Positions 1-64,000 of a stretch of DNA of 64,000 nucleotides are shown here, one piece after another. The stretch covers positions 1-64,000 of IMG/VR virus record IMGVR_UViG_3300008267_000016; one strand, written 5' to 3'. The notes under the pieces are model-generated. The model did no database searches, was not told the DNA's origin, and saw nothing but the letters and a program-made list of their open reading frames with translations. The position numbers were made by a program, and so were the translations under genes. This DNA comes from a virus. The number at the start of each line of letters is the position of its first letter. The first letter of the stretch is position 1.

Positions 1-956
1 CAAGCGGGTTGATTTGAGATGTCACCACCAACGGCGTTTGTCCACGTCACAAGATCATCGTTTGTCGAACCCACAAATAAAGGTTCTTTCATCATTCGTG
101 TGATCTTTGTCAGCTCTTTATCTAGGGTGTAGGCACCTAGAGCGTACATAAGATACGGACGATGATCAGCTTCTTTGGCCATAAACTTCCAGTGATAGAA
201 GACAAGCCATTCGTCATCCACTAAGACAGGTGCTGTCGAGTTAAATGTCGGATGCTCGCTTGTCACTTGTTTCAAGCAGATCGAGTCGATTACTTTGTCT
301 GCTTTGTTTGGCGTTTTGACGACAAGCGGCTGCGTGGAATAAAGAAGGTGCAAGTAGTTATCGTGAGAGAAGAAACACCAATTCTTCTCTGATTTACCAT
401 CTTCAAAGTTGTCTCCGATAGGAGGATAAAAGCGATCTACAAGCTGCCCAAATTCGTTAATAGCACCTGTACAAATTTTTGGTGTCTTAATCATTTTGTG
501 ATTTGTTGTGTCCCACTTTGTCGCATAGGTGCTTGTGACAAACTGACACATAAGATTATCGTCAGGTGAAACAAAGATTCGAGGATCTTCGTAACTCAAT
601 CGATGCTTCTTGTCGATAAGTTTTCTTGGTGCGACGATGGTATCGTCGGAAAGCAACTGCCCAATCCAAATATCTGTGGGCGTATTGTTGTAATAAAAGT
701 ATTTCATATCGTGCCTGAACACAAAATGCTCAGGCTGGGATCGCCACGCGATTAAAGTCGCTCCGCGATGCCTAGTAACACAAGGACTGAAGTTGGCAAA
801 GCTGTTTTCAGGTAGACCTGAAGAGATCTTTGTAAAAGTTCCTCCGATGTCATAAGCCTGATCGAATACCGAAGGCAACCCGGATTTAGTGGGAGCAAAC
901 GCCCTGCGAATCACATTGTTGTGATACGTGCGATAGCGGTGAAATTGCGTGCTCAT
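1..956 (-). CDS. GH130-like five-bladed propeller protein, C-terminus cut by window edge
   Basis: An open frame of 318 codons reads leftward from an ATG at 954-956 to the window edge with no stop. The start overlaps the TGA of the next gene upstream (ATGA), which fixes it. Visible motifs are YEDPRIFV, KNWCFF and STAPVLVDDEWLVFYHWKF. This pattern is typical of the GH130 family of glycoside phosphorylases and the related five-bladed beta-propellers often found beside glycosyltransferases. I infer a role in making or trimming a glycan together with the adjacent GT4 enzyme. Family membership is judged from motifs only, and a non-catalytic propeller is possible. Confidence 0.6.
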   Translation of the reverse strand, partial: MSTQFHRYRTYHNNVIRRAFAPTKSGLPSVFDQAYDIGGTFTKISSGLPENSFANFSPCVTRHRGATLIAWRSQPEHFVFRHDMKYFYYNNTPTDIWIGQLLSDDTIVAPRKLIDKKHRLSYEDPRIFVSPDDNLMCQFVTSTYATKWDTTNHKMIKTPKICTGAINEFGQLVDRFYPPIGDNFEDGKSEKNWCFFSHDNYLHLLYSTQPLVVKTPNKADKVIDSICLKQVTSEHPTFNSTAPVLVDDEWLVFYHWKFMAKEADHRPYLMYALGAYTLDKELTKITRMMKEPLFVGSTNDDLVTWTNAVGGDISNQPA

Positions 957-2125
957 TTGTTGAGCTCCTCCATGGCTTTGTTGAATCCTTCAGCGATGCG
1001 ATCCCACCTGTACGACGGGTTCTGAGTGACTTTGTAGCAGTCTTCGGCTACTTGGTTGTAAAAAGTTTTGTCTGAGTACAGTTTTGTTAGTTTTGCGGCT
1101 GCGTCTTTAACGTCTACGATGCCTCGCTCAACACTCAGATCCTTGTCGTAAATCCAAGCAGCTACGTCCGCGAGCAGGGCGCTTCCTTTCCAGATGTCGC
1201 TAAAGGACGTGTGGTTGGGGAGAACCTGCGGTTTTTTACAAGAGGCGTGTTCGAAGGGAACCAGACCCCAGCCTTCTCCGTTTGCGGTGTTAATACCTAC
1301 GTCACAAGCGTTGTAGATTGTGTTTAAGAGCTCATCAGGCGGTGCGTTTGTGTAATCAATATTGCTTGTTGTCATAATCATACGGCTATCTGGTTTTATG
1401 TTTTTTCGTTTCATTTCCGCGTCGAAGATAGCTCTTACGTCCCAACCAAGATCTTTCTCGCTCATGTGCAGATAAAGAAGAGTGTCTGGTTTATCAACAG
1501 CAAACTCAACAAAAGTTTTGATCGTCAGATCGATTTGTTTACGGGGTTGATTCCTGTTTGCATTAAGGACTATGAACTTATCTTCAGGAAGACGAAGCAT
1601 TCGACGCGCTTCGTTTTGATCTACCGGGAAGAACTTTCCTTGATCTAAACCGTGAGGAATGACACCTAACATTTTTGGCTGCACGCCCTGAGCCATCAAG
1701 CGCTGAGCCTGCTCAATTGAAAAAGTGATAGCAAAATCCCAGTCTTTGATATAGCTGAGCATAGAGCTAATATAATAAGCTGAGTCAACTGGGAAGTAAG
1801 CTATGAACTTGAACTTCAGCGAATCCTTCAAAAGGTGAATTCGCTCCCACACCTGGTTAACGATCCAGATGTCGTTTAAACAAATAACAAAGTCTGGTTT
1901 TTCCGCCTCGACCACTTGAGGTAGGCGACCGATTCCAAAACGGTCAGACGGATTATGCGTACCCGCTGGATAAACCTTGAAAGGAAGCCCGTGGGGATCC
2001 CCACTGTAATTAATACCATAAGCCACTATTTCATTCGTGAGGCTCAGGTGCTCTAGAATACTGTGTGTAACTCTAGCAAAACCAGTGTTAGAGAGAATGT
2101 CGCCGTACCAAAGAATTTTTGCCAT
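953..2125 (-). CDS. Glycosyltransferase, GT4 type (GT-B fold)
   Basis: 390 residues, full length for a GT4 enzyme, which transfers a sugar from a nucleotide-sugar donor to a glycan or other acceptor. The N-terminal half begins KILWYGDILSNTGFARV. The middle has the typical hinge IPHGLD followed by LNANRNQPRKQIDL. The C-terminal half has GEGWGLVPFEHASC, the glutamate-containing nucleotide-sugar binding motif of GT-B enzymes. It is the first gene of a leftward pair and its TGA overlaps the ATG of the GH130-like gene. It lies back to back with the terminase gene, so the two transcripts diverge from 48 bases. Donor and acceptor cannot be read from the sequence. Confidence 0.85.
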   Translation of the reverse strand: MAKILWYGDILSNTGFARVTHSILEHLSLTNEIVAYGINYSGDPHGLPFKVYPAGTHNPSDRFGIGRLPQVVEAEKPDFVICLNDIWIVNQVWERIHLLKDSLKFKFIAYFPVDSAYYISSMLSYIKDWDFAITFSIEQAQRLMAQGVQPKMLGVIPHGLDQGKFFPVDQNEARRMLRLPEDKFIVLNANRNQPRKQIDLTIKTFVEFAVDKPDTLLYLHMSEKDLGWDVRAIFDAEMKRKNIKPDSRMIMTTSNIDYTNAPPDELLNTIYNACDVGINTANGEGWGLVPFEHASCKKPQVLPNHTSFSDIWKGSALLADVAAWIYDKDLSVERGIVDVKDAAAKLTKLYSDKTFYNQVAEDCYKVTQNPSYRWDRIAEGFNKAMEELNK

Positions 2126-2155
2126 TTGGCAGTAGAATCTTGCTAACAGTATACA
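2126..2155 (+). promoter_or_regulatory. Candidate promoter for the terminase gene
   Basis: TTGGCA at 2126-2131 and TATACA at 2150-2155 are separated by 18 bases in the 48-base gap between divergent genes. GTATAC is itself a palindrome, so a leftward -10 (TATACT) also exists at 2148-2153. Placement and spacing fit a sigma70-type promoter, but this is pattern matching only. Confidence 0.4.
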
Positions 2156-2173
2156 GACACTTTTTTAAAACAA

Positions 2174-3697
2174 ATGCCAAGCAGAGAGACATTTGCATAT
2201 CGCCGTGCACTTAAGTTGCGAGCTGCGAAAGCAGTTGACTCTGAGAGCTCTACCATAGATAATATCTTTATGAGAGCTGCTGATGACTTTCATACATTCT
2301 GTACGATTATGGATAAAGCCCCAGCAGCCCATATGCTGGAGTGGCATAAGCATCTAATAACGGGAGACAGTAATCGTTATTTAATCGATATCGCAGGACC
2401 AAATCTTGATATTCTTGCTCCGCGAGGCAGCGCTAAAAGCACTGTACTCAATATGTTTACAGCGTGGATTATAGGTAGGCACACAACAGCAGGTTTACCT
2501 CTTCAAATTATTTACTGTTCTTACAACATCGCCACGGCTATCCCAAAAAGTCGAATCATTAAACAGATTATCGACTCGTCTACTTACAAAAAGATTTTTC
2601 CAAAGGTGCAGCTTCGGTCGGGTATGCAATCAGATATCGGCTGGAGTATTGATTTTGATTATGCCGGTATCAGCCGTGTGGGTGATGAAGAGTTTACTCT
2701 GAGAGCAGCAGGACTACGAGGCTCTATTACCTCTAAACGTGCTCACCTTGTTATTGTAGATGACCCTATTAAATCTAGTACTGATATTAAGAACCCTACT
2801 ATTCGAGAGGAGATGAATAACAACTGGAGCTCCGTTATCGCTCCGATTATTTTTGAAGGCGGTCGAGCTATCTGTCTGGGTACTCGTTTCCACCCGTTAG
2901 ACATCCACAAAACGATGTTTGTCCCCGATAAGGGCTGGAAGCAGGTACAACAGGAAGCTCTTACTTATGACGACGACGGGGAGCCTGTTAGCTATTGGCC
3001 TGAACAGTGGAGTGTTGACTATTTATTAGGTCAGAAAGAACTAGATCCTGTTGCTTTTGCGTTCCAGTATCAGCAACAACCCGTGATGACATCAGATCTG
3101 GTCCTTTCACCGGACCTTCTGGTTAAAGGAGATGTTGTCACTGAGTTCGATAGTTTGGCGGTGGGCATTGACCTATCAGCCAGTAAAAATGAAACGTCAG
3201 ATTATACGGCTTTTGTTCTAGGAGGTAGGTTAAAAGATAAGTACTATATTATTGACGCACACCAGGTGCGCTCTATTGGGAACCTTGAAAAGATAGATCT
3301 TCTATGCAAAATGTTGGTTGAGTGGGGGATTCTGCAAGAAGACAACGATGGTAAGTATTTCCCTACTTACTCGACTTGTACTTTGGTTGTTGAATCAGTT
3401 GCTTATCAAGCTTCGCTAGCGGCCGACTTGAGGCGCGTCATGTTAAACGAATGGGGTTTGGGTAACCTCCATATTCACGAAGTAAAAGGATTTAGAGGAG
3501 ATAAGATCGCTCGTTTCCGAGGTACGCTCGGCCTATTGGAAAATAAAAAAGTCATGTTCAACCGTTTCCGTAAATTTGATGCTTTATTTGATCAGTTAAT
3601 AAATATCGGAGCGACCTCTCACGATGACTTACTCGATGCTTACACACACCTAGTGTGCTATCTGCAGCGACGCGGTAACTTTGAGATGGAGTTCTGA
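2174..3697 (+). CDS. terL: Terminase large subunit (ATPase and nuclease)
   Basis: 507 residues, the usual length. The protein is the DNA-packaging motor that docks on the portal, hydrolyses ATP and cuts concatemeric DNA. The ATPase domain has Walker A APRGSAKST (about residues 82-90), Walker B HLVIVDDP (about 191-198) and the coupling motif CLGTRFH (about 234-240). The RNase H-like nuclease domain starts at VGIDLSASKNETSDY (catalytic Asp about 333), continues with VVESVAYQ and ends with HDDLLDAYTH near residue 485, giving the expected acidic triad. It is the first rightward gene of the late arm. No small terminase subunit was recognised nearby. Confidence 0.95.
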   Translation: MPSRETFAYRRALKLRAAKAVDSESSTIDNIFMRAADDFHTFCTIMDKAPAAHMLEWHKHLITGDSNRYLIDIAGPNLDILAPRGSAKSTVLNMFTAWIIGRHTTAGLPLQIIYCSYNIATAIPKSRIIKQIIDSSTYKKIFPKVQLRSGMQSDIGWSIDFDYAGISRVGDEEFTLRAAGLRGSITSKRAHLVIVDDPIKSSTDIKNPTIREEMNNNWSSVIAPIIFEGGRAICLGTRFHPLDIHKTMFVPDKGWKQVQQEALTYDDDGEPVSYWPEQWSVDYLLGQKELDPVAFAFQYQQQPVMTSDLVLSPDLLVKGDVVTEFDSLAVGIDLSASKNETSDYTAFVLGGRLKDKYYIIDAHQVRSIGNLEKIDLLCKMLVEWGILQEDNDGKYFPTYSTCTLVVESVAYQASLAADLRRVMLNEWGLGNLHIHEVKGFRGDKIARFRGTLGLLENKKVMFNRFRKFDALFDQLINIGATSHDDLLDAYTHLVCYLQRRGNFEMEF

Positions 3698-4578
3698 TGC
3701 AAGATTGTACGTTTTTAATTATCGTTACCGCTCACGACCCTCTCTCGCGGTTCGACGCACTACTAAAAACCCTTCGTGGTTATGAAGAGCTGCCTGGTCA
3801 GAAGGATGTTTTTATTTATATCGATGCAGACCACGAAAGCGATAAAGCAGTACTGGAGAATTTACTAGCACCTAATGTAAGTTTTAATAATTTAGCTGTT
3901 GTCGTAGCTTCTAATAAGTGGGAGGGTTTTGCTCTCACCTGGGCTCACAAAGGCTTGCTCCGAGAAGCCGTCATAAATAAATACTATGATTTCTATGTTT
4001 ATACAGAGAATGATATGGTTTTTAATAGCGAGAACTTTATCTATTGGTATTTATACAAAGACAGACTTAAGAAGCTTAACCTTGAGCCAGGTTTTTGCAG
4101 GTATGAGTCTTATCAATCAAAAATGGTTCCTTTCGATAATCATCGAGTCTGGAAGTTAAATGGATTAACTGAAAATGTTTGGGGAGACAGGCCATATAAA
4201 GTTGAATCTTATTTAGCTCCTCGTGACGATTGGTTTATTGGTTTTATATCACTAGGGAATCCCTATATGGGGATGATGATACTTGATCAAGAGATGGCAG
4301 AACGTTATATAACCTCGACCAGCTTCGATCCTGTAAGAAGTTTTGAGCTGACGCAGTTTCGTTGCTGGCCTCTGGCTGATCGTAGTTCTATGGGACTCGC
4401 TTTTGAAAATCCCCCAGCACGGGGAGAGCACCGCCGTGTGGTTCCTATCGTTAAAGTAAAAGATAAAGTACACATAGCCCCTTGCGGCTTAGTTGAACAT
4501 TGTGATACTAAGTACAGTAAGTGTTTAGAGAAAGAAGGTTATGTTTTAGATTTGTCAGAGATGCTTGATGCTTGTTAA
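3697..4578 (+). CDS. Glycosyltransferase-like protein (GT-A type)
   Basis: 293 residues. The start codon shares one base with the terminase stop (TGATG), so translation is probably coupled. The N-terminus FLIIVTAHDPLSRFDALLKTL looks like the first strand and helix of a GT-A nucleotide-sugar domain. FYVYTENDMVF near residue 110 carries an acidic metal-binding element in place of a classical DXD. A C-terminal Cys-rich tail (CGLVEHCDTKYSKC) is unexplained. It sits with other glycan genes and may decorate the virion or host surface. The family assignment is weaker than for the GT4 gene, and the substrate is unknown. Confidence 0.6.
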   Translation: MQDCTFLIIVTAHDPLSRFDALLKTLRGYEELPGQKDVFIYIDADHESDKAVLENLLAPNVSFNNLAVVVASNKWEGFALTWAHKGLLREAVINKYYDFYVYTENDMVFNSENFIYWYLYKDRLKKLNLEPGFCRYESYQSKMVPFDNHRVWKLNGLTENVWGDRPYKVESYLAPRDDWFIGFISLGNPYMGMMILDQEMAERYITSTSFDPVRSFELTQFRCWPLADRSSMGLAFENPPARGEHRRVVPIVKVKDKVHIAPCGLVEHCDTKYSKCLEKEGYVLDLSEMLDAC

Positions 4579-4673
4579 TTTTATTCAATTGACGAGTCTT
4601 AAAGCTGTCTAGTAGTTGCGGTTATACTGGTGTGATAGAGACTGGTTTCGGCTAAGCGTTCCGGCTTTTTATT

Positions 4674-5927
4674 ATGACTGCAACTCCTAGCGCGTCCAAT
4701 AAGCAACGTTTTGACGTTCTGCGCAAAGCCGGTACGCTTTTCGGTCTTGACCTTAGTGGGTTGTTTGAAGAAGGGGAAGGTGAGGGAACCGGTTTTGGTG
4801 GTTTAGTGCCTTCTTTTGAAGTTACTAGTTTTGTAAAAGGGCGTAGTCCTGGGACTTTAACGTACGAAACACCAAAAACTCCTGCGCAGGAGACAACTTT
4901 TAGTTTAACTGCTCCCACGGAAGCGCTGCCTGCTCCTACTTCCACACAGCCTGCTTCCCTTGGCGGGAGTCAAAATATAACAATCAACATGCCTCGTTTT
5001 GAACCTGAACAGGAGGCAAAGAAGACCTATAACGTTGATGTAACTAAAGGTCAGAGTTCTACATTATTCGGCCATCAAGATTATTTCCGAAATCTTGAAG
5101 CTGGGGTACCAAAAGAGTACCTGAAGGATTGGGTTAGTCAAAATACTGGATTACTAGGAGAAGGTAATAAACCAGGCAAAGGGGGTCTCTATGACGAAAT
5201 GATGGCCGGTGATGTTAAGTTCCCTGGCTTCCTTCCGTCATCCTCCGCTGGCACTGCAGGTGAGGGCGGAACTGCTGAGTCCACGCAAACTACCGCTACA
5301 GACACTACTTCTGCGTCTAGCACCACTGAGCCTACTGTTCGTTTAGCGGGTCAGAAAGTTAAAGCACTTGGTGGTGCTGGTCCTGTGCTCAGTAAGAAAG
5401 AAGCTGAGAGCATAGCCAAGTCTCAGGGACGTACTGTTGCCCAAGTGATGGCAAGTGCACAGAATAAAAATATCGCTATGGGGGCTGGTTTAGTTAACGC
5501 TCTTACTAGTGGAAAGATTTCCGCTACTCCATATAGCGCAGCTGCAAAAGCACTGGCTCCGATGCAAGGCTTAAGACTCAATCAAGGGTCAGCTTACGCC
5601 GGTTTTAGTACTACTGCCACGCCGGCAGTTGCTCCAAATAAATTTGGAGGATCTGGTCAGCCCGCGACTACCACTACTACCCCGATTGTTGTTCCCCGAA
5701 GTGTGTTAGCTGGAACCGCCCAAGGCGGCGGTCAAGCAAGTAGCCAAGGTGGCGGCGGAGGCCAAGGCGGCGGTGGTCAAGGCGGAGGCGGCGGCCAGGG
5801 CGGTGGAAATAAAGGGGGCGGTGGAAGCCAGGCCGGCGGTCAAGGAGGCGGTCAAGGCGGTGGAAATAAAGGTGGCGGAGGCGGCCAAGGTGGCGGAAAT
5901 AAAGGCGGAGGAGGTAAGAATAAGTAA
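4674..5927 (+). CDS. Unrecognised virion-type protein with glycine-rich tail
   Basis: 417 residues, family not recognised. The N-terminal 100 residues are mixed and acidic (FEEGEGEGTGFGG). A middle region of Ser, Thr and Ala is followed by a helical segment around residue 240 (LSKKEAESIAKSQGRTVAQV). The last 70 residues are almost only Gly, Gln, Asn and Lys. The position between terminase and portal suggests a virion or assembly protein, which is inference. A TATACT hexamer at 4623-4628 lies about 45 bases before the start and could be a -10 element. Confidence 0.7.
   Translation: MTATPSASNKQRFDVLRKAGTLFGLDLSGLFEEGEGEGTGFGGLVPSFEVTSFVKGRSPGTLTYETPKTPAQETTFSLTAPTEALPAPTSTQPASLGGSQNITINMPRFEPEQEAKKTYNVDVTKGQSSTLFGHQDYFRNLEAGVPKEYLKDWVSQNTGLLGEGNKPGKGGLYDEMMAGDVKFPGFLPSSSAGTAGEGGTAESTQTTATDTTSASSTTEPTVRLAGQKVKALGGAGPVLSKKEAESIAKSQGRTVAQVMASAQNKNIAMGAGLVNALTSGKISATPYSAAAKALAPMQGLRLNQGSAYAGFSTTATPAVAPNKFGGSGQPATTTTTPIVVPRSVLAGTAQGGGQASSQGGGGGQGGGGQGGGGGQGGGNKGGGGSQAGGQGGGQGGGNKGGGGGQGGGNKGGGGKNK
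5722..5922 (+). repeat. Glycine-rich coding repeat
   Basis: The 3' end of the preceding gene is a degenerate direct repeat made of units like CAAGGCGGCGG and GGTGGAAATAAAGG, coding for GGGGQ and GGGNK modules. The block is much more GC-rich than the flanking DNA and is a likely site of slippage. The open frame on the other strand across it is a by-product of the repeat. Confidence 0.75.
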
Positions 5928-5950
5928 TCGATTTTTACCGATAAGCCACC

Positions 5951-6190
5951 ATGGACCTTTCTCCTGATCCTGTTAATCACCCCCGTCACTACACTCACGG
6001 GGCAATCGAAACCATCGATTACATGGAGTCGTGCCTGACGGAAGAAGAGATACGTGGTGGCTACAAGTTAAACGTACTGAAGTATGTGTCGCGTGAGCGC
6101 CATAAAAATGGCCTAGAAGACCTGAAAAAAGCTCAGTGGTATTTAGATCGATTGATCACTTATTTAGAGAAAAACCAAGAGCCGCGTTAA
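5951..6190 (+). CDS. DUF3310 (SaV-like) small phage protein
   Basis: 79 residues. The opening DPVNHPRHYTHGAIETIDYM and the later YKLNVLKYVSRERHKNGLED and LKKAQWYLDRLI match the DUF3310 family, common in phages and often near nucleotide-metabolism genes, function unknown. Full length for the family. It lies 23 bases after the glycine-rich gene in the same direction. Family recognition is confident; no function is assigned. Confidence 0.85.
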   Translation: MDLSPDPVNHPRHYTHGAIETIDYMESCLTEEEIRGGYKLNVLKYVSRERHKNGLEDLKKAQWYLDRLITYLEKNQEPR

Positions 6191-6214
6191 ACTAGAGCAA
6201 AACAACCTTTTCGA

Positions 6215-6499
6215 ATGGATATCCGCGCTTTCGGATCTGTATACGGACAGTCTGCCGCCTTGCCTTACGCAAGTGGTTTTGGGTGGGCTCCGTCAATTGG
6301 TCGCAAGAATTTCGCAACTTGCCGCGCTATTTTTATTGAGAGCAAGGCAAATAGCAGCAAAGATTATTTAACTGTTGAACTTTCTGATGCTCCTGGGCAG
6401 CATTCTACTGCAATTAACTTAGAAGGTAATACTTTAATACCTATTGCTTGTACTGCTATTATTAGCGGTAGTGTTCAGGGCGTTTTCGTTCTCTACTAA
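6215..6499 (+). CDS. Unrecognised small protein, possibly structural
   Basis: 94 residues, mixed alpha/beta composition with a beta-rich second half (LTVELSDAPGQHSTAINLEG, then IPIACTAIISGSVQGVFVLY). It has no signal peptide or membrane segment. Its stop shares one base with the next ATG (TAATG). The neighbours are virion or glycan genes, so a virion role is plausible. I do not recognise the family. Confidence 0.65.
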   Translation: MDIRAFGSVYGQSAALPYASGFGWAPSIGRKNFATCRAIFIESKANSSKDYLTVELSDAPGQHSTAINLEGNTLIPIACTAIISGSVQGVFVLY

Positions 6500-6792
6500 T
6501 GGATCCTTACGCACGAGCTGGGTTTGGTTTTGCTAAGGCATACCAAATGAACATGCAAGCTGCTGATGCGCAACGGCAGGCAAATGCACCTTCTTCAAAT
6601 GCGTTTGCTCAGATCTTGAACGACGAAGAGACTGACTATACTTACTCACCCACGCCGCAAGCACCTGCTCCTCCGGATGATCAGTACACCGGTATGGAGC
6701 CTGATGGCGGAAGCGTTTTGGAGCAGACTAACGGCAACTCCTTAATGCGTGCTAAGCACAAGGTCGCAAAGTACCTACAGGAGCGAGATTGA
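6499..6792 (+). CDS. Unrecognised small protein
   Basis: 97 residues, coupled to the upstream gene by a one-base overlap. The N-terminus has an amphipathic helix (ARAGFGFAKAYQMNMQAADA), the centre is a Pro- and Asp-rich linker, and the C-terminus is a basic helix (LMRAKHKVAKYLQERD). Such helix-linker-helix proteins are common among phage assembly genes, but no family is recognised. Confidence 0.6.
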   Translation: MDPYARAGFGFAKAYQMNMQAADAQRQANAPSSNAFAQILNDEETDYTYSPTPQAPAPPDDQYTGMEPDGGSVLEQTNGNSLMRAKHKVAKYLQERD

Positions 6793-6822
6793 GCTACTAT
6801 ATTGCTAGCTCAGTAGATCCTA

Positions 6823-7638
6823 GTGCTCATCGACGCGTTTCCGTACTTCAACGAACGAGAAATTCTTGAGTTACGGATTAAGACACTAGAAGATCACGTT
6901 GACGGTTTCTTAATTACCGATGCAAATAGAACGCATCGCGGTGAGGAAAAACCTTTTACGTGCTTAGACACTATTCGTGAACTTGGTCTTAACGAAGACA
7001 AGATTCAAGTTCTCCATGTTGAGCTTCCGTCCTACGAAGAAGCTCCAGATCCTTGGATTCGGGAACGAGGTCAGCGGGACGCTTTAGGTGTTGGGCTTCA
7101 TATGATGCCTGACGATACTGTTTTTATTTGCTCTGACTGCGACGAAATAGCTAACCCCAAACGGTTCCCAGAGTTATTGGAGACTGTAAAAAATAATAAG
7201 GATAAGATTGTACGCCTTAGCATGTCGATGCACTACGGGCGTGCTGATCGACAGCTTGTTTCTCCTGAAGGAGAGCTGTTCGACTGGCGTTGTGGTGTTG
7301 TAAGTACTGTTAAACAGCTAAAAGAATTAGGCACTCTGTCTTCTATGCGTGCCAGTCAAGATAATTTGTACTTTGGCAAGCGTGACGCAGGTTGGCACCT
7401 GAGCTGGATGGGAGATTCGGATAAGCGTCGTACAAAGCTGCGCTCTATAGCTGAGTATTACATCTGGGATAAACCAGAAGTTCAGAAAATGTGCGATGAA
7501 TTTGAACCTAATGAGGGTAGTACAGATATGTTGGGTCGTGAGGATCATTTGATTACTTACTATTCCATCGGAGATTTACCCGAGGAAGCGGTTAAACTGG
7601 AAAGAGTCAAAAAGTACCTTCTTCCAGATGGCGAATAA
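6823..7638 (+). CDS. Glycosyltransferase family 17-like protein
   Basis: 271 residues from a GTG start. The opening LIDAFPYFNEREILELRI and the motif FICSDCDEIANPKRF (metal-binding Asp-Glu near residue 105) are typical of GT17, the family named for beta-1,4-N-acetylglucosaminyltransferases and widespread in large phages. The product is probably a sugar transferase acting on virion or host-surface glycan. It is one of four carbohydrate-active genes in the first 7.6 kb. Acceptor and sugar are unknown. Confidence 0.8.
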   Translation: MLIDAFPYFNEREILELRIKTLEDHVDGFLITDANRTHRGEEKPFTCLDTIRELGLNEDKIQVLHVELPSYEEAPDPWIRERGQRDALGVGLHMMPDDTVFICSDCDEIANPKRFPELLETVKNNKDKIVRLSMSMHYGRADRQLVSPEGELFDWRCGVVSTVKQLKELGTLSSMRASQDNLYFGKRDAGWHLSWMGDSDKRRTKLRSIAEYYIWDKPEVQKMCDEFEPNEGSTDMLGREDHLITYYSIGDLPEEAVKLERVKKYLLPDGE

Positions 7639-7639
7639 T

Positions 7640-7786
7640 ATGCCTGCGGAGCTTCTGAAGAAGTTTGCGGCCGACCGAGAGGCCAAAAAAGCTCCCAGCG
7701 GTCAGGAAATTTCTGGTTCTTCTGCCACACGGCAGCGAGCCGTGGCTAAAGCTCGTAAAGCTAAGGAAAGTACTTTCCGTAACTGA
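7640..7786 (+). CDS. Small basic protein, 48 residues
   Basis: A short ATG-initiated frame follows the GT17 gene. It codes for a charged helical protein (MPAELLKKFAADREAKKA, then ATRQRAVAKARKAKESTF). Its Lys/Arg/Ala composition and codon use match neighbouring phage genes better than the longer alternative frames on either strand. Function unknown; the basic C-terminus could bind nucleic acid or capsid. Confidence 0.6.
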   Translation: MPAELLKKFAADREAKKAPSGQEISGSSATRQRAVAKARKAKESTFRN

Positions 7787-7819
7787 TCCGTTTTTGGATC
7801 TCCTCATTCGTGCGTATAA

Positions 7820-10045
7820 ATGGCCAGCTCGACCGAAACACGAAAAAGATTTACTGAAATCTTAGAGGCCTCGCGCACTCAGGATCGAAGCAACCAGGCT
7901 TCGACGATGGTTGTTCTGAGCCATCTTCAGCAGATGACTCTTCTGATGATCAAGAAGGGTCTAGCTTTTTATTGCGATCAAGATACATTTAGAAGCCGTA
8001 CACGATTTTTAGAAGACATAATTGCTCTAAACAAATTAGATATTCGTTTTCCTGCGATTATTCGTAATTTTTTAATCGACGGTTGCGGTCTGTTTTACTT
8101 CCGACCAGACCCAAAACTTAAATATCAGATTTATTTCTTCAACAAAAATCAATATCGTGTGTACCATGACGTTAATGGCAACGTAGAAGAAGTCATTATT
8201 GTCTATAGCTATAAAGTAAAGAACGCAAATTTAGGCTTACCTAGTAATTCTTACGGGCAGAACAAGCGTTATGTACGTTTAACGATTACTGCCGATGAAA
8301 TTAGTGAGGTTGAAACTGATACCGAGCTCAGTTTTGATCTTGAACCTGGCGCTGTTCTGACTCCAGCCAAAAAAAGACCTAACACACTTGGTTTTATTCC
8401 CGCTGTTGAGGTTTTAAACAAGCCAAACGCCAGTGGTACTGAAGGTGAAGGCGAATTTGATCCTTTTATGGAGCAAATTTGTTTACACGATGAGCTGACA
8501 CGCAACATCGCCAAAAATATTGAGTTTTTTGGCAACCCGACGCTGATTAGCTCTCGTCCACGGAGTGATCTGGTCGAAGCTAGTGATGCTCAGAGCACTT
8601 TTAGGCCCACAATCAGCAGTCAGAGTGGTTTTGCCGGTGTCGACAGCCCCTCGACTCGAGTAAGTGAGCCTTTTGGCTCGAGCATGGGCGGCGGTTTGCG
8701 TGTTCCGCGCATTATTGCCAACGTTGAGCCGTCTGACCGAGTTGGTTACATGACACCGGACCCCGTTAACGGGGATATGAACCGGTATGCCCTTCTTTTA
8801 CGAGAAGAGATTCGCACAGCCTTAGGCGGTGTGGATGAGATTTCAATTTCTGCTGGTGCTACTGCCACGGAAATTAAAGGTTTGATGGGTCGAGCTCAGG
8901 CCACGGCTCTCCGGAAGAACAAAAGTTTCCTTACGTATGGGTTTAATCGTCTCTTGGAAATGATGATCTATCACCAGGAGACTATCTTCCGTGAGTCGTT
9001 TATTGCGGCTGCTGGTTTAAAAGAGCCGAAGCCGCCGAAAGAACAAACCGAAGAAAATATTGAGAAATATCAAAACGCGTTAGCTAAGTTCGAAGCAAAA
9101 GTTACTCAAACTATTCAGCTAGCTCTTCAGGAAAACAAGGTCCCTCCCGGAGTTATCGGGCTTCCAGAAGATGGGGATCGAACTGTTACGTATCGATACC
9201 AGGGCGACGTCTACGAAGACACTGCTTACGATATAAACCAGAAGTCCATCGTTGTACGTAACTTACAAGAGCTTGGTGTGGATAGCATCGAAGCTCTTAA
9301 ATTCCTTTTTCCTGAAAAAACTGACTCTGAGCGAGCTGAAATGTTGAAGGGTTTCCCCTTCCGCATGGTGCAACAGACACAATCAGCAATGCAACAATTT
9401 CTGGTATTATTAAGCCAGATGTTGCAGTCGCCGCATCCACTTGCGCCTAATCAGCCACTTGCGGCTGATCCTAGACTGAACATAACTCCGCTCCTTTACA
9501 GGACATTCGACCACCTCGCGGAAGAACTAACTTACTCGGGTAGCTATGAGCCAGCAGATCCAAGCTTCGATCCCGAGCCCGGTCTCCCCGGCGGTAGCCC
9601 CGGCGGCAACTTCGGACCAGGGCTCAACCGCCTACCCGCAGTGGGTGGCGCAAACCTCTACCCCGGCGGTAGCTTCGGTTCCTACAGCCCAACCGCCGTC
9701 GCAGGTGGCACCGGCTACGGGCCCTTCTACCAACAGCCAGTACAACCAGTTAACGTCGCAATCCTCCCCCAGCAATCCGTGGGAAGCAGCGATGGGTACC
9801 CTGGAACGGGTGCTCTCGCAGGTGAACTCTCAGTCCCCCAGCCAGGTTCAACAGTCGCCTTACCAGGCAACTCAGCAACTGGCTACTCAACTGAGCAGTC
9901 AGAATTTACAGGCCCAACCCTGGGCTTACCAGGAGCAGCAGGCAGCGCAGACCTGGCCTACCAGCGCCTCTCCGACCCAAGCTTCCTCGCAAACTTCTAC
10001 GGCCCCGCAAACGAGCGTAAGCCCCGTAACCGCCGAGGTCGTTAG
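7820..10045 (+). CDS. Portal protein with long overprinted C-terminal extension
   Basis: 741 residues. The portal forms the dodecameric ring at the capsid vertex through which DNA enters. The body (about residues 1-575) is a mixed alpha/beta protein with long helices, including FLEDIIALNKLDIRFPAIIR, a block of beta (YQIYFFNKNQYRVYHDVNGN), LMGRAQATALRKNKSFLTYG and a Gln-rich helix QQTQSAMQQFLVLLSQMLQS. Position after terminase and before capsid genes, and size, fit a portal; I saw no diagnostic motif. The last 167 codons are Gly/Pro/Ser-rich, GC-rich and overlapped in another frame by the next gene, so the tail beyond about residue 575 may be an accident or a second coding layer. Confidence 0.75.
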   Translation: MASSTETRKRFTEILEASRTQDRSNQASTMVVLSHLQQMTLLMIKKGLAFYCDQDTFRSRTRFLEDIIALNKLDIRFPAIIRNFLIDGCGLFYFRPDPKLKYQIYFFNKNQYRVYHDVNGNVEEVIIVYSYKVKNANLGLPSNSYGQNKRYVRLTITADEISEVETDTELSFDLEPGAVLTPAKKRPNTLGFIPAVEVLNKPNASGTEGEGEFDPFMEQICLHDELTRNIAKNIEFFGNPTLISSRPRSDLVEASDAQSTFRPTISSQSGFAGVDSPSTRVSEPFGSSMGGGLRVPRIIANVEPSDRVGYMTPDPVNGDMNRYALLLREEIRTALGGVDEISISAGATATEIKGLMGRAQATALRKNKSFLTYGFNRLLEMMIYHQETIFRESFIAAAGLKEPKPPKEQTEENIEKYQNALAKFEAKVTQTIQLALQENKVPPGVIGLPEDGDRTVTYRYQGDVYEDTAYDINQKSIVVRNLQELGVDSIEALKFLFPEKTDSERAEMLKGFPFRMVQQTQSAMQQFLVLLSQMLQSPHPLAPNQPLAADPRLNITPLLYRTFDHLAEELTYSGSYEPADPSFDPEPGLPGGSPGGNFGPGLNRLPAVGGANLYPGGSFGSYSPTAVAGGTGYGPFYQQPVQPVNVAILPQQSVGSSDGYPGTGALAGELSVPQPGSTVALPGNSATGYSTEQSEFTGPTLGLPGAAGSADLAYQRLSDPSFLANFYGPANERKPRNRRGR

Positions 10046-10472
10046 TCACTTCGGTATCGAAGCTCCTGGTATCCTCAATCAGTACGCTTGTTCTCTTGAG
10101 GATCTCCTGGTAGAGCAGGCTCAGCAACTGGATGTTCTTACTGCTCGCCACGATGCGATGCAGACCATCCTGACTGATCCTGACCATCTGGCTAACTACA
10201 CTGATCGTTACTTCACCGAGGTTGTACCCGTGGATATCGATAGTGATAGCTCCATTGGTTATCAGCAACAGGCTGAGGCTTATCAGCCTCGCTATGACAT
10301 GCCTGCTCCTCCTGCGGGTGCTGGCGGTTCTACTGTTGGCTCACAGCCTGAGCAACAGTGGAATCAGTTCAGCGAAGTCATGAATCGCAGCCCTGAGAAC
10401 GCCTGGCGTTATCTGAGCCAAATGGGTCCTGAAGCGCTTCGCAGCAAGCTGCTCTTTATGGATCCCGCTTGA
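9546..10472 (+). CDS. Scaffold-like assembly protein overlapping the portal gene
   Basis: 308 residues from an ATG inside the portal gene, read in the +1 frame relative to it, with a 500-base overlap. The N-terminal 165 residues are disordered and rich in Gln, Ser, Pro and Ala. The C-terminal half is helical and acidic (LEDLLVEQAQQLDVLTARHD, then a region with NAWRYLSQMGPEALRSKLL). Gene order (portal, this gene, major capsid), low complexity and a helical C-terminus fit a scaffolding protein. A terminator follows 26 bases downstream. No family motif was identified, so the scaffold role is inferred from position. Confidence 0.65.
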   Translation: MSQQIQASIPSPVSPAVAPAATSDQGSTAYPQWVAQTSTPAVASVPTAQPPSQVAPATGPSTNSQYNQLTSQSSPSNPWEAAMGTLERVLSQVNSQSPSQVQQSPYQATQQLATQLSSQNLQAQPWAYQEQQAAQTWPTSASPTQASSQTSTAPQTSVSPVTAEVVSHFGIEAPGILNQYACSLEDLLVEQAQQLDVLTARHDAMQTILTDPDHLANYTDRYFTEVVPVDIDSDSSIGYQQQAEAYQPRYDMPAPPAGAGGSTVGSQPEQQWNQFSEVMNRSPENAWRYLSQMGPEALRSKLLFMDPA

Positions 10473-10498
10473 TAGACTGAAGAAGCCAAGGTCTTGAT

Positions 10499-10524
10499 AA
10501 GCCCTCAGAAATGAGGGCTTTTTT
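10499..10524 (+). terminator. Intrinsic terminator after the scaffold-like gene
   Basis: AAGCCCTC, a six-base loop AGAAAT, then GAGGGCTT running into a T-tract to 10524. The stem is perfect over eight base pairs. It closes the packaging and portal transcription unit. Confidence 0.85.
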
Positions 10525-10556
10525 CTTGCTATTCTTTAAGCAAAAGGTTTACTGCC

Positions 10557-10694
10557 GTGCATACGCTTACAGATCGCCGCCGGAAGACTCCTGTTGAGCA
10601 AAAGAAAGAAGAGATTTCCACGCCGGTTGAGCAAGAACCCGCTCCCGCCGCTGAGCAATCTGAAACTTTTGATGAGTCGATTGTTATTAGCTGA
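10557..10694 (+). CDS. Small charged protein, 45 residues
   Basis: GTG-initiated frame directly after the terminator, with AAAAGG about ten bases upstream. The product is strongly charged and probably disordered (TDRRRKTPVEQKKEEISTPV, then a Pro/Glu-rich part ending in DESIVIS). It overlaps the end of the leftward membrane-protein gene by 8 bases. Function unknown; a short decoration or cement peptide is one possibility. Confidence 0.5.
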   Translation: MHTLTDRRRKTPVEQKKEEISTPVEQEPAPAAEQSETFDESIVIS

Positions 10695-11025
10695 TCTCGT
10701 CGTTTTTATTAACACCTACGCGTCTTTCTAGTTCTTTTTCTGCGAGACGTTCGGCAGCGGCCAGTATCCGAATGCCTGCATATCCGATTATGAAAGAGGT
10801 GGCGATTGACTCGTTCTTCGTTAGTTTGAATCGCTCCTCGATTGCTGGACTTACAAACGTAGCGAGCATCCAGCCAACTATAGAGGCTTTGATTAAATAA
10901 GGAATTACTTTTTTAATCCCGCGTGGGTGTGTCAGGCTTTCTGTAATTGATCCTGAAAAACAGGCTATAGAAGCTTCAGGATCTTCGAAAAACATTGTCA
11001 GGGCTCTTTCTATCTGCGAGGACAT
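10687..11025 (-). CDS. Small membrane protein, holin-like
   Basis: 112 residues on the strand opposite to its neighbours. Two hydrophobic segments are visible: about residues 41-63 (VIPYLIKASIVGWMLATFVS) and about 73-92 (ATSFIIGYAGIRILAAA). They are followed by a charged tail (AERLAEKELERRVGVNKND). Two membrane helices and a charged C-terminus fit a holin, but other phage membrane proteins look the same and the endolysin is 30 kb away. A lone reversed gene between scaffold and capsid suggests a separately controlled accessory gene. Confidence 0.55.
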   Translation of the reverse strand: MSSQIERALTMFFEDPEASIACFSGSITESLTHPRGIKKVIPYLIKASIVGWMLATFVSPAIEERFKLTKNESIATSFIIGYAGIRILAAAERLAEKELERRVGVNKNDEIS

Positions 11026-11089
11026 TCGCCCTGTTAAAAGCTCTTAAATATTTTAAACCAAGTAAAATTAAATTATTCGGAGTGTCATT

Positions 11090-11893
11090 ATGGTGTATAC
11101 GCCGCAGACAAACTGGAAATATGATAAGAATCTGTACCACCCAATTCAATCTGGTCCGCAACGTACGGGTGATGATCTTGATCTAACTGATACTTATTTA
11201 GTTGTATCTAGTGGGTTTGTCACGCCTCTAGGTTTCACGCAGACCTGGTACGGCGTTAATGATCAAGGGGCTGACTTTGGGCGTATTCCTGTAGGTCCGC
11301 CGAATTTAAGCGGTTATTTCACTACTGAGTGGAAAGCTGTTCCGCCTGCCGTATCTGGTTATTGGACAAATTACGAAAATACACTTCCTCACGCTTCTGG
11401 GCTTTTAGATACTTACGTCGGTTTCAGGGCGCAGGGTTTATACAGCACTGCTAATGCAACTGTTCAAACTGCTTTCGGGCCACGGCCAGGTCTCAGAAAT
11501 TTTGGCACGCATACTTGGTACGGCGAGCAGATACCGGATAACCAGCTCTACAGTCCCTTCCAGACACCAGCTTCAAACGACAACACGATTGAGGGCGGTG
11601 GGATTACTGGTGGTGGGGTTACACACCCCACAAATCAGTCACCAACTTTGACAAACCCCACAAACGATACCTCTGGGTCTCGTGCTGCTTGGGTTTATCA
11701 CTACCCCATCTACTGCCAGTCTCTCACTGAAACAAGGTATACGGGTGTCCCCGGTCAGATGGGTTCTCCGGCTCGTAATAGTTACAGAGGTAAATCGTTG
11801 CGATACGCTCCGAATTACGGATCTGTATATGGTGTGCTTGGTGAGGGTGTACGTAATATGGTGCGTACATTTAGCCCCGGCACTAAAATCTAA
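11090..11893 (+). CDS. Unrecognised virion protein upstream of the major capsid gene
   Basis: 267 residues, rich in Tyr, Gly, Thr and Pro with little charge (TQTWYGVNDQGADFGRIPVG). It has a Gly/Thr-rich stretch around residues 165-195 and a basic Tyr-rich end (YRGKSLRYAPNYGSVYGVLG). The composition suggests an extended beta-structured surface or head protein. The location directly before the capsid gene supports a virion role. Family not recognised. Confidence 0.65.
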   Translation: MVYTPQTNWKYDKNLYHPIQSGPQRTGDDLDLTDTYLVVSSGFVTPLGFTQTWYGVNDQGADFGRIPVGPPNLSGYFTTEWKAVPPAVSGYWTNYENTLPHASGLLDTYVGFRAQGLYSTANATVQTAFGPRPGLRNFGTHTWYGEQIPDNQLYSPFQTPASNDNTIEGGGITGGGVTHPTNQSPTLTNPTNDTSGSRAAWVYHYPIYCQSLTETRYTGVPGQMGSPARNSYRGKSLRYAPNYGSVYGVLGEGVRNMVRTFSPGTKI

Positions 11894-11977
11894 ACCGCTA
11901 AGAACGCGACAAAGCTCTTACTTATCTCGCTTCTAGGGTTTTAAGATTAACTTTGTAGTTTCTTCTGGATATTATCG

Positions 11978-13093
11978 ATGTTCATCGATAATGATTTCCC
12001 GAAGATTCTTGGTGCTGAACTGTACCGTCCTCACCCCGCATACATCGTTGAGATGGCTGCGGAGCCTGTGGTTGTTCACGATTTTTCGAAGCAACCCGGC
12101 CAGACTGTGCAGCTTGACCGTTACCGCTTCTTCGGTAACCCCGGCTCCAAAGAATCTCGCGAGCGTACTGCTGAGCAGACCATCGGTACTGCTAACAGCC
12201 GCAATATCGTGAAGGATAAGGTGCTCGTGACGCTTCGCGAGTACACCGGTCCTGCTGACCCGAGTGACCCCACTCAGCCCAGCACTTTCAAGATTGCACG
12301 TGAAACGCTGATCACTGCTCAGCGTCTGCTTCTTGATACCGGCAACCTCACCACCTTCCACCAATCCATTGGTAGCCTGACGCTGCTCGACGACTATCGT
12401 CGTTGGCGTGATCGGGTGTTCATCAACGAACTCCTGAAGGCTGTTTCTAAGGGTCAGTCTTCTGACACCCAAGGCGGTTACTACTTCCCTGGTGACCTTG
12501 CCACTGGTGCTCTGAGCTATACCAACGCCGAGCAAGCTAAGTTCGACGTTAAGGATGACCTGCTACGCGTGGTGAAGAGCCTGCGTAAGCGGAACACTCC
12601 TACCTTCCAGGATGGTTTCTATCGCTGCGTTTGCGATCCGACCTTCCTGATGCACCTTCGTCAGAACAGCGACTTCCGCGAAGTTGCTCGTTATCCTGGC
12701 AACGGTCAAATCAACCCCCTCATGTCCGGGATGCAGCCCAACGCTGCCCTGTACATGGGTCAAGGCTTCGGCCAAGCCACCTTCGTGGCTGGCGAGCCGA
12801 TCATGCCCACGGGCTTTGTGTTTGAAGGCGTGCGCTTCTTCGAAAGCACCAACATGCCTACTCAAACCCAGAACGCGACCATCGCATCGGCTACCAAGGC
12901 TTACAATGCAGCCGTTGGTATCTTCTTTGGTCCGCAGGCCGTTGGTGTTGGCATCGGTGGCAACAACGCCCAGGTGCTTCTCAACAACAACGACGATTTC
13001 AGCCGTTTTATCATGATGATTTGGAGCCTGTACGCAGGTTTCGAACTTCTGAACGCTGACTTCGTCACCGTTGGTTACTCTTTCGACGCTTGA
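11978..13093 (+). CDS. Major capsid protein
   Basis: 371 residues. The HK97-type shell protein is expected here, after portal and scaffold, and this is the best candidate. It shows an N-terminal beta segment (VHDFSKQPGQTVQLDRYRFF), a long helical spine region (IARETLITAQRLLLDTGN) and a C-terminal beta domain ending in ADFVTVGYSFDA. The overall look recalls N4 gp56-type capsid proteins, but I cannot confirm the family. Codon use is sharply different from most neighbours: C-ending codons (AAC, TTC, ACC, CGC) dominate, as expected for a very highly expressed gene. Confidence 0.8.
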   Translation: MFIDNDFPKILGAELYRPHPAYIVEMAAEPVVVHDFSKQPGQTVQLDRYRFFGNPGSKESRERTAEQTIGTANSRNIVKDKVLVTLREYTGPADPSDPTQPSTFKIARETLITAQRLLLDTGNLTTFHQSIGSLTLLDDYRRWRDRVFINELLKAVSKGQSSDTQGGYYFPGDLATGALSYTNAEQAKFDVKDDLLRVVKSLRKRNTPTFQDGFYRCVCDPTFLMHLRQNSDFREVARYPGNGQINPLMSGMQPNAALYMGQGFGQATFVAGEPIMPTGFVFEGVRFFESTNMPTQTQNATIASATKAYNAAVGIFFGPQAVGVGIGGNNAQVLLNNNDDFSRFIMMIWSLYAGFELLNADFVTVGYSFDA

Positions 13094-13107
13094 GGAGGTA
13101 ACTAACA

Positions 13108-13986
13108 ATGACGATTAACCCTAACCAGATCTCGGTTGCCAAGATTTATCCCGGCAACTACACCAACGTTCTTCGTTACTGGCACGAAGAAAAGACCGTA
13201 CAGTTCGAGAACGCCAACGGCGTTCAGACGAGCTACACCAACCAACCCGTTGGTGGCCCTGTGGGCGTGGTCTTCCGTCCCGGTTGGATTGCTCAGCAAG
13301 CCATCGGTTACGTCGACCTGAGCTATCAGGCTCTCGGCACCAATAACCAGCTGGATTACTACACCCAGCCTTATGGTTCCGGTCAGAACGGGGCTAACCA
13401 GCCCTTCCTGAACGCCAACGTCATCATCCCTTCCCCCGATTTCCACAAGGACGTCCGGGCCGACATCACCAACGGCATCACCGTGCCTTCTGGTGCTTTC
13501 GTGTACCGCACTTCCCTCCGTGTGGACGGCGGCGATGTGGTGAGCTCCGGCGTTGCTGGCGGCGCTGCCGCACCTCAGCTGACCCTGATCCCCGCTGTGG
13601 GCCAAGGTCTCCGCAACACCACCACTGTTGTGTCTGGTCAGTTCGGTACCTCCGTTACTGGTTCTGACAGCCGCATCGCTAACGGCAGTGTGGCCTCCAC
13701 CAACATCATCAACTCGAGCAGCCTGTCTGCTCTGACTGCTGATACTCAGTGGAAGCTGTTCACCACCACCAACCTGGGCGGCGTTGCCGCTTCTGGTCTG
13801 GCTCAAGGTTCGGGTATCTACGATCCCCGCGCTGGTGCTGGCAAGCTGTCCGGCAAGAACAAAGCTCTTGCCATCTGTGAAGTGTGCTGGATCGTTCCCG
13901 ATCAGCCGCCCGAGCGTTCTGATCTGGCTCTGCAGCCTGCAGGTGTCATCGAATCTCAGATCTACACCTCGACTTCTCCGACCTGA
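13108..13986 (+). CDS. Major virion protein, probably capsid decoration or second head protein
   Basis: 292 residues preceded by a very strong ribosome binding site (GAGGAGGT, seven bases before the ATG), the best one seen in the window. It shares the C-ending codon bias of the capsid gene and is followed by a strong terminator, so it must be abundant. The sequence is beta-rich with few charged residues (QPVGGPVGVVFRPGWIAQQA, RTSLRVDGGDVVSSGVAGGA) and ends in a Ser/Thr tail. A decoration or major tail or neck protein is likely. Family not recognised. Confidence 0.7.
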   Translation: MTINPNQISVAKIYPGNYTNVLRYWHEEKTVQFENANGVQTSYTNQPVGGPVGVVFRPGWIAQQAIGYVDLSYQALGTNNQLDYYTQPYGSGQNGANQPFLNANVIIPSPDFHKDVRADITNGITVPSGAFVYRTSLRVDGGDVVSSGVAGGAAAPQLTLIPAVGQGLRNTTTVVSGQFGTSVTGSDSRIANGSVASTNIINSSSLSALTADTQWKLFTTTNLGGVAASGLAQGSGIYDPRAGAGKLSGKNKALAICEVCWIVPDQPPERSDLALQPAGVIESQIYTSTSPT

Positions 13987-14011
13987 TACAGTCAGATCGC
14001 GAAACAAGGGG

Positions 14012-14037
14012 CCCCTTCTTCGGAAGGGGTTTTTTTT
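14012..14037 (+). terminator. Strong intrinsic terminator with UUCG loop
   Basis: CCCCTTC, loop TTCG, GAAGGGG, followed by eight T residues. The UUCG tetraloop on a closed seven-base-pair stem is unusually stable. It isolates the highly expressed capsid pair from downstream genes. Confidence 0.92.
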
Positions 14038-14128
14038 GTCTTTATTTCCTGTTCTTAATTAAGTTTTTACAGTATTCAGCTCATTCCGCTGTCAGAGTTA
14101 ATAAAGCACACCGTATTTATCCAGATTT

Positions 14129-14392
14129 ATGGACGATCGGGAGCTTTCAGACCTTAAGTTAGAGCGCAAAGAGTGTTCTCGATGCGGCGCCACGTGGCTT
14201 AATGGCGTACATCACTGGAAAACTGGGTATAAAGGTAACGAACTAGATCTTGCCGGACTAGTTTGCAACCGTGTTTCCGATCCTCAGTGCATTAACCCTA
14301 AAAAAGGGTGTACAGGAGGGGATACTTGGGAAAAACGGGCTGAGTTTTTGGGTAATTTCGAAAAAGACCTTAAGCGTATGCGTGAGGAGTGA
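14129..14392 (+). CDS. Small zinc-ribbon-like protein
   Basis: 87 residues. Cysteines occur as CSRCG near residue 16 and again as VCNRVSDPQC and GCTGG near residues 46-62, a spacing that could bind one zinc ion. The C-terminus is a charged helix (LGNFEKDLKRMREE). Function unknown. It follows the capsid terminator and may begin a new transcript: the 91-base gap is AT-rich but has no convincing -35/-10 pair. Confidence 0.6.
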   Translation: MDDRELSDLKLERKECSRCGATWLNGVHHWKTGYKGNELDLAGLVCNRVSDPQCINPKKGCTGGDTWEKRAEFLGNFEKDLKRMREE

Positions 14393-14435
14393 GCTAATCT
14401 GCTCTAAACTACTGCTCACATACTGACTTTTTCAG

Positions 14436-14891
14436 ATGTCCGCCAAAGTTTATAAACCCAGTGGGGTTAAAATCGACGTAATCTCTACTCACGATGACGG
14501 TGAGTACTTCATGGTGCGCTCCAGCACCACTGGTAAGGTATTTTTCGCTCATAAGGATCAAGTTGATGAGTTTAAAGAAGATCTAGACCCTAAACCGGCT
14601 GGAAACACGGTTCAGACACGCCGTGGTCGCCGCACAATCAAAAAAGAAGGGGAAGAGGTTGCTGTAGTTAAGCCTCTGCTTCCGGTTGATAACCGTATCA
14701 ACCTTAATAACCTGACTCCTGAAGGTTTAACCCAATGTCTGCCTGGCGTTGGTTTAAAAACAGCTAAGGAGATTGTTGAACTTCGTCAGTCTTTGCCTGG
14801 GGAGCGTTTCACCAAACTTGAGCAGTTAGAAAGCATTAAAAGGGTCGAATGGTCTGAAGTTTTTGCTACTGGCGTTGTGTACGTAGAATAG
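14436..14891 (+). CDS. Helix-hairpin-helix protein
   Basis: 151 residues. The C-terminal 60 residues (from INLNNLTPEGLTQCLPGVGL to VEWSEVF) read as a ComEA-type helix-hairpin-helix: the hairpin LPGVGLKTAKEIVELR is the classic non-specific DNA-backbone binding motif. The N-terminal half (VKIDVISTHDDGEYFMVRSS) looks like a small beta domain, joined by a basic linker RRGRRTIKKEGE. A DNA-contacting protein among head genes could act at the connector or on packaged DNA. That role is inferred. Confidence 0.7.
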   Translation: MSAKVYKPSGVKIDVISTHDDGEYFMVRSSTTGKVFFAHKDQVDEFKEDLDPKPAGNTVQTRRGRRTIKKEGEEVAVVKPLLPVDNRINLNNLTPEGLTQCLPGVGLKTAKEIVELRQSLPGERFTKLEQLESIKRVEWSEVFATGVVYVE

Positions 14892-14913
14892 AAAAATGTA
14901 AGGGTTTCTAGTT

Positions 14914-15534
14914 GTGGCGCAGCTGAGCCAGAATGAGTTAGAGCAGATTCAGTCGTATCTAGCTCAGCAGGGTGTTGTCTTTCAACCGACAACTACTGAT
15001 GCCACAAAGCGAGAAGTAATCTATTCGGCTGTTAATCAGCTAACTAGAAACCCTGCACAAGTATTTGGGTACGCATTAGACGACTTTAACTTTAGTCGTG
15101 TCGCGTATCACTTAGGTTATAACATCGCAACTGTACCTGCTGGAGATTACGCTCGGTTATTAGAAGCTTGTAATAGCGTTCCTAGTGAGTTTTACTTCGA
15201 TAAAATTGTTCAGCAAGTTGAGCGTTGTGAAGAAGCTGAGCGCTTAACTGAGCTGGCCACGGGTCGGGCTACGAGTCGTCAAGAAACAATTCTTGGTGAC
15301 GTGTCTCGCTCTATCAGTATCCAAGATAAAAGAGAAACGGCGCGTATCTGGAGAGAAAACTATCAGTTTGAGTGTGAGCGCTTAGCTCATATGCTCTACG
15401 TGCCTAACTATCGTGACCCTGTGGCAGCTCGTTACCGCTTCGAAAGAAGTGGTGGTGAGTTTATACAAGCTATTCCTGGTCCTCCTGATGTTTCTCGTTC
15501 GGACCGACTCTACTTTTATGCTAATTGGCGCTAA
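14914..15534 (+). CDS. Unrecognised helical protein, possible head completion protein
   Basis: 206 residues from a GTG start, with TAAGGG about ten bases upstream. It is mostly helical with many Tyr, Phe and Arg residues (ALDDFNFSRVAYHLGYNIAT, then REIWRENYQFECE-like segments) and ends YFYANWR. Position between capsid and later virion genes, and size, fit an adaptor or neck protein. Family not recognised. Confidence 0.6.
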   Translation: MAQLSQNELEQIQSYLAQQGVVFQPTTTDATKREVIYSAVNQLTRNPAQVFGYALDDFNFSRVAYHLGYNIATVPAGDYARLLEACNSVPSEFYFDKIVQQVERCEEAERLTELATGRATSRQETILGDVSRSISIQDKRETARIWRENYQFECERLAHMLYVPNYRDPVAARYRFERSGGEFIQAIPGPPDVSRSDRLYFYANWR

Positions 15535-15577
15535 ACTGTGACTTAAGAATCATCAGTTCTAGCGGGCGTTTTAAGTT

Positions 15578-17326
15578 ATGTCCTTACTCGGTAAGTTGGC
15601 CAAGCTTGGCTTCCGGTCTGCTCAGGACATTGCAGAGCGGGTTATGCCGATGGTCCTGCAGACTGGCGATAAGGTGTTGGTGGAGAACACTACTAACGCT
15701 CTCCGTAAAATGGGTGCGTCGGTTCCGAGCCAGCCTGGTCCTGGTTTGCTTGGAACATTAGAAGTTAAAACTTCCCGCCAGTTAGGTCAAGCACCCAAAC
15801 CCGCTTTCGGTCCTGGTGCAAACAATCCCGCAGCACCTGCGGGCGCACGTCCAACCAATACTCTTGTCACCCAGCCTTTCCAAGGTCCGCGCACTCGCGG
15901 CGGCGAACTTGTAAGGACTCAGGCTCCTGCAGCTGCTCCTACTACTCGCACTCAGTTCACTGAGGATTTAATCACTCAGCCCACGATGCAGGGCGCTCAG
16001 CGTGCTCCGGTGCAGGGCCCTTCTATGACTGGTACTCCTGTTCAGGGTCAGCTTGATCTCCGTTTCCCATCTGGGGCACGTTCGACTGCTGAGTTCACCA
16101 CGGCTAAAGGAGCCCTTCGCCCAGAAGGTACTCCGATTGGGGGTCAGCCTTATCGCGGTGGCCCTGTTGCTTCTCAGGCAAACTTAGAAGTTTTTAATCC
16201 TCCTGCGCTGCAAGGCCCCGGTCGCGCTCCTATGCAGGGACCTTCCGAGGCTGCCGGAGTTCAAGGTTCTTTTTTCCTGGATAACGTTCCCGATATCTGG
16301 AGCGGTGGATTCCGGATGCGTCCAGAACTCATCCGCCAACTTCCTAAAGAAGTGCAAGAACGTATCGGCACCTCGATGGTACGCGAGGCGGCTGACTTAG
16401 GTCCCGTTGCTCCCCGTCCTGCATTCGGCCCTGACGCAGGTCCTGCCCCCGTGGATTCTGCGGCCGCTATGGCTTTTGCTCGTAACGCTGCAAGCGGTGC
16501 TGAGCTTGTTGATCTCGGTGCTCTTCTTAACAATCCTGCTTTCCGTGCTGCTACAGGCGCAGCTGGTTTAGGTCTCTTCGGTGCCGGTATCGCAGGCATG
16601 TCGATGGGTGGGAATCGTACTGGTGAGACGACTGCCGGCGCACCTCCTGAGCTTCCCTTGCCTCCTTCTGTTAACGCACCTTTGTTTGCCGAGTCTGATG
16701 GGTCTCCTCTTGGGGATGGGGCTCCTGGTGTTACTGCTCCGAACCCTCCTGCTCCTGGCAACATCGACCCCACAGCTCCCGCCCCCGTGGTCACCTCCGG
16801 CGGTATAGAGCGCGAGAGTGCCATGCGTGCTGCCCTTGCTCAGAATGCTCCAGCTGCTGCCGCAGTCCAACGCGCCACAGAACCTATGAGTCCTGAGCGT
16901 TACAAGAGTATTGAAGATTACTACGCAGCGCGTCAGGCTTATGCTGGCTCTGCTGATAAGCGTCGGGAGCTCATGCGCTATATGGGCGGTCAGTCTCCTG
17001 CTGTCGGCAGTCAACTGGCTAGCTGGGCGCAATCAAACCCTGCTTTAGCTTACGAATATCAGCGTCGTCAACTGGTTAACCCGGCGGCTAATCAGCAAAG
17101 CTCTGAATCCATTACGACCACTGTTGTGACTACCCCTATGGGTTCGGAGACAGCCGCAAACGCTGTGGGCAACGCTGAATCTACAGCAGATGCCGCTCTT
17201 AAAGGGACTCAAGAAGCTCAAGCTCTGAAGTATGCAACAACCCCTAATGTCCAACCCAATCTTCAACGGGTGCAGGACTTTATTCGTACTCAAGCACCGC
17301 GTGCAGCAATGTACGCCGGTTATTGA
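15578..17326 (+). CDS. Large Pro/Ala/Gly-rich virion protein with internal duplication
   Basis: 582 residues. A helical start (LLGKLAKLGFRSAQDIAERV) is followed by about 200 residues of low complexity. Within these, RAPVQGPSMTGTPVQG and RAPMQGPSEAAGVQG mark a duplicated module. Near residues 320-345 lies a Gly/Ala hydrophobic stretch (AATGAAGLGLFGAGIAG) long enough to span a membrane. The C-terminal 130 residues are helical (YKSIEDYYAARQAYAGSADK). A membrane-active segment in a large flexible virion protein would suit an ejected internal protein or a short tape measure; that is inference. Confidence 0.65.
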   Translation: MSLLGKLAKLGFRSAQDIAERVMPMVLQTGDKVLVENTTNALRKMGASVPSQPGPGLLGTLEVKTSRQLGQAPKPAFGPGANNPAAPAGARPTNTLVTQPFQGPRTRGGELVRTQAPAAAPTTRTQFTEDLITQPTMQGAQRAPVQGPSMTGTPVQGQLDLRFPSGARSTAEFTTAKGALRPEGTPIGGQPYRGGPVASQANLEVFNPPALQGPGRAPMQGPSEAAGVQGSFFLDNVPDIWSGGFRMRPELIRQLPKEVQERIGTSMVREAADLGPVAPRPAFGPDAGPAPVDSAAAMAFARNAASGAELVDLGALLNNPAFRAATGAAGLGLFGAGIAGMSMGGNRTGETTAGAPPELPLPPSVNAPLFAESDGSPLGDGAPGVTAPNPPAPGNIDPTAPAPVVTSGGIERESAMRAALAQNAPAAAAVQRATEPMSPERYKSIEDYYAARQAYAGSADKRRELMRYMGGQSPAVGSQLASWAQSNPALAYEYQRRQLVNPAANQQSSESITTTVVTTPMGSETAANAVGNAESTADAALKGTQEAQALKYATTPNVQPNLQRVQDFIRTQAPRAAMYAGY

Positions 17327-17368
17327 TAGTAAAATAACTGCAGGATCTGCGTCGATTTAGGTAAGCAT

Positions 17369-17875
17369 ATGGCTGCACCTGTAATGGCCCCTCGAAGCTA
17401 CGACTATTCTGGCGAAGCAGATCCTCGCGACATTCGTTCTTATGGTGTGTCGATGGGTTCTGCGCCGGTACAGAACGACGCGAACCTTGGCTTCCTTGGC
17501 CGCTTAAACGATATTGCTGGCAAACTTGCCCCTATCGTTGAGGCAGCTGTTGCTTTTAAGCAAGGGTATCAGGGTTACCCTTTGCCTGGCCGTGGAGTCG
17601 AAGACCCCCGTATGGCCGGTGATCGGTTTATCTTCCAAGTGCTGGAAGATATGCGAGCTCGTAACGAACAGTCCGAAGAGCGTGCTCGTATGGAGCGCGA
17701 AAGTGCTCGTGAGTCTGATTTACGCCAACGTTTAGTTCTTGCTGGGGTTGAGAAAGGAGATATCTCCTGGAAAGAAGCTCTTGATGCTTTGAAGACTGGA
17801 GGTTTTGAATCTATCAAACCTCAAGATAAACTCCCCTCACAGGCTCCTGCCCAAGGGGCACCTCAACCTAAGTAA
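17369..17875 (+). CDS. Unrecognised helical protein in the virion block
   Basis: 168 residues. A disordered N-terminus is followed by a hydrophobic helix (LGRLNDIAGKLAPIVEAAVA) and then a highly charged helix of about 45 residues (RARNEQSEERARMERESARE) that could form a coiled coil. A Pro/Gln-rich tail ends the protein. It lies between two probable virion genes with short gaps. Function unknown. Confidence 0.6.
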   Translation: MAAPVMAPRSYDYSGEADPRDIRSYGVSMGSAPVQNDANLGFLGRLNDIAGKLAPIVEAAVAFKQGYQGYPLPGRGVEDPRMAGDRFIFQVLEDMRARNEQSEERARMERESARESDLRQRLVLAGVEKGDISWKEALDALKTGGFESIKPQDKLPSQAPAQGAPQPK

Positions 17876-17896
17876 TAAGCTCACGGAGCGCACCTA

Positions 17897-18454
17897 ATGG
17901 CCTCGACTTCGACTAACAAACAACCTTTAATGGTTGACCGCCCTTTCTTTAGGGGTGCTCGAATTAACAACAGTACACCTGTAGTTACTTCTCCTAGTAA
18001 CCCAGACTTCAGCCAGTTGGTTCAGCTTGTCCGTGTGGGCGACCTTCCTTCTGAGGATGGAGCTCTTGTAGAAGATATTTTTGTTGTCTCGTCTGAAGGC
18101 TACCCGGATCGCAGCGGGGTTCGTACCGCTGCTTTTGGTGTGTATGTTTATGCACCCAACCAGGCTGCTCCCTCGACCTCAACCCCGCTGTTAGTCGGTA
18201 AGTTTCAGGTCGGTCTTTCTGGTTCAACTGATGGTTTAATCCAGCGAGTTGAGCTCCCAGCCACCGTGGCTCCCACGCCTCAGGTCGGTGATACCACGAC
18301 TGTGTATCCCATCGAGCGCGGCAAGTCTGAAGCTATGTATCTCGAAAAGGGATACATTCTTTGCGTTGGCTACTTAGGCAACGGCCCTGCTGCTGTGTCT
18401 GGTGGTTTGAGCTCTTCTGGCGTTTGCATCATGGCGCAGGGCGGCTTCTATTAA
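17897..18454 (+). CDS. Unrecognised beta-rich virion protein
   Basis: 185 residues, beta-rich and poor in charge: LVQLVRVGDLPSEDGALVED, then RTAAFGVYVYAPNQAAPSTS and a Gly-rich end (SGGLSSSGVCIMAQGGFY). It is only three bases from the next gene. The composition suggests a tail or connector subunit. Family not recognised. Confidence 0.65.
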   Translation: MASTSTNKQPLMVDRPFFRGARINNSTPVVTSPSNPDFSQLVQLVRVGDLPSEDGALVEDIFVVSSEGYPDRSGVRTAAFGVYVYAPNQAAPSTSTPLLVGKFQVGLSGSTDGLIQRVELPATVAPTPQVGDTTTVYPIERGKSEAMYLEKGYILCVGYLGNGPAAVSGGLSSSGVCIMAQGGFY

Positions 18455-18457
18455 TTC

Positions 18458-20002
18458 GTGGCTAAACACAAGGGCTCAGATGACTTTGGCTGGCATACAC
18501 ACCAGCCAAAGAAATCGAACTTTGGTTTTAAAGCCGTTGAAGGCGCTAGCTCAAGGCATCAGCTCTCAACGCCGATGCCTTTTAAAAGGAAATTTAGACC
18601 TGACTTTAACTTAAAAGATTTCAGTATTCTTTACGACTACAACTACGCGTCTATGTGGACGCGTTGGCGTAGAGGATATGAACTTTATATGTACGCAAAC
18701 CAGGCGTATGTAGGTCTGAATTACTCATTCAGATATTGGACAACAGGCACCGTGGGAGTTGGCGCTGCGCTTCCCGGTGTTTGTTACATGTACCCATCCA
18801 TGAGCCAGGATATGGCTATGCGGATGGTCGCGGTCCGTCCACGCGATTCGTTTAACTTTCTTGATTTTGGATACTCAATTCAATCAGTAACACAGACAAG
18901 TGGCACAACTTATGCCGTCCAGCTATCTAGTAACTTCGGCCCTCCTATTTCTTTCTTTACAGGCGAGATACTCTCTGATCGCTTCGACTCAACTGGTGCA
19001 GAGAAAACAACTTACAACAACTATGTAGTTATAGGCGTGGGTAATGGGACTACACCGCTTACTCCTAGTTTTGCTCCAGTCTTCAATAGTATTTTTATTT
19101 CTCTCGATACAAATAACAGCTGGTCTGTTATTGATAACGAGACGTTAGCTGCACCTGCTTCTTTACCTACCCCAGGGGATTATTTCACGACTGAGATGCG
19201 ATTTGGGTGTAACTGCCCAGATTATTTAGCTCGCGAAGATTTTAATCTTTACGAATACAACTTAAAGCGAAGGTATCCGTATACGTTGCCCCAGGATGCT
19301 AAGCCTGGTCAGTATGACGCAGGTAAAGATTTCTTAAGTTCTCGCGAATCAAACAGTAGGGATCTTCCTGGTTTTACCCGTGACTTTGGTTTTCTATACG
19401 TCAAACAACTTTTAAATCTTCCTAGTTACACGGATAGTAGCAAAGTTTATTCTGATCCTAATTTAATTTATTTTGCTCCTAGATGGTGTAAACATATTTA
19501 TGCAACATTCTGGGATATGCAGAACAGGTTTGGTTCTGATATGTTCCCTCTCGCGTGGCTGGCTCAACCCACTGATGAACCGATGGATGATCGGTATCGA
19601 GATGAGTTTGAGATGAACTTAGCCAAGCAAACTACTTTTGATAAACGCCAACAACACCTTCGTTGGTGGGAAAAATATTCTCCTTCTCAGAATACAGTTC
19701 CGGTGCACATGATGTATCCGGATATGCACCCAACTATGGTAAAGACGCTTAACTTTGACACGTTAGCGTCTGGCACATCCACTGCAATGACTGCAAGTGG
19801 GTTTGAGATGTTTAAGATCGATGAGTATGATCCTTTTGCGCCTCCAGACCCAGGAGTTACCCCTAGGTTGGATGGTGGAATTTACAACAATGGCGTTCTT
19901 GTGAGCGGTGCCACCTTGATTTATGACGGTGGTCAGTATTCCAACGGCGCTTTAATCCCTTATCCGTCTTACCCTTCTCTAATCAACGGAGGAACTTACT
20001 AA
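18458..20002 (+). CDS. Large unrecognised tail or head-tail protein
   Basis: 514 residues from a GTG start placed three bases after the upstream stop. Aromatic residues are abundant (DYNYASMWTRWRRGYELYMY, LNYSFRYWTTG). The C-terminus carries two short repeats, DGGIYNNGVLVSGATL and DGGQYSNGALIPYPS. Such Gly/Tyr repeats at the end of a structural protein could be an attachment or display element. Its size and position ahead of a fibre-like gene fit a tail tube, nozzle or baseplate protein. Family not recognised. Confidence 0.65.
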   Translation: MAKHKGSDDFGWHTHQPKKSNFGFKAVEGASSRHQLSTPMPFKRKFRPDFNLKDFSILYDYNYASMWTRWRRGYELYMYANQAYVGLNYSFRYWTTGTVGVGAALPGVCYMYPSMSQDMAMRMVAVRPRDSFNFLDFGYSIQSVTQTSGTTYAVQLSSNFGPPISFFTGEILSDRFDSTGAEKTTYNNYVVIGVGNGTTPLTPSFAPVFNSIFISLDTNNSWSVIDNETLAAPASLPTPGDYFTTEMRFGCNCPDYLAREDFNLYEYNLKRRYPYTLPQDAKPGQYDAGKDFLSSRESNSRDLPGFTRDFGFLYVKQLLNLPSYTDSSKVYSDPNLIYFAPRWCKHIYATFWDMQNRFGSDMFPLAWLAQPTDEPMDDRYRDEFEMNLAKQTTFDKRQQHLRWWEKYSPSQNTVPVHMMYPDMHPTMVKTLNFDTLASGTSTAMTASGFEMFKIDEYDPFAPPDPGVTPRLDGGIYNNGVLVSGATLIYDGGQYSNGALIPYPSYPSLINGGTY

Positions 20003-20003
20003 C

Positions 20004-20498
20004 ATGGCTTCCACACCAGTAATTATCCTCACCAAGCGCAGCGGTAATTCCTCAGATAGGCCCAATACTTCGACAGTACAAGCCGGCGAAACGGCTATGA
20101 GTTTTGGTGCAGCTGATCCTGGTCTTTACTTCAAAGACTCAGCTGGAGCCATTCGTAAGTTTGGATCGAATCACTACGGCACAACTGCACCTAACTCAAC
20201 CCCCGTTGGCTCTGTGGGAAATTCAGTCGGTGAAACCTGGGCCGACTCTTCTACCTCAAATTATTATTTGAAAGTGTGGACTGGAAGTGTTTGGCAAAAA
20301 GTCGGTGCTGGGTTCGCCGACTCAGCGACAAGTGCTAACTCAGCTAATACAGCTAACACAGCAGTATCTGCAACAGTAGCTAGCGGAATTGCAGTCGTTA
20401 ATGCCCTTCCGCCAGCTTCGCCTGGTTTGACTGTTTATTTAAATTCTGGTGTGAGTGGGCTTTATGTCTCCGCTAATGGCGGCTGGATCCTCACATAG
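20004..20498 (+). CDS. Tail fibre-like virion protein
   Basis: 164 residues. The segment GETAMSFGAADPGLYFKDSA near residues 28-47 is the familiar opening of many phage tail fibre and virion spike proteins (a short domain of the GELA...D..L..KD type). It is followed by GETWADSSTSNYYLKVWTGS, another fibre-type module. A small-residue stretch of SANSANTANTA links to a beta C-terminus. It ends 8 bases inside a convergent leftward gene. Confidence 0.7.
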   Translation: MASTPVIILTKRSGNSSDRPNTSTVQAGETAMSFGAADPGLYFKDSAGAIRKFGSNHYGTTAPNSTPVGSVGNSVGETWADSSTSNYYLKVWTGSVWQKVGAGFADSATSANSANTANTAVSATVASGIAVVNALPPASPGLTVYLNSGVSGLYVSANGGWILT

Positions 20499-21030
20499 AT
20501 CCACGAAGCGTGGCTTTTAACATCCAAGCCCCTTTGAACAACCTGCCGCAAGTATCAGCAGCATAATTTTCAACATCGGGAGCGCCAGTTTCTCGTGCTG
20601 CTTCGACAAGATCTTTTGCAAGCATCGCCCCAGCTTCAAGATTCTTGGTGTACAGCGTCAGACCTTCGCGTGCATCGTAGGTCTTCACAGACGGAAACTT
20701 TTTATAAGCATCGAATAGGCCACACTGACACATCGGCATTAGATAGTCCATGCTGCGGACTAGCTCAGCCAGAGTGTCGAAGTCTCCAGTGTGCTGCTCG
20801 TACTGCCCTTTTAAGAATTCGTGAACAGCTAAGAAATTGGAGCACTCTACATTTAAATGGAGTAGGTGAGCTTGGATGTTTAATTGATATAAATAAGAGG
20901 CGAAGGAGACCATCTGATAAGCAAGGTTATCAGGCGTGGCCTCCTTCGTGAGAATGAGCTCCTCCTTGACAATTTCTTGAGTCGGAGCCTGAGCTGCGCT
21001 TTGGAAAATGTTTGCTAAGGAGGAGTTCAT
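20491..21030 (-). CDS. Dps-like ferritin-fold protein
   Basis: 179 residues, a normal Dps length. Dps proteins form 12-mers that oxidise and store iron and protect DNA from peroxide. The signature region holds His in LHLNVE, a second His 12 residues later in LAVHEFL, then Asp 15 and Glu 19 residues after that. This is exactly the spacing of the Dps ferroxidase ligands H31, H43, D58 and E62 in Listeria Dps numbering; the D47 position is Lys. The basic helix near the end (GRLFKGAWMLKATLRG) could touch DNA. It lies on the strand opposite to the tail genes, next to an HTH gene. Confidence 0.65.
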   Translation of the reverse strand: MNSSLANIFQSAAQAPTQEIVKEELILTKEATPDNLAYQMVSFASYLYQLNIQAHLLHLNVECSNFLAVHEFLKGQYEQHTGDFDTLAELVRSMDYLMPMCQCGLFDAYKKFPSVKTYDAREGLTLYTKNLEAGAMLAKDLVEAARETGAPDVENYAADTCGRLFKGAWMLKATLRGSM

Positions 21031-21039
21031 GGCTACGTA

Positions 21040-21291
21040 TCAGACAGCGCAAGCAGCGCTTTCTTCTACTTTAGCCTCTTCTTCGTTAGAACTTAGATAA
21101 GCCTCAAGTGCGTCTTTGTTGATGCGATAGAGGGACTTGGCTCCGTTGGGCTGGAGGTTGACGAAGATGCCCTTAGGCCAGCCACCGGGCTGGTTGGATT
21201 CGGTCAGAGAGATACGCTTACGTACAAAGCCTGCAGAGCAGTTCAGCAGCTCAGCGGTCTGGGCGATTGTCAAGAGCCTTGCGGATTCCAT
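21040..21291 (-). CDS. Small helix-turn-helix DNA-binding protein (excisionase-like)
   Basis: 83 residues. LLTIAQTAELLNCSAGFVRK is a clear MerR/excisionase-type helix-turn-helix, followed by a wing (FVNLQPNGAKSLYRINKDAL) and an acidic tail. It is transcribed toward the Dps-like gene, nine bases away, so the two probably share a leftward transcript. Inverted repeats directly upstream of its start could be its own operator. It could regulate the pair or the divergent genes. Confidence 0.7.
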   Translation of the reverse strand: MESARLLTIAQTAELLNCSAGFVRKRISLTESNQPGGWPKGIFVNLQPNGAKSLYRINKDALEAYLSSNEEEAKVEESAACAV

Positions 21292-21299
21292 TTAATGTG

Positions 21300-21349
21300 G
21301 CGTTGTGAATGAAGACAACGCGAAAAGGTTAGCAGGAATCTTCATGAAG
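21300..21349. promoter_or_regulatory. Inverted repeats between divergent genes, candidate operator
   Basis: GCGTTGT at 21300-21306 and ACAACGC at 21315-21321 form a perfect seven-base inverted repeat nine bases upstream of the HTH gene start. CTTCATGAAG at 21340-21349 is a perfect ten-base palindrome flanked by GAATC repeats. Such dyads in a divergent gap next to an HTH gene are candidate operator sites; neither is followed by a T-tract. Confidence 0.45.
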
Positions 21350-21426
21350 TGAATCTGTGATTCTTGGCTTAAGGTTAATTTTAGGTTTCAACCCGGTAGA
21401 CTAGGGGGACGCATTAGACCAGGGCC

Positions 21427-21675
21427 ATGGCGATCCGCATCGCTGGTGAGATTTTCAAGGGCTACAACCAGCCTCGGCGGGACTCGGATGGCGGTAAAAA
21501 GTTCGCTGTGGCGGCCAAGGAAGGCGACGAAGTGCGCTTGGTTCGTTTTGGAGATCCCAATATGACAATCAAAAAGCATATTCCAGAACGTCGGGAGAAC
21601 TTTAGAGCACGTCATAACTGCGATAATCCTGGCAGTAAACTGAAAGCTCGTTATTGGGCGTGCAAAAGTTGGTGA
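21427..21675 (+). CDS. Conserved small phage protein of unknown function
   Basis: 82 residues. RLVRFGDPNMTIKKHIPERR followed by ENFRARHNCDNPGSKLKARY and ending WACKSW is a pattern I know from many marine phage genomes, where the family is uncharacterised. Two cysteines lie in the C-terminal part. It starts the rightward unit beside the lysozyme genes. A capsid or maturation role is sometimes guessed for it, but the sequence gives no mechanism. Confidence 0.75.
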   Translation: MAIRIAGEIFKGYNQPRRDSDGGKKFAVAAKEGDEVRLVRFGDPNMTIKKHIPERRENFRARHNCDNPGSKLKARYWACKSW

Positions 21676-21729
21676 GCCTTAGGCGAAATTATGATTTGAT
21701 TTAAACTGAGATTAGATGCACTTCGGGCG

Positions 21730-21963
21730 GTGAGAGACGAGAGAGAGCAGCTTCACGTCGGCCTGACTTTGGAAGATGATTTCACCTTGACACGGTTGAA
21801 GAACGCCGCTCACGCACTCAAGGGAGAAGATCGAGATCAGTATTTATGGAAAACAATTTTTAGATTTGTATGCCGCGAACGAGCTTTTAAATCAGTTATG
21901 GAAGAAATTGGCGTGGTTATTGACACTAATATAGATATATTCGACGAAGAAGAGGATGAGTGA
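21730..21963 (+). CDS. NblA-like protein, divergent copy
   Basis: 77 residues from a GTG start. NblA proteins bind phycobiliproteins and Clp chaperones and trigger phycobilisome breakdown. After nine residues comes LTLEDDFTLTRLKNAAHALK, then helix two with DQYLWKTIFRFVCRERAFKS. The core (LTLE, Phe at +6, Leu at +18 and +27, Arg at +37 from the first Leu) aligns without gaps to the other NblA-like protein at 52463 and to my memory of the NblA pattern. An acidic C-terminal tail (IDIFDEEEDE) is extra. It overlaps the lysozyme gene start by 8 bases. Similarity is modest; another two-helix phage protein is possible. Confidence 0.45.
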   Translation: MRDEREQLHVGLTLEDDFTLTRLKNAAHALKGEDRDQYLWKTIFRFVCRERAFKSVMEEIGVVIDTNIDIFDEEEDE

Positions 21964-22780
21964 TCTTATAAGCCCCAACGCTCGTCGTTGGTTAAATCTG
22001 CTTTCTTACGCTGAAGGCACTTGGGGAGGTTCTGCGCCACGTTACGACATTACGTTTGGTTATAAACCAATAAAAGATCTCAGTCGTCACCCGAACCAAG
22101 TGGTTCAAGGTGGTAAGTATTCGAGTGCAGCGGCAGGTGCTTATCAGTTCATGCCTAGCACTTGGGCTGGTGTAGCCAAACAGCAGGGACTTAAAGATTT
22201 CGGACCGAAATCTCAAGATATTGCTGCGTTAGCACTGATTCGCGCAAAAGGGGTAGACCCTGATCGAGATCCGATCACTAAAGACACTGTTGCTAAGTTA
22301 TCGGGAACTTGGGCTTCTCTCCCTACGCTGCAAGGAAAGAGTGCTTATGGACAGCCTGTAAAGAGTTTTGAATCGCTACGTCAGTTTGCTGAAAAACAAG
22401 GAGCTTCTACGGCCGCAGCACCACAAGCTACCTCTGAGCAAACTACAGCTTCTAAAACTTCTGGACTCGGGCAAGTATTGCTAAATAAATTCATCGACAT
22501 GATGGGTGCGATGGGAGGCCGTGGATTTGGCCAACGCTCTGCTCTGCCAACTCCAGGAATGCCGGATTATTCTGAAAGTTCTATTAGCCCAGGACAGCAG
22601 GAAATTGGGGTGTTATTAGATGCGTATAAAGGGCGTAAAAATACTGAACAGTACCAACAAGCTGCTGAACAAGATCTGGCACGAAATCTTCGAGGTAACG
22701 TAGCGGCTGCTGAAGCAGCTAAAGCTGAACTCTTAGCTCAAGCTTTAGGTGCTTTTGGTGCTCCTTCCTCTGTTATTTAA
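21956..22780 (+). CDS. Lambda R-type peptidoglycan lytic transglycosylase with C-terminal extension
   Basis: 274 residues. The first 140 match the lambda R (GH104) lysozyme fold: LLSYAEGTWG with the catalytic Glu, then DLSRHPNQVV, SSAAGAYQFMPSTWAGVAKQ, GLKDFGPKSQDIAALALI and SGTWASLP. It cleaves the glycan strand of peptidoglycan. The extra C-terminal 130 residues (Ala/Thr-rich linker, then a long helix QQAAEQDLARNLRGNVAAAE) are not part of lambda R. Location among virion genes suggests a virion-associated lysin used at entry rather than at lysis; a separate endolysin is at 41.6 kb. Confidence 0.88.
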   Translation: MSDLISPNARRWLNLLSYAEGTWGGSAPRYDITFGYKPIKDLSRHPNQVVQGGKYSSAAAGAYQFMPSTWAGVAKQQGLKDFGPKSQDIAALALIRAKGVDPDRDPITKDTVAKLSGTWASLPTLQGKSAYGQPVKSFESLRQFAEKQGASTAAAPQATSEQTTASKTSGLGQVLLNKFIDMMGAMGGRGFGQRSALPTPGMPDYSESSISPGQQEIGVLLDAYKGRKNTEQYQQAAEQDLARNLRGNVAAAEAAKAELLAQALGAFGAPSSVI

Positions 22781-22812
22781 ACGTATAATCAATAGAGGTT
22801 AGTGCGTTACCA

Positions 22813-22902
22813 ATGAATCCCTTTGCTGCTGGGGTTGATGTACCGGTAAGCCTAATATTTTCTGGAATGGCTTTTGATCCCGGCAAAACGACTATTTCCT
22901 GA
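22813..22902 (+). CDS. Possible 29-residue peptide
   Basis: ATG-initiated frame coding for MNPFAAGVDVPVSLIFSGMA and nine more residues. TATAAT, a perfect -10 hexamer, lies at 22783-22788, about 25 bases upstream, and no larger frame occupies the 140-base gap. There is no good ribosome binding site. It may simply be a leader for the next gene. Confidence 0.25.
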   Translation: MNPFAAGVDVPVSLIFSGMAFDPGKTTIS

Positions 22903-22922
22903 TTCAACCACCGAGCACAAAC

Positions 22923-23654
22923 ATGGCCGCCACTGCTGCTGATTTTCCGAATACTTCTTGGAAGAATTATTCGGAGCCAGTTTCTTCCGCTGCTGGAGAA
23001 GGGAAGATTGGATTTTCAGGAGCTCCAGTAGGGAGTGTAGCTGGCGCTTTCGATTTAAATAACTTAACTCGTTTAGCTGGGAGTCTTGGCAGTCTATTCG
23101 GAAGTGGATCTAATTCTATTGAAGACTATATAAAACAAGCTACAAAAACACTCAAACAAGAACAACGTAGAACTACAAAAAAGATTAATACTCGCATCGA
23201 AAATATCTATCCCGAGCTCACCGGTATGACGGGTGAGGAAGCTTTAAATAAGTATTACGATGCTTTTGCTAATACTGTTGCTGACGTAACTGCTCAAGGT
23301 CGTGCAGATCTAGGAGTTACCCCTGATATTTCAGCTGAGTATGATCGCTTAAATAATCGAGTTCAAAATATTCAAAATCAATATTCTTTAGCTGGTCGTT
23401 TAGGTGGCTACGAAAAGCTAGCACTCGACCCCCCCGTGGTTTCGATGGATGCTGCCTCTATTCGAAATGTTGCTGATTGGGTAGACCCTACCAGTAATCA
23501 GATTAAGAGTAAGTATAAGGCAATGTATGATTATCAAGATCCTCAAAGTCAGCAGTTTATTTACGGATCCCGTAATACTGCTGATGCTATCGGTCGTTAT
23601 TACAATACAAGTGGTGATGTATCTGGTCTGATGAACTACGGCGGCCTTGGTTGA
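22923..23654 (+). CDS. Unrecognised virion-block protein
   Basis: 243 residues. A Ser/Gly-rich N-terminus leads to long helices: DYIKQATKTLKQEQRRTTKK, then EEALNKYYDAFANTVADVTA and EYDRLNNRVQNIQNQYSLAG, which could form coiled coils. The C-terminus is Tyr/Asn-rich. It is coupled to the following gene by a one-base overlap. Helical, Gln-rich virion proteins of this sort are often internal or tail-associated; family not recognised. Confidence 0.6.
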   Translation: MAATAADFPNTSWKNYSEPVSSAAGEGKIGFSGAPVGSVAGAFDLNNLTRLAGSLGSLFGSGSNSIEDYIKQATKTLKQEQRRTTKKINTRIENIYPELTGMTGEEALNKYYDAFANTVADVTAQGRADLGVTPDISAEYDRLNNRVQNIQNQYSLAGRLGGYEKLALDPPVVSMDAASIRNVADWVDPTSNQIKSKYKAMYDYQDPQSQQFIYGSRNTADAIGRYYNTSGDVSGLMNYGGLG

Positions 23655-23935
23655 TGCGTAGCATCAATAAACTAAGCATAGAAAAACGAGCAGAAAGTTA
23701 CGGTCGGCGTCGTCAACACCATGTCGACCGTGATCCTTCTTTTCATCGGTTTGCCGGAGAGTTATTCGGTATAGAACTTCGTGATAAAAATCGACAACAA
23801 GAAATAAAAGCTAGGCAAAGACTACAGTCCATGCGTGGCGTAGGCTTAGGTTTTGGCGAGAGAGATCAGTTCGGCCCAGATGATTCTTGGGACACGAAAG
23901 ATCCGATTAAATATACACCCTCCCAAGCGTACTAA
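23654..23935 (+). CDS. Small arginine-rich protein
   Basis: 93 residues; ATG at 23654 overlaps the upstream TGA (TGATG), so this start is preferred to the TTG one codon earlier. The product is basic (KRAESYGRRRQHHVDRDPSF, then RDKNRQQEIKARQRLQSMRG) with an acidic C-terminus. It ends 29 bases inside the convergent methyltransferase-like gene. Function unknown; it could bind nucleic acid. Confidence 0.6.
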   Translation: MRSINKLSIEKRAESYGRRRQHHVDRDPSFHRFAGELFGIELRDKNRQQEIKARQRLQSMRGVGLGFGERDQFGPDDSWDTKDPIKYTPSQAY

Positions 23936-24494
23936 AGTATTCAGCAAAAGTCTGTATACTTTGTTCGTAATTAGATCTAGGTGGTAAGTGATAAACGAAA
24001 CCAAGTACTTTGGTTTCTATTGGCTCTAAATTTTTTTCTTTAAGTAGCTTAGGTTTATTGGCTAATACACAAAGAGGAAAGTCAAAATTTATCTTTTGTG
24101 TAACTAGAAGAGCAACCTCAGAAGAAGTTAAAAAAACTACCGCCTGTTCAAATTCGTTGTGAAGCCATTTGCGATAGCAAAGTTCTAACCAGATCCTCTG
24201 GGCTGACTTCTTAAATCGGTAATTCTTTTGGAAAAGCCGCGTATTTCTTGGTTGCTCAGTTCCAGCCAAGGTGCTTCTTGGAGGAAACAGATAAACATTC
24301 TTGGCCTTCCACGGTTGAATTAGACCATTTTCACGCCAAGTGAAATAACGCTCAGCTTGAATCACTGAGTTAGCAGCTTCACTTGAAGCTGGGTCCAATT
24401 CAATCGAGCCTCCGAAGAAAGCAGCCGTGGTTGCTATTAAATCTGCAGGTGAGACGAAGTCATCATCAGAGAATGAGACTGTTTGAAAGCTCAT
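23907..24494 (-). CDS. Phage N6-adenine methyltransferase-like protein with altered catalytic motif
   Basis: About 195 residues from the ATG at 24494 (an ATG 30 bases upstream also reads in frame). AAFFGGSIELDPASSEAANS and AERYFTWRENGLIQPWKAKN match the phage Dam-type family, in which FDLDPAS binds S-adenosylmethionine. The catalytic NPPY that should follow is VYLFPPRS here, with Asn and Tyr both replaced. The rest (FEQAVVFLTSSEVALLV) keeps the fold. It may be catalytically changed or a DNA-binding relic. It is the last gene of a leftward accessory block. Confidence 0.65.
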   Translation of the reverse strand: MSFQTVSFSDDDFVSPADLIATTAAFFGGSIELDPASSEAANSVIQAERYFTWRENGLIQPWKAKNVYLFPPRSTLAGTEQPRNTRLFQKNYRFKKSAQRIWLELCYRKWLHNEFEQAVVFLTSSEVALLVTQKINFDFPLCVLANKPKLLKEKNLEPIETKVLGFVYHLPPRSNYEQSIQTFAEYFSTLGRVYI

Positions 24495-24885
24495 CGATTT
24501 TTTTATTAGCCTCGATTGGATCAATCAAGTGGATTGCGATTTCATTCGATTGAACCATCGCTACTAGAGCAAGATCTGATTCGGATTCTTTTTCTATAAC
24601 CTGAATTACTTTTGCGAATAAAGCTTCCGCTTTTTCATCCATTCCTTCTTGTGCTACTGCGAGGTCGTTTTCAAGTTCTTCTTTAGTTAGATATTTTGAG
24701 TTCTCCGGATCTTCTGGGTTGAATATCAAGATACCTTCGCCTCTTGCGGCTCGGTTCTCGAAATAAAGTCGTGTGATATCAGAAAGAATAGTGCGGACTA
24801 CGCCTGCACTAATCATGCGCTCTGTTTCATTACCCCCAAAGAGGTTTTTGATCAAAGCGGTTGCGCCGCGAGAAAGGTCAGACAT
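24466..24885 (-). CDS. Unrecognised helical protein of the accessory block
   Basis: 139 residues from the ATG at 24885, chosen because ATGTCTGA overlaps the upstream stop by 8 bases; a start 45 bases further up is possible but less likely. It is mostly helical and acidic (LTKEELENDLAVAQEGMDEK, then AEALFAKVIQVIEKESESDL). Its 3' end overlaps the methyltransferase-like gene by 29 bases. Function unknown. Confidence 0.6.
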   Translation of the reverse strand: MSDLSRGATALIKNLFGGNETERMISAGVVRTILSDITRLYFENRAARGEGILIFNPEDPENSKYLTKEELENDLAVAQEGMDEKAEALFAKVIQVIEKESESDLALVAMVQSNEIAIHLIDPIEANKKIDELSNSLIL

Positions 24886-25201
24886 TGGTGAAATTTTTCC
24901 ATGCGGCTTCCATAACCGCGTGTGGATCATACAGAAACTTAGAGGAGTTTCGCTCAGTAGGGTCTACTTTGCAATAGTGCTTACCCTCTACAAGCCCAGA
25001 GGTTCCTCCTGAAACAATCCCTTGGTGTATTAATTTATCTATAGCTACTGATGGGATATTTAGCCGTTGGCTGATGGTCTTTTTGCTTACAAATGCACTT
25101 GTTGTTTTTCCTTCCTTTTGAGAAACCAATAACTGAAGTGAAATGTCGATACTGGTGAGTGCTTCTCGAATCGTTTTGATTTCTTTAAGCGTTTGATCCA
25201 T
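24878..25201 (-). CDS. Small helix-turn-helix protein
   Basis: 107 residues from the ATG at 25201. The N-terminal helix (LKEIKTIREALTSIDISLQL) could mediate dimerisation. FVSKKTISQRLNIPSVAIDK reads as a helix-turn-helix, followed by LIHQGIVSGG. It precedes and overlaps the next gene, so the three leftward genes down to 23.9 kb form a coupled unit. A 12-base palindrome lies 30 bases upstream and may be its binding site. Function otherwise unknown. Confidence 0.55.
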   Translation of the reverse strand: MDQTLKEIKTIREALTSIDISLQLLVSQKEGKTTSAFVSKKTISQRLNIPSVAIDKLIHQGIVSGGTSGLVEGKHYCKVDPTERNSSKFLYDPHAVMEAAWKNFTNV

Positions 25202-25230
25202 GTAAATAAGAGAGGGGCTCCTCTTGATCA

Positions 25231-25242
25231 CCTGGCGCCAGG
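25231..25242. promoter_or_regulatory. Perfect 12-base palindrome, candidate operator
   Basis: CCTGGCGCCAGG lies in the 131-base gap upstream of the leftward HTH gene starting at 25201. It is fully self-complementary, has no T-tract and is GC-rich within a mixed region. It is placed where a repressor site would be expected. Confidence 0.35.
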
Positions 25243-25332
25243 CAACCAGAGCGAATTACTGCTGGTCGGAAAAGGCTAAAACGAACACAGCACCCCTCAA
25301 ACCACTGCGGCCTTTGTTACGCAGAGGTCTGT

Positions 25333-25788
25333 CTAGTCTAAGAGTGCTGAGGCTTTTGTCTCGAAGTCGGCTGGGTCCTCAATGAGAAGTGCGATCAGTT
25401 TATCAAGCTTAGAGGCGGTGTCAACCACATTAGGGGTGTTCTTGATTAACCAGTAACTATATGCGTTTAATAGGTAATAATGTGTTTGCTTAGCTTTAAG
25501 GGCGCCAACTTTCCAGCGCTCAAAATCAAAAGCGTTGCTGTGGCGACTAGATCCTGTTTTGAGTTCAAGTTCTCGGATTTCTATTTGAAGCTCGATATCC
25601 TTGATTGTGTATTCAAGTGAACTAATTTTCGCTTGACAGTCTTTAAAGCTGGCAGGCGGCTGGTTGTCTGTGTAGATCCAGCCTGGAAGATTTTCAATGC
25701 GAAATTCTTCTTCCCAAAGGCAAGGCCGCTTCAGCTCAGTCGAAGAGCTCTGTGAGTATGCGGGCGATGTGTACGTTGTAACAACCAT
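25333..25788 (-). CDS. Unrecognised protein with central coiled-coil helix
   Basis: 151 residues. After a Ser/Tyr-rich start comes a long helix (AKISSLEYTIKDIELQIEIR, continuing ELELKT) typical of a coiled coil, then a helical C-terminal half (HYYLLNAYSYWLIKNTPN). It overlaps the small HTH gene by 53 bases, unless a later non-ATG start is used. Function unknown. Confidence 0.5.
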   Translation of the reverse strand: MVVTTYTSPAYSQSSSTELKRPCLWEEEFRIENLPGWIYTDNQPPASFKDCQAKISSLEYTIKDIELQIEIRELELKTGSSRHSNAFDFERWKVGALKAKQTHYYLLNAYSYWLIKNTPNVVDTASKLDKLIALLIEDPADFETKASALLD

Positions 25789-25924
25789 TTAAACAATAAA
25801 GTGAGTGTTGCTCGAAAGAAGTTTTAATTACGAGGTCTAGTTGAATTAACTGCCTCAAGTGATTGCGGACTGCGCTCGTCGATTGACCGACTACTTCGGC
25901 AATCTCCGAAATACTAGCAGGCAT
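25736..25924 (-). CDS. Small winged-helix DNA-binding protein
   Basis: 62 residues from the ATG at 25924. ISEIAEVVGQSTSAVRNHLR followed by QLIQLDLVIKTS is an ArsR-like helix-turn-helix with the start of a wing. A longer frame extends 213 bases upstream, but that part overlaps the HNH gene in another frame and looks like shadow sequence, so I prefer the short form, which starts 21 bases after the HNH stop. Probably a transcription regulator of the accessory block. Confidence 0.5.
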   Translation of the reverse strand: MPASISEIAEVVGQSTSAVRNHLRQLIQLDLVIKTSFEQHSLYCLNGCYNVHIARILTELFD

Positions 25925-25944
25925 AATCTGCTGTAAATCGAGAA

Positions 25945-26634
25945 TTAAGCCACTGTGGCGAGTAATTGCTTGGATGCGGCCCTGATGCCTTGGATTGTGG
26001 AAAGCGATAATTTCGTTCCGTGCTTCTCTTGTAAAACCTTTTGCGTGATCTTTGCTGAAATACCCAGCTCTTGAAGATGCTGTATCAGCTTTTCGATTTG
26101 AGGGGTAGCCTTTTGATTCGGGCTCGGTGTGATACATAAGTGGTATGGGTTGATACAGAATGGATTAGAGCACCTAGAGCGCACGTAGTCACTTGATCTT
26201 AGTTTTGTTTTAAAGAACGCTTCATAGATGAATCGCCTAGTACGCGTGCACTGGCCGTCATCCTCACTGTAAGTGAAGCCTCGATCCTCTGGGTACTCGA
26301 GATGCTCAACTCTGTCGATCAGAGGACGGTGCCGCTCAAGCCAAGCGTGAAGACGCCCAGCCCGACTAGAGGTGCTGGCTAGCTCAAGCCTGCACACCTC
26401 ACAAGCCTGGACAAGGTCGTGAGGTAGGCGTAGACGCTTGCGGAAAGCCGCAGGGACCAGTAAAGGCTCAGACCTACCGCAAAGACAGCGCCAAGCTGAG
26501 ACGTCTGCGTAGTGCTCGACGTGCCAGTGACCGAGTCTCTCGATCGTCTCAGGAGCACCTGTGGGAGTCGGCGAGTCCGTGTCGTCCAGGTCTAGGAGAC
26601 CTAGTAACGCAACTGCCCGCAGGTTTAAAGCCAT
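25945..26634 (-). CDS. HNH-type homing endonuclease with C-terminal HTH
   Basis: 229 residues from the ATG at 26634; a GTG at 26667 is also in frame. Cysteine pairs CLCG and CEVC mark a possible zinc site in the first half. CSNPFCINPYHLCITP is the zinc and His core also present in the protein at 54206, and both have an HTH after it (ISAKITQKVLQEKHGTKLSL here). This architecture is typical of free-standing HNH nucleases that spread in phage genomes. The gene is GC-richer than its surroundings, which suggests recent acquisition. Confidence 0.65.
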   Translation of the reverse strand: MALNLRAVALLGLLDLDDTDSPTPTGAPETIERLGHWHVEHYADVSAWRCLCGRSEPLLVPAAFRKRLRLPHDLVQACEVCRLELASTSSRAGRLHAWLERHRPLIDRVEHLEYPEDRGFTYSEDDGQCTRTRRFIYEAFFKTKLRSSDYVRSRCSNPFCINPYHLCITPSPNQKATPQIEKLIQHLQELGISAKITQKVLQEKHGTKLSLSTIQGIRAASKQLLATVA

Positions 26635-26756
26635 GCCAAGGGTCGCATCTTGGGCGCATCGTAGCACCGAGGGTGCTTCAGGGACTGTTAAAAGACTATG
26701 GAGCTCACAGAACTCACAGAAAGCACAGAAGGGTAGCTGGCGCAGAACCTCATAGG

Positions 26757-27064
26757 ATTAATACTTTCTTTTTTTAGGGATTCCAATACGAGACTGGGTT
26801 GAGACACAGCTTTTTATCTTTATTGAGACGTCTCCTTAATGTTTCCTGAGTAGTTTTACAAGAAACTAACTAAGTACGTTTATCTAAATTTAATTCAAAT
26901 AATTTATCTCTCTCAACAACGATCCAGTTTCGTTGAGAACGTCAACTTCCACAAAAAGTTTCAAGGGGATTTTTTTGAAGAGAGTATCCAAAAGCAACCG
27001 GCCAGCCCGTGGATTTGTTATATCTTTAAAAAGATGTAGACTTTGTGAAACGTAGAGGTGCTTT
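26757..27064. other. AT-rich noncoding region with dyads and a candidate promoter
   Basis: About 300 bases with no convincing frame. It contains the palindrome GAGACGTCTC at 26825-26834, an inverted repeat TCTCAAC/GTTGAGA at 26911-26917 and 26932-26938, and a sigma70-like pair TTGTTA (27015-27020) and TAGACT (27037-27042) with 16-base spacing. It separates the leftward accessory block from the rightward tail-fibre unit and most likely holds promoters for both. Confidence 0.5.
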
Positions 27065-27232
27065 GTGTCAAAGACTACCGTCCAGCCCGTAGAAGAGATT
27101 ACTTGGGAAGGCTTGCGTCGTAGAGCTACTGTGCTCGGTATCCCTGCCTGGAAACTTGCGGAGAGTTTTGCCGTGCATGAACGAAATGGCGAGCTCATAT
27201 TTAAAGTTTCTGGCAGTAGCACAAAGACGTAG
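27065..27232 (+). CDS. Small protein, 55 residues
   Basis: GTG-initiated with AGAGG about seven bases upstream and the candidate promoter directly before it. It codes for TTVQPVEEITWEGLRRRATV and a C-terminal half with a short helix and strands (WKLAESFAVHERNGELIFKV). The overlapping leftward frame is less protein-like. Size and EITWEGLRRR recall small uncharacterised phage proteins. Function unknown. Confidence 0.6.
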   Translation: MSKTTVQPVEEITWEGLRRRATVLGIPAWKLAESFAVHERNGELIFKVSGSSTKT

Positions 27233-27285
27233 AATTTAATCTCTCTCGGTTAAACTGGAGAATACGGGAGGGATTACGTTTTTAG

Positions 27286-28686
27286 ATGACTGAAACTAAC
27301 GTACCCGCCTGTCCACTTCACGGTGCGCTTCCTCGTGCTCTCCACCCAGAGAATTTCGAAGGGATCGTAACCGTAATTGAAGAACTTATTGAAACGGTAA
27401 GCGGTGTGGGGACTTTAAGTTACTCCAGGTGCCCTTATGGGTATTCTTATAACTTTGAGGGAGTAGTCCGAGCTTTAGAAGACTTAAACGTCAGCGTTAG
27501 TGGCATAAACCTTGGTTTCCCAGACCCTGCTGGTAGCGGGATTATTGGAGGTTCTGGAATTCACGTTGAGTACAGTGGAGGTTACGGAATTATTGAGAGC
27601 CAGATTACTCAGGTTTGGCCTGGTTCTGGTGTAACTCCTGTTTACAGCGGCGAAGGTACAGTTTTTGATGTAAATCTCCTAGGTTTTGCTGGTGTAGATG
27701 TTCTATACAGCGGCACTTATATTCAAGTTTCTGGAACCAAAGACCAGGCTGTAGCTGTTGTTAGTGGTCTTATTGGCGGCGAAGGTATAACGATTGTTGC
27801 AAGCGGCGACACGGCAGTTGTCTCTACCGATTTAGTTGGCCAAGGCTCCGTTAACTTCTCCTACAACAATGCTGGTGTTGGTGTCATATCCGGACAAGCT
27901 CAACAGCTACTAGTTGCTGGGTCTGGTACTAGTGTCCGTTCGAGCGGTGACTATCAGATTGTCGATGTCGGCGTTCTTGGCGGCGGACTAACTGATGTTA
28001 CTTACTCTGGTTCGTTTATTACCGTTGATGGCGGAACTACGTTAGTCGCCGGATCGGGTACAAGCGTTCGCACCAGTGGCGACTATCAAATTGTTGATGT
28101 CGGTATTCAAGCCGGCTCCAACATGAGCGTTGTCTACTCAGGTCAGTTTGTTGGATTGGCCAGTTCCGCCAGCGCAGGCTCCGCTGTGGTGACTGTATCT
28201 GGTGATCCTGGTTTCAACTACATAGGCGGTTCACTCTGGTTTGACACTAACGAGGGCCGTCTGTTTGTTTATGCGTCTGGTAACGGCATAGAAGAACCTG
28301 ATTGGTATGTAGCTAACGCCGAAGCTCTAGCTATTAAGAGTGAAGTGCCACCTTCAGGCACTGGTGGATTTAACGCACCACCGTTAGACGGAACCCTCTG
28401 GTTCAATACCTTGATGGGTTCACTCTTTGTTTACGATTCAACAACAAGTGGTTGGTATGAGTCCGCAGCATCCAGAACTCCTGTATATGACTCGGTAGCT
28501 CCCGTTGCTGCTGTTGACGGCACCTTGTGGACCGATTCGGGCACTAACATTATTCGCGTTTGGGATGGGTCTATCTGGGCAGATGTCACTGCTAGCGGTA
28601 GTCCTTATATTCCGCCTCCTGTTCCTTCTGGTTTAGATGCTGAAGCCGAAGGGGAAGTGATTGGCCTAATCATGGGTCTGAGCTAA
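27286..28686 (+). CDS. Tail fibre protein with beta repeats and a GLI-x-x-LS end
   Basis: 466 residues with GGGAGGG upstream of the ATG. The first 75 residues hold two related segments (NFEGIVTVIEELIETVSGVG and NFEGVVRALEDLNVSVSGIN). Next is a long Gly/Ser/Val beta region with a duplicated unit LVAGSGTSVRSSGDYQIVDV and LVAGSGTSVRTSGDYQIVDV. Three modules of the type DGTLWFNT...VYD...W follow. The last residues, EVIGLIMGLS, recur in the two repeat proteins downstream. It is probably a receptor-binding or baseplate-proximal fibre. Confidence 0.75.
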   Translation: MTETNVPACPLHGALPRALHPENFEGIVTVIEELIETVSGVGTLSYSRCPYGYSYNFEGVVRALEDLNVSVSGINLGFPDPAGSGIIGGSGIHVEYSGGYGIIESQITQVWPGSGVTPVYSGEGTVFDVNLLGFAGVDVLYSGTYIQVSGTKDQAVAVVSGLIGGEGITIVASGDTAVVSTDLVGQGSVNFSYNNAGVGVISGQAQQLLVAGSGTSVRSSGDYQIVDVGVLGGGLTDVTYSGSFITVDGGTTLVAGSGTSVRTSGDYQIVDVGIQAGSNMSVVYSGQFVGLASSASAGSAVVTVSGDPGFNYIGGSLWFDTNEGRLFVYASGNGIEEPDWYVANAEALAIKSEVPPSGTGGFNAPPLDGTLWFNTLMGSLFVYDSTTSGWYESAASRTPVYDSVAPVAAVDGTLWTDSGTNIIRVWDGSIWADVTASGSPYIPPPVPSGLDAEAEGEVIGLIMGLS

Positions 28687-28710
28687 ATTGGCGCTTTCGA
28701 TCTGAGGTTG

Positions 28711-28830
28711 ATGTCCAAACCCAAAACCACAACGCTTATTGTCAAAAAGTTAAAAAAGACTCACCAGGGTCAAGGTCGTCACTCGAAGCCGTCACATGGC
28801 CGTAAACTCAGCCGTGGACAAGGACGCTAG
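28711..28830 (+). CDS. Small very basic protein, 39 residues
   Basis: ATG-initiated, with GAGG seven bases upstream. The product is almost all Lys, Arg, His, Gln, Gly and Ser: KPKTTTLIVKKLKKTHQGQG and then RHSKPSHGRKLSRGQGR. Nothing on the other strand competes. Lying between fibre genes, it might neutralise DNA or assist assembly. Function unknown. Confidence 0.6.
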   Translation: MSKPKTTTLIVKKLKKTHQGQGRHSKPSHGRKLSRGQGR

Positions 28831-28857
28831 AGTTTATTTATCTGCACGTGATTAGTT

Positions 28858-29250
28858 GTGCTTTTATCTTTTGTAGCTCAGCAACCTATACAAGTAGGTG
28901 ATGCAGTTGCTGTAAGCACTACAGTATCAGGTCAGATAATTCCAGCTAATCCGTCTGGTTTAGTTTCAGCCAGTGTCGTAGGTGTAGCTATAGACACAGT
29001 GAGTGCTGGAGGCCTTTGCAGAGTTGTTAGTGACTCTGCGGCCTCCGTTTACTCCTCTCTTTCTCCTGGTTCGAGTTATTACTTAAGCCCTAGTGGAGGC
29101 TACGTAGTTAATTACGCGACATACGTTACAGAGTTTTATCAACTCGGTGTGTCTAGCTTGTATTTAACTCAACTGGGCATAGCTGTCAATCAAAGCTCTA
29201 TTCGCGTGAACCCAAGTGAGCCTAAGCTCGTCGTCAGTGGTTACTTGTAA
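28858..29250 (+). CDS. Small virion protein, paralogue of the next gene
   Basis: 130 residues from a GTG start. The module VGDAVAVSTTVSGQIIPANP, VVGVAIDTVSAGGLCRVV, LSPGSSYYLSPSGGYV, LGIAVNQSSIRV is repeated in order in the next gene, so the two are diverged duplicates. The fold reads as a small beta domain often seen in phage fibres and capsid spikes. A structural role on the tail is likely. No catalytic motif. Confidence 0.65.
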   Translation: MLLSFVAQQPIQVGDAVAVSTTVSGQIIPANPSGLVSASVVGVAIDTVSAGGLCRVVSDSAASVYSSLSPGSSYYLSPSGGYVVNYATYVTEFYQLGVSSLYLTQLGIAVNQSSIRVNPSEPKLVVSGYL

Positions 29251-29279
29251 GACGTTGTAGAATTAAAAACATCGCGTGG

Positions 29280-29804
29280 TTGTTGTCGGTGTCAAACAGG
29301 TCGATCTTCAACCGTAATTACACTAGCTATCAATCCGATGGTACTACCGTATTCTTAGCGAACGGTAGGGGTGTTGTTACAAATCCTGCTCCTGAGATAA
29401 CTCTAGTAGCGGGAGCTGCATTAGTTGCCGGTGCTTGCGTAGCAGCTAGTGGTAATTATGTAATCCCGGCCACTGCTTTGAGCGGTAGCCCAACTTATGC
29501 GTTCTCTCCTATAGGGTTTGCTCAGAGTTCAGCTACTGTTGGTAACCCAGTTGTAATTAATTTAGATGGAGTTGTTAATTTAACTGGCGCCAATATCACG
29601 GCTGAGTCTTCGTTAGTGCCAGGTCAATATTATTACCTTTCAAAATTCAACGGTCAGGTTGTTAGATACTCCACAGCTTCTGGAATTATCTCAGGTTCCG
29701 GATCTAATGCGTATGCCGCATCCTCCCCCGTGGGAGTAGCTTTAAACGGAAATCAATTGAGTATTGAGATTGCTCCTCCCGTTCTTCTTTATACTGGAGC
29801 TTAA
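29280..29804 (+). CDS. Virion protein with the same beta module
   Basis: 174 residues. The start is uncertain: TTG at 29280 or 29283, or GTG at 29289. After a 40-residue N-terminal part (SNRSIFNRNYTSYQ, then STVFLANGRG-like sequence) comes LVAGACVAASGNYVIPATAL, IGFAQSSATVGNPVVINL, LVPGQYYYLSKFNGQVV and VGVALNGNQLSIEI, parallel to the previous gene. Probably a fibre or spike subunit. The stop is followed 11 bases later by the first repeat-protein gene with AAGGAGAAG as ribosome binding site. Confidence 0.65.
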   Translation: MLSVSNRSIFNRNYTSYQSDGTTVFLANGRGVVTNPAPEITLVAGAALVAGACVAASGNYVIPATALSGSPTYAFSPIGFAQSSATVGNPVVINLDGVVNLTGANITAESSLVPGQYYYLSKFNGQVVRYSTASGIISGSGSNAYAASSPVGVALNGNQLSIEIAPPVLLYTGA

Positions 29805-29815
29805 GGAGAAGAGTT

Positions 29816-31327
29816 ATGGTAGTCCGCAGGCCGCTTGTTCTTGTTAGTGGTGCTCTTTCTGAGCTCCCTTTAGGGGATAGTATTGTTACAACTGCTTCTG
29901 GCGGGACACTAACAGCAGGTAGTGGTCTAGTCGGCGGTGGCGATACTAATGAAACTATTCGACTAGACGTTGCTCTTGCGACTCAACCTAGCGGACTCGT
30001 ATTTGTTGGCAACAAAATTGGTGTTGATGGTGTTGCTCTAGTACGTTCTCAACAAGCACTTGCTTCTGGTAACTCAGCTCTACTTAATTCTTCAATTGCA
30101 CTAGCTTCCGGAAACGCAGCTCTTTCTGTAGGTCAGACAGCATTAGCTTCTGGTAATGCTGGTTTATCTGTTGCCGCTACAGCTTTAGCATCTGGAAATC
30201 AAGCCCTATCAATTTCTTTAACAGCTCTCAATTCAGGTATTGCTGCACTTGATGTTGCCAGTGATGCACTTGCATCTGGTAGTGCAGCTGTAACAGATTC
30301 AGCTGTTGCCTTAGCTTCTGGAAACGCAGCTTTATCATTATCCGAAGTTGCTCTAGCTTCTGGCAATGCTGGTCTGTCGAACGCCGTAGTTGCTTTAGCT
30401 TCGGGTAACGCAGCTTTAGGTTTAAGCAATACTGCGTTAGCTTCAGGTAATGCTGCTCTTAGTGTTTCCGTAAACGCTTTAGCTTCCGGTAACGCAAGTC
30501 TTAGCACTTCTTTAAGAGCACTTAGTTCTGGCAACTCTGCATTATCTGATGCTCAGGTTGCTCTAGCTTCTGGTAACGCTGCCTTAAATGTTTCTGTTAC
30601 TGCTTTAGCTTCTGGTAACTCAGCAGTACTTCTCGCAGATCAAGCCCTTGCTTCTGGAAACGCTGCCTTAGTTGATTCAGCTAAAGCACTAGCTTCTGGA
30701 AACGCAGCTATCGTTCTGTCAAATAGCGCGGTGGCTTCTGGAGCCGCTGCAATTCTTTTATCAGACATTGCCTTAGCCTCTGGTTTAGCAGCACAGGCAA
30801 CAGCAGATAAAGCACTAGCTTCTGGAAACTCTGCACTAACTATTGCCGTTAGTGCGCTTGCTTCTGGTAACGCCGGTCTATCTGTTGCGTCGACAGCGTT
30901 AGCTTCAGGTAACGCAGCGCTTGCGGCAGTAAATACCGCACTTGCTTCGGGAAATGCAGGTATTTCTTTAGGTCTAAGTGCATTAGCTTCTGGTAACGCA
31001 GCTCTTCTTTCTGCTTCTGTAGCTTTATCCTCTGGTAATGCTGGTTTAGCTCTTGCTTCCACAGCGCTAGCTTCTGGTAATGCTGGGCTTTTAGTAGGCT
31101 CTAGAGCTCAAGCCTCAGGTAACGCAGGAATTTCTGTAGGCCTTACGGCTTTAAGTTCTGGTAACTCGGCTATTTCCGTGGCCAATGCTGCACTAGCTTC
31201 AGGTAACGCAGCTTTAACTATTGTGCCTGCTGCTCAAGCATCAGGTAACGCAGCCCTTGCAGCCTATTTCGCTAACCCTGGCATATCCCAGGGCGAAGCT
31301 ATCGGTCTAATTATCGCGCTTTCGTAA
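29816..31327 (+). CDS. 503-residue fibre protein of 29 tandem 14-residue repeats
   Basis: Residues 1-80 form an N-terminal domain (SGALSELPLGDSIVTTASGG, TLTAGSGLVGGGDTNETIRL, FVGNKIGVDG). Residues 81-472 are 28 repeats of exactly 14 residues without insertions, consensus ALASGNAALSVSxT, and a 29th unit runs into YFANPG. The final 14 residues end EAIGLIIALS. Two heptads per repeat with Leu or Ala at positions 2 and 9 are compatible with an alpha-helical coiled-coil shaft, although Gly in every unit is unusual and a beta fold is possible. The gene just downstream has the identical 80 + 28x14 + 17 + 14 layout. Confidence 0.85.
   Translation: MVVRRPLVLVSGALSELPLGDSIVTTASGGTLTAGSGLVGGGDTNETIRLDVALATQPSGLVFVGNKIGVDGVALVRSQQALASGNSALLNSSIALASGNAALSVGQTALASGNAGLSVAATALASGNQALSISLTALNSGIAALDVASDALASGSAAVTDSAVALASGNAALSLSEVALASGNAGLSNAVVALASGNAALGLSNTALASGNAALSVSVNALASGNASLSTSLRALSSGNSALSDAQVALASGNAALNVSVTALASGNSAVLLADQALASGNAALVDSAKALASGNAAIVLSNSAVASGAAAILLSDIALASGLAAQATADKALASGNSALTIAVSALASGNAGLSVASTALASGNAALAAVNTALASGNAGISLGLSALASGNAALLSASVALSSGNAGLALASTALASGNAGLLVGSRAQASGNAGISVGLTALSSGNSAISVANAALASGNAALTIVPAAQASGNAALAAYFANPGISQGEAIGLIIALS
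30056..31282 (+). repeat. 42-base tandem coding repeat, 29 units
   Basis: DNA coding for the 14-residue repeats. Units share GCTTCTGGTAA but differ at synonymous positions, so the array is diverged rather than recently expanded. Open frames on the opposite strand here are created by the repeat. It is not a CRISPR array: there are no unique spacers and the frame is continuous. Confidence 0.88.
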
Positions 31328-31328
31328 A

Positions 31329-32840
31329 ATGGCGACTTACCGCAGTCTAGTTTTTTCTAGTGGATTTATATCTGAGACTAGCGACGCAGATAGTGTGTCG
31401 ATATTGGGTGATTTAATCGCTGGTAGTGGCTTAGGTGGAGCTGTATTACCTCTTGGCGTTGACAATACAGTAAGTGTATCGATACCAACAGCAGCCGCAG
31501 CCAGTGGTTTATTAGTTACAAACAACAAGCTTGCTCTAGATGGTGGCGATTTAGTACTATCACAAACTGCACTAAATTCTGGAGTTCTAGCTCAAGCTAA
31601 TTCGAGCGTAGCTCTTTCTTCTGGTCTTGCTTCATTATCTGTTGCCGTAACTGCTGCAGCCTCTGGTAATTCGTCTATATCTGCTTCTTTAAATTCGTTA
31701 AACAACTCTAATGTTGCTATAAGTTCTGGAATACTTTCTTTAGTAGATACTAACTCTGCGTTAGTCGAGTCAAATATAGCTTTAAGTTCAGGATCTGCAG
31801 CTCTTATAAACAGTTCAGAGGCACTTGCTTCTGGTCTGGCTAGTGTAAATACCTCTTTGACTGCTTCTGCATCAGGAAATGCAGCGTCTTTCATTGCTGG
31901 TTCTGCTCTTTCTTCTGGTAATGCAGCTTTATTTAATTTAAATTCTGCTGTTGTATCAGGCACAGAAGCAATCCTTGTTGCACAACGTGCAGTAAACTCA
32001 GGTTACGCAGCAGACCAAGTTAGTACGTCTGCGTTTGCTTTATCTACTGATGCTGTAATCGCTTCAAATACGGCCTTAGCCTCCGGCGTGGTCGCTTTAA
32101 ATGAAGCTAATCAAGCATTTGCGTCTGGCACTTTTGCAGTTCTTGAGGCGAATACTGCTGCAGCTTCTGGCAACCTAGCTGTAAGTGCAGCTTCAGTAGC
32201 CTTAGCTTCAGGGAATGCTGCGTTATTTAACTCAGTACAGGCTTTAGATGACGCTGATGATGCTCTGTTAACAAATTTATTTGTACATTTAATTAGTGAC
32301 GATGCTGTAGAGACCTCTGCGGTAGCTATTGCTTCAGGTTCTGCAGCTATTAATGTATCTTCCGCTGCTATTGCTTCTGGCCAAGCCGCTTTTGCTCCGT
32401 CTGCGATTGCGCAAGCTTCTGGCAATGCGGCTTTAGCTCTTGCCCCTGCCGCCGTCGCTTCGGGGAACCAAGCTATAGCTGTTTCTTTAACAGCGCTAGC
32501 TTCAGGTAATTCTGCTTTATCAAGTGCTTTTAGTGCTCAACTTTCAGGTAATGCAACTATAGCTTTAGCTTCAACTGCTTTAAGTTCTGGCAATAGCTCT
32601 ATATCTGTTTCGTTAACAGCCTTAGCTTCTGGTAATTCTTCTTTAGTAGTCTCTAACGCTTCTCAATTAAATTCTAATAGAGCTATATCCTCTGGTTTAT
32701 ATTCTGCTGTTTCTGGTGTAGATGCACTAAGCGACAGTTTAGAAGCTTTAGCTTCCGGGAATGCCGCGTTAGCTTTAATCGTGGGGAACCCACCCGTCAC
32801 AGCTGAACAGTTAACGGGCCTAATCTTTGCCTTAAGTTAA
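31329..32840 (+). CDS. Second 503-residue fibre protein of 29 tandem 14-residue repeats
   Basis: Starts one base after the first repeat protein. Residues 1-80 resemble its N-terminal domain (RSLVFSSGFISETSDADSVS, LIAGSGLGG, LVTNNKLALDG). Repeats again run 28 x 14 residues from residue 81 plus a partial unit ending VGNPP, but units are far more degenerate (ALSSGLASLSVAVT, SLNNSNVAISSGIL, VHLISDDAVETSAV). The end EQLTGLIFALS matches the shared C-terminal motif. Identical total length and repeat number despite divergence point to selection on length and register, as expected if the two assemble side by side. Confidence 0.85.
   Translation: MATYRSLVFSSGFISETSDADSVSILGDLIAGSGLGGAVLPLGVDNTVSVSIPTAAAASGLLVTNNKLALDGGDLVLSQTALNSGVLAQANSSVALSSGLASLSVAVTAAASGNSSISASLNSLNNSNVAISSGILSLVDTNSALVESNIALSSGSAALINSSEALASGLASVNTSLTASASGNAASFIAGSALSSGNAALFNLNSAVVSGTEAILVAQRAVNSGYAADQVSTSAFALSTDAVIASNTALASGVVALNEANQAFASGTFAVLEANTAAASGNLAVSAASVALASGNAALFNSVQALDDADDALLTNLFVHLISDDAVETSAVAIASGSAAINVSSAAIASGQAAFAPSAIAQASGNAALALAPAAVASGNQAIAVSLTALASGNSALSSAFSAQLSGNATIALASTALSSGNSSISVSLTALASGNSSLVVSNASQLNSNRAISSGLYSAVSGVDALSDSLEALASGNAALALIVGNPPVTAEQLTGLIFALS
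31569..32795 (+). repeat. Degenerate 42-base tandem coding repeat, 29 units
   Basis: The periodicity of 42 bases is visible mainly at the protein level. Base composition is more AT-rich than in the first array. No unit has been gained or lost relative to it. Confidence 0.78.
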
Positions 32841-32942
32841 CCCTTAAAGGGCTGCCGACTACAGCGTGGGCTTAGTGTGACATATTTTTGCTAGACTTTT
32901 TTTAGAACATTCAGTTAGACTTTTACTAGGGTTTGGGGAACT

Positions 32943-33260
32943 ATGGCAAGCTTCTATAACGTTGCTAGAGCCAACGTAAACAGCAGCCCGGTAACGGTAC
33001 TGACTTCTGACGCAGATTCTACAATTGTTCTAAGTATTCTTGTTGCAAATAATATTGGTTCTTCTGCTGTTGATTGCACAGTAAGCATGAACACAGGTGC
33101 AACAATTAATAATTATTTAGGTTATACCATTCCTGTTCCTGCTGACTCAAACGTTGATTTTATTGCTAACAAGTATATTCTTCCTAGCGGTAAGAGCATT
33201 CGCGTCACATCTAGTACTTCAGGTCAATTAGATGTAGCAATTTCTTACGTCGTGGTCTGA
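32943..33260 (+). CDS. Small beta-rich virion protein
   Basis: 105 residues: SSPVTVLTSDADSTIVLSIL, VANNIGSSAVDCTVSM, then LPSGKSIRVTSSTSGQLDVA and a C-terminal strand. Proteins of this form (a beta sandwich of roughly 100 residues near fibre genes) are frequent in cyanophages and are taken as virion proteins. Two TAGACT hexamers lie in the 102-base gap upstream and may be -10 elements. Confidence 0.65.
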   Translation: MASFYNVARANVNSSPVTVLTSDADSTIVLSILVANNIGSSAVDCTVSMNTGATINNYLGYTIPVPADSNVDFIANKYILPSGKSIRVTSSTSGQLDVAISYVVV

Positions 33261-33262
33261 TT

Positions 33263-33928
33263 ATGGATAATCAAAATTGGTCTAACTATTACTTCACTAA
33301 AAACGGGTCGGTACCTTCTTATCCTCCTTCTAGGATTCGTCTTTCGTCAGGTTTTACTAAATACACTTCATCGTGCAGTTTAGAAGATCTGCATGATGCT
33401 GGTTATGAAGGACCGATTGAGCTTATTCCTGTTGGAGCCAATCAAAAACGTGTCTGGGATTTTGCTTCTAAAAAATTTATTTTAGTTAGTGCAGAAGGTA
33501 AAGATTCTACACTTGTTAACCGTGAGGTTCGTTCTTACTGTTCTGAGCAGATTAACTGTTTAGACTTAGATGATAAATCTTCTTATGATGATGATTTTCG
33601 TAATGCTTGGAGTCGTTACATAACAACGCTAGTAAATCTTTTAAAGAAACCAGAGTCAGAATTATTAACTTTCGAAGATCTTCCTGAGATTCCCACAGTT
33701 GTGGAGAATCAAGCAGACCACAATGCTAAACTAGCTCAGGACTTTATTAACGAAAATTTCGAACGGTGGAAAGGTCAGTACGAAACCTATGGCTTCTGCT
33801 TCGAAGTTCCGTTAGAAGTTCAACCCTATTTTTCTATTCCGTCTGATTGGGTTGCAGGATCCGAACCCCTACCTCCAGGAACGAGTAGTTACTTCGAACA
33901 CGCTGTACCCCCTCAACCGCTGCCATGA
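33263..33928 (+). CDS. Unrecognised tail-region protein
   Basis: 221 residues, no low complexity until the Pro-rich C-terminus. YYFTKNGSVPSYPPSRIRLS and LEDLHDAGYEGPIELIPVGA suggest a folded N-terminal domain recognising a fibre or assembly partner. The middle is helical and acidic (LLKKPESELLTFEDLPEIPT). Overlap with the collar gene by 4 bases implies coupling. A tail-fibre assembly chaperone is one possible role, not demonstrated. Confidence 0.6.
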   Translation: MDNQNWSNYYFTKNGSVPSYPPSRIRLSSGFTKYTSSCSLEDLHDAGYEGPIELIPVGANQKRVWDFASKKFILVSAEGKDSTLVNREVRSYCSEQINCLDLDDKSSYDDDFRNAWSRYITTLVNLLKKPESELLTFEDLPEIPTVVENQADHNAKLAQDFINENFERWKGQYETYGFCFEVPLEVQPYFSIPSDWVAGSEPLPPGTSSYFEHAVPPQPLP

Positions 33929-34971
33929 CTTCGAACAAAAAACTAGGTAATTTTACGGGAAAACAAACCCTTCCTAGTGCAGCAGGTGCGCAAGGTGCCT
34001 ACGTTAGTCCTTCTGAGGTTTACCAACAAAGACTTGTCGGAGGGTGGCCGGCCACTCCCGTAGGCGCTTGGGTTGACCCTGGTCAACTTGTTTACGCCCT
34101 TTCTAGCGGAGTTGTTTCTGCTATCAGCGGAACTAACTATGCTATTTGTGATGGTTCTGAGCACGATAGAACAGCTTTCGCCAGCCTTTATGCGGTTGTC
34201 GGCAACCGTTATGGTAACGGTAACGGAATTTCCACTTTTAATACCCCTCCGATGACGCCTCGGTTTGGGTATACAAAAGCAACCACTGGATCTGGTGTCC
34301 AAGCTCCTAGTGGTGTTGCAGTCCTCCCAAACCATACACATACTTTAGAAGTAGGAGGCGTACAAAACCCAGGCCAAGCGAGTAACGGAGGCGGTGGCGC
34401 TACAGATATCGCTTCGTTCACCTTTCAATCTAGTTTCGACGGCGGTGGGGACAACCACGGTAGGCACGTAGAGGTTATCCCACTTTTGTCTAATACGGCT
34501 CAAACAGCACCTGTTGGTACTGTTGTGATTTGTTTAACGCCTAATAATGTTTCAGCTATATCAGCTGTCGCCCCTATCAATACAGTGGTTGCAAGCGGGC
34601 AAGCTCTCAGTCGTACTACCTACGCTACATTGTTTGAGCGGATTGGTACTTTATATGGTAGTGGTAACGGCACCACTACTTTTAATTTGCCCGATTATAG
34701 AGGTGTGTTCCTCCGTGCCCCAGTAGGTAGAAACACTATCCAACCTTCTGGATATAGAAACGGATCTTATGGTGAAGATGGTTTTGTATCTCATCGTCAT
34801 GGCTATAATCCGGCTTATTATCTTGCCAGTGGTGGTAGGCGTTGTGACTATACTCCAATCGGCACTGCAACGACTACACCAGCCTCTGGCCCATCATCTA
34901 TCGGTATTGCTGGTGAAAATAGACCAGCCAACATTACCTGCACTTACTTAGTCGTTGTTTCGGAGATCTGA
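33925..34971 (+). CDS. Tail collar protein with two collar domains
   Basis: 348 residues, beginning with ATGA overlap. Two phage tail-collar modules are visible. The first is YAICDGSEHDRTAFASLYAV with GNGNGISTFNTPPMTPRFGY (about residues 72-115). The second is VVASGQALSRTTYATLFERI with GSGNGTTTFNLPDYRGVFLR (about 215-262). The pattern (G-x-L/E-x-R-T-x-Y/F-x-x-L-F, then T-F-N-L-P-D-x-R-G) is the family signature found at the tips of fibres. Several His residues (HRHGYNP) could bind metal in the trimer. Confidence 0.85.
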   Translation: MTSNKKLGNFTGKQTLPSAAGAQGAYVSPSEVYQQRLVGGWPATPVGAWVDPGQLVYALSSGVVSAISGTNYAICDGSEHDRTAFASLYAVVGNRYGNGNGISTFNTPPMTPRFGYTKATTGSGVQAPSGVAVLPNHTHTLEVGGVQNPGQASNGGGGATDIASFTFQSSFDGGGDNHGRHVEVIPLLSNTAQTAPVGTVVICLTPNNVSAISAVAPINTVVASGQALSRTTYATLFERIGTLYGSGNGTTTFNLPDYRGVFLRAPVGRNTIQPSGYRNGSYGEDGFVSHRHGYNPAYYLASGGRRCDYTPIGTATTTPASGPSSIGIAGENRPANITCTYLVVVSEI

Positions 34972-34974
34972 TCG

Positions 34975-35514
34975 ATGCTTACCCAAGTTATTTTTTCAGC
35001 TCGGTACTTAGGTCCTTCTTTTGTTGCGAACAACGGCGCAACTTACTATCTGTGTGACGGGCAAGCTCTTTCTCGCACTACTAACTCAAAGCTGAGTGAT
35101 GTTTGGCCGGTTAATGCCTACGGAAGCACCGTAAACAATATTCACTTGCCTCCTTTAGAAGGTCTTTACCTCCGTGGCTATGATTTTGGGTCTGGTCGTG
35201 ACTCGGAAGCTGCAAGTCGAACGGCACTTTCGGGCTCTCTTCCTACCGGAAATAACATCGGTGCTTACCAGCCCGCAAACCTTAAGTTACATACTCACGT
35301 AAATGGACGTCAAGGAGGTTCAGGGCCTTGTGCTGATGGCGCAGGTCAAGACGGAGGTAGCAGCCCTGATACACCTATTATTACCGTTACGTCAAATTCA
35401 ACGTCGCTGAATACGCTTAACTCTACTGTTGCCGCTACAGTCTCTGGTACGACAACCACTGCTTTTGATGTCAGCAACTGCTCCTTCTGGGTCTACATCG
35501 AAGGAAGTAATTAA
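34975..35514 (+). CDS. Single-domain tail collar protein
   Basis: 179 residues, three bases after the two-domain collar gene. YYLCDGQALSRTTNSKLSDV and STVNNIHLPPLEGLYLRGYD follow the collar signature. The C-terminal half has LKLHTHVNGRQGG with a His pair and a Gly/Asp-rich loop, then Thr/Ser-rich strands. It is a likely partner or alternative tip for the preceding gene. Confidence 0.8.
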   Translation: MLTQVIFSARYLGPSFVANNGATYYLCDGQALSRTTNSKLSDVWPVNAYGSTVNNIHLPPLEGLYLRGYDFGSGRDSEAASRTALSGSLPTGNNIGAYQPANLKLHTHVNGRQGGSGPCADGAGQDGGSSPDTPIITVTSNSTSLNTLNSTVAATVSGTTTTAFDVSNCSFWVYIEGSN

Positions 35515-36034
35515 TTTTCATCCTATAGTTTTAGATAACTTTTTAAGCTCTTCAGATTTCTTAATGCTTTCTGAAGAGTTTAACTATATGCCTTTGCGCT
35601 TATGTAATTGGAGTGACTCTAATAATATTAAGTTATTTTTTGGAGTTCGAAAAACGGATAGACCAAACCATCTTGAGTCTTTAGCATCAATTATTTCTCT
35701 TAAGGTTAAAAAACACGTTAAACGTAAATTTTTCTTTAAACGACTTCACTTAAATGGCCAAGTCTACGGACAAGAGGGTCAGCTTCATCAGGATTCACAA
35801 GAACCCACAGATATAACTGTTTTAATTTTTACGAACCGGGAGTGGAACTCAGCGTGGGGCGGCCATTTTTCGTTTGCTGATTTGTCTGATCAAGAAGTTC
35901 ACACTGTAACTTATAAACCAAATCGTGCTGTTATTTTCCCTTCGTCGTTGTATCATTGCGGAAACGCTCCTTTAAGGTTTACCGACCGGATGCGGACATC
36001 TGCAGCTTTTCTCTTTGAGACTTGTGAGTACTGA
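35468..36034 (+). CDS. 2-oxoglutarate/Fe(II) oxygenase (prolyl hydroxylase-like)
   Basis: About 188 residues. The double-stranded beta-helix signature is present: LHQDSQEPTDITVLIFTNRE gives the HxD pair, GGHFSFAD follows, then the distal His in PSSLYHCGNAP and Arg in RMRTSAAF, the 2-oxoglutarate contact. The start is uncertain: the ATG at 35468 (used) lies inside the collar gene, and homologous sequence seems to begin near its stop. It hydroxylates a protein, sugar or base; the target is unknown. First of three such enzymes in 3.4 kb. Confidence 0.75.
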   Translation: MSATAPSGSTSKEVINFHPIVLDNFLSSSDFLMLSEEFNYMPLRLCNWSDSNNIKLFFGVRKTDRPNHLESLASIISLKVKKHVKRKFFFKRLHLNGQVYGQEGQLHQDSQEPTDITVLIFTNREWNSAWGGHFSFADLSDQEVHTVTYKPNRAVIFPSSLYHCGNAPLRFTDRMRTSAAFLFETCEY

Positions 36035-36614
36035 AACTTTTATTCGTCGCTACAACATACCTGATGTTACTCTGTGCGATGAAATCATAAAATGGTTTGA
36101 AGACCACCCTGAGAAACAAGGGACTGGTGTTGTCCAGTCACGAGAAGGTAAACCTATAGTAAATAAAGATTATAAAGATGGTACGTGTATTTCTGTGAAT
36201 GATATTAATTATGCTTACACTCAGCCACCTCTGCGTTCGTTTCTTATTTGGCTTTGGGACTGTGTGAATCTGTATTTAGAAGATTTCCCCGAGCTTAAAA
36301 ATTCTTGTTTTGCTATGAGAGAGGGGTTTAATATTCAAAGATTTCTACCCCCAAGTCAAGGGTTTAAAGTTTTTCACCATGAAAGGATATCGTATCAAGT
36401 CTGTCCTCGTTTACTTGTCTTTATGCTTTATTTAAACGATGTAGAAGATAAAGGCGGTACAGAATTCAAGTACTACAACCATGTTGAAAAAGCTCAACGC
36501 GGCAAATTGTTGATTTGGCCAACAGACTTCACCCACACCCACCGTGGTGTAGTATCGCCAACAGAAAAAAAGTACATTATTACTGGCTGGTATGGTCTAA
36601 TCCCTGCAGAGTAA
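36024..36614 (+). CDS. Second 2-oxoglutarate/Fe(II) oxygenase
   Basis: 196 residues from a GTG at 36024 overlapping the upstream stop by 11 bases. FKVFHHERISYQ carries an H-x-E variant of the metal-binding pair. LLVFMLYLNDVEDKGGTEFK is the classic core strand and turn, and DFTHTHRGVVSPTEKKYIIT supplies the distal His and the Lys or Arg contact. Use of Glu instead of Asp is known in some family members but may change activity. It overlaps the convergent carbamoyltransferase gene by 18 bases. Confidence 0.75.
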   Translation: MSTETFIRRYNIPDVTLCDEIIKWFEDHPEKQGTGVVQSREGKPIVNKDYKDGTCISVNDINYAYTQPPLRSFLIWLWDCVNLYLEDFPELKNSCFAMREGFNIQRFLPPSQGFKVFHHERISYQVCPRLLVFMLYLNDVEDKGGTEFKYYNHVEKAQRGKLLIWPTDFTHTHRGVVSPTEKKYIITGWYGLIPAE

Positions 36615-38204
36615 TCTCATATTTTCTGGAGTATACAGATAATCTATCTTTGTGTTATTTAAAGTACTTACAGCGTCTTCAAACGTTTCTATTATTGGTT
36701 GCTTATCGACATTAAATGAAGTATTACCTAGTATAGGTACTCCTGTAATTTCGTAAAAATTTTGTATTAGCTCAAAGTAATTTTTATTTTGTTCTTTTGT
36801 TATTGTTTGTATCCTGCACGTACCGTCGACATGTACTATGGCAGGTATCTTTTCTTTTTTTAAACACGTAGCATTTAGAGTCATAAAAGGGTTTTCTTCG
36901 ATATCAAACCATTTTTCTACTTCTTCCTGAAGTATAGTACCTGCAAAAGGCCTAAAACTTTCTCTGTTTTTTATTCGGTTGATTATATCTTTACCGTTTG
37001 GCAGACAAGGGTTAAAAAGAATAGAACGGTTTCCTAATGCTCTAGCACCTGCTTCTGACCTCCCCTGGAACAGAGCGACTGTTTTTCCCTTGGATAACAA
37101 AAGAGCTACTTCTTTACTTGTTGTCCTGTCTCCGATTTCTTTAAAAAGTAACTCCTTTTTTGGCCCTAGGTAGATATTCTCTAACTTTCTCTTTGTCTGG
37201 TCTTTTTGCTCAGCGTGGTGCACCAACTTAGCTGCGCCATACGATAGACCTCCGTCACCAGCCATAGGGTCAATAAAAAAATTAAACTCGCTTAGTTTAT
37301 CTTTGTAGTATTTATTGGCTACTATATTTAATGCAAAGCCTCCAGATAACACTATATTTTTTGTGTTACTCAGTTTTATTGCTTTTTTTATGTAACTTAA
37401 AGCTTTTTCTTGTGTTGCTTTTTGTACGGCAAATGCTAGATCTGCTTGTAGCTGTCCCCAATCGTTTGTAATAAGCTCAGGGTAACTGTAGGTGTTTATC
37501 TTATTGTCATTAGTAAAAAGATTTTTATTCGCTTCTTTTTTGGGGCCTGTCAGTATCTCTGGGATGTTTTTATTTGCTGCTCCGTATGCTGCTAACCCCA
37601 TGGTTTTACCACAGTCTAGATTTCTAAATCCTTGATGATTAGCTACTGCTTGATACATACCGCCTATATCGATATGGGAAGTTATTTCGACTTCTGTGTT
37701 ATGAAGTAAGGAACTAACAGCGCTAAAATTACTTCCTCTGTGCGGATCGACAACTAGTTTTTTGTACAGCAGCCTGAAATTATCTGGATACGAGGCTTCG
37801 TATACGGATGTTGTTTCAGCACCAAAAGCTCCGTTATTTAGCGCGAATTCTGAACCTCTCCCATCAAAAACTACGCAGACTGCTTCAGTGAAACCAGAAC
37901 TGTAGAAAGCCGAAGCAGCGTGGGCTAAATGATGTATATCGTTGTGAACACTAAATCGTTTAAAAGTTATTCCATTTTTTCTAAGTAAATGTTTTATGAA
38001 GTTTTCATTTCCGCAGTGAGTTACTATAACTGAATCTATTTCTGTGACTATATCTTTTATTTGACCTATACATTTTATAGGTTCTGAGTCATATTTTATT
38101 TTTGATAATCTTTCTTCCTCTATGAATAGTTCAACTTCCCCATTAATTAGTAAGCAAACACTTGAATTATGCTTACCACAATGTATTCCTAATACTGAGT
38201 TCAT
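36597..38204 (-). CDS. Carbamoyltransferase (NodU/TobZ family)
   Basis: 535 residues, full length. These enzymes place a carbamoyl group on a hydroxyl of a sugar or antibiotic through a carbamoyl-adenylate. The ASKHA-like domain starts LGIHCGKHNSSVCLLINGEV, with the His pair HHLAHAASAFYSSGF and the loop VLSGGFALNIVANKYY. The C-terminal domain has FQGRSEAGARALGNRSIL and GVPILGNTSFNVDKQPII, both hallmarks. It is leftward and follows the third oxygenase with a 4-base ATGA overlap, so the two form an operon. Confidence 0.93.
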   Translation of the reverse strand: MNSVLGIHCGKHNSSVCLLINGEVELFIEEERLSKIKYDSEPIKCIGQIKDIVTEIDSVIVTHCGNENFIKHLLRKNGITFKRFSVHNDIHHLAHAASAFYSSGFTEAVCVVFDGRGSEFALNNGAFGAETTSVYEASYPDNFRLLYKKLVVDPHRGSNFSAVSSLLHNTEVEITSHIDIGGMYQAVANHQGFRNLDCGKTMGLAAYGAANKNIPEILTGPKKEANKNLFTNDNKINTYSYPELITNDWGQLQADLAFAVQKATQEKALSYIKKAIKLSNTKNIVLSGGFALNIVANKYYKDKLSEFNFFIDPMAGDGGLSYGAAKLVHHAEQKDQTKRKLENIYLGPKKELLFKEIGDRTTSKEVALLLSKGKTVALFQGRSEAGARALGNRSILFNPCLPNGKDIINRIKNRESFRPFAGTILQEEVEKWFDIEENPFMTLNATCLKKEKIPAIVHVDGTCRIQTITKEQNKNYFELIQNFYEITGVPILGNTSFNVDKQPIIETFEDAVSTLNNTKIDYLYTPENMRLLCRD

Positions 38205-38833
38205 TGTAGTTTTAAGGTTAAACCGCTTAAGTGGTACTCATCTCCTACTGTGCCGTCAAAATAACTATTAAAACTTATAGTAATTCTTGGTATAGGAGAT
38301 TTATTTTCACTAACAGAGTGGAGAAGCATTGAAGGAAAAATCAACATAGTTTGGTTAACAGGTTTGTGCTTGTGGATTATTTGGTTTCCGTCCGCCTCGT
38401 GGTGCCCGTTAAACATTCTGTTTTCCATAGCGTAAGGGTTTAACGAGCTGAACCAAGTATCACCAGACTCTCCTTGGATATAAATAATACCACTTAGAAT
38501 CGACCACGGATGTCTGTGAGCGTGATGCCACTGACCTTCGTTACTGATGTTTGCCCACATAAGAGAAACTTTGATATCATCAAACCAAGTGTATCCGACT
38601 TCTGTAGCAACTTCTTTTACTTTAGGGTTTATAAAGTCACATAGAAATTTCCAATTTTCTTGTCTATGTAGAGATGTCCTACCGTACGCAGATTTACCGT
38701 AATGTGGTTGACCGTCTCTTTGTTCTCTCGTTTCAAACCCAGCGTATGGGAGTTCCCTTAGGATTGAAGTATGTATGTCATCAGGTATGTCGTACTTGTA
38801 CAGAGTTGTCGGAAGTATGTTAAGTTTTTCCAT
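38201..38833 (-). CDS. Third 2-oxoglutarate/Fe(II) oxygenase (TIGR02466-like)
   Basis: 210 residues. VSLMWANISNEGQWHHAHRH gives the metal-binding His region, SILSGIIYIQGESGDTWFSS the core strands, and MLIFPSMLLHSVSENKSPIP with RITISFNSYF the distal His and Arg. The layout matches the phage family TIGR02466 of putative 2OG oxygenases. It is the leading gene of the leftward pair with the carbamoyltransferase. The two may act in sequence: a hydroxyl made here could be the acceptor for carbamoylation, which is inference. Confidence 0.8.
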   Translation of the reverse strand: MEKLNILPTTLYKYDIPDDIHTSILRELPYAGFETREQRDGQPHYGKSAYGRTSLHRQENWKFLCDFINPKVKEVATEVGYTWFDDIKVSLMWANISNEGQWHHAHRHPWSILSGIIYIQGESGDTWFSSLNPYAMENRMFNGHHEADGNQIIHKHKPVNQTMLIFPSMLLHSVSENKSPIPRITISFNSYFDGTVGDEYHLSGLTLKLQ

Positions 38834-38939
38834 TTGCCTGTGTTTTGGGTGCCGCTATTGTACCTCACTGCAGGAGTGATGTCTGCCTTCAGGCTCTAAT
38901 ACTTACTTGCTGCATTGTTGTGTAATTTTCTAGGAAAGA

Positions 38940-39347
38940 GTGATTTTTATTTGTAGAATATCGTTAGCCGCACTCACACTTGTGAGCGAACGGGATCTTC
39001 TCTTCGATCTTTCCTGTTTACAAAAGCGAGTTGCCAAAAAGAGATTTCGAAAACAAATATTTGAAGATTGGGGTTGTTGCGCTTACTGCGGTAAAGAAAA
39101 TCCGACAACGTTAGATCACGTCGTACCGAAAGCCCGTGGGGGCGCTACGACCAGAAAAAATCTTATTGCAGCTTGCGGTGACTGCAATATCCTTAAAAGT
39201 TCAGAAGACTGGTGCGTTTGGTACAGGTCTCAGTACTTTTGGACACTAGAAAGAGAGGAGCGTATTCTTTGTTGGGTTAACCAACAAGACGACGCTCCTT
39301 TTTCATTAGTACCTGTTTATTGGGGATCTACCCTCGTGGCAGCTTAA
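38940..39347 (+). CDS. HNH endonuclease
   Basis: 135 residues from a GTG just after AGGAAAG; a second in-frame GTG at 38982 is also possible. CAYCGKENPTTLDHVVPKAR with GGATTRKNLIAACGDCNILK is a complete HNH motif: paired CxxC zinc ligands, the catalytic DH and the final Asn. It cuts DNA, either as a free-standing homing nuclease or in packaging or host degradation. It stands alone between the oxygenase cluster and the small-protein operon. Confidence 0.88.
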   Translation: MIFICRISLAALTLVSERDLLFDLSCLQKRVAKKRFRKQIFEDWGCCAYCGKENPTTLDHVVPKARGGATTRKNLIAACGDCNILKSSEDWCVWYRSQYFWTLEREERILCWVNQQDDAPFSLVPVYWGSTLVAA

Positions 39348-39527
39348 TTATTTTTTAGCCACTTTAGTTATGATACCAGCAATTATTTCAATAATTTTAT
39401 ACAGCTTGGCATAGAGCTCATCGTCTTTCGGCGTCGGGGTGACGTTTACGATGGCCAATGCCAGTACATGCAGGGCGGCCAAAATACCTGCGATTTCAGC
39501 CCAGTTTTCCGTAAGATGACTAATCAT
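39348..39527 (-). CDS. Small one-helix membrane protein, possible holin
   Basis: 59 residues, leftward, ATG at 39527 and TAA at 39348. A short polar start (ISHLTENWAEI) is followed by one hydrophobic helix (AGILAALHVLALAIVNV), a TPTPKDDELY turn, and a second amphipathic helix (IIEIIAGIITKVAKK). The form with TPTPKDDE is familiar from cyanophage genomes as a small membrane or holin-like protein. It lies 2 kb before the endolysin, but on the other strand. The holin role is not proven. Confidence 0.65.
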   Translation of the reverse strand: MISHLTENWAEIAGILAALHVLALAIVNVTPTPKDDELYAKLYKIIEIIAGIITKVAKK

Positions 39528-39571
39528 GGTGCTAACTCAGCTAGTAGAATTCTAAGAGCATTTATATATCT

Positions 39572-39832
39572 ATGCCTGCCATACTCGACGACGCAGTCAA
39601 GTCGATTATGAAAGAAAATCCGAAGATGTCGGAGTCTTCGGCTTATGCAATCGCAACTAAACAACTTCAGCGCTCCGGCGACCTGAAAGAAGGCACTCAG
39701 GAAGCAACTAAAAAAGGGGATCGTCGCGGCGAAATGTCGAAAGCTACGCGTGCTAAAACACGAGCTAAAAAGTACAAAGAAGAGCGTAAAGCAGGTCGTA
39801 AATTTGAGCGTAATACAGAAGGTCGGGACTGA
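39572..39832 (+). CDS. Small basic phage protein
   Basis: 86 residues. PAILDDAVKSIMKENPKMSE and SSAYAIATKQLQRSGDLKEG form a short folded N-terminus that I know from many marine phage small proteins. The rest is a very basic helix (KATRAKTRAKKYKEERKAGR). It is the first of five rightward small genes whose starts overlap the preceding stops. Function unknown; DNA or capsid contact is possible. Confidence 0.7.
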   Translation: MPAILDDAVKSIMKENPKMSESSAYAIATKQLQRSGDLKEGTQEATKKGDRRGEMSKATRAKTRAKKYKEERKAGRKFERNTEGRD

Positions 39833-40062
39833 TGGCTGAAGTCGCTCAGAAAAAAGATCCCGAAAAGTGGGCAAGAGCCAAAGCTAAAGCACGTAAAAAG
39901 CTTGGCGGACATTCTGCACGTGCCATGCAGTTGGCAACGAAGTATTACAAGGAGTCTGGTGGGCGTTATGAGGGCAAAAAGTCTTCTGAAAACCGCCTGA
40001 GCAAATGGTCTAAGGAAGATTGGCAGACTCGGGAAGAGTACGAAAAAGGCGGTGAGTCCTGA
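39832..40062 (+). CDS. Small basic phage protein, DUF5872-like
   Basis: 76 residues, coupled by TGATG. KKDPEKWARAKAKARKKLGG, HSARAMQLATKYYKESGGRY and LSKWSKEDWQTREEY match a small family common in marine phages and large viruses, which I associate with DUF5872. No function is known. Lys-rich composition again suggests binding to nucleic acid. Confidence 0.7.
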   Translation: MAEVAQKKDPEKWARAKAKARKKLGGHSARAMQLATKYYKESGGRYEGKKSSENRLSKWSKEDWQTREEYEKGGES

Positions 40063-40490
40063 TGGAACCGAGTATTCCTATCCGCTCTCAGGTATTTCTT
40101 GAAAAAGAAATTACTTCGAAGTCTCCTAGCTGCCCTACGGCAACGTTAGACGTTGAGGAGAATACAAAAAACCGTAACTGGACTATCGATAAGTTTGCTT
40201 ATGGACCTTTAAATCCGGACTACCCCGATCCGGGATTTTGGGAACATAAAGCGGACTTGTGGAACACGGATATTGAGCACGCGAAATCGGCTCTCTGCGG
40301 TAACTGCGCGGCGTTCGATCAGTCGCCACAGATTCAGCAGTGCATACTTACAGGTATAAACGAGACAAACGCAGCGGATCCGCGTGACGTTTTGGAATTA
40401 GCCGATTTAGGCTACTGCCAGCTTTTTAAGTTCAAGTGCGCAGCTCAGCGAAGCTGTGACGCTTGGCTTCATGGAGGACCCATTCAATAA
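40062..40490 (+). CDS. Conserved cysteine-rich phage protein
   Basis: 142 residues, coupled by TGATG. The C-terminal half holds six Cys in pairs: ALCGNCAAFD, IQQCILTG, LGYCQLFKFKCAAQRSC, then DAWLHGGPI. The order and spacing are shared with an uncharacterised family in marine phages. Six cysteines could bind zinc or an iron-sulphur cluster. No function is known. Confidence 0.75.
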   Translation: MEPSIPIRSQVFLEKEITSKSPSCPTATLDVEENTKNRNWTIDKFAYGPLNPDYPDPGFWEHKADLWNTDIEHAKSALCGNCAAFDQSPQIQQCILTGINETNAADPRDVLELADLGYCQLFKFKCAAQRSCDAWLHGGPIQ

Positions 40491-40705
40491 TGGCTGATTT
40501 AGCGCGTGAGAAAGGCCGTACTGAGCGGTATTTACCTCGGGCAGCTTGGGCTTCGTTGTCCCCTGAGGAGCGTCGTGCGACTGACGAAAAGAAAAAACAA
40601 GCCACCCGTGGTAAGCCTGTAAACACTCAGGTCGCAAACACGGAAGCTGCCAAACGAGCTGGTCGAAAAGCTCGTGCCTTCAAGCAATCTAGAAGCAATG
40701 GCTAA
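40490..40705 (+). CDS. Small basic phage protein
   Basis: 71 residues; the ATG overlaps the upstream stop (TAATG), so the upstream in-frame start at 40463 is not used. REKGRTERYLPRAAWASLSP and EERRATDEKKKQATRGK resemble another small family found with the preceding two. The C-terminus is basic. Function unknown. Confidence 0.65.
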   Translation: MADLAREKGRTERYLPRAAWASLSPEERRATDEKKKQATRGKPVNTQVANTEAAKRAGRKARAFKQSRSNG

Positions 40706-40838
40706 GCAAGGTCCCTGCTGGGATGGTTACGTTCAAGAAGGTTATAAAAAGAAGGACGGCCGGAACGTACCCAATTGTGTTCGTGCGAAGAAGAAAGCTA
40801 AGTCTTATCAAAAGTCTCAACAGTCCAAGGGGCGCTGA
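40698..40838 (+). CDS. Small CW-type phage protein, 46 residues
   Basis: It starts 8 bases inside the previous gene. AKQGPCWDGYVQEGYKKKDG then RNVPNCVRAKKKAKSYQK follows a short conserved pattern (PCW-GY-Q-G-KKK-G-VPNCV) seen widely in phage genomes. Its 3' end overlaps the end of the leftward gene by 41 bases. Function unknown. Confidence 0.7.
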   Translation: MAKQGPCWDGYVQEGYKKKDGRNVPNCVRAKKKAKSYQKSQQSKGR

Positions 40839-41118
40839 GGCGCATCTCGCCACCTAGGAGCTCCTGCGCTTTAGTTCCGTCTGGCGGAAGTTCAGTGTAG
40901 ATAGGTTTCTGTTTTTCTTTTTCCTCTTTATCCCACGCCTCGCGGAACGCCTCTACTTGTTTGTCAACTTCTTTAATTGCAACTTCAGCTCGAAAAGCAG
41001 CCCAATCTGGTCGACAATAATCGAGTATTCGCCTGATCCAAGGTTTTTGTTTTAGTGGATAAAACCTACATAAGAAGGTAATCAGCTCGTAGATAAGTGC
41101 GTTTACTTTGTTGTACAT
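40798..41118 (-). CDS. Unrecognised small protein, antisense-overlapping
   Basis: 106 residues. A hydrophobic, aromatic N-terminus (NALIYELITFLCRFYPLKQK) is followed by a charged helix (EVAIKEVDKQVEAFREAWDK) and a Pro-rich end. The N-terminal helix might sit in the membrane. The last 41 bases lie antisense to the end of the previous gene. A lone leftward gene just before the endolysin region; function unknown. Confidence 0.55.
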   Translation of the reverse strand: MYNKVNALIYELITFLCRFYPLKQKPWIRRILDYCRPDWAAFRAEVAIKEVDKQVEAFREAWDKEEKEKQKPIYTELPPDGTKAQELLGGEMRLSAPWTVETFDKT

Positions 41119-41157
41119 ACCTTAGAATCTTTATATCGAGGTGTCTCCAATCTAGCC

Positions 41158-41556
41158 ATGGCCGAAGTTACCTTCAATCGTGAGACAGGAGTCGCTCCGG
41201 AAGGAATTACTCGTTTTGGCCAGTTTCGTACTCTGGACGGTAATAACGTCACCATTGGTAACTACCGCTCTTTTGCTGGTGACGGCGGCTTAGGTCTGGC
41301 CGACGTTTTCAGCCTGACCTTTGGTACCTCTGGTACCGCGACCATCACTTTAGATGCTGAAGCTTTTGCTGTGAGCAAAGTTGAAGTTTATAAAGCCGAT
41401 GGTACCGTGGCAGGTACTGCAAACGCACCCAAAATTACGCGTCGCAGCAACTCCAGTTTCACTTATAGCGTCAGCAACGGCGAGACCGCTACGCTCTATG
41501 TGTTCCGTACCGGTCGCAGTGAAACTGAGTACCGGGTTACAGTTACCGCTGCTTAA
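41158..41556 (+). CDS. Beta-rich protein, probably abundant virion component
   Basis: 132 residues. It is almost entirely beta: ITRFGQFRTLDGNNVTIGNY, ADVFSLTFGTSGTATITLDA, SKVEVYKADGTVAGTANAP and SFTYSVSNGETATLYVFRTG, resembling one Ig-like or carbohydrate-binding domain. Codons end in C more often than in flanking genes, as in the capsid genes, which suggests high expression. TTAGAATCTTTATAT just upstream may contain the promoter. A head decoration protein is a reasonable guess. Confidence 0.6.
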   Translation: MAEVTFNRETGVAPEGITRFGQFRTLDGNNVTIGNYRSFAGDGGLGLADVFSLTFGTSGTATITLDAEAFAVSKVEVYKADGTVAGTANAPKITRRSNSSFTYSVSNGETATLYVFRTGRSETEYRVTVTAA

Positions 41557-41576
41557 TTAAAATTTCACGCCGCATA

Positions 41577-41618
41577 TTGTCAAACTCTGCCAGAGTAAAT
41601 ACAGGCAGATTTTGACAA
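41577..41618 (+). promoter_or_regulatory. Hairpin ending at the endolysin start codon, with promoter-like loop
   Basis: TTGTCAAACTCTGCC (41577-41591) pairs with GGCAGATTTTGACAA (41604-41618) at 14 of 15 positions, across a 12-base loop that contains TAAATA. The 3' arm ends at the base before the ATG and occupies the ribosome binding region, where no strong Shine-Dalgarno is seen. There is no T-tract, so it is not a normal terminator. It may block translation on read-through mRNA and be lost from mRNA starting in the loop. Confidence 0.7.
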
Positions 41619-42854
41619 ATGCGTATTTCGCAGAAGGGGATAGATTTAATCAAAAAGTTTGAAGGTATTCGGCTGACAGCCTATGTCTGTCCTGCCGGTG
41701 TATTGACTATCGGCTATGGGCATACTGGGCCTGATGTGCAACCAGGAATGCGCATCACCGAGGAGGAGGCCGAGCGTCTGCTGTGGGCTGATACTGAGAG
41801 TGCGCAACAGACCGTCAGTAGTTTTGTAAGCGTAAAACTTAATCAGAATGAATATGATGCGCTAGTTTCTTTTACGTTTAATGTTGGACCGACAGCGTTC
41901 GTCAACAGCACGATGCTGCGCCTGCTTAACCATGGAGCTGATCGCAAGGTCGTAGCGGGTGAATTCGGTAGGTGGGTTAAGGCCGGCAGCGATGAAGTCA
42001 TCCCTGGTTTGGTACGGCGCCGAGAAGAGGAGAAAAAGTTATTCTTAGAGAAGGTGAAGCATCCTCTTTTGGCTAAGTCTCTCCTTGCGAAACGTGATAC
42101 TTGGCTCAAGCGTCACCCTGTTGACTCCAGCACCTTGAAGGCCGAGGAGAAGCTTTTTGTCCCTAAAGGCAGCGCGTGGCAGTGGACTGAAATCAGGATG
42201 TATGCCGGAGAAGCTCACCAGCGAGTGCTCCTAGAGAAGCAACCAGAAGTTGAGTGGTGGTTTTTCCCGGATCACTGGAAGATCATTAATGACACAGAGA
42301 CTCAGGAGACACCACCCAAGACAGACGGTGAGATCAAACTAGTTGTTCCTTACTTCTCCCAACGGGATAACAAAAAAGATCCTATGCGCACCTGCTTTTC
42401 CAGCAGTTGTGCAATGCTCCTGGCGGCTCTCGATCCTGATGCTATTGATACTGACGATGAATACATCAGTGAAGTATATAAGTACGGTGATACCACATCG
42501 GCTTCAGCTCAACTGGACACTCTGAAGCACTTTGGTGTCGACGCTAAGTTTGTTCAAAACGCAAGCTGGGATACCATCGAGCAGCAGCTCAAGCGAGGCA
42601 TCCCTGTCCCAATGGGCATCCTCCACAAAGGTCCAGTTTCCAATCCTGTTGGAGGCGGCCACTGGATCTGCTGTGTGGGCGTCACCGCAGACCGCCAGAA
42701 ACTTTGGGTGCATGATCCTTTCGGCGATCTTGATCTGATTGGTGGGTCTTACGTTTCTACTGATGGGAAATACCGCTTGTATTCCAAGAAAAACTTAGGC
42801 CCTCGTTTCCTTGTTGAAGGACCTAAGAGTGGCTGGGTAATCCTGGCTAGCTGA
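41619..42854 (+). CDS. Bifunctional endolysin: GH24 lysozyme plus C39-like peptidase
   Basis: 411 residues. The N-terminal 145 are a T4/P22-type lysozyme: LIKKFEGIRLTAYVCPAG, VLTIGYGHTG with Glu, Cys and Thr in the E-8-D/C-5-T arrangement, then FTFNVGP and GLVRRREEEKKLF. Residues about 150-225 form a linker or wall-binding part. From about residue 240 a C39-type cysteine peptidase follows: TCFSSSCAMLLAAL (nucleophile Cys), GGGHWICCVG (His) and VHDPFGD (Asp). Together they could cut both glycan and peptide cross-links. Proposed lysis protein at the end of infection. Confidence 0.92.
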   Translation: MRISQKGIDLIKKFEGIRLTAYVCPAGVLTIGYGHTGPDVQPGMRITEEEAERLLWADTESAQQTVSSFVSVKLNQNEYDALVSFTFNVGPTAFVNSTMLRLLNHGADRKVVAGEFGRWVKAGSDEVIPGLVRRREEEKKLFLEKVKHPLLAKSLLAKRDTWLKRHPVDSSTLKAEEKLFVPKGSAWQWTEIRMYAGEAHQRVLLEKQPEVEWWFFPDHWKIINDTETQETPPKTDGEIKLVVPYFSQRDNKKDPMRTCFSSSCAMLLAALDPDAIDTDDEYISEVYKYGDTTSASAQLDTLKHFGVDAKFVQNASWDTIEQQLKRGIPVPMGILHKGPVSNPVGGGHWICCVGVTADRQKLWVHDPFGDLDLIGGSYVSTDGKYRLYSKKNLGPRFLVEGPKSGWVILAS

Positions 42855-42883
42855 GGTAGACTTCGTACTCTCTCCTTTGAGCC

Positions 42884-43123
42884 ATGGTTTCTGTCGGCGC
42901 TGAGTTCGATTATCAGAAAATTCTAGATAACTGGAGTGTTACTGATGAGCAAAGCAAGGCAGATTTCTTAGATGCGCTCTATGAGTTTTATGGATGTAAT
43001 AACGGTCTGTACTCTGGGCTTTTCCAGCGTTTTCAGTCGGATCTGACTGAATTTGCTCGGCATTTAGTTACCATGCGGGGCATGGCAGTAGCTGAGTTGT
43101 TTCGTGCTGGCTTAGAATTGTAA
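42884..43123 (+). CDS. Unrecognised small helical protein
   Basis: 79 residues: EFDYQKILDNWSVTDEQSKA, DFLDALYEFYGCNNGLYSGL and FARHLVTMRGMAVAELFRAG. It is fully helical by eye, acidic at the start, with no membrane segment. TAGACT lies about 25 bases upstream. It follows the endolysin by 29 bases and may be co-transcribed. Function unknown. Confidence 0.6.
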   Translation: MVSVGAEFDYQKILDNWSVTDEQSKADFLDALYEFYGCNNGLYSGLFQRFQSDLTEFARHLVTMRGMAVAELFRAGLEL

Positions 43124-43138
43124 AAACTTAATCAGCTG

Positions 43139-43372
43139 ATGGCGTATAAGCGAGACTATAAGGAAGAGTACCGTAATTACGACGGCACTGAGAAAGTTAA
43201 AAAGCGCCGTGCAGCTAGAAATAAAGCGCGGCGTTTTATGGAACGCGAAGGTCGGGTCCATAAAGGCGATGGTAAAGATGTCGACCATAAAGATCGGAAC
43301 CCGCATAACAATTCGCCTTCTAACTTAAGGGTAATGGATGCCTCGAGAAATAGATCTAGGAAACCTGATTGA
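43139..43372 (+). CDS. Small HNH-like basic protein
   Basis: 77 residues. KRDYKEEYRNYDGTEKVKKR is a basic helix. GDGKDVDHKDRNPHNNSPSN followed by LRVMDASRNRSR has the D-H...N...N core of HNH nucleases in a compact, cysteine-free form. The family is common in phages and often called HNH endonuclease. Whether it cuts DNA is unknown. Confidence 0.7.
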   Translation: MAYKRDYKEEYRNYDGTEKVKKRRAARNKARRFMEREGRVHKGDGKDVDHKDRNPHNNSPSNLRVMDASRNRSRKPD

Positions 43373-43386
43373 GCTAAGATAAAACT

Positions 43387-43902
43387 ATGAACGGCCAAAA
43401 CTTCTTACAACGCCCCGGTGGCTTAGGCCCTATGGCTGCCCGAGTGAAACCACTCGGTAGCCTGGCTACGGGCAACCCCGCGATGTACCAGAACACTCCT
43501 GAGATGATTGAGTTGAATCGGGCAACCGGTTTAGACAACATCAATCGAGTGTATTCACAGTATCAGCACGATATTGGAGAGTATGCGCGAGAGCCCGTGG
43601 GACCTACGGATGTTCAAGCTAGTAATATTGTTCCTAGCCAGCAGTTGACAGGGCCTGCCGGGTACAACCATAGGGATAACCTAGTGATCCCGGAGCGACC
43701 TGCTGATATGAGTAAGGGTGAGTATCTGGTTAAAACTCAGAACACTCTTAATCCTGAGATGCGTAATAAGTTAAAGATTCTGACGACGGTTCCTCAGCAG
43801 AACTTTCTGAGTGCCATGGATCCGACAATGGCGATGATCCCCCAGAATCTCAACACGGCGGGAACTTTACCCCTTCAGCTTCCTATTAAAATTAAAAAAT
43901 GA
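43387..43902 (+). CDS. Unrecognised protein, possibly virion-associated
   Basis: 171 residues, rich in Asn, Pro, Gln and Gly: LGSLATGNPAMYQNTPEMIE, HDIGEYAREPVGPTDVQ, NTLNPEMRNKLKILTTVPQQ. No catalytic motif. The stop overlaps the next start by 4 bases (ATGATG). Low charge and disorder fit a minor virion or scaffold protein. Function unknown. Confidence 0.6.
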   Translation: MNGQNFLQRPGGLGPMAARVKPLGSLATGNPAMYQNTPEMIELNRATGLDNINRVYSQYQHDIGEYAREPVGPTDVQASNIVPSQQLTGPAGYNHRDNLVIPERPADMSKGEYLVKTQNTLNPEMRNKLKILTTVPQQNFLSAMDPTMAMIPQNLNTAGTLPLQLPIKIKK

Positions 43903-44039
43903 TGCACCAGGACGCTGATAAGGTTCGCATGGCTGGGATGCGTCTCGGTTGGGGACCTGCTGACCTCGCTCGAATGGTTTCAAACCCGAGCGAGATTACT
44001 GCTAGATTACGGTACCAACAAGCTTTTCCACGTAGCTAA
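43899..44039 (+). CDS. Small protein between virion gene and thyX, 46 residues
   Basis: ATG at 43899 overlaps the upstream TGA, and its TAA shares a base with the thyX ATG, so it is bracketed by coupled genes on both sides. The product is MMHQDADKVRMAGMRLGWGP, then a helical half ending RYQQAFPRS. LGWGPADLARMVSNPSEIT could be a small HTH-like helix pair. Function unknown. Confidence 0.6.
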   Translation: MMHQDADKVRMAGMRLGWGPADLARMVSNPSEITARLRYQQAFPRS

Positions 44040-44737
44040 TGAAGCTGCATTCCGCTGATCTGGATTGGGTTACACCAGATGCGGAAAAAGTAATCGCAAG
44101 ACACGCCAGAGTTTCCACAAAAGATCCTGATCGTGAAGAGTACGAAAAGCTATTAACGTACTGTATTAAACACGCACACTGGTCGGTTTTCGAGCAAGCT
44201 TCGGCCAGCTTTGAAATTAGTACAACTCGAGCTATTTCACCTCAAATCTTGAGGCACAGGAGCTTCGTATTTCAAGAACTGTCTCAGCGCTACTGCGAAC
44301 CTAACGAAACACTTGATTTAGAAGAGAAACCCTTTCAATTTGAGCTGAGGTTTCAAGCCTCAAAGAATCGTCAGAGCAGCGTGGACCGCCTTCCGGTTTA
44401 CATGTGTGAATCGTTCTGGGAGCGGCTTGAGTTTATCGACAGTCAGGTTCAAGGGCTGTATAAGGAAATGCTCGACGCAGGCGTGGCTCGTGAATGCGCA
44501 AGGAATATTTTACCCTTGTACACACCCACTCGTATGCATATGAGCGGCACTGTGCGTAGTTTCCTGCATTATGTTGGTTTACGCGGCAAGGATGATACTC
44601 AGGCTGAGCATCGCCAGATTGCTAGGTCGATTGGTTATCGCCTTGCCCGTGAGCTTCCTACTGTCGTGAAAGCAGTTAGAGCTTCCGAAGATCCATCTCT
44701 TAAGGGTTGGGATTTCCTTAGGTATCTTCCTCAGTAG
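44039..44737 (+). CDS. thyX: Flavin-dependent thymidylate synthase
   Basis: 232 residues, normal length. ThyX makes dTMP from dUMP using methylene-tetrahydrofolate, FAD and NADPH. The diagnostic ThyX motif RHR-x7-S is present as RHRSFVFQELSQRY near residue 80. Other family features are the His-rich stretch HAHWSVFEQASASFEI before it, and RMHMSGTVRSFLHYVGLR in the C-terminal part. It is the last rightward gene of the late arm and converges with the leftward arm, overlapping its final gene by 20 bases. It supplies thymidine for phage DNA. Confidence 0.95.
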   Translation: MKLHSADLDWVTPDAEKVIARHARVSTKDPDREEYEKLLTYCIKHAHWSVFEQASASFEISTTRAISPQILRHRSFVFQELSQRYCEPNETLDLEEKPFQFELRFQASKNRQSSVDRLPVYMCESFWERLEFIDSQVQGLYKEMLDAGVARECARNILPLYTPTRMHMSGTVRSFLHYVGLRGKDDTQAEHRQIARSIGYRLARELPTVVKAVRASEDPSLKGWDFLRYLPQ

Positions 44738-44963
44738 CTTTGTTTACTGGTGTTACACCAGTTAGCTCTTCGTAAGCATCAAGTTCATTAGCCAAGGCTC
44801 GCAGATCGTCTTCGCAGATGATTCCGTCACCTGTGGCGTGGCCAAAGCTCAACCTATACGCTACTTCCCGGAGAACAGCAGCTATAGCTTTTTTATTACA
44901 CCAATCAACTTCATGAGCTTTTTTGATTACCGCATATGCGTCAGCTGATAGTCCTTTTGCCAT
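44718..44963 (-). CDS. Unrecognised small protein at the arm junction
   Basis: 81 residues, last gene of the leftward arm. KGLSADAYAVIKKAHEVDWC, NKKAIAAVLREVAYRLSFGH and DDLRALANELDAYEELTG are all helical. It resembles in style the cassette of small helical acidic proteins upstream. Its leader holds two strong hairpins. Function unknown. Confidence 0.6.
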   Translation of the reverse strand: MAKGLSADAYAVIKKAHEVDWCNKKAIAAVLREVAYRLSFGHATGDGIICEDDLRALANELDAYEELTGVTPVNKATEEDT

Positions 44964-45119
44964 TAGTTGAGTTCTTTATAAACGGTGAGTATTGAGATTG
45001 TTGATGGCCTGAGTGTAAACCGCCTCATAAGGACGGAGCAGAGACTCAGGCTCTATCGATACTGAGTGTAACAGAAGCACCATTTTGTTGACGTTAACAA
45101 AATGGTTTAGTGAGTTTGA
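44964..45119 (-). ncRNA. Structured noncoding leader between arms (candidate)
   Basis: 156 bases without a frame. GCCTGAGT (45007-45014) and ACTCAGGC (45044-45051) pair perfectly around a 29-base loop that contains an inner CCG/CGG pair. CCATTTTGTT (45080-45089) and AACAAAATGG (45096-45105) form a second perfect ten-base stem with loop GACGTT. There is no T-tract directly after either. On leftward mRNA they form the 5' side of the last small gene; a regulatory leader, small RNA or roadblock at the convergence is possible. Confidence 0.45.
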
Positions 45120-45272
45120 CTATTGAGCTTCAAGTTCATTAACAATAAGCATCATTTGAAGTAGTGCAAAAACAACACCATCACTGCGGTCTGTGTCGGA
45201 TTTATAGTAAATATCCTCTATCTGCTCTACAGCAGCGCGAAGAGCGGCGGCGACGGAGTAGCGGTGAACCAT
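45120..45272 (-). CDS. Mini-protein of the left-arm cassette, 50 residues
   Basis: ATG at 45272, TAG at 45120. RYSVAAALRAAVEQIEDIYY, then DRSDGVVFALLQMMLIVNEL and EAQ. The helix VAAALRAAVEQ and the ending ELEAQ resemble the proteins at 45993 and 46654 (AALRAVADQ..., AELDGGAQ), so this is a shortened paralogue. Function unknown. Confidence 0.6.
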   Translation of the reverse strand: MVHRYSVAAALRAAVEQIEDIYYKSDTDRSDGVVFALLQMMLIVNELEAQ

Positions 45273-45283
45273 AATTGATTAAA

Positions 45284-45481
45284 CTAAGATAGTAGAGAGA
45301 TGCGTTCAACACGCCGTACTTCCAGCAAGTGCGGACCATCTTCAGAGTAAATGGCCAAGTAATGTTGGCCTTCATTCCAGGCTTGCTCCAGGGTGGGGGC
45401 TGTGCCGCCCGCTTGTTCTTCGCCGTTGTCGTCGAGCACCGAGAACTCGTAACTAGTGTCAAGCACTGTGTAGTCAGCCAT
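45284..45481 (-). CDS. Small acidic beta protein of the cassette
   Basis: 65 residues: ADYTVLDTSYEFSVLDDNGE, EQAGGTAPTLEQAWNEGQHY, LAIYSEDGPHLLEVRRVERI. It has alternating strands and one helix, and no known motif. Leftward, 11 bases before the next mini-gene. Function unknown. Confidence 0.6.
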   Translation of the reverse strand: MADYTVLDTSYEFSVLDDNGEEQAGGTAPTLEQAWNEGQHYLAIYSEDGPHLLEVRRVERISLLS

Positions 45482-45501
45482 AAGGACAGAAGAGGGTCTG
45501 A

Positions 45502-45699
45502 CTAAGGGAGCAACGATGAACTATCTGGGAATTCCGGAGGGTTGACCAAGCCGCAACGGCCCCAGTAACCCCTCCGCATTGCTGAGCCAATCCAACGCTT
45601 GTGAATCCAGTCTGGCCAGCGGGTGTCTGAATTGACCCAGCGGAAGTTGCCAATCTTCCCCGCGTGGCTGCAGACGTAGATAAATGGAAACTCAGACAT
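45502..45699 (-). CDS. Small Trp-rich protein of the cassette
   Basis: 65 residues: SEFPFIYVCSHAGKIGNFRW, VNSDTRWPDWIHKRWIGSAM, RRGYWGRCGLVNPPEFP. Trp and Arg are abundant and two Cys are present. The frame is intact and lies in line with the rest of the cassette, 14 bases from the next gene. Function unknown. Confidence 0.5.
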   Translation of the reverse strand: MSEFPFIYVCSHAGKIGNFRWVNSDTRWPDWIHKRWIGSAMRRGYWGRCGLVNPPEFPDSSSLLP

Positions 45700-45713
45700 C
45701 GGAGTTGATCGGA

Positions 45714-45974
45714 CTACTGGCCCCAGCGGGCGAGAACAGCGCGGGCATAGACACGCCAGCTTTCGGGCTCACCGCTCTGGTCGATCTCGGTGAACAGCTC
45801 GTCAAGAGCCTCATCAGTCGGCCCCTTCGGCTCAGGCTCAGCCAGTGCGGCATCAGCGCGGCGCAGGAGAGCTTCAAGCTCGTGGAGGCTGTAGCCGTTG
45901 TCTTCGATGTACCAACACTGGTAGCGGTGCAGATTGTCTGCCAGCTCTTCGCACAGTTGTTTGTAATCAGTCAT
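45714..45974 (-). CDS. Picocyanobacterial-type mini-protein
   Basis: 86 residues: TDYKQLCEELADNLHRYQCW, LHELEALLRRADAALAEPEP, KGPTDEALDELFTEIDQSGE, then RVYARAVLARWG. The arrangement (ALCAEL-type start, ALAEPEP, GPTDEEL, final RAVLARWG) is one I associate with small proteins scattered in picocyanobacterial and cyanophage genomes. It supports a picocyanobacterial host. The function of the family is unknown. Confidence 0.7.
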   Translation of the reverse strand: MTDYKQLCEELADNLHRYQCWYIEDNGYSLHELEALLRRADAALAEPEPKGPTDEALDELFTEIDQSGEPESWRVYARAVLARWGQ

Positions 45975-45992
45975 GGTAATTAGTGAGGTGGT

Positions 45993-46235
45993 CTACTGGG
46001 CTCCAAGTTCGGTGGCGATAGCTAAGAGTTGAAACTTTGCTTCATCTAGGTCCGTCCAATCACCAGAAGGGTCAGCCTCCTTTGGCATGACCTGATTAAC
46101 AGCCTCTCGAAGAGCAACAGAAACCTCGAAAGCTATGCGAGCAGCTTCATTGGGAATGTCCTCAGGGTTGAGGTCGTACTGCTGCCGAGTGACAGCATTC
46201 AAAACAGCCCACGCAGCGAGTGAAAGTTCAGACAT
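45993..46235 (-). CDS. Mini-protein of the cassette, paralogue of 46654
   Basis: 80 residues: SELSLAAWAVLNAVTRQQYD, IPNEAARIAFEVSVALREAV and FQLLAIATELGAQ. It lines up with the protein encoded at 46654 over the whole length (LSPAAQAVLDAA, ARQIAAAALRAV, FLAIAAELDGGAQ). Duplication within the cassette is evident. Function unknown. Confidence 0.65.
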   Translation of the reverse strand: MSELSLAAWAVLNAVTRQQYDLNPEDIPNEAARIAFEVSVALREAVNQVMPKEADPSGDWTDLDEAKFQLLAIATELGAQ

Positions 46236-46270
46236 AGAGGTGATGTTGACATGTGGGCTTGAGGTTTGTG

Positions 46271-46657
46271 TTAGTCACTAAGTTGAGCCATTTGTTTTTC
46301 CATGTGATCCGCCCATGCCACCAGATCGCTGGCACGGACAAGCTGCTCACCAGTATCAGCAACGCGCCACTGAACTGAAGCAGTATCGCGGATGGCTTGA
46401 TCAATCACCTTGCGGATCAGAAGGACCGTGGCTCGACGGTGGAGCTGCCGAGTAATCTGATCAGTGACAGAGGCCGGTTCCCTGTCGTCGGACACAGCCG
46501 GTCCATCTGGCTCGGCCAGCAGTGCGCGGGCGCGGTTGATCCGCTCAAAGCTGGCAGCGGTGTGCTCGTCGGCAGGATCGTTGATTAAGTAGCCGTCGAT
46601 CCATCCCTCCAAGTCATCAGTCAGCTCAACGCACAGGGCGCGAAAGTCAGTGGTCAT
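46271..46657 (-). CDS. Mini-protein of the cassette with long C-terminal helix region
   Basis: 128 residues. TTDFRALCVELTDDLEGWID and INRARALLAEPDGPAVSD match the opening of the 45714 protein. The rest is helical (QLHRRATVLLIRKVIDQAIR, LVAWADHMEKQMAQLSD). Its ATG overlaps the upstream stop (ATGA). It may be a fusion of the common N-terminal module with a different C-terminus. Function unknown. Confidence 0.65.
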   Translation of the reverse strand: MTTDFRALCVELTDDLEGWIDGYLINDPADEHTAASFERINRARALLAEPDGPAVSDDREPASVTDQITRQLHRRATVLLIRKVIDQAIRDTASVQWRVADTGEQLVRASDLVAWADHMEKQMAQLSD

Positions 46658-46911
46658 TGCGCACCCCCGTCCAGCTCGGCGGCAATGGCGAGAAATTGCC
46701 GGCGGATGGCTTGCTTGTTTAAGCGGATCGCCTCCGTTGTGAAGTACATGGCTTCTTGCGGATCATCTGGCACCACCTGATCCGCAACAGCGCGAAGGGC
46801 GGCGGCGGCTATCTGTCGAGCTTCGTTGAGGCAATCTTCTGGGCCATAGGCGCTGCTGTTGTTGGCGGCATCCAACACCGCCTGCGCGGCGGGGGAGAGG
46901 TCAGTCATCGA
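46654..46911 (-). CDS. Mini-protein of the cassette
   Basis: 85 residues from the ATG at 46911, which overlaps the upstream stop by 11 bases (ATGACTGA); an upstream in-frame start is unlikely. TDLSPAAQAVLDAANNSSAY, ARQIAAAALRAVADQVVPDD and KQAIRRQFLAIAAELDGGAQ. Paralogous to 45993 and related to the short 45120 protein. Function unknown. Confidence 0.68.
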   Translation of the reverse strand, partial: SMTDLSPAAQAVLDAANNSSAYGPEDCLNEARQIAAAALRAVADQVVPDDPQEAMYFTTEAIRLNKQAIRRQFLAIAAELDGGAQ

Positions 46912-47245
46912 GTTTCTCCAGTGCGCGGCGGATGGTATCTGACTGATCGGTATTGCCGTAACACTCAGCCGCAAGCTCCGCCAATGCTTGCAGCGCCTGC
47001 TCCTTCAAGCTCGGCGGCTTGGGGCGGCGGGCGGTGCGGAGTTCATCAATAGGAACATTTACCACCGGCCAAATACTCCCTAGCCACTCACAGCACGCCT
47101 CCAGCTCCTGGTCGGCTCCCCAGCGGGCGGCTTGGGTAGCGACGTAAAGATCACGCTGATCATCACATTCGGTTTGTTGGTAAATAGTGTCAGCCCATTC
47201 AACAACCAGCTCAGGCGGCGGAGTAATCGGGTGTTCTTGAGTCAT
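46901..47245 (-). CDS. First gene of the mini-protein cassette
   Basis: 114 residues: HPITPPPELVVEWADTIYQQ, LYVATQAARWGADQELEACC, EWLGSIWPVVNVPIDELR, then LKEQALQALAELAAECYG. PPELVVEWA and ARWGADQELEACCEWL resemble repeats seen in picocyanobacterial small proteins. GAGG lies eight bases before the start. It begins the coupled set. Function unknown. Confidence 0.68.
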   Translation of the reverse strand: MTQEHPITPPPELVVEWADTIYQQTECDDQRDLYVATQAARWGADQELEACCEWLGSIWPVVNVPIDELRTARRPKPPSLKEQALQALAELAAECYGNTDQSDTIRRALEKLDD

Positions 47246-47380
47246 TGTTGAACCTCGTAGTGTGTAGAACTAAGAATGTGCTTAAAAAACAATTTTGGTT
47301 TGAAAAAAATACGTTTGTCGAATCTGTTTTGCACAAAAACGCTAATGCGTATCCAATAAATTGATTTGACCTCAGTTCTT

Positions 47381-47950
47381 TTAGGGGTTTACATTCTCCC
47401 AAGGACTGATCTCACTAATGGGAGCTGGAGACTTAGGAGCTGTTGCCGCTGCTTGTTGGAGTTGCATGTACTGCAGAGCTTGTTTGTGTTGATTTAATTC
47501 AGCAGTTAACTGCTGTGTCTGTGCTTCGGCCCACTTCCGGGCATTCGCAGTCAGCTCATCGAGTGCTGATTGGGAGTGCGGGAAAGCAAAAATAACGCCA
47601 CCACCTTGCCGTACCGTAATTTTTTGACCGTTCGTGGTCTCAGCCAGATCGTTCAGGAATGCGTGAGCTCGGTCTCCAGGAATGTTTGCAAGAAGTCCAA
47701 GCTGAGCAGGATCGACGACCCCACGATTTGCTTCGTACAGGGCAGTGAAGCAAGACGTCACTCGTGTTGCAACTTCGTCAGTACGTTGCTTACGGAGCGC
47801 ACGTTCGCGCCCCAGCCCAGCACCGCCAATTAAACCACCAGCAAAAGCCAGAGAAGCTCCGACAAACTGAGGAGCCGTGATCGCTGTGGTGATCCCAACT
47901 GCAGCAGTAGCAGCCAGGGCGATCGCCAGATTAGGGTTTGACCGGGTCAT
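47381..47950 (-). CDS. Membrane-anchored winged-helix-like protein coupled to the primase
   Basis: 189 residues. Two N-terminal hydrophobic segments (about 7-26, AIALAATAAVGITTAITA, and about 30-47, GASLAFAGGLIGGAGLG) are followed by a cytosolic part. In it, GVVDPAQLGLLANIPGDRAH and AFLNDLAETTNGQKITVRQG read as a winged helix, followed by a Gln-rich helix. The start lies 20 bases inside the primase-helicase gene. It could tether replication or DNA to the membrane, which is inference. Confidence 0.6.
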   Translation of the reverse strand: MTRSNPNLAIALAATAAVGITTAITAPQFVGASLAFAGGLIGGAGLGRERALRKQRTDEVATRVTSCFTALYEANRGVVDPAQLGLLANIPGDRAHAFLNDLAETTNGQKITVRQGGGVIFAFPHSQSALDELTANARKWAEAQTQQLTAELNQHKQALQYMQLQQAAATAPKSPAPISEISPWENVNP

Positions 47951-50702
47951 GTTTTTGAAAAGCTGTGTCCCAACGAGTGCTGTTCATGTCCTGAGCGAAC
48001 TCCACGGGTGAGGGCAGTCGATCAGGTCCTTTAGCTGCGCGATCGGATTGTAAGTCAAAAGCTTTGATCCGAAGCCCCTTTATACCAGGAATGCCGTCAT
48101 TTAACACTACTTTTACGTTTGGTATTTTCAGAATGTTCGTCATAGCTTCTTTAGTCCGTTCAACAAAACGATGTTTTGCTGCGGGCTTATAACCACACGA
48201 TTTGCAGAAGTTGGCATAGCTCGGATAAAGAGCACCGTAAGCATTAGCTACATACATACCTTTTTCCGCTTCGTCAGTGTTTGGCTTCCGGGCACCTTGT
48301 CCTACAGGGGCGATGCTGTTGGGTGCGTACAAACAGCAATCGTGGAGCCACGCAACAAACTGATTGTTGAAGAGAAGTGCTTCGATGTTTGTTTTATTGA
48401 GCGAAGGCACGTGTTTTGTGGGGTTTGCCAGGACATCCTTCATCGTTGCGTAAGGCATCGATAAAGCCCACGTGACAATGCCGCTCATCTCTGGAACAAA
48501 AGCCCCTTCGATGCGATCGTCAAAGACGCTGATAAGTTCTTTACGCAGACTGGGATCTACGACCTTATCCATAACGATTGTTAAGCGCCGACGCTCTAGG
48601 CCGCTGCTCGAATCGTTTGATGTGATGTGTTCGTTACTCGCGATACAGACCAAACATTCAGGCTTGAAGCTGATGATCTCTTTTCCATACTTTCTTTCTG
48701 CACGCAGTGTGTCCGAAGCTGACGTCAGCTTCTTGAGGACATCCATCCGCCGGTTGTAGTTGGATTCATCAGTCAGGAGCAGAAGCTTCTTTCCAATCAG
48801 GTTGTAGCTTTCAAATTTATTAGTTTCAATGACCTCCAAGCTTGACGTGTGAGTGCCGTGGAAACCAGCGAGAGCCACCATGAGCTGCTGCATCGTTGAC
48901 TTGCCTGTACCGCCTGGGCCAACCAAGTGCAGGAATCTCTCACCAGCTGTGTAGCCAGTCAGGAGTGCTCGTGCGAAAGCCTGGATTAAAACTTCTTGCC
49001 CTTTATCCAGCGCAGAAGTGATCCAGCGCATAAACTCAGGACACTGAGCTTTGGCATCGTACTCATAGGGTAGTTTGTGACGCAGATAAAGCTCTTTATG
49101 CCGACCTTCTTCAAACTCCAGAGTCGTTGTATCTAGTACACCATTTCGGAAAGGAATATAGCCACGGGCTTTTGTCCAGATACTGCGACGACCTCCGTCA
49201 GCCGAACGGAGCAGCTTGGCTTTCAGGATCGAAAACACGCTGTTAATCATGGCCGCGTTGTACTTTGAGAGCACACCAGCAGTCACGAACGAATCAAGAG
49301 CTTTTACGATTCTGCGCTTTATGTGCTGCTCATCCTGGTGATACCAGATGTCTTGATCTTCATCGTAGTGATAGAACTGATCTAAATAGCTGTCGTATAT
49401 AAACTGATCGCCTTGGTTGGTGACGATGATATCAGCAACGTCATTCTCAGAGAATTCTCTATTTCTAGTCCCACCTTGAAGGTTTACAAGTTGCGTGGGT
49501 GTCGAAGGAGTGCTCATGTCTTCAGTTTTCTGTTTAGTTTTTGTTGTTGATTTTGATGTTGTTATCTCAGGTGTACTGAGATCAAATTCAGACATATCGA
49601 GCACAGCGTTTACAGCTGCTTCTCGTTTTGCTTGAGCTAGTGCTTCTTTGACTTCATCAGAAGCGTGTGTGTCAAAAACAGATCGGCTGATACGCCTGAT
49701 CTTTTTCCAAGTGCCGAGCTCTCCAAGCTCCGACGCCAGGGCTACGGCAGGTAATAGCTCCTCTGGATTCCGGATGGAGTTGAGGATTCGATCGAACTTG
49801 CCATCGATGTCGTGCGGGTAACCATATATGTTATAGAACGCACGATGCGCCACTGTCAAGGGTGAAACGCATAAAGCGATTTTATTTGACTCACACCAGT
49901 TCGACCACCCTAAAAGTTCCTTGAAAACAGCAGCCATGGTGGAGCTGCGATCTCCGACCTCCTCTCCCTCCAGCACGGACCGGACCGTGTTTGAAACGAG
50001 CCTCTCCAGATCCATCCCGTTTTCTCGGATGGTTACCTTATTTAAAAACTCAGAGGGATCCCCACCTAGATCAGTTTCATCTGGGGGCAGTGCCGCAAAT
50101 GCCCTGATGGCTTCCGAGATTTTTTCCTTGGGAATGTATTTACCAGGCGTTGCGAAGATAGCTTCTTTATTTTTTGGTCCGTAAAAAAGATTCGGTACCG
50201 TTGTTGCTCGAACGTCGGAACCAGGAATCTGAGAATATATCTGCTTACAGAACCACTGGTAGAAACTTGGATTGATGACCGTAGTTTCTAACCCAAAAAC
50301 CAATCGGAAGCGAGGCCAGTTTTCCCGCGTGGACGGCGAGTAATACCCAAGCGTTAGATATTTTTTACAGATATCAAGTTCAAGAGCTTGTTCAACAGTT
50401 AGCTCTTGCTTTTGTACTTTGTTACCGTCTTGATCTTTATGGTCTGCCTGGTTATCAATATCGACAATAATCAGTCCAGCTTTTATAACACCAGTTGAGT
50501 TTCTCTGTCTTTTACCATCTTGTAAATGCCAGGCACATAAACCCGCTTGCTGACCCAACACCGAAGCCAGTTCACCCGTGGTGAGCTCGCAAGCATCCCA
50601 GTTCGAGTTGAACGCAGAGAAGTTGCCACCGTCAGCGATCTTGCCCAGCTCGGGATGGAGGTGAGGGACCACCCCGAGGTTTACAGAGCAAATGAACTTC
50701 AT
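47931..50702 (-). CDS. PrimPol / SF3 helicase replication protein
   Basis: 923 residues. The N-terminal 220 look like an archaeo-eukaryotic primase-polymerase: LIIVDIDNQADHKD has the D-x-D metal site, and GYYSPSTRENWPRFRLVF follows. A middle region of about 200 residues includes the Thr/Lys-rich linker near residue 385. The C-terminal 450 are a D5-N plus superfamily 3 helicase: LHLVGPGGTGKSTMQQL (Walker A), KKLLLLTDESNYN (Walker B) and CLVCIASNEHITSND (motif C), with ERRRLTIVM after. It primes and unwinds phage DNA and is the central replication protein of the left arm. Confidence 0.9.
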   Translation of the reverse strand: MKFICSVNLGVVPHLHPELGKIADGGNFSAFNSNWDACELTTGELASVLGQQAGLCAWHLQDGKRQRNSTGVIKAGLIIVDIDNQADHKDQDGNKVQKQELTVEQALELDICKKYLTLGYYSPSTRENWPRFRLVFGLETTVINPSFYQWFCKQIYSQIPGSDVRATTVPNLFYGPKNKEAIFATPGKYIPKEKISEAIRAFAALPPDETDLGGDPSEFLNKVTIRENGMDLERLVSNTVRSVLEGEEVGDRSSTMAAVFKELLGWSNWCESNKIALCVSPLTVAHRAFYNIYGYPHDIDGKFDRILNSIRNPEELLPAVALASELGELGTWKKIRRISRSVFDTHASDEVKEALAQAKREAAVNAVLDMSEFDLSTPEITTSKSTTKTKQKTEDMSTPSTPTQLVNLQGGTRNREFSENDVADIIVTNQGDQFIYDSYLDQFYHYDEDQDIWYHQDEQHIKRRIVKALDSFVTAGVLSKYNAAMINSVFSILKAKLLRSADGGRRSIWTKARGYIPFRNGVLDTTTLEFEEGRHKELYLRHKLPYEYDAKAQCPEFMRWITSALDKGQEVLIQAFARALLTGYTAGERFLHLVGPGGTGKSTMQQLMVALAGFHGTHTSSLEVIETNKFESYNLIGKKLLLLTDESNYNRRMDVLKKLTSASDTLRAERKYGKEIISFKPECLVCIASNEHITSNDSSSGLERRRLTIVMDKVVDPSLRKELISVFDDRIEGAFVPEMSGIVTWALSMPYATMKDVLANPTKHVPSLNKTNIEALLFNNQFVAWLHDCCLYAPNSIAPVGQGARKPNTDEAEKGMYVANAYGALYPSYANFCKSCGYKPAAKHRFVERTKEAMTNILKIPNVKVVLNDGIPGIKGLRIKAFDLQSDRAAKGPDRLPSPVEFAQDMNSTRWDTAFQKHDPVKP

Positions 50703-50804
50703 GGGTTGTCGCTGAGCGCTTCTAGTATGACCTGGTTTGGGGCTTTTGGAACCGAAGAAATGCTGAAGAACCCAGAGCCCGCCTGCCTTCCGGTGCGATT
50801 GATT

Positions 50805-51584
50805 CTACGCTGCCGGGTTTAGTTCGTAGTACTGTTTGACAACTTGGAACCAACTTTCTTCGTCTTTTTCTATTTCTTCGCCTCCAAATGTAAATATCTG
50901 AGTGTTGAATTCTTTGATTGCCGTAGTGACAATAATTTGTGTTTTACTAATTTTAATCCCCAAGCAAGCTTCTGCGGCTGCTTTATAAGCTGCTAGCTGC
51001 AGTCTGGTCTTCTTTGTTTTAAATACTCCGGAAATTAGAGCCTTTCGAGTTCTTTCGTCGATGTTTTGATTTTTGTTCGGGAATCTAGCTGAGTAGGGTC
51101 CGTTACTCGTCTTGAAGTCGGCGAGGACAATCTCAGCGTTTGCGTTCATGTAAATCAAATCGCAGCAGCCGGCATACCCGTGCCCTGTTTTCTCATCGTA
51201 ATAATGAATACGACCGACACCATCATCACCAACGTATCTAGCCCAGCGTGGTTGATTAAAAGGTTTTTCAGACCACAGCACTCGACCACCTTCTAAAAGG
51301 TTATCCAGGAGCTCTGGCACTCCGTCCCAATATGGTTTGTACTGCTCTGATGGTATTACGCGAAGACCCCTCAAATAATCTTCTACGCTGTTGTGAATCC
51401 AAGTTCCTCTAGTAGCAGCTGCATCAGCAGCTCCTGGATTTAACGCATTCCAGTGAGCCAGCTTTGCCCGCGTGGCTTCTGTTTGAGTAGCGCTGAGAAT
51501 AGAAGTGACTGAAGGTAGAGGTTTGGGTACGCCGTTACAAACGTAGTGCCTTAAACCATTAACCGTTACGCGTGTATCGGACAC
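50805..51584 (-). CDS. PD-(D/E)XK exonuclease (RecB/Cas4-like)
   Basis: 259 residues. RGTWIHNSVEDYLRGL is the N-terminal His motif. GYAGCCDLIYMNANAEIVLA followed by DFKTSNGPYS gives the catalytic Asp...Asp-x-Lys, and TRLQLAAYKAAAEACLG is the QxxxY motif. This order is diagnostic of the RecB-type family used in phage recombination and DNA processing. It lies between the helicase and a small gene pair, 102 bases from the former. Confidence 0.88.
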   Translation of the reverse strand: MSDTRVTVNGLRHYVCNGVPKPLPSVTSILSATQTEATRAKLAHWNALNPGAADAAATRGTWIHNSVEDYLRGLRVIPSEQYKPYWDGVPELLDNLLEGGRVLWSEKPFNQPRWARYVGDDGVGRIHYYDEKTGHGYAGCCDLIYMNANAEIVLADFKTSNGPYSARFPNKNQNIDERTRKALISGVFKTKKTRLQLAAYKAAAEACLGIKISKTQIIVTTAIKEFNTQIFTFGGEEIEKDEESWFQVVKQYYELNPAA

Positions 51585-51610
51585 AATAAAGGTGTCAATT
51601 CTTTCTCAGC

Positions 51611-51931
51611 TTAGAATGAACTTGAGATCATAGTTCCTTCGTCTTCATCTTCATCATCTTCGTCGTCACCACCGAGGAAGAATTCTTGTTTTTGATACTG
51701 ATAGTCTCTATTACGCTGCTCGAGCTCAGACATTAGGCACAGTGCCGCAGAGAAACTTTCTATAGTGATGTCTGCACACTCCTCTGCTGTGCGTGCGTTG
51801 CCCTGGTAATCAACACACTCAGTTAAAAGCTGCTGACCCACAAGCAACGCACTGATCTTATCTAATAAGATGTTCTGTTCTTTTTGAAGTTCAATTAAAT
51901 GATCGAGCTGCTTGTACAGACGCTTGCTCAC
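51611..51931 (-). CDS. Unrecognised helical protein with acidic tail
   Basis: 106 residues from a GTG that overlaps the upstream TGA (GTGA). SKRLYKQLDHLIELQKEQNI then LLDKISALLVGQQLLTE form a probable coiled coil. The C-terminus is Asp/Glu-rich (GGDDEDDEDEDEG). Acidic tails of this sort occur in SSB-interacting or DNA-mimicking proteins. Function unknown. Confidence 0.6.
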   Translation of the reverse strand: MSKRLYKQLDHLIELQKEQNILLDKISALLVGQQLLTECVDYQGNARTAEECADITIESFSAALCLMSELEQRNRDYQYQKQEFFLGGDDEDDEDEDEGTMISSSF

Positions 51932-52464
51932 AGCTTTAAGTCTTGAGGGCGGTGCCAGCCTACTTCGAAATCTATTTGTGTATTGACAGCAGCTGCTCCT
52001 GCTTTTTGAAAAACAAACCACGCAGACGTCACAGGATCTTTTGCAGTTGTACCATCGGCACGAAATGAAGGCCGAGGACTCAAGATCTTAATGTTTGTGA
52101 GAGATGAATCTTGTAAGAAATCTTCTCGTGCCCGTGTGGGCTCCAAGAACGTTAAACGATCTAAGATGCACACACCTTTTCTAGAGATCTGGAGTCCACA
52201 CTCTGTTATCCACTTCGTGTAGTCTTTCATACCTTGTGTAATTGCTATCGTCCAGTCCACACTGTTTTTGTGCGTAGCCCACCAGTCAAGATCAACTAGG
52301 TTCTCTTCGTTATCGTTTGACTTGATATCTGTTATTCCTTTCTTTCTGATCTGTTTTTCGAGCTGCCCACTGAAGTCGCAAGGCAGTAAAACCACACCTT
52401 CGATCAGATTGCTGTTCCCGATAGGATCAAAGATATAACGAGGAACGGTGTAGAAGTTGGACAT
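51928..52464 (-). CDS. Methyltransferase-like protein lacking the catalytic motif
   Basis: 178 residues. ILDRLTFLEPTRAREDFL, ILSPRPSFRADGTTAKDP and TSAWFVFQKAGAAA follow the back half of phage adenine methyltransferase-type proteins (R-L-x-F-L-E-x-x-R...R-P-x-F...S-x-A-W-F-V-F). The expected NPPY or DPPY is absent; the equivalent region reads VDLDWWATHKNSVDWTIA. It may be a degenerate methyltransferase or a DNA-binding derivative. Its start codon overlaps that of the rightward NblA-like gene. Confidence 0.5.
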   Translation of the reverse strand: MSNFYTVPRYIFDPIGNSNLIEGVVLLPCDFSGQLEKQIRKKGITDIKSNDNEENLVDLDWWATHKNSVDWTIAITQGMKDYTKWITECGLQISRKGVCILDRLTFLEPTRAREDFLQDSSLTNIKILSPRPSFRADGTTAKDPVTSAWFVFQKAGAAAVNTQIDFEVGWHRPQDLKL

Positions 52465-52696
52465 GTCAAAAGGGCTGCTGGATAAACTTAAGTCACACTT
52501 GACTCTTGAGCAGAGTTTTACGCACCGTGCGTTTCTAGATGGGTTTGAAAAGCTGAACCCGCAAGAAGCTCGCGAGGTTCTTGAGATTGTATATGCAAAC
52601 TACCTAATTCGAGGCAAGCTACTCGAGAAGATCATAGATTATTGTGTTGCGTATGGTGTTTACTTACCTTCGTTTGGTGATCTTATAGACATGTAA
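52463..52696 (+). CDS. nblA: NblA-like phycobilisome degradation protein
   Basis: 77 residues from the ATG at 52463 (a TTG two codons upstream is less likely). After KGLLDKLKSH comes LTLEQSFTHRAFLDGFEKLN, then PQEAREVLEIVYANYLIRGK and LLEKIIDY. This matches the NblA pattern I know: LTLEQ-F near the start of helix one, Phe five residues later, then A-x-x-x-L, Tyr and Arg in helix two, at identical spacing. NblA bridges phycobiliprotein and Clp protease. The family is usually 55-65 residues, so the last 20 are extra. It is the only rightward gene of the left arm and has its own terminator. Confidence 0.65.
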   Translation: MSKGLLDKLKSHLTLEQSFTHRAFLDGFEKLNPQEAREVLEIVYANYLIRGKLLEKIIDYCVAYGVYLPSFGDLIDM

Positions 52697-52703
52697 CCAC
52701 AAA

Positions 52704-52728
52704 AAAGGACGCTGTAGTAGCGCCCTTT
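52704..52728. terminator. Bidirectional intrinsic terminator
   Basis: AAAGGACGCT, loop GTAGT, AGCGCCCTTT, with one A-C mismatch. An A-run lies on the left and a T-rich run (TTTTTTG) a little further right. It sits between the convergent ends of the NblA-like gene and the leftward replication gene, and could stop transcripts from both sides. Confidence 0.6.
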
Positions 52729-52752
52729 AGTGATTTTTTGATGACTAACTGG

Positions 52753-53583
52753 TCAGAAGTCCAGACCTGCTGCTTGGAGAGCTGCTTTCTGTTCTTCCGT
52801 CAGATCCTTTTTGGCAGTTGCCTTTTTGGGAGCCGGCGGTTCCGTGGCCTCAGGCTTAGCTCCTGGTGTTCCGGCGCCAGCTGGCAGAGCTGACAACCCA
52901 GCCGGAGCTGCGCCTTCGAGACGTTTGGGGTTCGCTTCTATAAAGGCTTCTTTAATCGCCCCGTGATCTTCCCCCAGAGGAAGCTCAACCAGATTCGAAC
53001 CGGGGATAGAAGAACGTAGTGCAGATGCCACCAGATCTCCTGAGCCAGCGTCAAGCCACGCTGCAATATCCTCGATGAGTTTGCGCTCTTCGTCAGTTTG
53101 TGCGGGCCGATCTTTGAATTCCAGCGCGTTGTAATTAATCTTGGCTCCATCGGCCCCCGTCATCGGGTCCCTCTCGTTGAAGGACTTCTGAACGAATTTA
53201 GTCGATGTGATTACCTCACCAACGTTAATCCGATTGTTGTAGAGCGTCTGGAAGTAGGAGATAAAGTTCTTTTGACTCGATTTACCGCTGATGATGCTAG
53301 TACATACGCAGCGTGGAGGAAGCAGACGATGAGAAGGTGTGACACCAATGTAACTAATACGAATAAACTCTTCATGCGACCGCATACCGAGGTTACCGAA
53401 ATACGGCGTGAACCCAAGAAGGATGAATTCAATCGGTATACCGTTGTCGTTGGAGTCCGTGATGGCCGCATCAGGGTCAGTATCGGATTTCCAACGGCGT
53501 GCTTGAAGATCGATTCGGAGCGTGTGAGGCGGGATTTGGCAGAGAATTTCATCAGCCGAAAATTTGCCAGCAATAAAAACCAT
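52753..53583 (-). CDS. Unrecognised replication-arm protein with SSB-like tail
   Basis: 276 residues. A folded N-terminal part (FIAGKFSADEILCQIPPHTL, IEFILLGFTPYFGNLGMRSH, GVTPSHRLLPPRCVCTSIIS) is followed by a long Pro/Ala/Lys-rich linker and a short helix ending QKAALQAAGLDF. The linker-plus-tip design is like that of single-stranded DNA-binding proteins, and the next gene is an SSB with the related end SLDFSL. It may be a recombination or annealing protein. Not recognised with certainty. Confidence 0.55.
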   Translation of the reverse strand: MVFIAGKFSADEILCQIPPHTLRIDLQARRWKSDTDPDAAITDSNDNGIPIEFILLGFTPYFGNLGMRSHEEFIRISYIGVTPSHRLLPPRCVCTSIISGKSSQKNFISYFQTLYNNRINVGEVITSTKFVQKSFNERDPMTGADGAKINYNALEFKDRPAQTDEERKLIEDIAAWLDAGSGDLVASALRSSIPGSNLVELPLGEDHGAIKEAFIEANPKRLEGAAPAGLSALPAGAGTPGAKPEATEPPAPKKATAKKDLTEEQKAALQAAGLDF

Positions 53584-53592
53584 GATTGTTAA

Positions 53593-54240
53593 TCAGAGAG
53601 AGAAGTCCAGTGATCCGAGAGCAGCCGTAGAGACGCGACCTTTATCGGGGTCTGCCGCTTTGGCGGGAGCAGCTTTTTTGCTGCGAGGCAGGTAGAGAAT
53701 TTTCTCCACACCGTAATTAAGATACTTGCGATCTTCCTTTTCGGAAGTACTTACGCGACCCACAGCAATAGTCGGTGTGCCTGGCGCAAGTTCGGCAAGT
53801 TGAGTTGAAAGGCTGTCCCAAGCTGTCAGCTTGAACCAAGCGGTTTCACCTTTTTCATCTTGCCAGGCCAGCGAACGGTTGGTTACTGTGTTGTCACCGA
53901 GCTGAGTTTCTTCAGTCGCAGGACCGAGGCCACCTGTGGAGATGAACAGGTTTACTGCCAGCAGGTCATCCCAGTTCTTGTCTGTAACAACCAACATGGG
54001 CTGCATCTGTAACACTCCATCCGGTGTTGTCTTGGTTGGCCCAATCGCAAGGATCGTTTGATTTTCTTCGAGAGTCTTGAGGATCTTGCCAACGTAATGA
54101 TCCTCCTTCATTGAGAGCTGGACCTTCGTGGCTACCCGCTTGTCGCTAGAAGGAAGGGATTCAGCGAGTACGTGTGTGATTTTGTTTTCGTCGGTGTCGG
54201 CGCCATCAGTGACGCGGAGCCCGAGTGTGAAGATGTTCAC
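53593..54240 (-). CDS. ssb: Single-stranded DNA-binding protein (OB fold)
   Basis: 215 residues. VTNRSLAWQDEKGETAWFKL, TAWDSLSTQLAELAPGTPTI and AVGRVSTSEKEDRKYLNYGV match the SSB OB fold (the alternation of aliphatic and aromatic residues and the central V-x-N-x-S-L-A strand). The N-terminal 95 residues look like a second, divergent OB-like region (TILAIGPTKTTPDGVLQMQP). The basic linker (KKAAPAKAADPDKG) ends in SLDFSL, an acidic-hydrophobic tip like the DDDIPF tails of bacterial SSBs. It protects single-stranded DNA during replication. Confidence 0.8.
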   Translation of the reverse strand: MNIFTLGLRVTDGADTDENKITHVLAESLPSSDKRVATKVQLSMKEDHYVGKILKTLEENQTILAIGPTKTTPDGVLQMQPMLVVTDKNWDDLLAVNLFISTGGLGPATEETQLGDNTVTNRSLAWQDEKGETAWFKLTAWDSLSTQLAELAPGTPTIAVGRVSTSEKEDRKYLNYGVEKILYLPRSKKAAPAKAADPDKGRVSTAALGSLDFSL

Positions 54241-54763
54241 GGTTTAACGTCCGGTAAATCGTTGAGCGATGTACGTTGAGTGCCTTGGCGATTTCCCTAG
54301 CAGGGACGCCCTGGCTGGAGAAGGCTAGTACCAAATTCACGTCCGCGTCCCCTAGTTTTGAGGCCTTCATTTTTTTGTAAGAATTGTGGTAAGGGTTTAC
54401 ACACAATGGGTTTGAGCATGACGGTTTGACACAACCATCTTTATTTATTTCTAAGTAATCTAAAATCAGTGGACGCACGTAATATTTCTGTTTCAGAGCA
54501 TAGATGACGGGAGACTTGTTGCAAAACCTGCCCCACCACTCATCACACTCTTCGTGCTTGAAATCGCTCGTAGCCAGCCGCCTGAATAAATAGGACAACT
54601 TGCTTTCTTTTACGCTCTTGTACGTCAGAGCAAACGTATCTGCCTGTAGAGCTCTGGCTATATCGGAGGATTGCGCTTGCGCGTGGCCAGCGTCATTCGC
54701 GGCTAAAGCTATTTCTAAAGTGCTGTCTGCCTTACCTAGTACCAAGCAATAACTAGTAGACAT
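54206..54763 (-). CDS. HNH-like homing endonuclease with HTH
   Basis: 185 residues. CVKPSCSNPLCVNPYHNSYK is the Cys/His core, and GVPAREIAKALNVHRSTIYR is a helix-turn-helix at the C-terminus. The combination is the same as in the protein at 25945. It overlaps the SSB gene by 35 bases and the small gene before it by 11. Insertion between replication genes is typical of free-standing homing nucleases. Confidence 0.72.
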   Translation of the reverse strand: MSTSYCLVLGKADSTLEIALAANDAGHAQAQSSDIARALQADTFALTYKSVKESKLSYLFRRLATSDFKHEECDEWWGRFCNKSPVIYALKQKYYVRPLILDYLEINKDGCVKPSCSNPLCVNPYHNSYKKMKASKLGDADVNLVLAFSSQGVPAREIAKALNVHRSTIYRTLNREHLHTRAPRH

Positions 54764-54887
54764 CGTTTGGCTGGAAGTCGGCCGCCTCCAAGATACGCCT
54801 GCGGTCTTCCTCGTTAGCCGCGAAGATTGGATAAAGATTCAGCCATCTGCCGAACCTACCTTCCAACAGCTTTTTAAAAAGTTTCAC
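54753..54887 (-). CDS. Small protein, 44 residues
   Basis: GTG at 54887 with AGAGGA a few bases before it; the TAG overlaps the start of the HNH gene by 11 bases. KLFKKLLEGRFGRWLNLYPI and FAANEEDRRRILEAADFQPN. Basic amphipathic start, acidic helix after. Function unknown, but coupling to the HNH gene is clear. Confidence 0.6.
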   Translation of the reverse strand: MKLFKKLLEGRFGRWLNLYPIFAANEEDRRRILEAADFQPNDVY

Positions 54888-54936
54888 TATCCTCTTTCCG
54901 ATAACTACTCAAGCGTAAACGCTCAGACGCTCGGCG

Positions 54937-55200
54937 TCACTGCTTTGGCTTTTCGATCGTTCTGAAACCTGTAAATACAGGGGCTGCAGCTTTGGGTCCC
55001 TGTTTCTCTTCAAAGGTTTTAAAACCAGTAAATACTTTTGCGGCTTCTGTCCCACCCACAGACCTAGGCCCCGTGGGAGCCGCCTCAGTTCTCTTTGCAG
55101 GGGACCGAAGCTCTGGGTAGTAGTCCAAAAGGACTGAGGAGGTGTTTCCGGAATTACCTAAGGAAATTCCGAAGTAATCACCTGCGTATCTGGTTGCCAT
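54937..55200 (-). CDS. Small protein with repeated TGF motif
   Basis: 87 residues. TRYAGDYFGISLGNSGNTSS, VLLDYYPELRSPAKRTEA, then two copies of a short unit: AKVFTGFKTFEEKQGP and APVFTGFRTIEKPKQ. The duplicated (V)FTGF(K/R)T(F/I)E could be a binding peptide for a replication partner. It lies before the SSB region. Function unknown. Confidence 0.6.
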   Translation of the reverse strand: MATRYAGDYFGISLGNSGNTSSVLLDYYPELRSPAKRTEAAPTGPRSVGGTEAAKVFTGFKTFEEKQGPKAAAPVFTGFRTIEKPKQ

Positions 55201-55225
55201 CTATGGAGACCTCAGTCCTTAGATT

Positions 55226-56122
55226 CTACTTATTTTCTATAAAAAACCTCTTAAGGTCAAACCCTGGACCTACCGTACCCTTTAGAACACGCATAGTCAT
55301 TTTAGCTTTTTCGTGACATGTAAAATACATAGCTTTTTCTTTGTTTGATGTGTAGCTTACTAAGTTGCGCCTTTCTTTATCTAAGCACTCACTTACATAC
55401 ATCGAGTCTTTAATAATTACCCACACTTCTTGGAAACGCAGGAGCGGCATCGCCTTGGTCTCGTCGAGTGTGTACAGTCTCGACCTTAAGGTTACCTTTT
55501 TATTAGTTTTCTTGACTACACATTTTGTAGTTTCTTTTGTCTTTTTTTTGGTTTCTTTACAATCTTGCTCTATCGGGTTTTCCAATAGCCTCTTGAGGTT
55601 TCGTGCTTTGTTAGCTGCCTCTAGTGCACTCGAAAAAACATCAGACGTGAAGCAGATTCCGTTAGTTGTACGGGCACAACCGACGTAACCGTTTTCCGTT
55701 TTTGCGGTGAATACTTCTTTATCTTCAACGACCTGCAAGTTAAAGATAGTCACAGAAGTTGTCGACTTCTTTTTACTTTGCTTGGGGACTACATCTACTT
55801 TTATTGGCTTCTCTAGTTCTTGTGCAACGACAGAAGCCTCGTGGACCTTCAAGCGATTCTGTTCGTGTTCAGTCGTCGATTTCATCCCATCCCACAGGAT
55901 CGAAGCAAAATGCCTCCTGTCTCCTCTTTTGTTTGTTTTGACAAATACTTCTTTCACTGTCCCTAGCCGCGTGTTGTTCACGTAGCCAGCAATCTTGTCC
56001 TTAAGCTTTTGATCAGAGAACTCACTGTAGCAAGTGATGTTCTTGATACCCAGTGTGACTCGATCACCAATTTTGAGCTTGCTTGGTGAGAGGGGACGTT
56101 CGCGCTTTTTGGTGTTACTCAT
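55226..56122 (-). CDS. Unrecognised lysine-rich protein coupled to DNA polymerase
   Basis: 298 residues, ATGA overlap with the polymerase gene. The N-terminal domain (LKIGDRVTLGIKNITCYSEF, GTVKEVFVKTNKRGDRRHFA, SILWDGMKSTTEHEQNRLKV) reads like a small beta barrel. The middle is Lys/Thr-rich (KETKKKTKETTKCVVKKTNK). The C-terminus has YTLDETKAMPLLRFQEVWVI. A polymerase accessory or nucleic-acid binding role is likely from its position. Not recognised. Confidence 0.55.
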   Translation of the reverse strand: MSNTKKRERPLSPSKLKIGDRVTLGIKNITCYSEFSDQKLKDKIAGYVNNTRLGTVKEVFVKTNKRGDRRHFASILWDGMKSTTEHEQNRLKVHEASVVAQELEKPIKVDVVPKQSKKKSTTSVTIFNLQVVEDKEVFTAKTENGYVGCARTTNGICFTSDVFSSALEAANKARNLKRLLENPIEQDCKETKKKTKETTKCVVKKTNKKVTLRSRLYTLDETKAMPLLRFQEVWVIIKDSMYVSECLDKERRNLVSYTSNKEKAMYFTCHEKAKMTMRVLKGTVGPGFDLKRFFIENK

Positions 56123-58008
56123 TTTTCAGACCAGGTTTCTCCGTAACTAGCGTCTGCTTTAGCAGGCACCTCCTTTAAAATCGTTTCAGCGGCTTCTTTC
56201 ATACAGCGCTCAAGTACTTCTTTGTAGTACTCAACTTTTGTTTCTACAGCCTCTAAAACGATTTCATCGTGGACACAGGCAACTAAATAAGCTTCGTCGC
56301 ACAGATAAGGATTGAGCTTCGCTAACGACAGCTTAAGGATATCAGCACCGGCACCTTGTATAAGCGTATTGGCACAGGCAGTCATGGTTGCATCTGAGTA
56401 CGAAAGCAGACGCCTGCGACCTAACGGAGTTCTCACGAAGGTCCACCCATCTTCGACCATCGCAGCACGCTCCCGGTGCCACTGCCTTAAACGTGGGTAT
56501 GCGTTATGGAACGCTGTGTGAGCTACTTTTGCTTCTGATAGAGAAATGATTTTTCCGCTTTGAGCTGCGTACGTTTTGTACTTACGGAAGCCCATGCCGT
56601 ATAGCAATGCAAAGTTAAGCGTTTTACCTTCCTGTCGCTGGTTCTTCTGAACCTCTTCTAAAGGTATGTTGTAGATCAAACTAGCGGTAACCGTATGGAG
56701 ATCATGACCTTGTTTAAACGCCTCAATCATCTGAGGGATTCCGATCAGCTCCGCACCGAGGCGTAGCTCAATCTGACTGAAGTCACAGATGATCAGCTTG
56801 TAGCCAGGCGTGGCTACGAAACATTCCCGAAACTCTTTGTCTCTCGGAATCTGTTGAGCGTTGATCGCAAACTGACTTTTAACTTTCTTGGCCGCTGTTT
56901 TCTTAGCTCCGCTCGAAGTAAATCTTCCGGAGTTTGCTCCGTACTGGTTATAACCTGAGTGAATTCTGTGTGTTATAGGGTTGATATTTGCGATTAGTTT
57001 TTCTGCGTGTTCGAGTTGAGTTTCGATTTTTGTGCGCTTTCGATAGAGGTTTAAGAGCGGGTCATCCGAATCAAATTCCGCGAGCTGGATCTGATTAAGA
57101 GTGCTCTTTCCTGTTCCTGGATTTGTTGGAAGTGCAATGCCAAGTGCTTCGAAACACTTTGTGCATTGGACACCGGATCCGGGGTTGAACTCTTTGCGTA
57201 AGTTTTTTCCAATTGCCAGTGATCCATCGGTTCTCCTGGGTAGCTTTAGATCCTCTGGTAGAGCGTCGTCAAGCTTAGTGCAGAATTCTAGAGTAATTTC
57301 ATCTAACTTTTGCTCGATCGTGTGCTTTAGGGCTATTAGCTTAGTAACATCTACGTTAAATCCTTTGTGACACATCAGTGCCACGGGGCGTACGCATTTC
57401 GACTCCAACGAGTAAACATCAAGCAGAGCTTCTTCTGCTAGCTCTTTAAGTTGATCCGCAGCGATCGTGGGGAGAAGGTCAACGTCCTTTGCTGCGTATT
57501 CGATTTGCTCTATATCAAGATCAGGTTTGCTCCAGTCAGAGATCTGTTGTTCTTTACTAATTTCAATCTCGAGTCGTCGCTCAACAACAGCCTTCAGTGA
57601 GCAGCTAACGTCATCGAAATATGGCTTTTGGAGTTTCGGGCTAACTTTCTTTTCCTTAAAACCAGCCCGCAAACAACGCTCAGCTACATAAGTATCGAAT
57701 ACCTTTCCTTGATAGTCGATGCCGAGAGACAGCAGGAACTGAAAATCGAAATTTAAGTTGTGGCCGAGAATCATTTCCCGGCTTTCGATAAATTCCTTTA
57801 GCCCACTGGTATCGGTGATTTTGAACAGATCGAGAACGTATACCGTTCTGTCAATAGTCTCTGTCGTACACAGCTGAAGCAGTCGAGCTTTAGCCACGTG
57901 CGAGTCCAAACCAGTCGTCTCGAAGTCCAGGCATACCTTGGGAATTAGCTGCAGCTCCCCAAGAGCTTTTTGGTACTCGCTGTTGCTTGTGATGTAACGG
58001 ATCTGCAT
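56119..58008 (-). CDS. polA: DNA polymerase I-type (family A) with 3'-5' exonuclease
   Basis: 629 residues, with no 5' nuclease domain. The exonuclease motifs are CLDFETTGLDS, GHNLNFDFQFL and YAAKDVDLLP. The polymerase motifs are IICDFSQIELRLGAELIG (A), RQEGKTLNFALLYGMGF (B, O helix) and CVHDEIVLEA (C). The residue equivalent to E. coli Phe762 is Phe. This is the replicative polymerase of the phage. It follows a terminator and starts a transcript with the Lys-rich gene. Confidence 0.96.
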   Translation of the reverse strand: MQIRYITSNSEYQKALGELQLIPKVCLDFETTGLDSHVAKARLLQLCTTETIDRTVYVLDLFKITDTSGLKEFIESREMILGHNLNFDFQFLLSLGIDYQGKVFDTYVAERCLRAGFKEKKVSPKLQKPYFDDVSCSLKAVVERRLEIEISKEQQISDWSKPDLDIEQIEYAAKDVDLLPTIAADQLKELAEEALLDVYSLESKCVRPVALMCHKGFNVDVTKLIALKHTIEQKLDEITLEFCTKLDDALPEDLKLPRRTDGSLAIGKNLRKEFNPGSGVQCTKCFEALGIALPTNPGTGKSTLNQIQLAEFDSDDPLLNLYRKRTKIETQLEHAEKLIANINPITHRIHSGYNQYGANSGRFTSSGAKKTAAKKVKSQFAINAQQIPRDKEFRECFVATPGYKLIICDFSQIELRLGAELIGIPQMIEAFKQGHDLHTVTASLIYNIPLEEVQKNQRQEGKTLNFALLYGMGFRKYKTYAAQSGKIISLSEAKVAHTAFHNAYPRLRQWHRERAAMVEDGWTFVRTPLGRRRLLSYSDATMTACANTLIQGAGADILKLSLAKLNPYLCDEAYLVACVHDEIVLEAVETKVEYYKEVLERCMKEAAETILKEVPAKADASYGETWSEK

Positions 58009-58015
58009 GTGACTT

Positions 58016-58039
58016 AAAAAGGGCGCCTTTCGACGCCCC
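58016..58039 (-). terminator. Intrinsic terminator before the polymerase gene
   Basis: On the leftward strand GGGCGTC, loop GAAA, GGCGCCC (one G-T pair), then five T. A T-run on the other side makes it usable in both directions. It closes the 58065 gene, so polymerase expression needs partial read-through or a promoter close by. Confidence 0.8.
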
Positions 58040-58064
58040 GTTTTTGTGGTTGTTGGATGAAGCT

Positions 58065-58877
58065 TTAAGCAGCGTAGACCCTTCTTTCGCGGATGCGACT
58101 ACTCCACTGGTGGCTGATGAAGTCTGAGATGTCGCCCCATTCGTGCGCCACTTTCTGTCCCATCGCTGTGGGAGTCACAGCATAGACAGTCCGGCGCAGC
58201 TGACGGCTGTTTTCATCCAGATCTTTATCCTTGCTACCGAACTCGATGTGTTCGCTCATTTCGATAAGCCCCCACTCTTTGAGCAGAGCTGCCCCATCAC
58301 GAACCGCGTTATACATCGGAGAGGCGTGGTAGCAGGCAGACCGAGGGATGCCTGGCCCCTGATTCAAAGTTCGGTAGTGCCCATCTGCATCTTTTACAAA
58401 GCCCATGAAGCACTGCGAGTCTGGGCTCACAGATCCCCGGTAGGCCATCCCATTGACGGAGCTAGTGGCGATTTGTCGCAGGGTCCGGCTATTGCCGTCC
58501 GAGATACCGTCGAGAATCATGGCAGCTCCAATTGCTTTCAAGCTCTTCATTTGACAAAGAGCATCGATTGCTTGAGCCGGTTGGCTGAAGGTCTCCTTAA
58601 CTTCAATCCTTGAGATCCGGTTTGCGTCCGTACGCGTATACGTACGCTTTTTAGGAGTCTCGACACCTTCGATAGCAAAGCGTGCTGCTAAGGAAGCAAG
58701 CGTGGGATTTTTGGTTTCCACGCTGATCGAAAACAGCTTTTTGGCATCGATCATTGTTGGATCGATGTGCTCGGCAATGTCTACGACAATTGCGCTATCA
58801 CGGCCTGCTGCACTCAAGAGAGCACGAGCTTCGCTGTTGTCCAGGCTGGTTTCACCGATTTTGAACTTGAAGTTCAT
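58065..58877 (-). CDS. Unrecognised protein with possible winged-helix end
   Basis: 270 residues. DNSEARALLSAAGRDSAIVV, KKLFSISVETKNPTLASLAA and a basic middle (KKRTYTRTDANRISRIEVKE). The C-terminal 120 include GAALLKEWGLIEMSEHIEF and RRTVYAVTPTAMGQKVAHEW, which resembles a winged helix with a strand pair. It could be a regulator or DNA-binding replication factor. Family not recognised. Confidence 0.55.
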   Translation of the reverse strand: MNFKFKIGETSLDNSEARALLSAAGRDSAIVVDIAEHIDPTMIDAKKLFSISVETKNPTLASLAARFAIEGVETPKKRTYTRTDANRISRIEVKETFSQPAQAIDALCQMKSLKAIGAAMILDGISDGNSRTLRQIATSSVNGMAYRGSVSPDSQCFMGFVKDADGHYRTLNQGPGIPRSACYHASPMYNAVRDGAALLKEWGLIEMSEHIEFGSKDKDLDENSRQLRRTVYAVTPTAMGQKVAHEWGDISDFISHQWSSRIRERRVYAA

Positions 58878-58958
58878 GTAATGAAAAAATGGAACGAGAG
58901 AAGCCTATCTTTCCAATGCACACCCAGCCAGATACTTCAGATTATCTTAAGGTTTTAG

Positions 58959-59387
58959 TTAATGCGGTTTACCCATCAGCACTTCGTTCGCTAGTGTCAT
59001 AAGGTCGTACCAGTGCAGCATATCCGTCACTATCTGCATTGACATCAACTCAAAGTCATGTTCGCTCAGCATCAGAGCCATCTCTACCTCCGCTTTGTTG
59101 CTAAGTTTGCGTACACCATAATTCTTGTGTAAAAAGTTGCTCAGCAAAATGCAGTGTTCTGTTATGTTTTTGTCTACTAATCTTGTTATGTTAAATAGTT
59201 CCGTTGTTGGGACATAGATAATAACTGCTTCTCGGAACCTAAATAATGCTGACTGGTTCTCAGTTAAATTATGGTACGTATCAAATAATTGTTGAGCTAC
59301 CCAATCCTCCAGCTCAAATCTCTCCGTGGCAGGAGAATACTCTGCTTCTAATCTTTTAATAGCGGCTGCTTCAGCTTGTCGGTTCAC
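58959..59387 (-). CDS. Unrecognised helical protein
   Basis: 142 residues from a GTG. NRQAEAAAIKRLEAEYSPAT, ELEDWVAQQLFDTYHNLTEN, then VYVPTTELFNITRL-like and LSEHDFELMSMQIVTDMLHW. Helical throughout, no membrane segment. It lies 53 bases after the VWA gene and may belong to the same leftward unit. Function unknown. Confidence 0.55.
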   Translation of the reverse strand: MNRQAEAAAIKRLEAEYSPATERFELEDWVAQQLFDTYHNLTENQSALFRFREAVIIYVPTTELFNITRLVDKNITEHCILLSNFLHKNYGVRKLSNKAEVEMALMLSEHDFELMSMQIVTDMLHWYDLMTLANEVLMGKPH

Positions 59388-59440
59388 TTAGGAGACAGCG
59401 CTTGTCCCCTAATTTAAACCTGGTTTATATGGTCTGTGTT

Positions 59441-60982
59441 TTATCGCATCGCGTCTTGAAACAGTTCGGCACTGCTTGGGTCGTCTAGAGGATCTACAGT
59501 GTGTACATTATCACTGAACTCTTTTAGCACACGGGCCTGTCTGCCTATGCAGAAGCTGTTCCACTGAACACCGTGCTCTTGTTTGAACGCATTTAGACGG
59601 CGCACGAAAGGATCAGATACTTCGGCGTTTCCGTCTGTAATCATCAAGATGTCCGCTTTTTCAACGAAATTGATCTTTGTCAGCGCGTGGTCGATCACCG
59701 AACAGAACGAAGTTCCGCCTTTCGTTGTCCAACTAAGAACAAAGTTCAGAAGTTTTTCGTTGTCGGCTCTGTCTTTCTCCAGATGAATACTTTTCTGAAC
59801 CACCGTGTCGAATAGGTGAATGTGTGTTGCCCTGTTTTGCTTCAAGCATTCCTCTGCGATGACATAAGCCATAGCTTTCGACCAGAGCTCTGACTCACCT
59901 GCCATCGATCCGCTGATATCGATGTACATAACAACAGGACCTTTATCAAGCTCTTTGATCTTTGCTTCGTAGTCCTTAGTGAGTAGAGTCTTTTGGCTGT
60001 ACTTAAGAGCAAACAAGGCCCGCCCTTGCTCCGTGGCAGCCAGCGCGATCTCAGCTGGGTATGCTTTGATGACTTCATCAGAGAATTTCGCTCCAACGAT
60101 GTCACTGTATTTTGTCTGTGCTTTACGTGCACGCTTCCGATCCGCCCAAGCTTGACGCAGAGCACCTAACTTCCGGACCAGTTGCTTGAGGCCAGGGTTT
60201 GCACCAAGCCTTCGTGCAAGCTTGCGCTTTTGCTCCAGATCGTTCAGCGCCACACCCTTCCCTGCTTCGGAACCAGCAAGCTGGCTCATTGCTTCCTGAG
60301 TGTCCTTAGCGCTTTGGTGCGCTTTATCAATCGCTTTATCCACTTGTGGTTGGAGAGCTTCACCTGCTCGTTGGACAGACTCTTCGAGCTGTTGGCCTAG
60401 CTCCTTTCCTTTTTGGCGAAGTTGAGCTGCCTTTGCATTATCCCCTTCTCTTTTAGCGGCCATGAACTGTTCTCGGATGTCCTGCAGCTCTTTGCCTGCG
60501 TCTGCCAATAGTGCGACGTCAAGAATCCCCTGTTCGATTTGAGATTCGATTACTTCACTCAGCTCATTGAGCACATTGACAGCATTGTTTCCTGCAGTGA
60601 ACTGATCGCCGACCGAGAGACCCATCAACCGTGGCCATGCCGGTGACTCACACACTTGAATGAATAGGTTCACCCAAAAAGCTGATTCAGGCTTGTAACC
60701 CTTTGGGAACTCTGGATTCTGGCCGTTCTGTTTCGCACGAAAGTACGTTTCAGCTTCATCCAGAGTGATGACCGTAGTGCACTGACCGCCGTTGTACAGG
60801 AAGTCGAACAACTCTTTCCCGAAACGAGAGAGCTGTTTGATGTTGTACCGATCCTCCAGATACTTAACGATCGGCCGAGTGTCCCGAACAAAGTCATCCC
60901 ACAGGAAGTCCGACAGTGGAGAAACAGCAAGAACCAAAGGTTCGTTGTTTATCAGGCGGAGGAACTCGGTGTTTGTTTTCAT
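59441..60982 (-). CDS. VWA-domain protein of the MoxR/VWA module (ViaA-like)
   Basis: 513 residues. An N-terminal helical half includes a long charged coiled coil (IREQFMAAKREGDNAKAAQL, and QVDKAIDKAHQSAKDTQEA). The C-terminal 180 are a von Willebrand factor A domain with a complete MIDAS: VMYIDISGSMAGESEL, TTKGGTSFCSVIDH and ILMITDGNAEVSD. It overlaps the AAA+ gene by 4 bases (ATGA). The pair resembles bacterial RavA-ViaA and MoxR-VWA systems, in which the ATPase remodels a target bound by the VWA protein. The target in phage is unknown. Confidence 0.85.
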   Translation of the reverse strand: MKTNTEFLRLINNEPLVLAVSPLSDFLWDDFVRDTRPIVKYLEDRYNIKQLSRFGKELFDFLYNGGQCTTVITLDEAETYFRAKQNGQNPEFPKGYKPESAFWVNLFIQVCESPAWPRLMGLSVGDQFTAGNNAVNVLNELSEVIESQIEQGILDVALLADAGKELQDIREQFMAAKREGDNAKAAQLRQKGKELGQQLEESVQRAGEALQPQVDKAIDKAHQSAKDTQEAMSQLAGSEAGKGVALNDLEQKRKLARRLGANPGLKQLVRKLGALRQAWADRKRARKAQTKYSDIVGAKFSDEVIKAYPAEIALAATEQGRALFALKYSQKTLLTKDYEAKIKELDKGPVVMYIDISGSMAGESELWSKAMAYVIAEECLKQNRATHIHLFDTVVQKSIHLEKDRADNEKLLNFVLSWTTKGGTSFCSVIDHALTKINFVEKADILMITDGNAEVSDPFVRRLNAFKQEHGVQWNSFCIGRQARVLKEFSDNVHTVDPLDDPSSAELFQDAMR

Positions 60983-62163
60983 GAGGAGAGGTTCGAGATG
61001 GATGTAGCTACAGATTGAGAGGAGGATTCGATTGCTTGGGCGAGTTTGGTAGCAGTTTGTCTAGCACCTGCACTGATTCGATACTGACCTGATTCTAAGA
61101 TGTTGTCTAGTTTGTTAGAGAGTGTATCCAGATCACGGTGCATCTTTCGCAGCTTACCTACCAGCCGGTTTAGATCCTCTACGCTTTTAGATTCCTGTGA
61201 GTGAACCGCGTGGTATTCCGTCAGGATTCCACTGTGAGCACGCTTGATACTCTCCAGGAGACGTTCTGCTGTAGGTACTGCTTGCTCTAGAACTTCCTTG
61301 ATAACTTGTACATCATCTTGTGTTTGATACACAATGTGCACTAAGGATCTGTGCAGGTGCTCTGGATAGAGTTCTTCATCTCCTTGCACAAGCGCCCAAC
61401 CACGCAAGAACTTAAGAATCTGAACTCGGCGGCGATCGCTGATAGTGATTCCCCGCGTAGCCAGAAGGTCAATTACTTGCGAGAAGGAATCAAGAAACTC
61501 ATCGCTAGCTTTGATTGATACAACCTCTTGTTGTAACTGTTGAAGATCTTCGAAAGTTAGATCTGACTTAACGGTCGGTCTGTCCTTGAGACCGAGGGCC
61601 CATGCGTCAAGCGTGCGCTTCGATGTGGGTTTCTTGAGAAGATCTACTGTAGGTCTAAACAAGAATCGATCACAGAAGGCTTGAAGAGATTCCTCTTGAG
61701 GGAAGCTGTTCGTAGCAGCAACGATTGATTGAATCGGAGTTTCGATTACTTCGCGACCGTTGTTGAAGATACGCTCGTTGAGAATAGTCAGGAGAGAGTT
61801 AAGTACAGCAGAGCTGCCACGGAACAGCTCATCTAAGAATGCAATGTTGGCACTGGGTAAGTATCCAGAGACATCACGTACATACTCGTCTTTCAGGAGC
61901 TTCGAAACTGCCACCGGGCCGAATAGTTCACTTGGGTCCGTTGTGGGCGAGAGCAGGTAACCAAAGAACTGAGATCCTTTGAATCCGTTCGAAACAGCCC
62001 GTACCAATTCGGATTTACCCGTACCAGGCAATCCAAACAAGAAGCAATTTTGTTTAGTGATAAGTGAAGCCAGAAGTCCGTCGACAATGTCTTCACGTTC
62101 CAGGAAGCTGGTGTTGAGCGAAGAGCGGAAGCCTTGGAGGTTTGCAAAGAGAGTGTCGTTCAT
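60979..62163 (-). CDS. MoxR/RavA-family AAA+ ATPase
   Basis: 394 residues. LFGLPGTGKSELVRAVSN is Walker A; NIAFLDELFRGSSAVLNSLL followed by TILNERIFNNG is the MoxR-type Walker B and helix-2 insert; ATNSFPQEESLQAFCDRFLF contains sensor 1 and the arginine finger region. The C-terminal 160 residues are helical, ending with a coiled coil. It is encoded between the DUF3150-like and VWA genes with overlaps on both sides, so the products probably form one complex. Confidence 0.9.
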   Translation of the reverse strand: MNDTLFANLQGFRSSLNTSFLEREDIVDGLLASLITKQNCFLFGLPGTGKSELVRAVSNGFKGSQFFGYLLSPTTDPSELFGPVAVSKLLKDEYVRDVSGYLPSANIAFLDELFRGSSAVLNSLLTILNERIFNNGREVIETPIQSIVAATNSFPQEESLQAFCDRFLFRPTVDLLKKPTSKRTLDAWALGLKDRPTVKSDLTFEDLQQLQQEVVSIKASDEFLDSFSQVIDLLATRGITISDRRRVQILKFLRGWALVQGDEELYPEHLHRSLVHIVYQTQDDVQVIKEVLEQAVPTAERLLESIKRAHSGILTEYHAVHSQESKSVEDLNRLVGKLRKMHRDLDTLSNKLDNILESGQYRISAGARQTATKLAQAIESSSQSVATSISNLSS

Positions 62164-62303
62164 CAGTCGAAGATTTTGTAAAGGGTCTCGGCGAGAGCCT
62201 TGAAGAAGTTTTTCTTACGCGTGTCGCGGTAAGGTCCACTCAAGCTTTTCGTTGCTAGCAGCAGAACGATTGCTTTTTGATCCAGATTAGAAGTCAAGTT
62301 CAT
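62163..62303 (-). CDS. Small protein inside the AAA+/VWA module, 46 residues
   Basis: ATG at 62303 lies inside the end of the DUF3150-like gene, and the TGA shares a base with the ATPase ATG. NLTSNLDQKAIVLLLATKSL followed by SGPYRDTRKKNFFKALAETL and YKIFD. It has a hydrophobic helix and a basic helix. Coupling on both sides suggests a real component of the module. Confidence 0.65.
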   Translation of the reverse strand: MNLTSNLDQKAIVLLLATKSLSGPYRDTRKKNFFKALAETLYKIFD

Positions 62304-63504
62304 CAGTGGTTTCTGCTTCAATAGTTTTTACCTCGTCGATCAGATCATCCAGGTTTGCTGATTGAGCTTTCACTAGCTCAGTTCGTTGATCGAACAGAAT
62401 TTGTAGATGCTTAGCTCGTTGTTGGTAGACATCTTTTTCTACTTGAAGTTCCTGATGGAGTTCATCTAATTGCTCTTGTGTTTCTGCTGTGTTTATCTTC
62501 GTGAGTAGGTCACGATAAGTATTAGAAAGAGCCAGCGATTTCTTCAGGGACTCAAGTCCGTCGCTGGAGTTTCGAGAGCTGACGATTGCTTCGAGTTCAT
62601 TACGAATCTTGCCCTTCAGATCCGCATACTCTTTAAAGGCTTGGTTCTTTACCTTTGCAGAATCACTCTGAAGCCTTACACCTACATCGAGTAAATCTTC
62701 CGAAAGTTTGAACAGATCTTCGAAACCTGGGCAGTGTCTAGTAATCAGCTGCAGCGTTTCCGCTGTGATCTGCCACGAACCGCGCCGCCGAGCTCCGCCG
62801 GTTTGGCGCTCACCAACCTTAGATGAGACTCGAACGTCTAGGTCATCGAGAAGTTCGGCTGCTTTGGCCAATGCCCGATCAGCAGCACCTTCACGGGCAG
62901 CCTCAAGAACTTCGTTTGTGTTGAACAGAGCGGCTTCCTGAATCGCTGTGGAAATAGAGTGCTCCTCTTTGTTTTCAGAAACAACCAAGCTGACTGGGTT
63001 TGGTCCGACCACAAAGACTCTGATTGGATTCTCGAACTCCTGCTTGGTAGGGAAGATAGTTAAGTAAGCTTCTTTAGCTAGCTTGAAACCTTCGGGGTCA
63101 TCACGGAACAACGGCTCAAGAAAGCCTTCAACTGTGTTCGACCAGCGAGTGTATTCTTCCAGCCAAAGTTCGTTCAGCTGTTCGTTGTACTTCGCAGCGT
63201 CAGAACGAATCTTGGCGATTCGCTCCATAGCTTCTTCAAAGTAGTCCTCGTGGAGGAAGTGAACGTCACCGTTGTGAATTGTGCACTCGTCGTACAACTT
63301 ACGTTGTTCGATCCTCAGAAGATTAAGGAACTCCTTCAATCTCCCAGAGAGCGTAGGACGCACTGAGACTGATTGTTGTTTCTCGAGTACGTCGATAACA
63401 GCACCAGGCAGTTGAAGGTCTGCCATCTTTATCTGAGTGCTCTGTCGAACAGAGGCACTCACAGAGCAGTGAATCAGGAAGATCTTTTCGTTATTCACGA
63501 TCAC
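62287..63504 (-). CDS. DUF3150-like protein of the AAA+/VWA module
   Basis: 405 residues from a GTG with a GTGA overlap; an ATG at 63426 (ADLQLPGAVIDVLEKQQSVS) is an alternative. Nearly all helical with coiled coils (EEAMERIAKIRSDAAKYNEQ, LDELHQELQVEKDVYQQRAK). The centre has AALFNTNEVLEAAREGAADR and a basic loop KVGERQTGGARRRGSW. Size, style and place beside MoxR and VWA genes match DUF3150, a family recurrent next to such pairs in phages. Function unknown. Confidence 0.65.
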   Translation of the reverse strand: MIVNNEKIFLIHCSVSASVRQSTQIKMADLQLPGAVIDVLEKQQSVSVRPTLSGRLKEFLNLLRIEQRKLYDECTIHNGDVHFLHEDYFEEAMERIAKIRSDAAKYNEQLNELWLEEYTRWSNTVEGFLEPLFRDDPEGFKLAKEAYLTIFPTKQEFENPIRVFVVGPNPVSLVVSENKEEHSISTAIQEAALFNTNEVLEAAREGAADRALAKAAELLDDLDVRVSSKVGERQTGGARRRGSWQITAETLQLITRHCPGFEDLFKLSEDLLDVGVRLQSDSAKVKNQAFKEYADLKGKIRNELEAIVSSRNSSDGLESLKKSLALSNTYRDLLTKINTAETQEQLDELHQELQVEKDVYQQRAKHLQILFDQRTELVKAQSANLDDLIDEVKTIEAETTDELDF

Positions 63505-63926
63505 TTAAGACGACGGAAGACTGCGGTGATTTTGTCAGTGACCAGATCGACTGCCCCAGTCAAGTTGAGTTGCTTAATCAAGCTGTCGCGTTCGATCTTC
63601 GCCAGCTTCAGCTTGCGCTCTAGGTCTGCGATCTTGTCGTTGATCTTGTCAAGTTTGATGTGAGGCGAGGGGCTCCGGTCGATACGTACAACGATGTTCG
63701 TACGGAACTCAGGGAACTTAAACAGGGAGTCGTCGCCCTTGAAGACGGACAGATCCAACCCGAAGTGATCCGCGTGGCAGAGCATGGTTGTGAGGTTGCT
63801 CCGAGCAGCTTCGTACTCTGTCCCGAAACTTCCGTTCAGCTCGGCCAGGGCGTTGTCGCACGCGTCGTAACGCTCTGCACTGATGCGCCCCTGTTCGACC
63901 AGGGATTGTGTAGTGACCTTAGTCAT
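63501..63926 (-). CDS. Unrecognised protein, first gene of the leftward module
   Basis: 141 residues. LVEQGRISAERYDACDNALA, YEAARSNLTTMLCHADHFGL, VFKGDDSLFKFPEFRTNIVV, then a coiled-coil helix (LDKINDKIADLERKLKLAKI). The stop overlaps the DUF3150-like start by 4 bases. It may be a further subunit of the module. Not recognised. Confidence 0.6.
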   Translation of the reverse strand: MTKVTTQSLVEQGRISAERYDACDNALAELNGSFGTEYEAARSNLTTMLCHADHFGLDLSVFKGDDSLFKFPEFRTNIVVRIDRSPSPHIKLDKINDKIADLERKLKLAKIERDSLIKQLNLTGAVDLVTDKITAVFRRLK

Positions 63927-64000
63927 TTGATGTGATTCGAAGGAGGCGCACCACGTTTAGGGCCGGTGCCGCCCATGCAGAGCAATGTACATCACTCAGC
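63927..64000. other. Window edge
   Basis: 74 bases upstream of the leftward module. A short leftward frame ending in GPKRGAPPSNHIK overlaps the next start (ATGA) and may be the end of another small gene, but the frame is closed by a TGA within the window. No promoter is evident. Confidence 0.25.

Follow-up and report, generated by a model that had tools for sequence, protein, structure and literature searches.

A long, conserved overlap between the portal gene and a probable scaffolding-protein gene in viruses related to Synechococcus phage S-EIV1

In the virus described here, the last 500 nucleotides of the portal gene are also read, on the same strand and in the +1 frame, as the first part of a second gene, referred to below as ORF2. 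Judging from comparisons among relatives, in which both frames stay open and both are under purifying selection, the overlap is almost certainly dual-coding. Overlapping genes are a known kind of arrangement, of which the portal/ORF2 case is an unusually long and deeply conserved example. The reading that we prefer as a whole, to which we assign a probability of about 0.7, is that two capsid-assembly proteins would be made from one region of mRNA, with ORF2 acting as the scaffold; the scaffold role is the element of it that is less certain.

The source virus record is 85,268 bases long, and the window, i.e. the whole stretch of DNA that was analysed, is a 64,000-nucleotide part of it. Within the window, the portal gene occupies positions 7820 to 10045 of the plus strand and encodes 741 amino acids, while ORF2 begins with an ATG at 9546 and runs on the same strand to 10472 (308 amino acids). 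The overlap thereby spans positions 9546 to 10045 of the plus strand, comprising portal codons 576–741 plus the stop codon and ORF2 codons 1–166; a preliminary description of this DNA had given the 500-base length, the +1 frame and the coordinates exactly. The order of the head genes is terminase large subunit (2174–3697, phrog_38), portal, ORF2 and major head protein (11978–13093, phrog_1357). The name 'portal', which had likewise been proposed beforehand, is borne out by the terminase gene upstream and the head protein gene downstream, by matches to phrog_20475 over residues 7–727 (1e-166) and to the portal family phrog_64 (2e-5), and by Foldseek, in which the top matches of a low-confidence model (pLDDT 40) are portals (best E 1.5e-6). 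The protein has a structured body to about residue 580, in keeping with an earlier estimate of about 575 and with similarity to the S-EIV1 portal that extends to residue 582. There follows a Gly/Pro/Ser-rich tail of 166 amino acids, all within the overlap (30 Gly, 23 Pro, 16 Ala and 16 Ser), which includes a motif, GS-A/P-DL, that recurs in all clades and which terminates in a basic patch, ERKPRNRRGR. This tail would be disordered and would lie inside the capsid. As had also been remarked, the overlap is far richer in GC than its flanks, with a fraction of 0.628 (62.8 %) against 0.451 (45.1 %) in the portal body, 0.527 in the rest of ORF2 and 0.470 in the window, and both of its products are of low complexity, the residue counts giving a Gln/Ser/Pro-rich start of ORF2 opposite the Gly/Pro/Ser tail. 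Among the neighbouring genes, a glycosyltransferase family 17 domain (PF04724, 5.7e-14) is encoded immediately 5' of the portal gene (6823–7638), and a holin-like gene (phrog_2359, 1.3e-5) is found on the minus strand between the ORF2 and capsid genes (10687–11025).

Among 50,697 phage records, only one cultured relative was found, Synechococcus phage S-EIV1 (KJ410740; AHV82224 and AHV82225), which has the same gene pair, with a homologous portal (767 amino acids) and a homologous ORF2 (325 amino acids) that overlap by 554 nucleotides, as opposed to 500 in the window. From IMG/VR, 80 window-like loci (clade W) and 80 S-EIV1-like loci (clade E) were obtained, and a third clade (M) was reached via a contig in a metagenome-assembled genome, the label 'marine' for this clade coming from the bin rather than from a checked habitat. 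The portal of the window is 47.5 % identical to that of S-EIV1 over residues 4–582, about 44–47 % identical to those of E members and 42 % identical to those of M. Both frames are open for at least 430 nucleotides in 279 (80 W, 70 E and 129 M) of the 281 loci that have a closed portal frame; because certain M contigs were retrieved twice, the number of distinct sequences among the 279, which is 203, is the safer count. Of the two exceptions, one (L107) has its portal stop nine bases from the contig end, and the other (L260) has a break in its portal frame about 1.1 kb 5' of the overlap; one more locus (L268) ends at the start codon. The start and frame of ORF2 are kept in all three clades, and none of the relatives, when checked for it, has a portal stop near residue 575. 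Across the group, the overlap ranges from 446 to 638 nucleotides, the maximum being in the S-EIV1 clade. Portals of that clade are 767–795 amino acids long, their stop shifting to points within the conserved helical region of ORF2 and changing the length of the overlap. When a fourth clade at greater distance, or an outgroup lacking the overlap, was sought, the additional loci returned all belonged to W, E or M. In one third-clade locus (L164, 6507–7448), a gene for an RNA polymerase sigma factor (phrog_351, 1e-78) lies shortly 3' of ORF2.

The test of selection followed the idea behind OLGenie (PMC7531306): for pairs of relatives, each single-nucleotide difference was classed as portal-changing, ORF2-changing, both or neither. 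The pairs were disjoint, and the bootstrap was over codons. For the portal frame, dNN/dSN was 0.067 (0.032–0.117) in W, 0.156 (0.088–0.266) in E and 0.123 (0.071–0.193) in M, and for the ORF2 frame, dNN/dNS was 0.081 (0.039–0.143), 0.078 (0.045–0.117) and 0.087 (0.047–0.138), respectively, such that all upper 95 % limits are at most 0.27; sham-frame ratios in flanking single-coding DNA were 0.85–1.57. An all-pairs version of the test was concordant. The synonymous rate of the portal frame falls from 0.42, 0.40 and 0.43 upstream (W, E and M) to 0.09, 0.06 and 0.08 in the overlap, and that of the ORF2 frame is 0.08, 0.12 and 0.11 in the overlap versus 0.38, 0.37 and 0.37 downstream, i.e. synonymous change is 3- to 6.5-fold lower within the overlap. 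The comparison of synonymous rates among relatives that the preliminary description had suggested thus shows that, in all three clades, each frame is under strong purifying selection. When examined in 35-codon windows, both frames are constrained along most of the overlap, with the constraint on the portal frame being locally weak near the tail (1.79 in E and 0.71 in M at window 175).

Dual coding is supported along two independent lines, namely that both frames persist in 279 of 281 loci and that purifying selection is codon-phased in both frames of three clades, and the same observations bear on the readings in which only one frame encodes a protein. Gly/Pro/Ser-rich codons rarely yield stops in a shifted frame, and one frame might therefore be coding while the other lacks stops by chance. 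In trials on the window sequence by itself, in which the portal protein was kept unchanged, the +1 frame came out free of stops in 0.6 % of cases under synonymous resampling and in 1.5 % under codon permutation; a chance of about 1 % for a single sequence is not negligible, and the longest other alternative-frame run in the genes of the window is 123 codons. Such a single-sequence test is suggestive only, and it is the comparison across relatives that decides, since the ratios lie far below 1 in both frames of three clades, compared with about 1 for sham frames, the two frames are open together at all but two loci, and motifs are conserved across clades in both products. Given the selection ratios in both frames, chance opening was rejected and retains next to no probability. 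An RNA structure or a packaging signal, with no second reading frame, would account for the unusual conservation of synonymous sites in the overlap, but change there is codon-phased in both frames, and for that reason this explanation too was rejected and has a negligible likelihood. For changes that are silent in both frames, the rate is neutral or nearly so (dSS 0.54, 0.58 and 0.27, from few sites), the rarest changes are those that alter both proteins, and indels preserve the frame.

For the synthesis of ORF2, independent internal initiation is favoured because the start follows an in-frame stop and because a Shine–Dalgarno sequence is near-invariant in two clades; as far as the sequences indicate, it appears to be the best mechanism, ahead of frameshifting. 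The translation start region of the window (9533–9548, plus strand; TAC TCG GGT AGC TAT G) lies inside portal codons, and the ORF2 frame has an in-frame TAA at 9528–9530 of the same strand, five codons upstream of the ATG. In W, the open frame of ORF2 begins 15 nucleotides 5' of the ATG in nearly all loci, and in E and the majority of M an in-frame stop stands 1–2 codons ahead of the start. The start is preceded in E by ACAAAAGGAGATGAGTT, then ATG, and in M by AAGGAGTTAAGTTACA, then GTG, the Shine–Dalgarno sequence being encoded in both clades by the portal Lys-Glu codons AAG GAG. These codons are AAG GAG in 55/55 sequences of E and, in M, AAG in 58/58 and GAG in 57/58, against a background usage of AAG/GAG of 0.42/0.34 in E and 0.32/0.32 in M, with AAA and GAA being commoner elsewhere in the portal. 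Start-region codons of W are also near-invariant at synonymous sites (TCG 61/63; GGT, AGC and TAT each 63/63). The duplex with the anti-Shine–Dalgarno sequence is weak in the window, at −3.9 kcal/mol, versus −9.4 for S-EIV1 and −7.7 for the marine clade, such that the strong Shine–Dalgarno of the S-EIV1 ORF2 is absent from that of the window; for the head protein of the window, the value is −3.1 kcal/mol, which is close to that of ORF2 in the same genome. Phage structural genes, e.g. those of tail chaperones, commonly use programmed frameshifting, which could in principle deliver ORF2 as a portal–ORF2 fusion with no start of its own. However, in every clade most loci have an in-frame stop one to five codons ahead of the ORF2 start, the start and Shine–Dalgarno are nearly invariant at synonymous sites, and ORF2 is under selection from its first codons onward. 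Fusion by frameshifting was rejected based on the upstream stop and the conserved start and Shine–Dalgarno, and is very improbable.

Regarding its function, the product of ORF2 is probably a scaffolding protein, as judged from its position and predicted architecture; it is proposed to work like a scaffold, and membership of a scaffold family is not claimed. As for a scaffold, its gene sits between those of the portal and the major head protein. The N-terminal 166 amino acids (30 Gln, 29 Ser, 24 Ala, 20 Pro and 18 Thr) make up a low-complexity half that is predicted to be disordered apart from one conserved helix (NPWE, residues 77–94), and the C-terminal half is conserved and predicted to be helical. 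AlphaFold2, with an alignment built from the window and the fetched IMG/VR loci only, places helices at residues 78–94, 175–223 and 268–304, at low confidence (mean pLDDT 45). Motifs that are conserved across clades are NPW within the overlap and FGxEAPxxLNxYA and LTxPDxL outside of it. Searches of ORF2 against PHROGs, Pfam and the PDB returned no match, and neither did hhalign with the T7-like scaffold P-SSP7 gp9. Scaffold proteins diverge fast, and the absence of homology is therefore weak evidence against a scaffold role. The term 'scaffold-like', as used in the preliminary description, is thus plausible in terms of position and architecture but is not matched by homology to PHROG, Pfam, PDB or T7-like scaffold entries. 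Those same searches leave some room for the overlap being real and both proteins being made, with ORF2 as another head or virion protein, e.g. one for ejection or decoration, as does the presence of further unassigned genes near the capsid gene (11090–11893). We consider that outcome unlikely, though of real weight, as the location between portal and major head protein, the size, the predicted disorder and the predicted helical C-terminus best fit scaffolds.

In the scaffold reading, ribosomes from the portal start would read on to 10045 and yield a portal with a disordered Gly/Pro/Ser tail and a basic end, while other ribosomes would initiate at 9546, within the portal gene but in the +1 frame, and yield ORF2. 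The ORF2 start site would be written in portal codons, with a strong Shine–Dalgarno in the S-EIV1 and marine clades and a weak one in the clade of the window, and the resulting scaffold would consist of a disordered, Q/S/P/A-rich N-terminal half with the NPW helix, followed by a helical C-terminal half. Both frames would be translated and the portal tail would interact with ORF2; by analogy with P22, the two products may meet in head nucleation. In codon-usage likelihoods computed to identify the older frame, both frames of the overlap depart from the usage of the genome (z −3.8 for portal and −5.2 for ORF2). As to origin, the odds appear evenly balanced that a virion-protein domain of ~165–210 amino acids, either the portal tail or the front half of the scaffold, was born by overprinting, within a lineage of large dsDNA phages that is abundant, and has been kept since before the freshwater/marine split, with portal and scaffold, as partners in head nucleation, evolving under a shared sequence.

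Several known systems resemble the portal/ORF2 pair in part. The Rz/Rz1 spanin genes of lambda-like phages, which encode lysis proteins, overlap on the same strand in different frames, with Rz1 embedded in Rz; the present case is similarly one of two dsDNA-phage genes on one strand in different frames, but with the end of one head-assembly gene overlapping the start of another. In lambda C/Nu3 and similar protease–scaffold nests, the scaffold is in frame and shares protease sequence, and while the putative scaffold here likewise has its start within a head gene that precedes it, that gene is the portal and is read in a different frame. To our knowledge, the P22 portal (gp1) and scaffold (gp8) genes do not overlap in another frame, which sets them apart from the portal/ORF2 pair. 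The C-terminal barrel of gp1 is unstructured in the procapsid, in which scaffold and portal touch, and gp8 has a helix-turn-helix coat-binding domain (PMC12005531). Among dsDNA viruses, overlapping reading frames are a common feature (PMC8903798, PMC7017920), although the 446–638 nucleotides seen here compare with a median of 14 (IQR 8–26) for viral +1 overlaps (PMC8903798) and with 185 for the largest near-identical overlap common to phage families (PMC7017920). The preliminary description had called such a long same-strand overlap rare. A portal–scaffold overlap in different frames was not found among the open-licence papers searched.

Most overlaps in dsDNA phages amount to a few bases, whereas the portal/ORF2 overlap is about 500–640 nucleotides long, involves two genes for head assembly, and persists in a widespread virus group whose portals have diverged to about 42 % identity. 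With hundreds of aligned sequences and a cultured phage, the group offers a natural system for studying two proteins that share one sequence. Gene-calling programs that do not allow long overlaps would cut ORF2 short or overlook it, and the probable scaffold may consequently be mis-annotated throughout the group. This has occurred for S-EIV1, the GenBank record of which annotates ORF2 from 59863, as the last 133 of its 325 amino acids, and lacks the overlap. In the same record, the major head protein ORF (locus L001, 8320–9471, plus strand; phrog_1357, 1e-19) is not annotated whole; across 8245–9471 of that locus (KJ410740 60784–62010), the annotation consists of an antisense ORF (AHV82227) and the last 471 nucleotides of the head ORF (AHV82228). 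In the window, minus-strand ORFs of 187, 181 and 301 amino acids lie opposite the head protein gene and the gene that follows it (11972–13108 and 13102–14007), and these long antisense ORFs are probably by-products of codon bias.

Follow-up and report, generated by a model that had tools for sequence, protein, structure and literature searches.

Phage fibre shafts are generally regarded as homotrimers. In phage T4, the long tail fibre and the short fibre gp12 both carry a shaft with a Collar-domain tip, the long fibre being made of several gene products, and the fibres are homotrimers joined end to end; we know of no two T4 fibre chains that are matched unit for unit. In the cyanophage A-1(L) of Anabaena, the long and short tail fibres are trimeric and comprise stem and binding domain; unlike the shaft that we propose for the adjacent genes A and B described here, each is reported to be a trimer of a single protein (PMC10966104). 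In the virophage DSLV2, consecutive genes encode PF07484 (Collar) tail proteins, which the authors related to Synechococcus phage tail proteins and which formed a 1:1:1 heterotrimer on co-expression (PMC12724248). Hetero-oligomeric tips as such are therefore not new. Unlike the locus analysed here, the DSLV2 tail consists, as far as the accessible text of that paper describes it, of three tip-sized proteins and has neither a repeat shaft nor a length-matched shaft pair. The sequence-only reading of this locus had held that no phage fibre of this design was described; our searches of databases and papers agree with this for the design as a whole, whereas the published virophage tail qualifies it for the heterotrimeric Collar tip.

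Single-gene fibre proteins of S-EIV1-like viruses in IMG/VR (loci L100, L102, L131 and L097) share with A and B a related head and a 14-residue ASGNAAL repeat. They differ from the pair in that complete single-gene relatives hold strictly phased chains of 1–9 units and bear a C-terminal domain on the same chain. In L102, the head and 14-residue repeats precede a C-terminal domain that resembles the one in the cyanophage PSS2 'fiber protein' (E = 8e-14).

The window, a 64,000-nt stretch (positions 1–64,000 of IMGVR_UViG_3300008267_000016), comes from a relative of Synechococcus phage S-EIV1, with blastp segments of 69% identity for the major head protein, 47% for a portal-like protein and 53–54% for the terminase. 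Genes A (29816..31327) and B (31329..32840) lie on the plus strand, as do all features given below, and each encodes 503 residues, so that the two adjacent open reading frames were found where the sequence-only reading had placed them. Its architecture of 80 + 28x14 + 17 + 14 residues is the same layout cut otherwise: in both proteins a head of 80 residues precedes 29 14-residue periods and a final 17 residues, the last being GLI(I/F)ALS. In A, the head (29816..30055) reads RRPLVLVSG...ELPLGDS and then GTLTAGSGLVGGGDT..RLDVAL..PSGL.., the shaft (30056..31273) consists of 42-nt units with the consensus ALASGNAALxxxxT, in which S4 and G5 are invariant, and the C-terminal 17 residues are NPGISQGEAIGLIIALS (31274..31324). 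In B, which starts 1 nt past the A stop, the head (31329..31568) is followed by 29 degenerate periods (31569..32786) and a 17-residue end, NPPVTAEQLTGLIFALS (32787..32837). Neither chain has a C-terminal globular domain of its own; both stop 17 residues past the last period. The heads are unlike each other (25/80 residues identical, compared with 217/503 for the ungapped full-length proteins). The signature of RRPLV.. followed by GGG[DN]..RLDVAL..SGL.. is present in A and diverged in B, and further fibre proteins in this lineage carry heads homologous to that of A.

Periodicity was strong in both proteins, with lag-14 identities of 0.49 (A) and 0.31 (B), where composition alone would give 0.14 and 0.13 (z = 21.6 and 12.1), and a second identity peak at lag 28. 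Positions 4–5 are S-G in all 29 A units of the window and in 377/377 units over 13 A orthologues; the corresponding figures for B are 80% and 82% of 319 units. The repeats had been called uninterrupted, which is true of the 14-residue phase (residues 81–486 in both chains) but not of the sequence, since the B units are degenerate: strict motif chains run across only 10 units of the window B even though phase is kept, and the repeat is barely discernible at residues 305–332. The count of 29 for B therefore relies on the overall length of the protein, on the conservation of its termini and on the lack of gaps when the repeat part is aligned. Both genes are under purifying selection (dN/dS of ~0.14 for A and ~0.25 for B, window versus L002). 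The gap ranges from −1 to 3 nt at all 17 A–B junctions listed, B beginning either 1–3 nt past the A stop or with a 1-nt overlap, which fits coupled expression.

Similarity searches placed A near tail fibres only weakly (PHROG tail fibre family, E = 0.0024). Neither protein had a Pfam match or a match among the phage records searched, no ORF of the S-EIV1 genome showed a 14-residue period above threshold, and a scan of genome contigs with A5 gave 597 stretches fitting a pattern and no relatives. One S-EIV1 ORF has a 20-residue period. AlphaFold2 gave low-confidence models of opposite fold, beta for A (alignment of 13 sequences, mean pLDDT 56) and helix for B (alignment of 11, mean pLDDT 46), and for both reasons we build no structural claims on them. 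With regard to a beta-solenoid or other beta shaft, the best of five models of A contained blocks of pLDDT up to 90 within residues 310–480, while the other four averaged 36–41; AlphaFold2 is reported to invent beta-solenoids from perfect repeats (PMC11795689). Hydropathy (Kyte-Doolittle), examined for the heptads of a trimeric coiled coil, was dominated by a 7-residue component (0.49 in A, 0.61 in B), the 3.5-residue component being weak save in the B of the short class described below (0.41). In Foldseek, no PDB entry matched the A model at E ≤ 0.001, the top hit being a curli subunit at 0.12; among 197 viral matches, seven reached E ≤ 0.001, all with TM-scores of at most 0.20, and were judged uninformative. 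Profile searches of PDB sequences with A revealed no convincing relative among eight matches at E ≤ 1 (all designed proteins, including the top match at E = 6.8e-4, apart from two natural proteins at E = 0.03 and 0.7), and the short-class A profile gave seven, including a phage tail-tube protein (E = 0.11).

The lack of a Pfam match, of a convincing PDB sequence relative and of a confident fold would suit proteins that are not fibres and do not act as a shaft, but are low-complexity products that are secreted or decorate the capsid. We consider this very improbable: the same kind of head and repeats is fused to a tail-fibre C-terminal domain in a single-gene relative, A and B adjoin Collar-domain genes after the head and portal genes, and their coding sequence is under purifying selection.

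The gene neighbourhood may encode a separate tip. Upstream lie the structural-module protein gp466 (27286..28686), which ends in GEVIGLIMGLS, a motif found in 14/16 pair clusters, and two conserved neighbours used for phylogeny, gp130 (28858..29250) and gp174 (29280..29804). Downstream, a cassette comprises gp105 (32943..33260), gp221 (33263..33928, without a Pfam match), a double-Collar protein with two PF07484 stretches (33925..34971) and a single-Collar protein with one (34975..35514, 17 bits against a Pfam cut-off of 24). As in DSLV2, the cassette supplies three Collar stretches, here two in one chain and one in the next. With loci grouped into clusters when they shared 1000 identical bases and the GLI motif assigned by regular expression, the cassette followed the fibre gene in 18/18 clusters with a GLI ending and, unlike the situation at A and B, in 0/32 without one; these counts cover the matches listed in which 4.5 kb or more follows the fibre gene and omit 27 of 77 clusters with less. 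Across all 77, 19 had motif and cassette, two had the motif alone (their contigs stop after 1.2 and 0.4 kb) and 56 had neither. Two further loci showed partial arrangements: L268 has gp105 and gp221 homologues with neither Collar genes nor a GLI ending, and L228, outside the 77 since its fibre head missed the profile, has a Collar-like 217-residue protein by the fibre gene.

These data are also compatible with A and B forming separate homo-oligomeric fibres on one virion, their lengths matched to reach a common plane or Collar tip and the chains not intertwined. The GLI ending is alike on A, B and gp466, with the Collar cassette downstream, and the unlike heads could bind different sites. Moreover, a B gene is missing from two single-gene phages, L204 (7 repeats) and L297 (3 repeats), whose fibre has the GLI ending and is accompanied by the cassette, so the second chain is dispensable in those phages and one chain can probably make a shaft alone, which weighs against a joint shaft; the A-1(L) fibres, each reported to be a trimer of one protein, also follow this plan (PMC10966104). 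The conserved near-contact of the two genes, however, suggests equal amounts of the products, which two separate fibres would need less, and the unit-for-unit equality in both length classes described below exceeds what reaching a common plane requires. On balance we regard separate fibres as possible but doubtful.

Repeat number was compared across relatives of A and B recovered from IMG/VR, using the best 80 of 102, 118 and 89 matches in three scans; because the scans were seeded with the pair and restricted in this way, odd pairs may have escaped. The best 80 of at least 572 relatives from a head-protein scan held no locus with an ORF of 14-residue period, and most of these end short of the fibre region. 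Among the IMG/VR matches listed, A is 503 residues long in 17/17 long-class contigs with a complete single-frame A, and B is 501–504 residues in 15/15 complete long-class genes, with indels confined to the B head (gaps at alignment columns 53–55 and 65); when 13 A sequences and 11 B sequences are aligned, the repeat part is gap-free. A second length class has eight repeats in both A and B (211/211 or 209/207 residues). In all 14 dereplicated clusters listed with complete A and B, the counts were equal, at 29/29 in ten and 8/8 in four. The length counts omit contig-end-cut B genes (3300013131_000079, 3300017721_001740 and 3300037847_007584) and A genes (3300007541_001675 and 3300030395_002052), fragments (3300013131_000150, 3300017721_001480, 3300025093_001302 and 3300025093_000354) and genes with an interrupted frame (B of 3300037847_008284 and both genes of 3300046170_000464), which may reflect assembly error or true loss. 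Independent change of repeat number in relatives, named in the sequence-only reading as evidence against its proposal, was looked for and was not seen in these 14 clusters.

These results support the view that the A and B chains are length-matched, and a repeat number that differs between viruses yet is equal within each suggests that the two proteins must fit each other. By contrast, other tandem fibre paralogues of the lineage mix forms of ~247 and ~615 residues in 3/11 clusters, and a fourth cluster has two contigs with a length difference of 52 residues that affects only one of the three genes. The remaining comparison is less favourable: 8/11 tandem triplets are similar in length, so like-sized neighbouring paralogues are common in the lineage, and the paired changes that can be counted number only one or two (two on the best tree, but a tree that unites the 8-repeat phages in a single clade is statistically acceptable, p-AU = 0.297). 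Both points weigh against a shared shaft.

They also leave room for an explanation without any length constraint, in which diverged units no longer slip and equality derives from whole-gene duplication or from ancient conversion of one gene's repeat tract by that of the other. The assumption that such repeats slip easily does not hold here: DNA identity between adjacent units is only 59% in A and 47% in B, the longest exact in-phase repeats are 22 and 15 bp, and, with units this different, repeat loss would be slow in any case. Plain duplication, however, fails to explain 29/29 together with 8/8. B heads of both classes group together, apart from A heads (96/97), so the A/B duplication is older than the class split, and both genes would have needed a change of exactly 21 units. 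Units are 1:1 orthologous inside A (28/29) and inside B (26/29), and no common unit order was detectable between A and B (in-register similarity 0.426 versus 0.421 when permuted, s.d. 0.006, p = 0.22). This speaks against recent conversion, while an old, eroded one is possible. The same null result meant that in-register similarity could not serve as proof of whole-gene duplication, an idea we dropped, and higher-order unit blocks, which growth from 8 to 29 units might have left behind, gave no clear lag peak. Taken together, we think the absence of a length constraint unlikely.

The reading we prefer, with about even confidence, is that A and B are translated together and supply two chains to a single tail-fibre shaft, matched in length and in register, onto which a separate Collar tip docks. 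The unlike N-terminal heads would fix A and B onto the virion, the 14-residue repeats would form a rod, and the GLIxALS peptide shared by both C termini may dock a tip of the double-Collar and single-Collar proteins. Equal repeat number would follow if A and B run next to each other in register, in the simplest case within a hetero-oligomeric shaft. The register or fibre-length idea of the sequence-only reading thus stands as regards the length match (29/29 or 8/8 in 14/14 clusters), while the shared shaft itself is conjectural. A bolder version, which we consider rather improbable, is an asymmetric heterotrimeric fibre in which A and B are joined by a third chain, either another copy of one of them or the tail of gp466 with its GLI ending, the whole being kept in register by equal repeats and capped by an asymmetric trimeric tip of three Collar modules on two chains, with repeat number acting as a two-gene ruler of fibre length.

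If the preferred reading is true, the A/B pair would be a record, left by nature, of a fibre that is hetero-oligomeric or matched in length, and fibre length would be readable from two genes. The link between the GLI peptide and the Collar cassette provides a testable docking rule for modular tips, one that would concern a cyanophage-like group with at least 572 places confirmed in one head-protein scan alone.

Genes A (29816-31327, plus strand) and B (31329-32840, plus strand), the adjoining putative fibre-shaft genes, each encode 503 residues. Both stay in 14-residue phase over residues 81 to 486, after which 17 residues end the chain, bearing out the equal architecture of the two neighbours described in the sequence-only reading. 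Identity at a lag of 14 residues was 0.49 in A compared to 0.14 expected by composition (z = 21.6) and 0.31 compared to 0.13 in B (z = 12.1). Serine 4 and glycine 5 of the unit are invariant in A (377 of 377 units from 13 orthologues) and present in 80% and 82%, respectively, of 319 B units from 11 orthologues. The strict motif covers just a portion of the B tract (its chains span 11 or 16 units in long B proteins and 8 in short ones), so phase, length and the conserved ends are the basis for counting 29 units in B.

We scanned IMG/VR with A, B, the head protein and the upstream gene gp466, and with profiles built from them; among the best 80 hits per scan A-B pairs fell into two length classes. 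In the long class (29 repeats), A had 503 residues in all 17 contigs with A complete in one frame, and B had 501-504 residues in all 15 complete genes. An alignment of 13 A proteins was gap-free, while that of 11 B proteins had gaps at columns 53-55 and 65 only, all in the head. The short class includes three pairs of 211/211 residues (3300040856_003618, 3300030102_008413 and 3300030708_004102) and one of 209/207 residues (3300025141_000055), with 8 units in each gene, as well as 3300037847_007584, with an A of 211 residues and a cut B. With near-identical contigs joined, both genes were complete in 14 clusters, and the proposed comparison of repeat counts across related genomes found them equal in every one (10 at 29/29 and 4 at 8/8), with no unequal pair among the best 80 hits per scan. 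The match in length is thus supported by relatives in two classes. Broken frames were seen in B of 3300037847_008284 and in both genes of 3300046170_000464 (L116 2029-3511; L122 6001-8904), reflecting either assembly error or real loss.

Phages with the pair form one clade (100/99) on a tree of gp174, another gene upstream of A. A tree from concatenated gp174, gp130, gp466 and both heads puts the short class at two points, corresponding to two changes; a tree that keeps it as one group was not rejected (p-AU 0.297), and two of the terminal branches are long. By our count, there would have been one or two paired changes, each shifting A and B alike by exactly 21 units. All B heads, long and short, group at 96/97 on the head tree, suggesting that A and B were distinct before the classes split; this tree is built on only 82 columns and was flagged for long branches that meet.

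Counts might alternatively be frozen by divergence among units, which no longer slip. Between long-class orthologues, unit i best matches unit i in 28 of 29 cases (A) and 26 of 29 (B), giving no sign of lost, gained or moved units within this class. Neighbouring units have a DNA identity of 0.59 (A) and 0.47 (B), the longest exact in-phase repeats are 22 bp (A) and 15 bp (B), and comparison of the window with relative L002 gave dS of 1.5 (A) and 1.4 (B) and dN of 0.22 (A) and 0.35 (B). Freezing does play a real part, but it does not account for two genes changing together between classes. Unit register between A and B was absent (0.426 in register versus 0.421 in permuted order, p = 0.22).

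Other members of the lineage carry three fibre paralogues in tandem, with three complete genes in 11 clusters (L275, L277, L278, L279 (L259), L282, L285, L286 (L284), L267, L260, L280 and L291). Their heads are related, and many of the proteins have a 52-residue period; these we take to be propeller-like. All three proteins have 611-646 residues in 7 of the 11 clusters, while three (L260, L280 and L291) combine forms of about 247 residues with others of about 615. Two contigs of L267 (L134/L135) share genes of 619 and 616 residues, with a third gene of 616 versus 564, a difference of 52 residues that equals the repeat period of those triplet proteins. These mixed lengths and the L267 difference indicate that tandem paralogues in this fibre family can each change length on their own. 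Similar lengths are common among triplets; A and B never differed in count in the pairs recovered.

In the long pairs printed, 1 nt separates the A stop from the B start, apart from one pair with 2 nt; the gap is 3 nt in L124, L197, L198 and L199, and the two genes overlap by 1 nt in L127. Near-contact holds at 17 of 17 junctions printed. Downstream of B in the window come gp105 and gp221, and after them two Collar genes: PF07484 matches two stretches of the first product (the double-Collar protein, E = 1.4e-27) and one of the second (the single-Collar protein, E = 0.0059, short of the Pfam cut-off). In relatives, all 6 of the additional longer partners tested carry two stretches, and all 3 of the shorter ones carry one, likewise below cut-off. 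The double-Collar gene is followed by the single-Collar gene in 21 of 22 clusters (the L198 stretch ends 162 bases after the double gene). This gene pair is duplicated in tandem in L243 (1639-5844) and L303 (8538-11843), and in L228 a 217-aa Collar-like protein adjoins a fibre with another kind of head (MAIQSPIVLASG..), an arrangement that lies outside the cassette pattern.

The C-terminal GLI(I/F)ALS peptide of A and B (GLI ending) was compared with the Collar genes in 50 clusters where an A-type fibre gene has 4.5 kb or more of sequence behind it; the two occurred together in 18 and were both absent in 32. Two of the 18, L204 (144 aa) and L297 (132 aa), have a single fibre gene and branch apart from the pair clade in the gp174 phylogeny, where deep forks are weak, so the link appears to be more than one clade's inheritance. 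The GLI ending is also borne by gp466 in 14 of 16 pair clusters versus 0 of 43 others, the exceptions being L301 (a divergent VIQLIQSLG) and L302 (none). Three to four ASGxAxx units precede the ending of the gp466 homologue in L197, L198, L199 and L272. A gp466 homologue of 362 aa with 14-residue units and a GLI-like ending was seen in L198 (1866-2954) and L199 (5101-6189).

The source record is a virus contig of 85,268 bases whose terminase (53-54%), portal-like protein (47%) and major head protein (69% identity, blastp segments) resemble those of Synechococcus phage S-EIV1, the sole match of the portal-like protein at E 1e-5 among 50,697 phage records. Several other features were observed in passing. 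GGC/GGA-rich tandem repeats (5743-5914) lie near the end of an ORF (4674-5927) between the terminase and portal-like genes, and the product of 20491-21030 is 45.6% identical to an S-EIV1 protein annotated as DNA-binding ferritin-like. A Nol-like carbamoyltransferase (36597-38204) and a glycosyltransferase (953-2125), assigned by PHROG match, are possible surface-modification genes, and ORFs at 35429-36614 presumably resemble 2OG-Fe(II) oxygenases. One ORF of S-EIV1 (L010 21-731) shows a 20-residue period; it is part of a gene crossing the start of the circular record.

In the same 50,697 records, A (E 1e-5), B (0.01) and short A (0.01) had no match. At an E limit of 10, A matched 11 records, in 10 of which only its first 23 residues aligned (best E 0.2); the genes hit in these 10 are from roseophages and bear the annotations virion protein, tail protein, hypothetical protein and, once, sialate O-acetylesterase. 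Unlike the window, phages lacking the cassette carry a related head and repeats that continue into a C-terminal domain on one chain. That domain in L102 (residues 126-234) matches the cyanophage PSS2 fiber protein (39%, E = 8e-14), while the S-CBP2 tail fibre aligns with an overlapping stretch (30%, E = 1e-6); this fused domain offers the strongest reason to regard A and B as probable fibre shafts. Complete single-gene relatives have 1 to 9 strictly phased units; L131 has more, its repeats interrupted by an insertion and its head missed by the profile. AlphaFold2 predicted A as beta strands turning near S-G-N (mean pLDDT 56, pTM 0.55; other four models pLDDT 36-41) and B as helices (pLDDT 46, pTM 0.22). 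A 7-residue component is strong in the hydropathy of both proteins, and A has a 2-residue component as well.

We recognized no paired equal-length shaft in the available portions of the literature on S-EIV1, 14-residue phage repeats and hetero-oligomeric tail fibres, including those of PMC7048315 and PMC11042391. In the sections available, the nearest case is virophage DSLV2, in which three consecutive Collar proteins, related by the authors to Synechococcus phage tail proteins, are reported to form a 1:1:1 heterotrimer (PMC12724248), while the long and short fibres of A-1(L) are each described as a trimer of a single protein (PMC10966104). The simplest reading of equal counts in adjacent genes is a hetero-oligomeric shaft in which A and B would be in contact, and their GLI peptide may provide the docking site for a separate tip.
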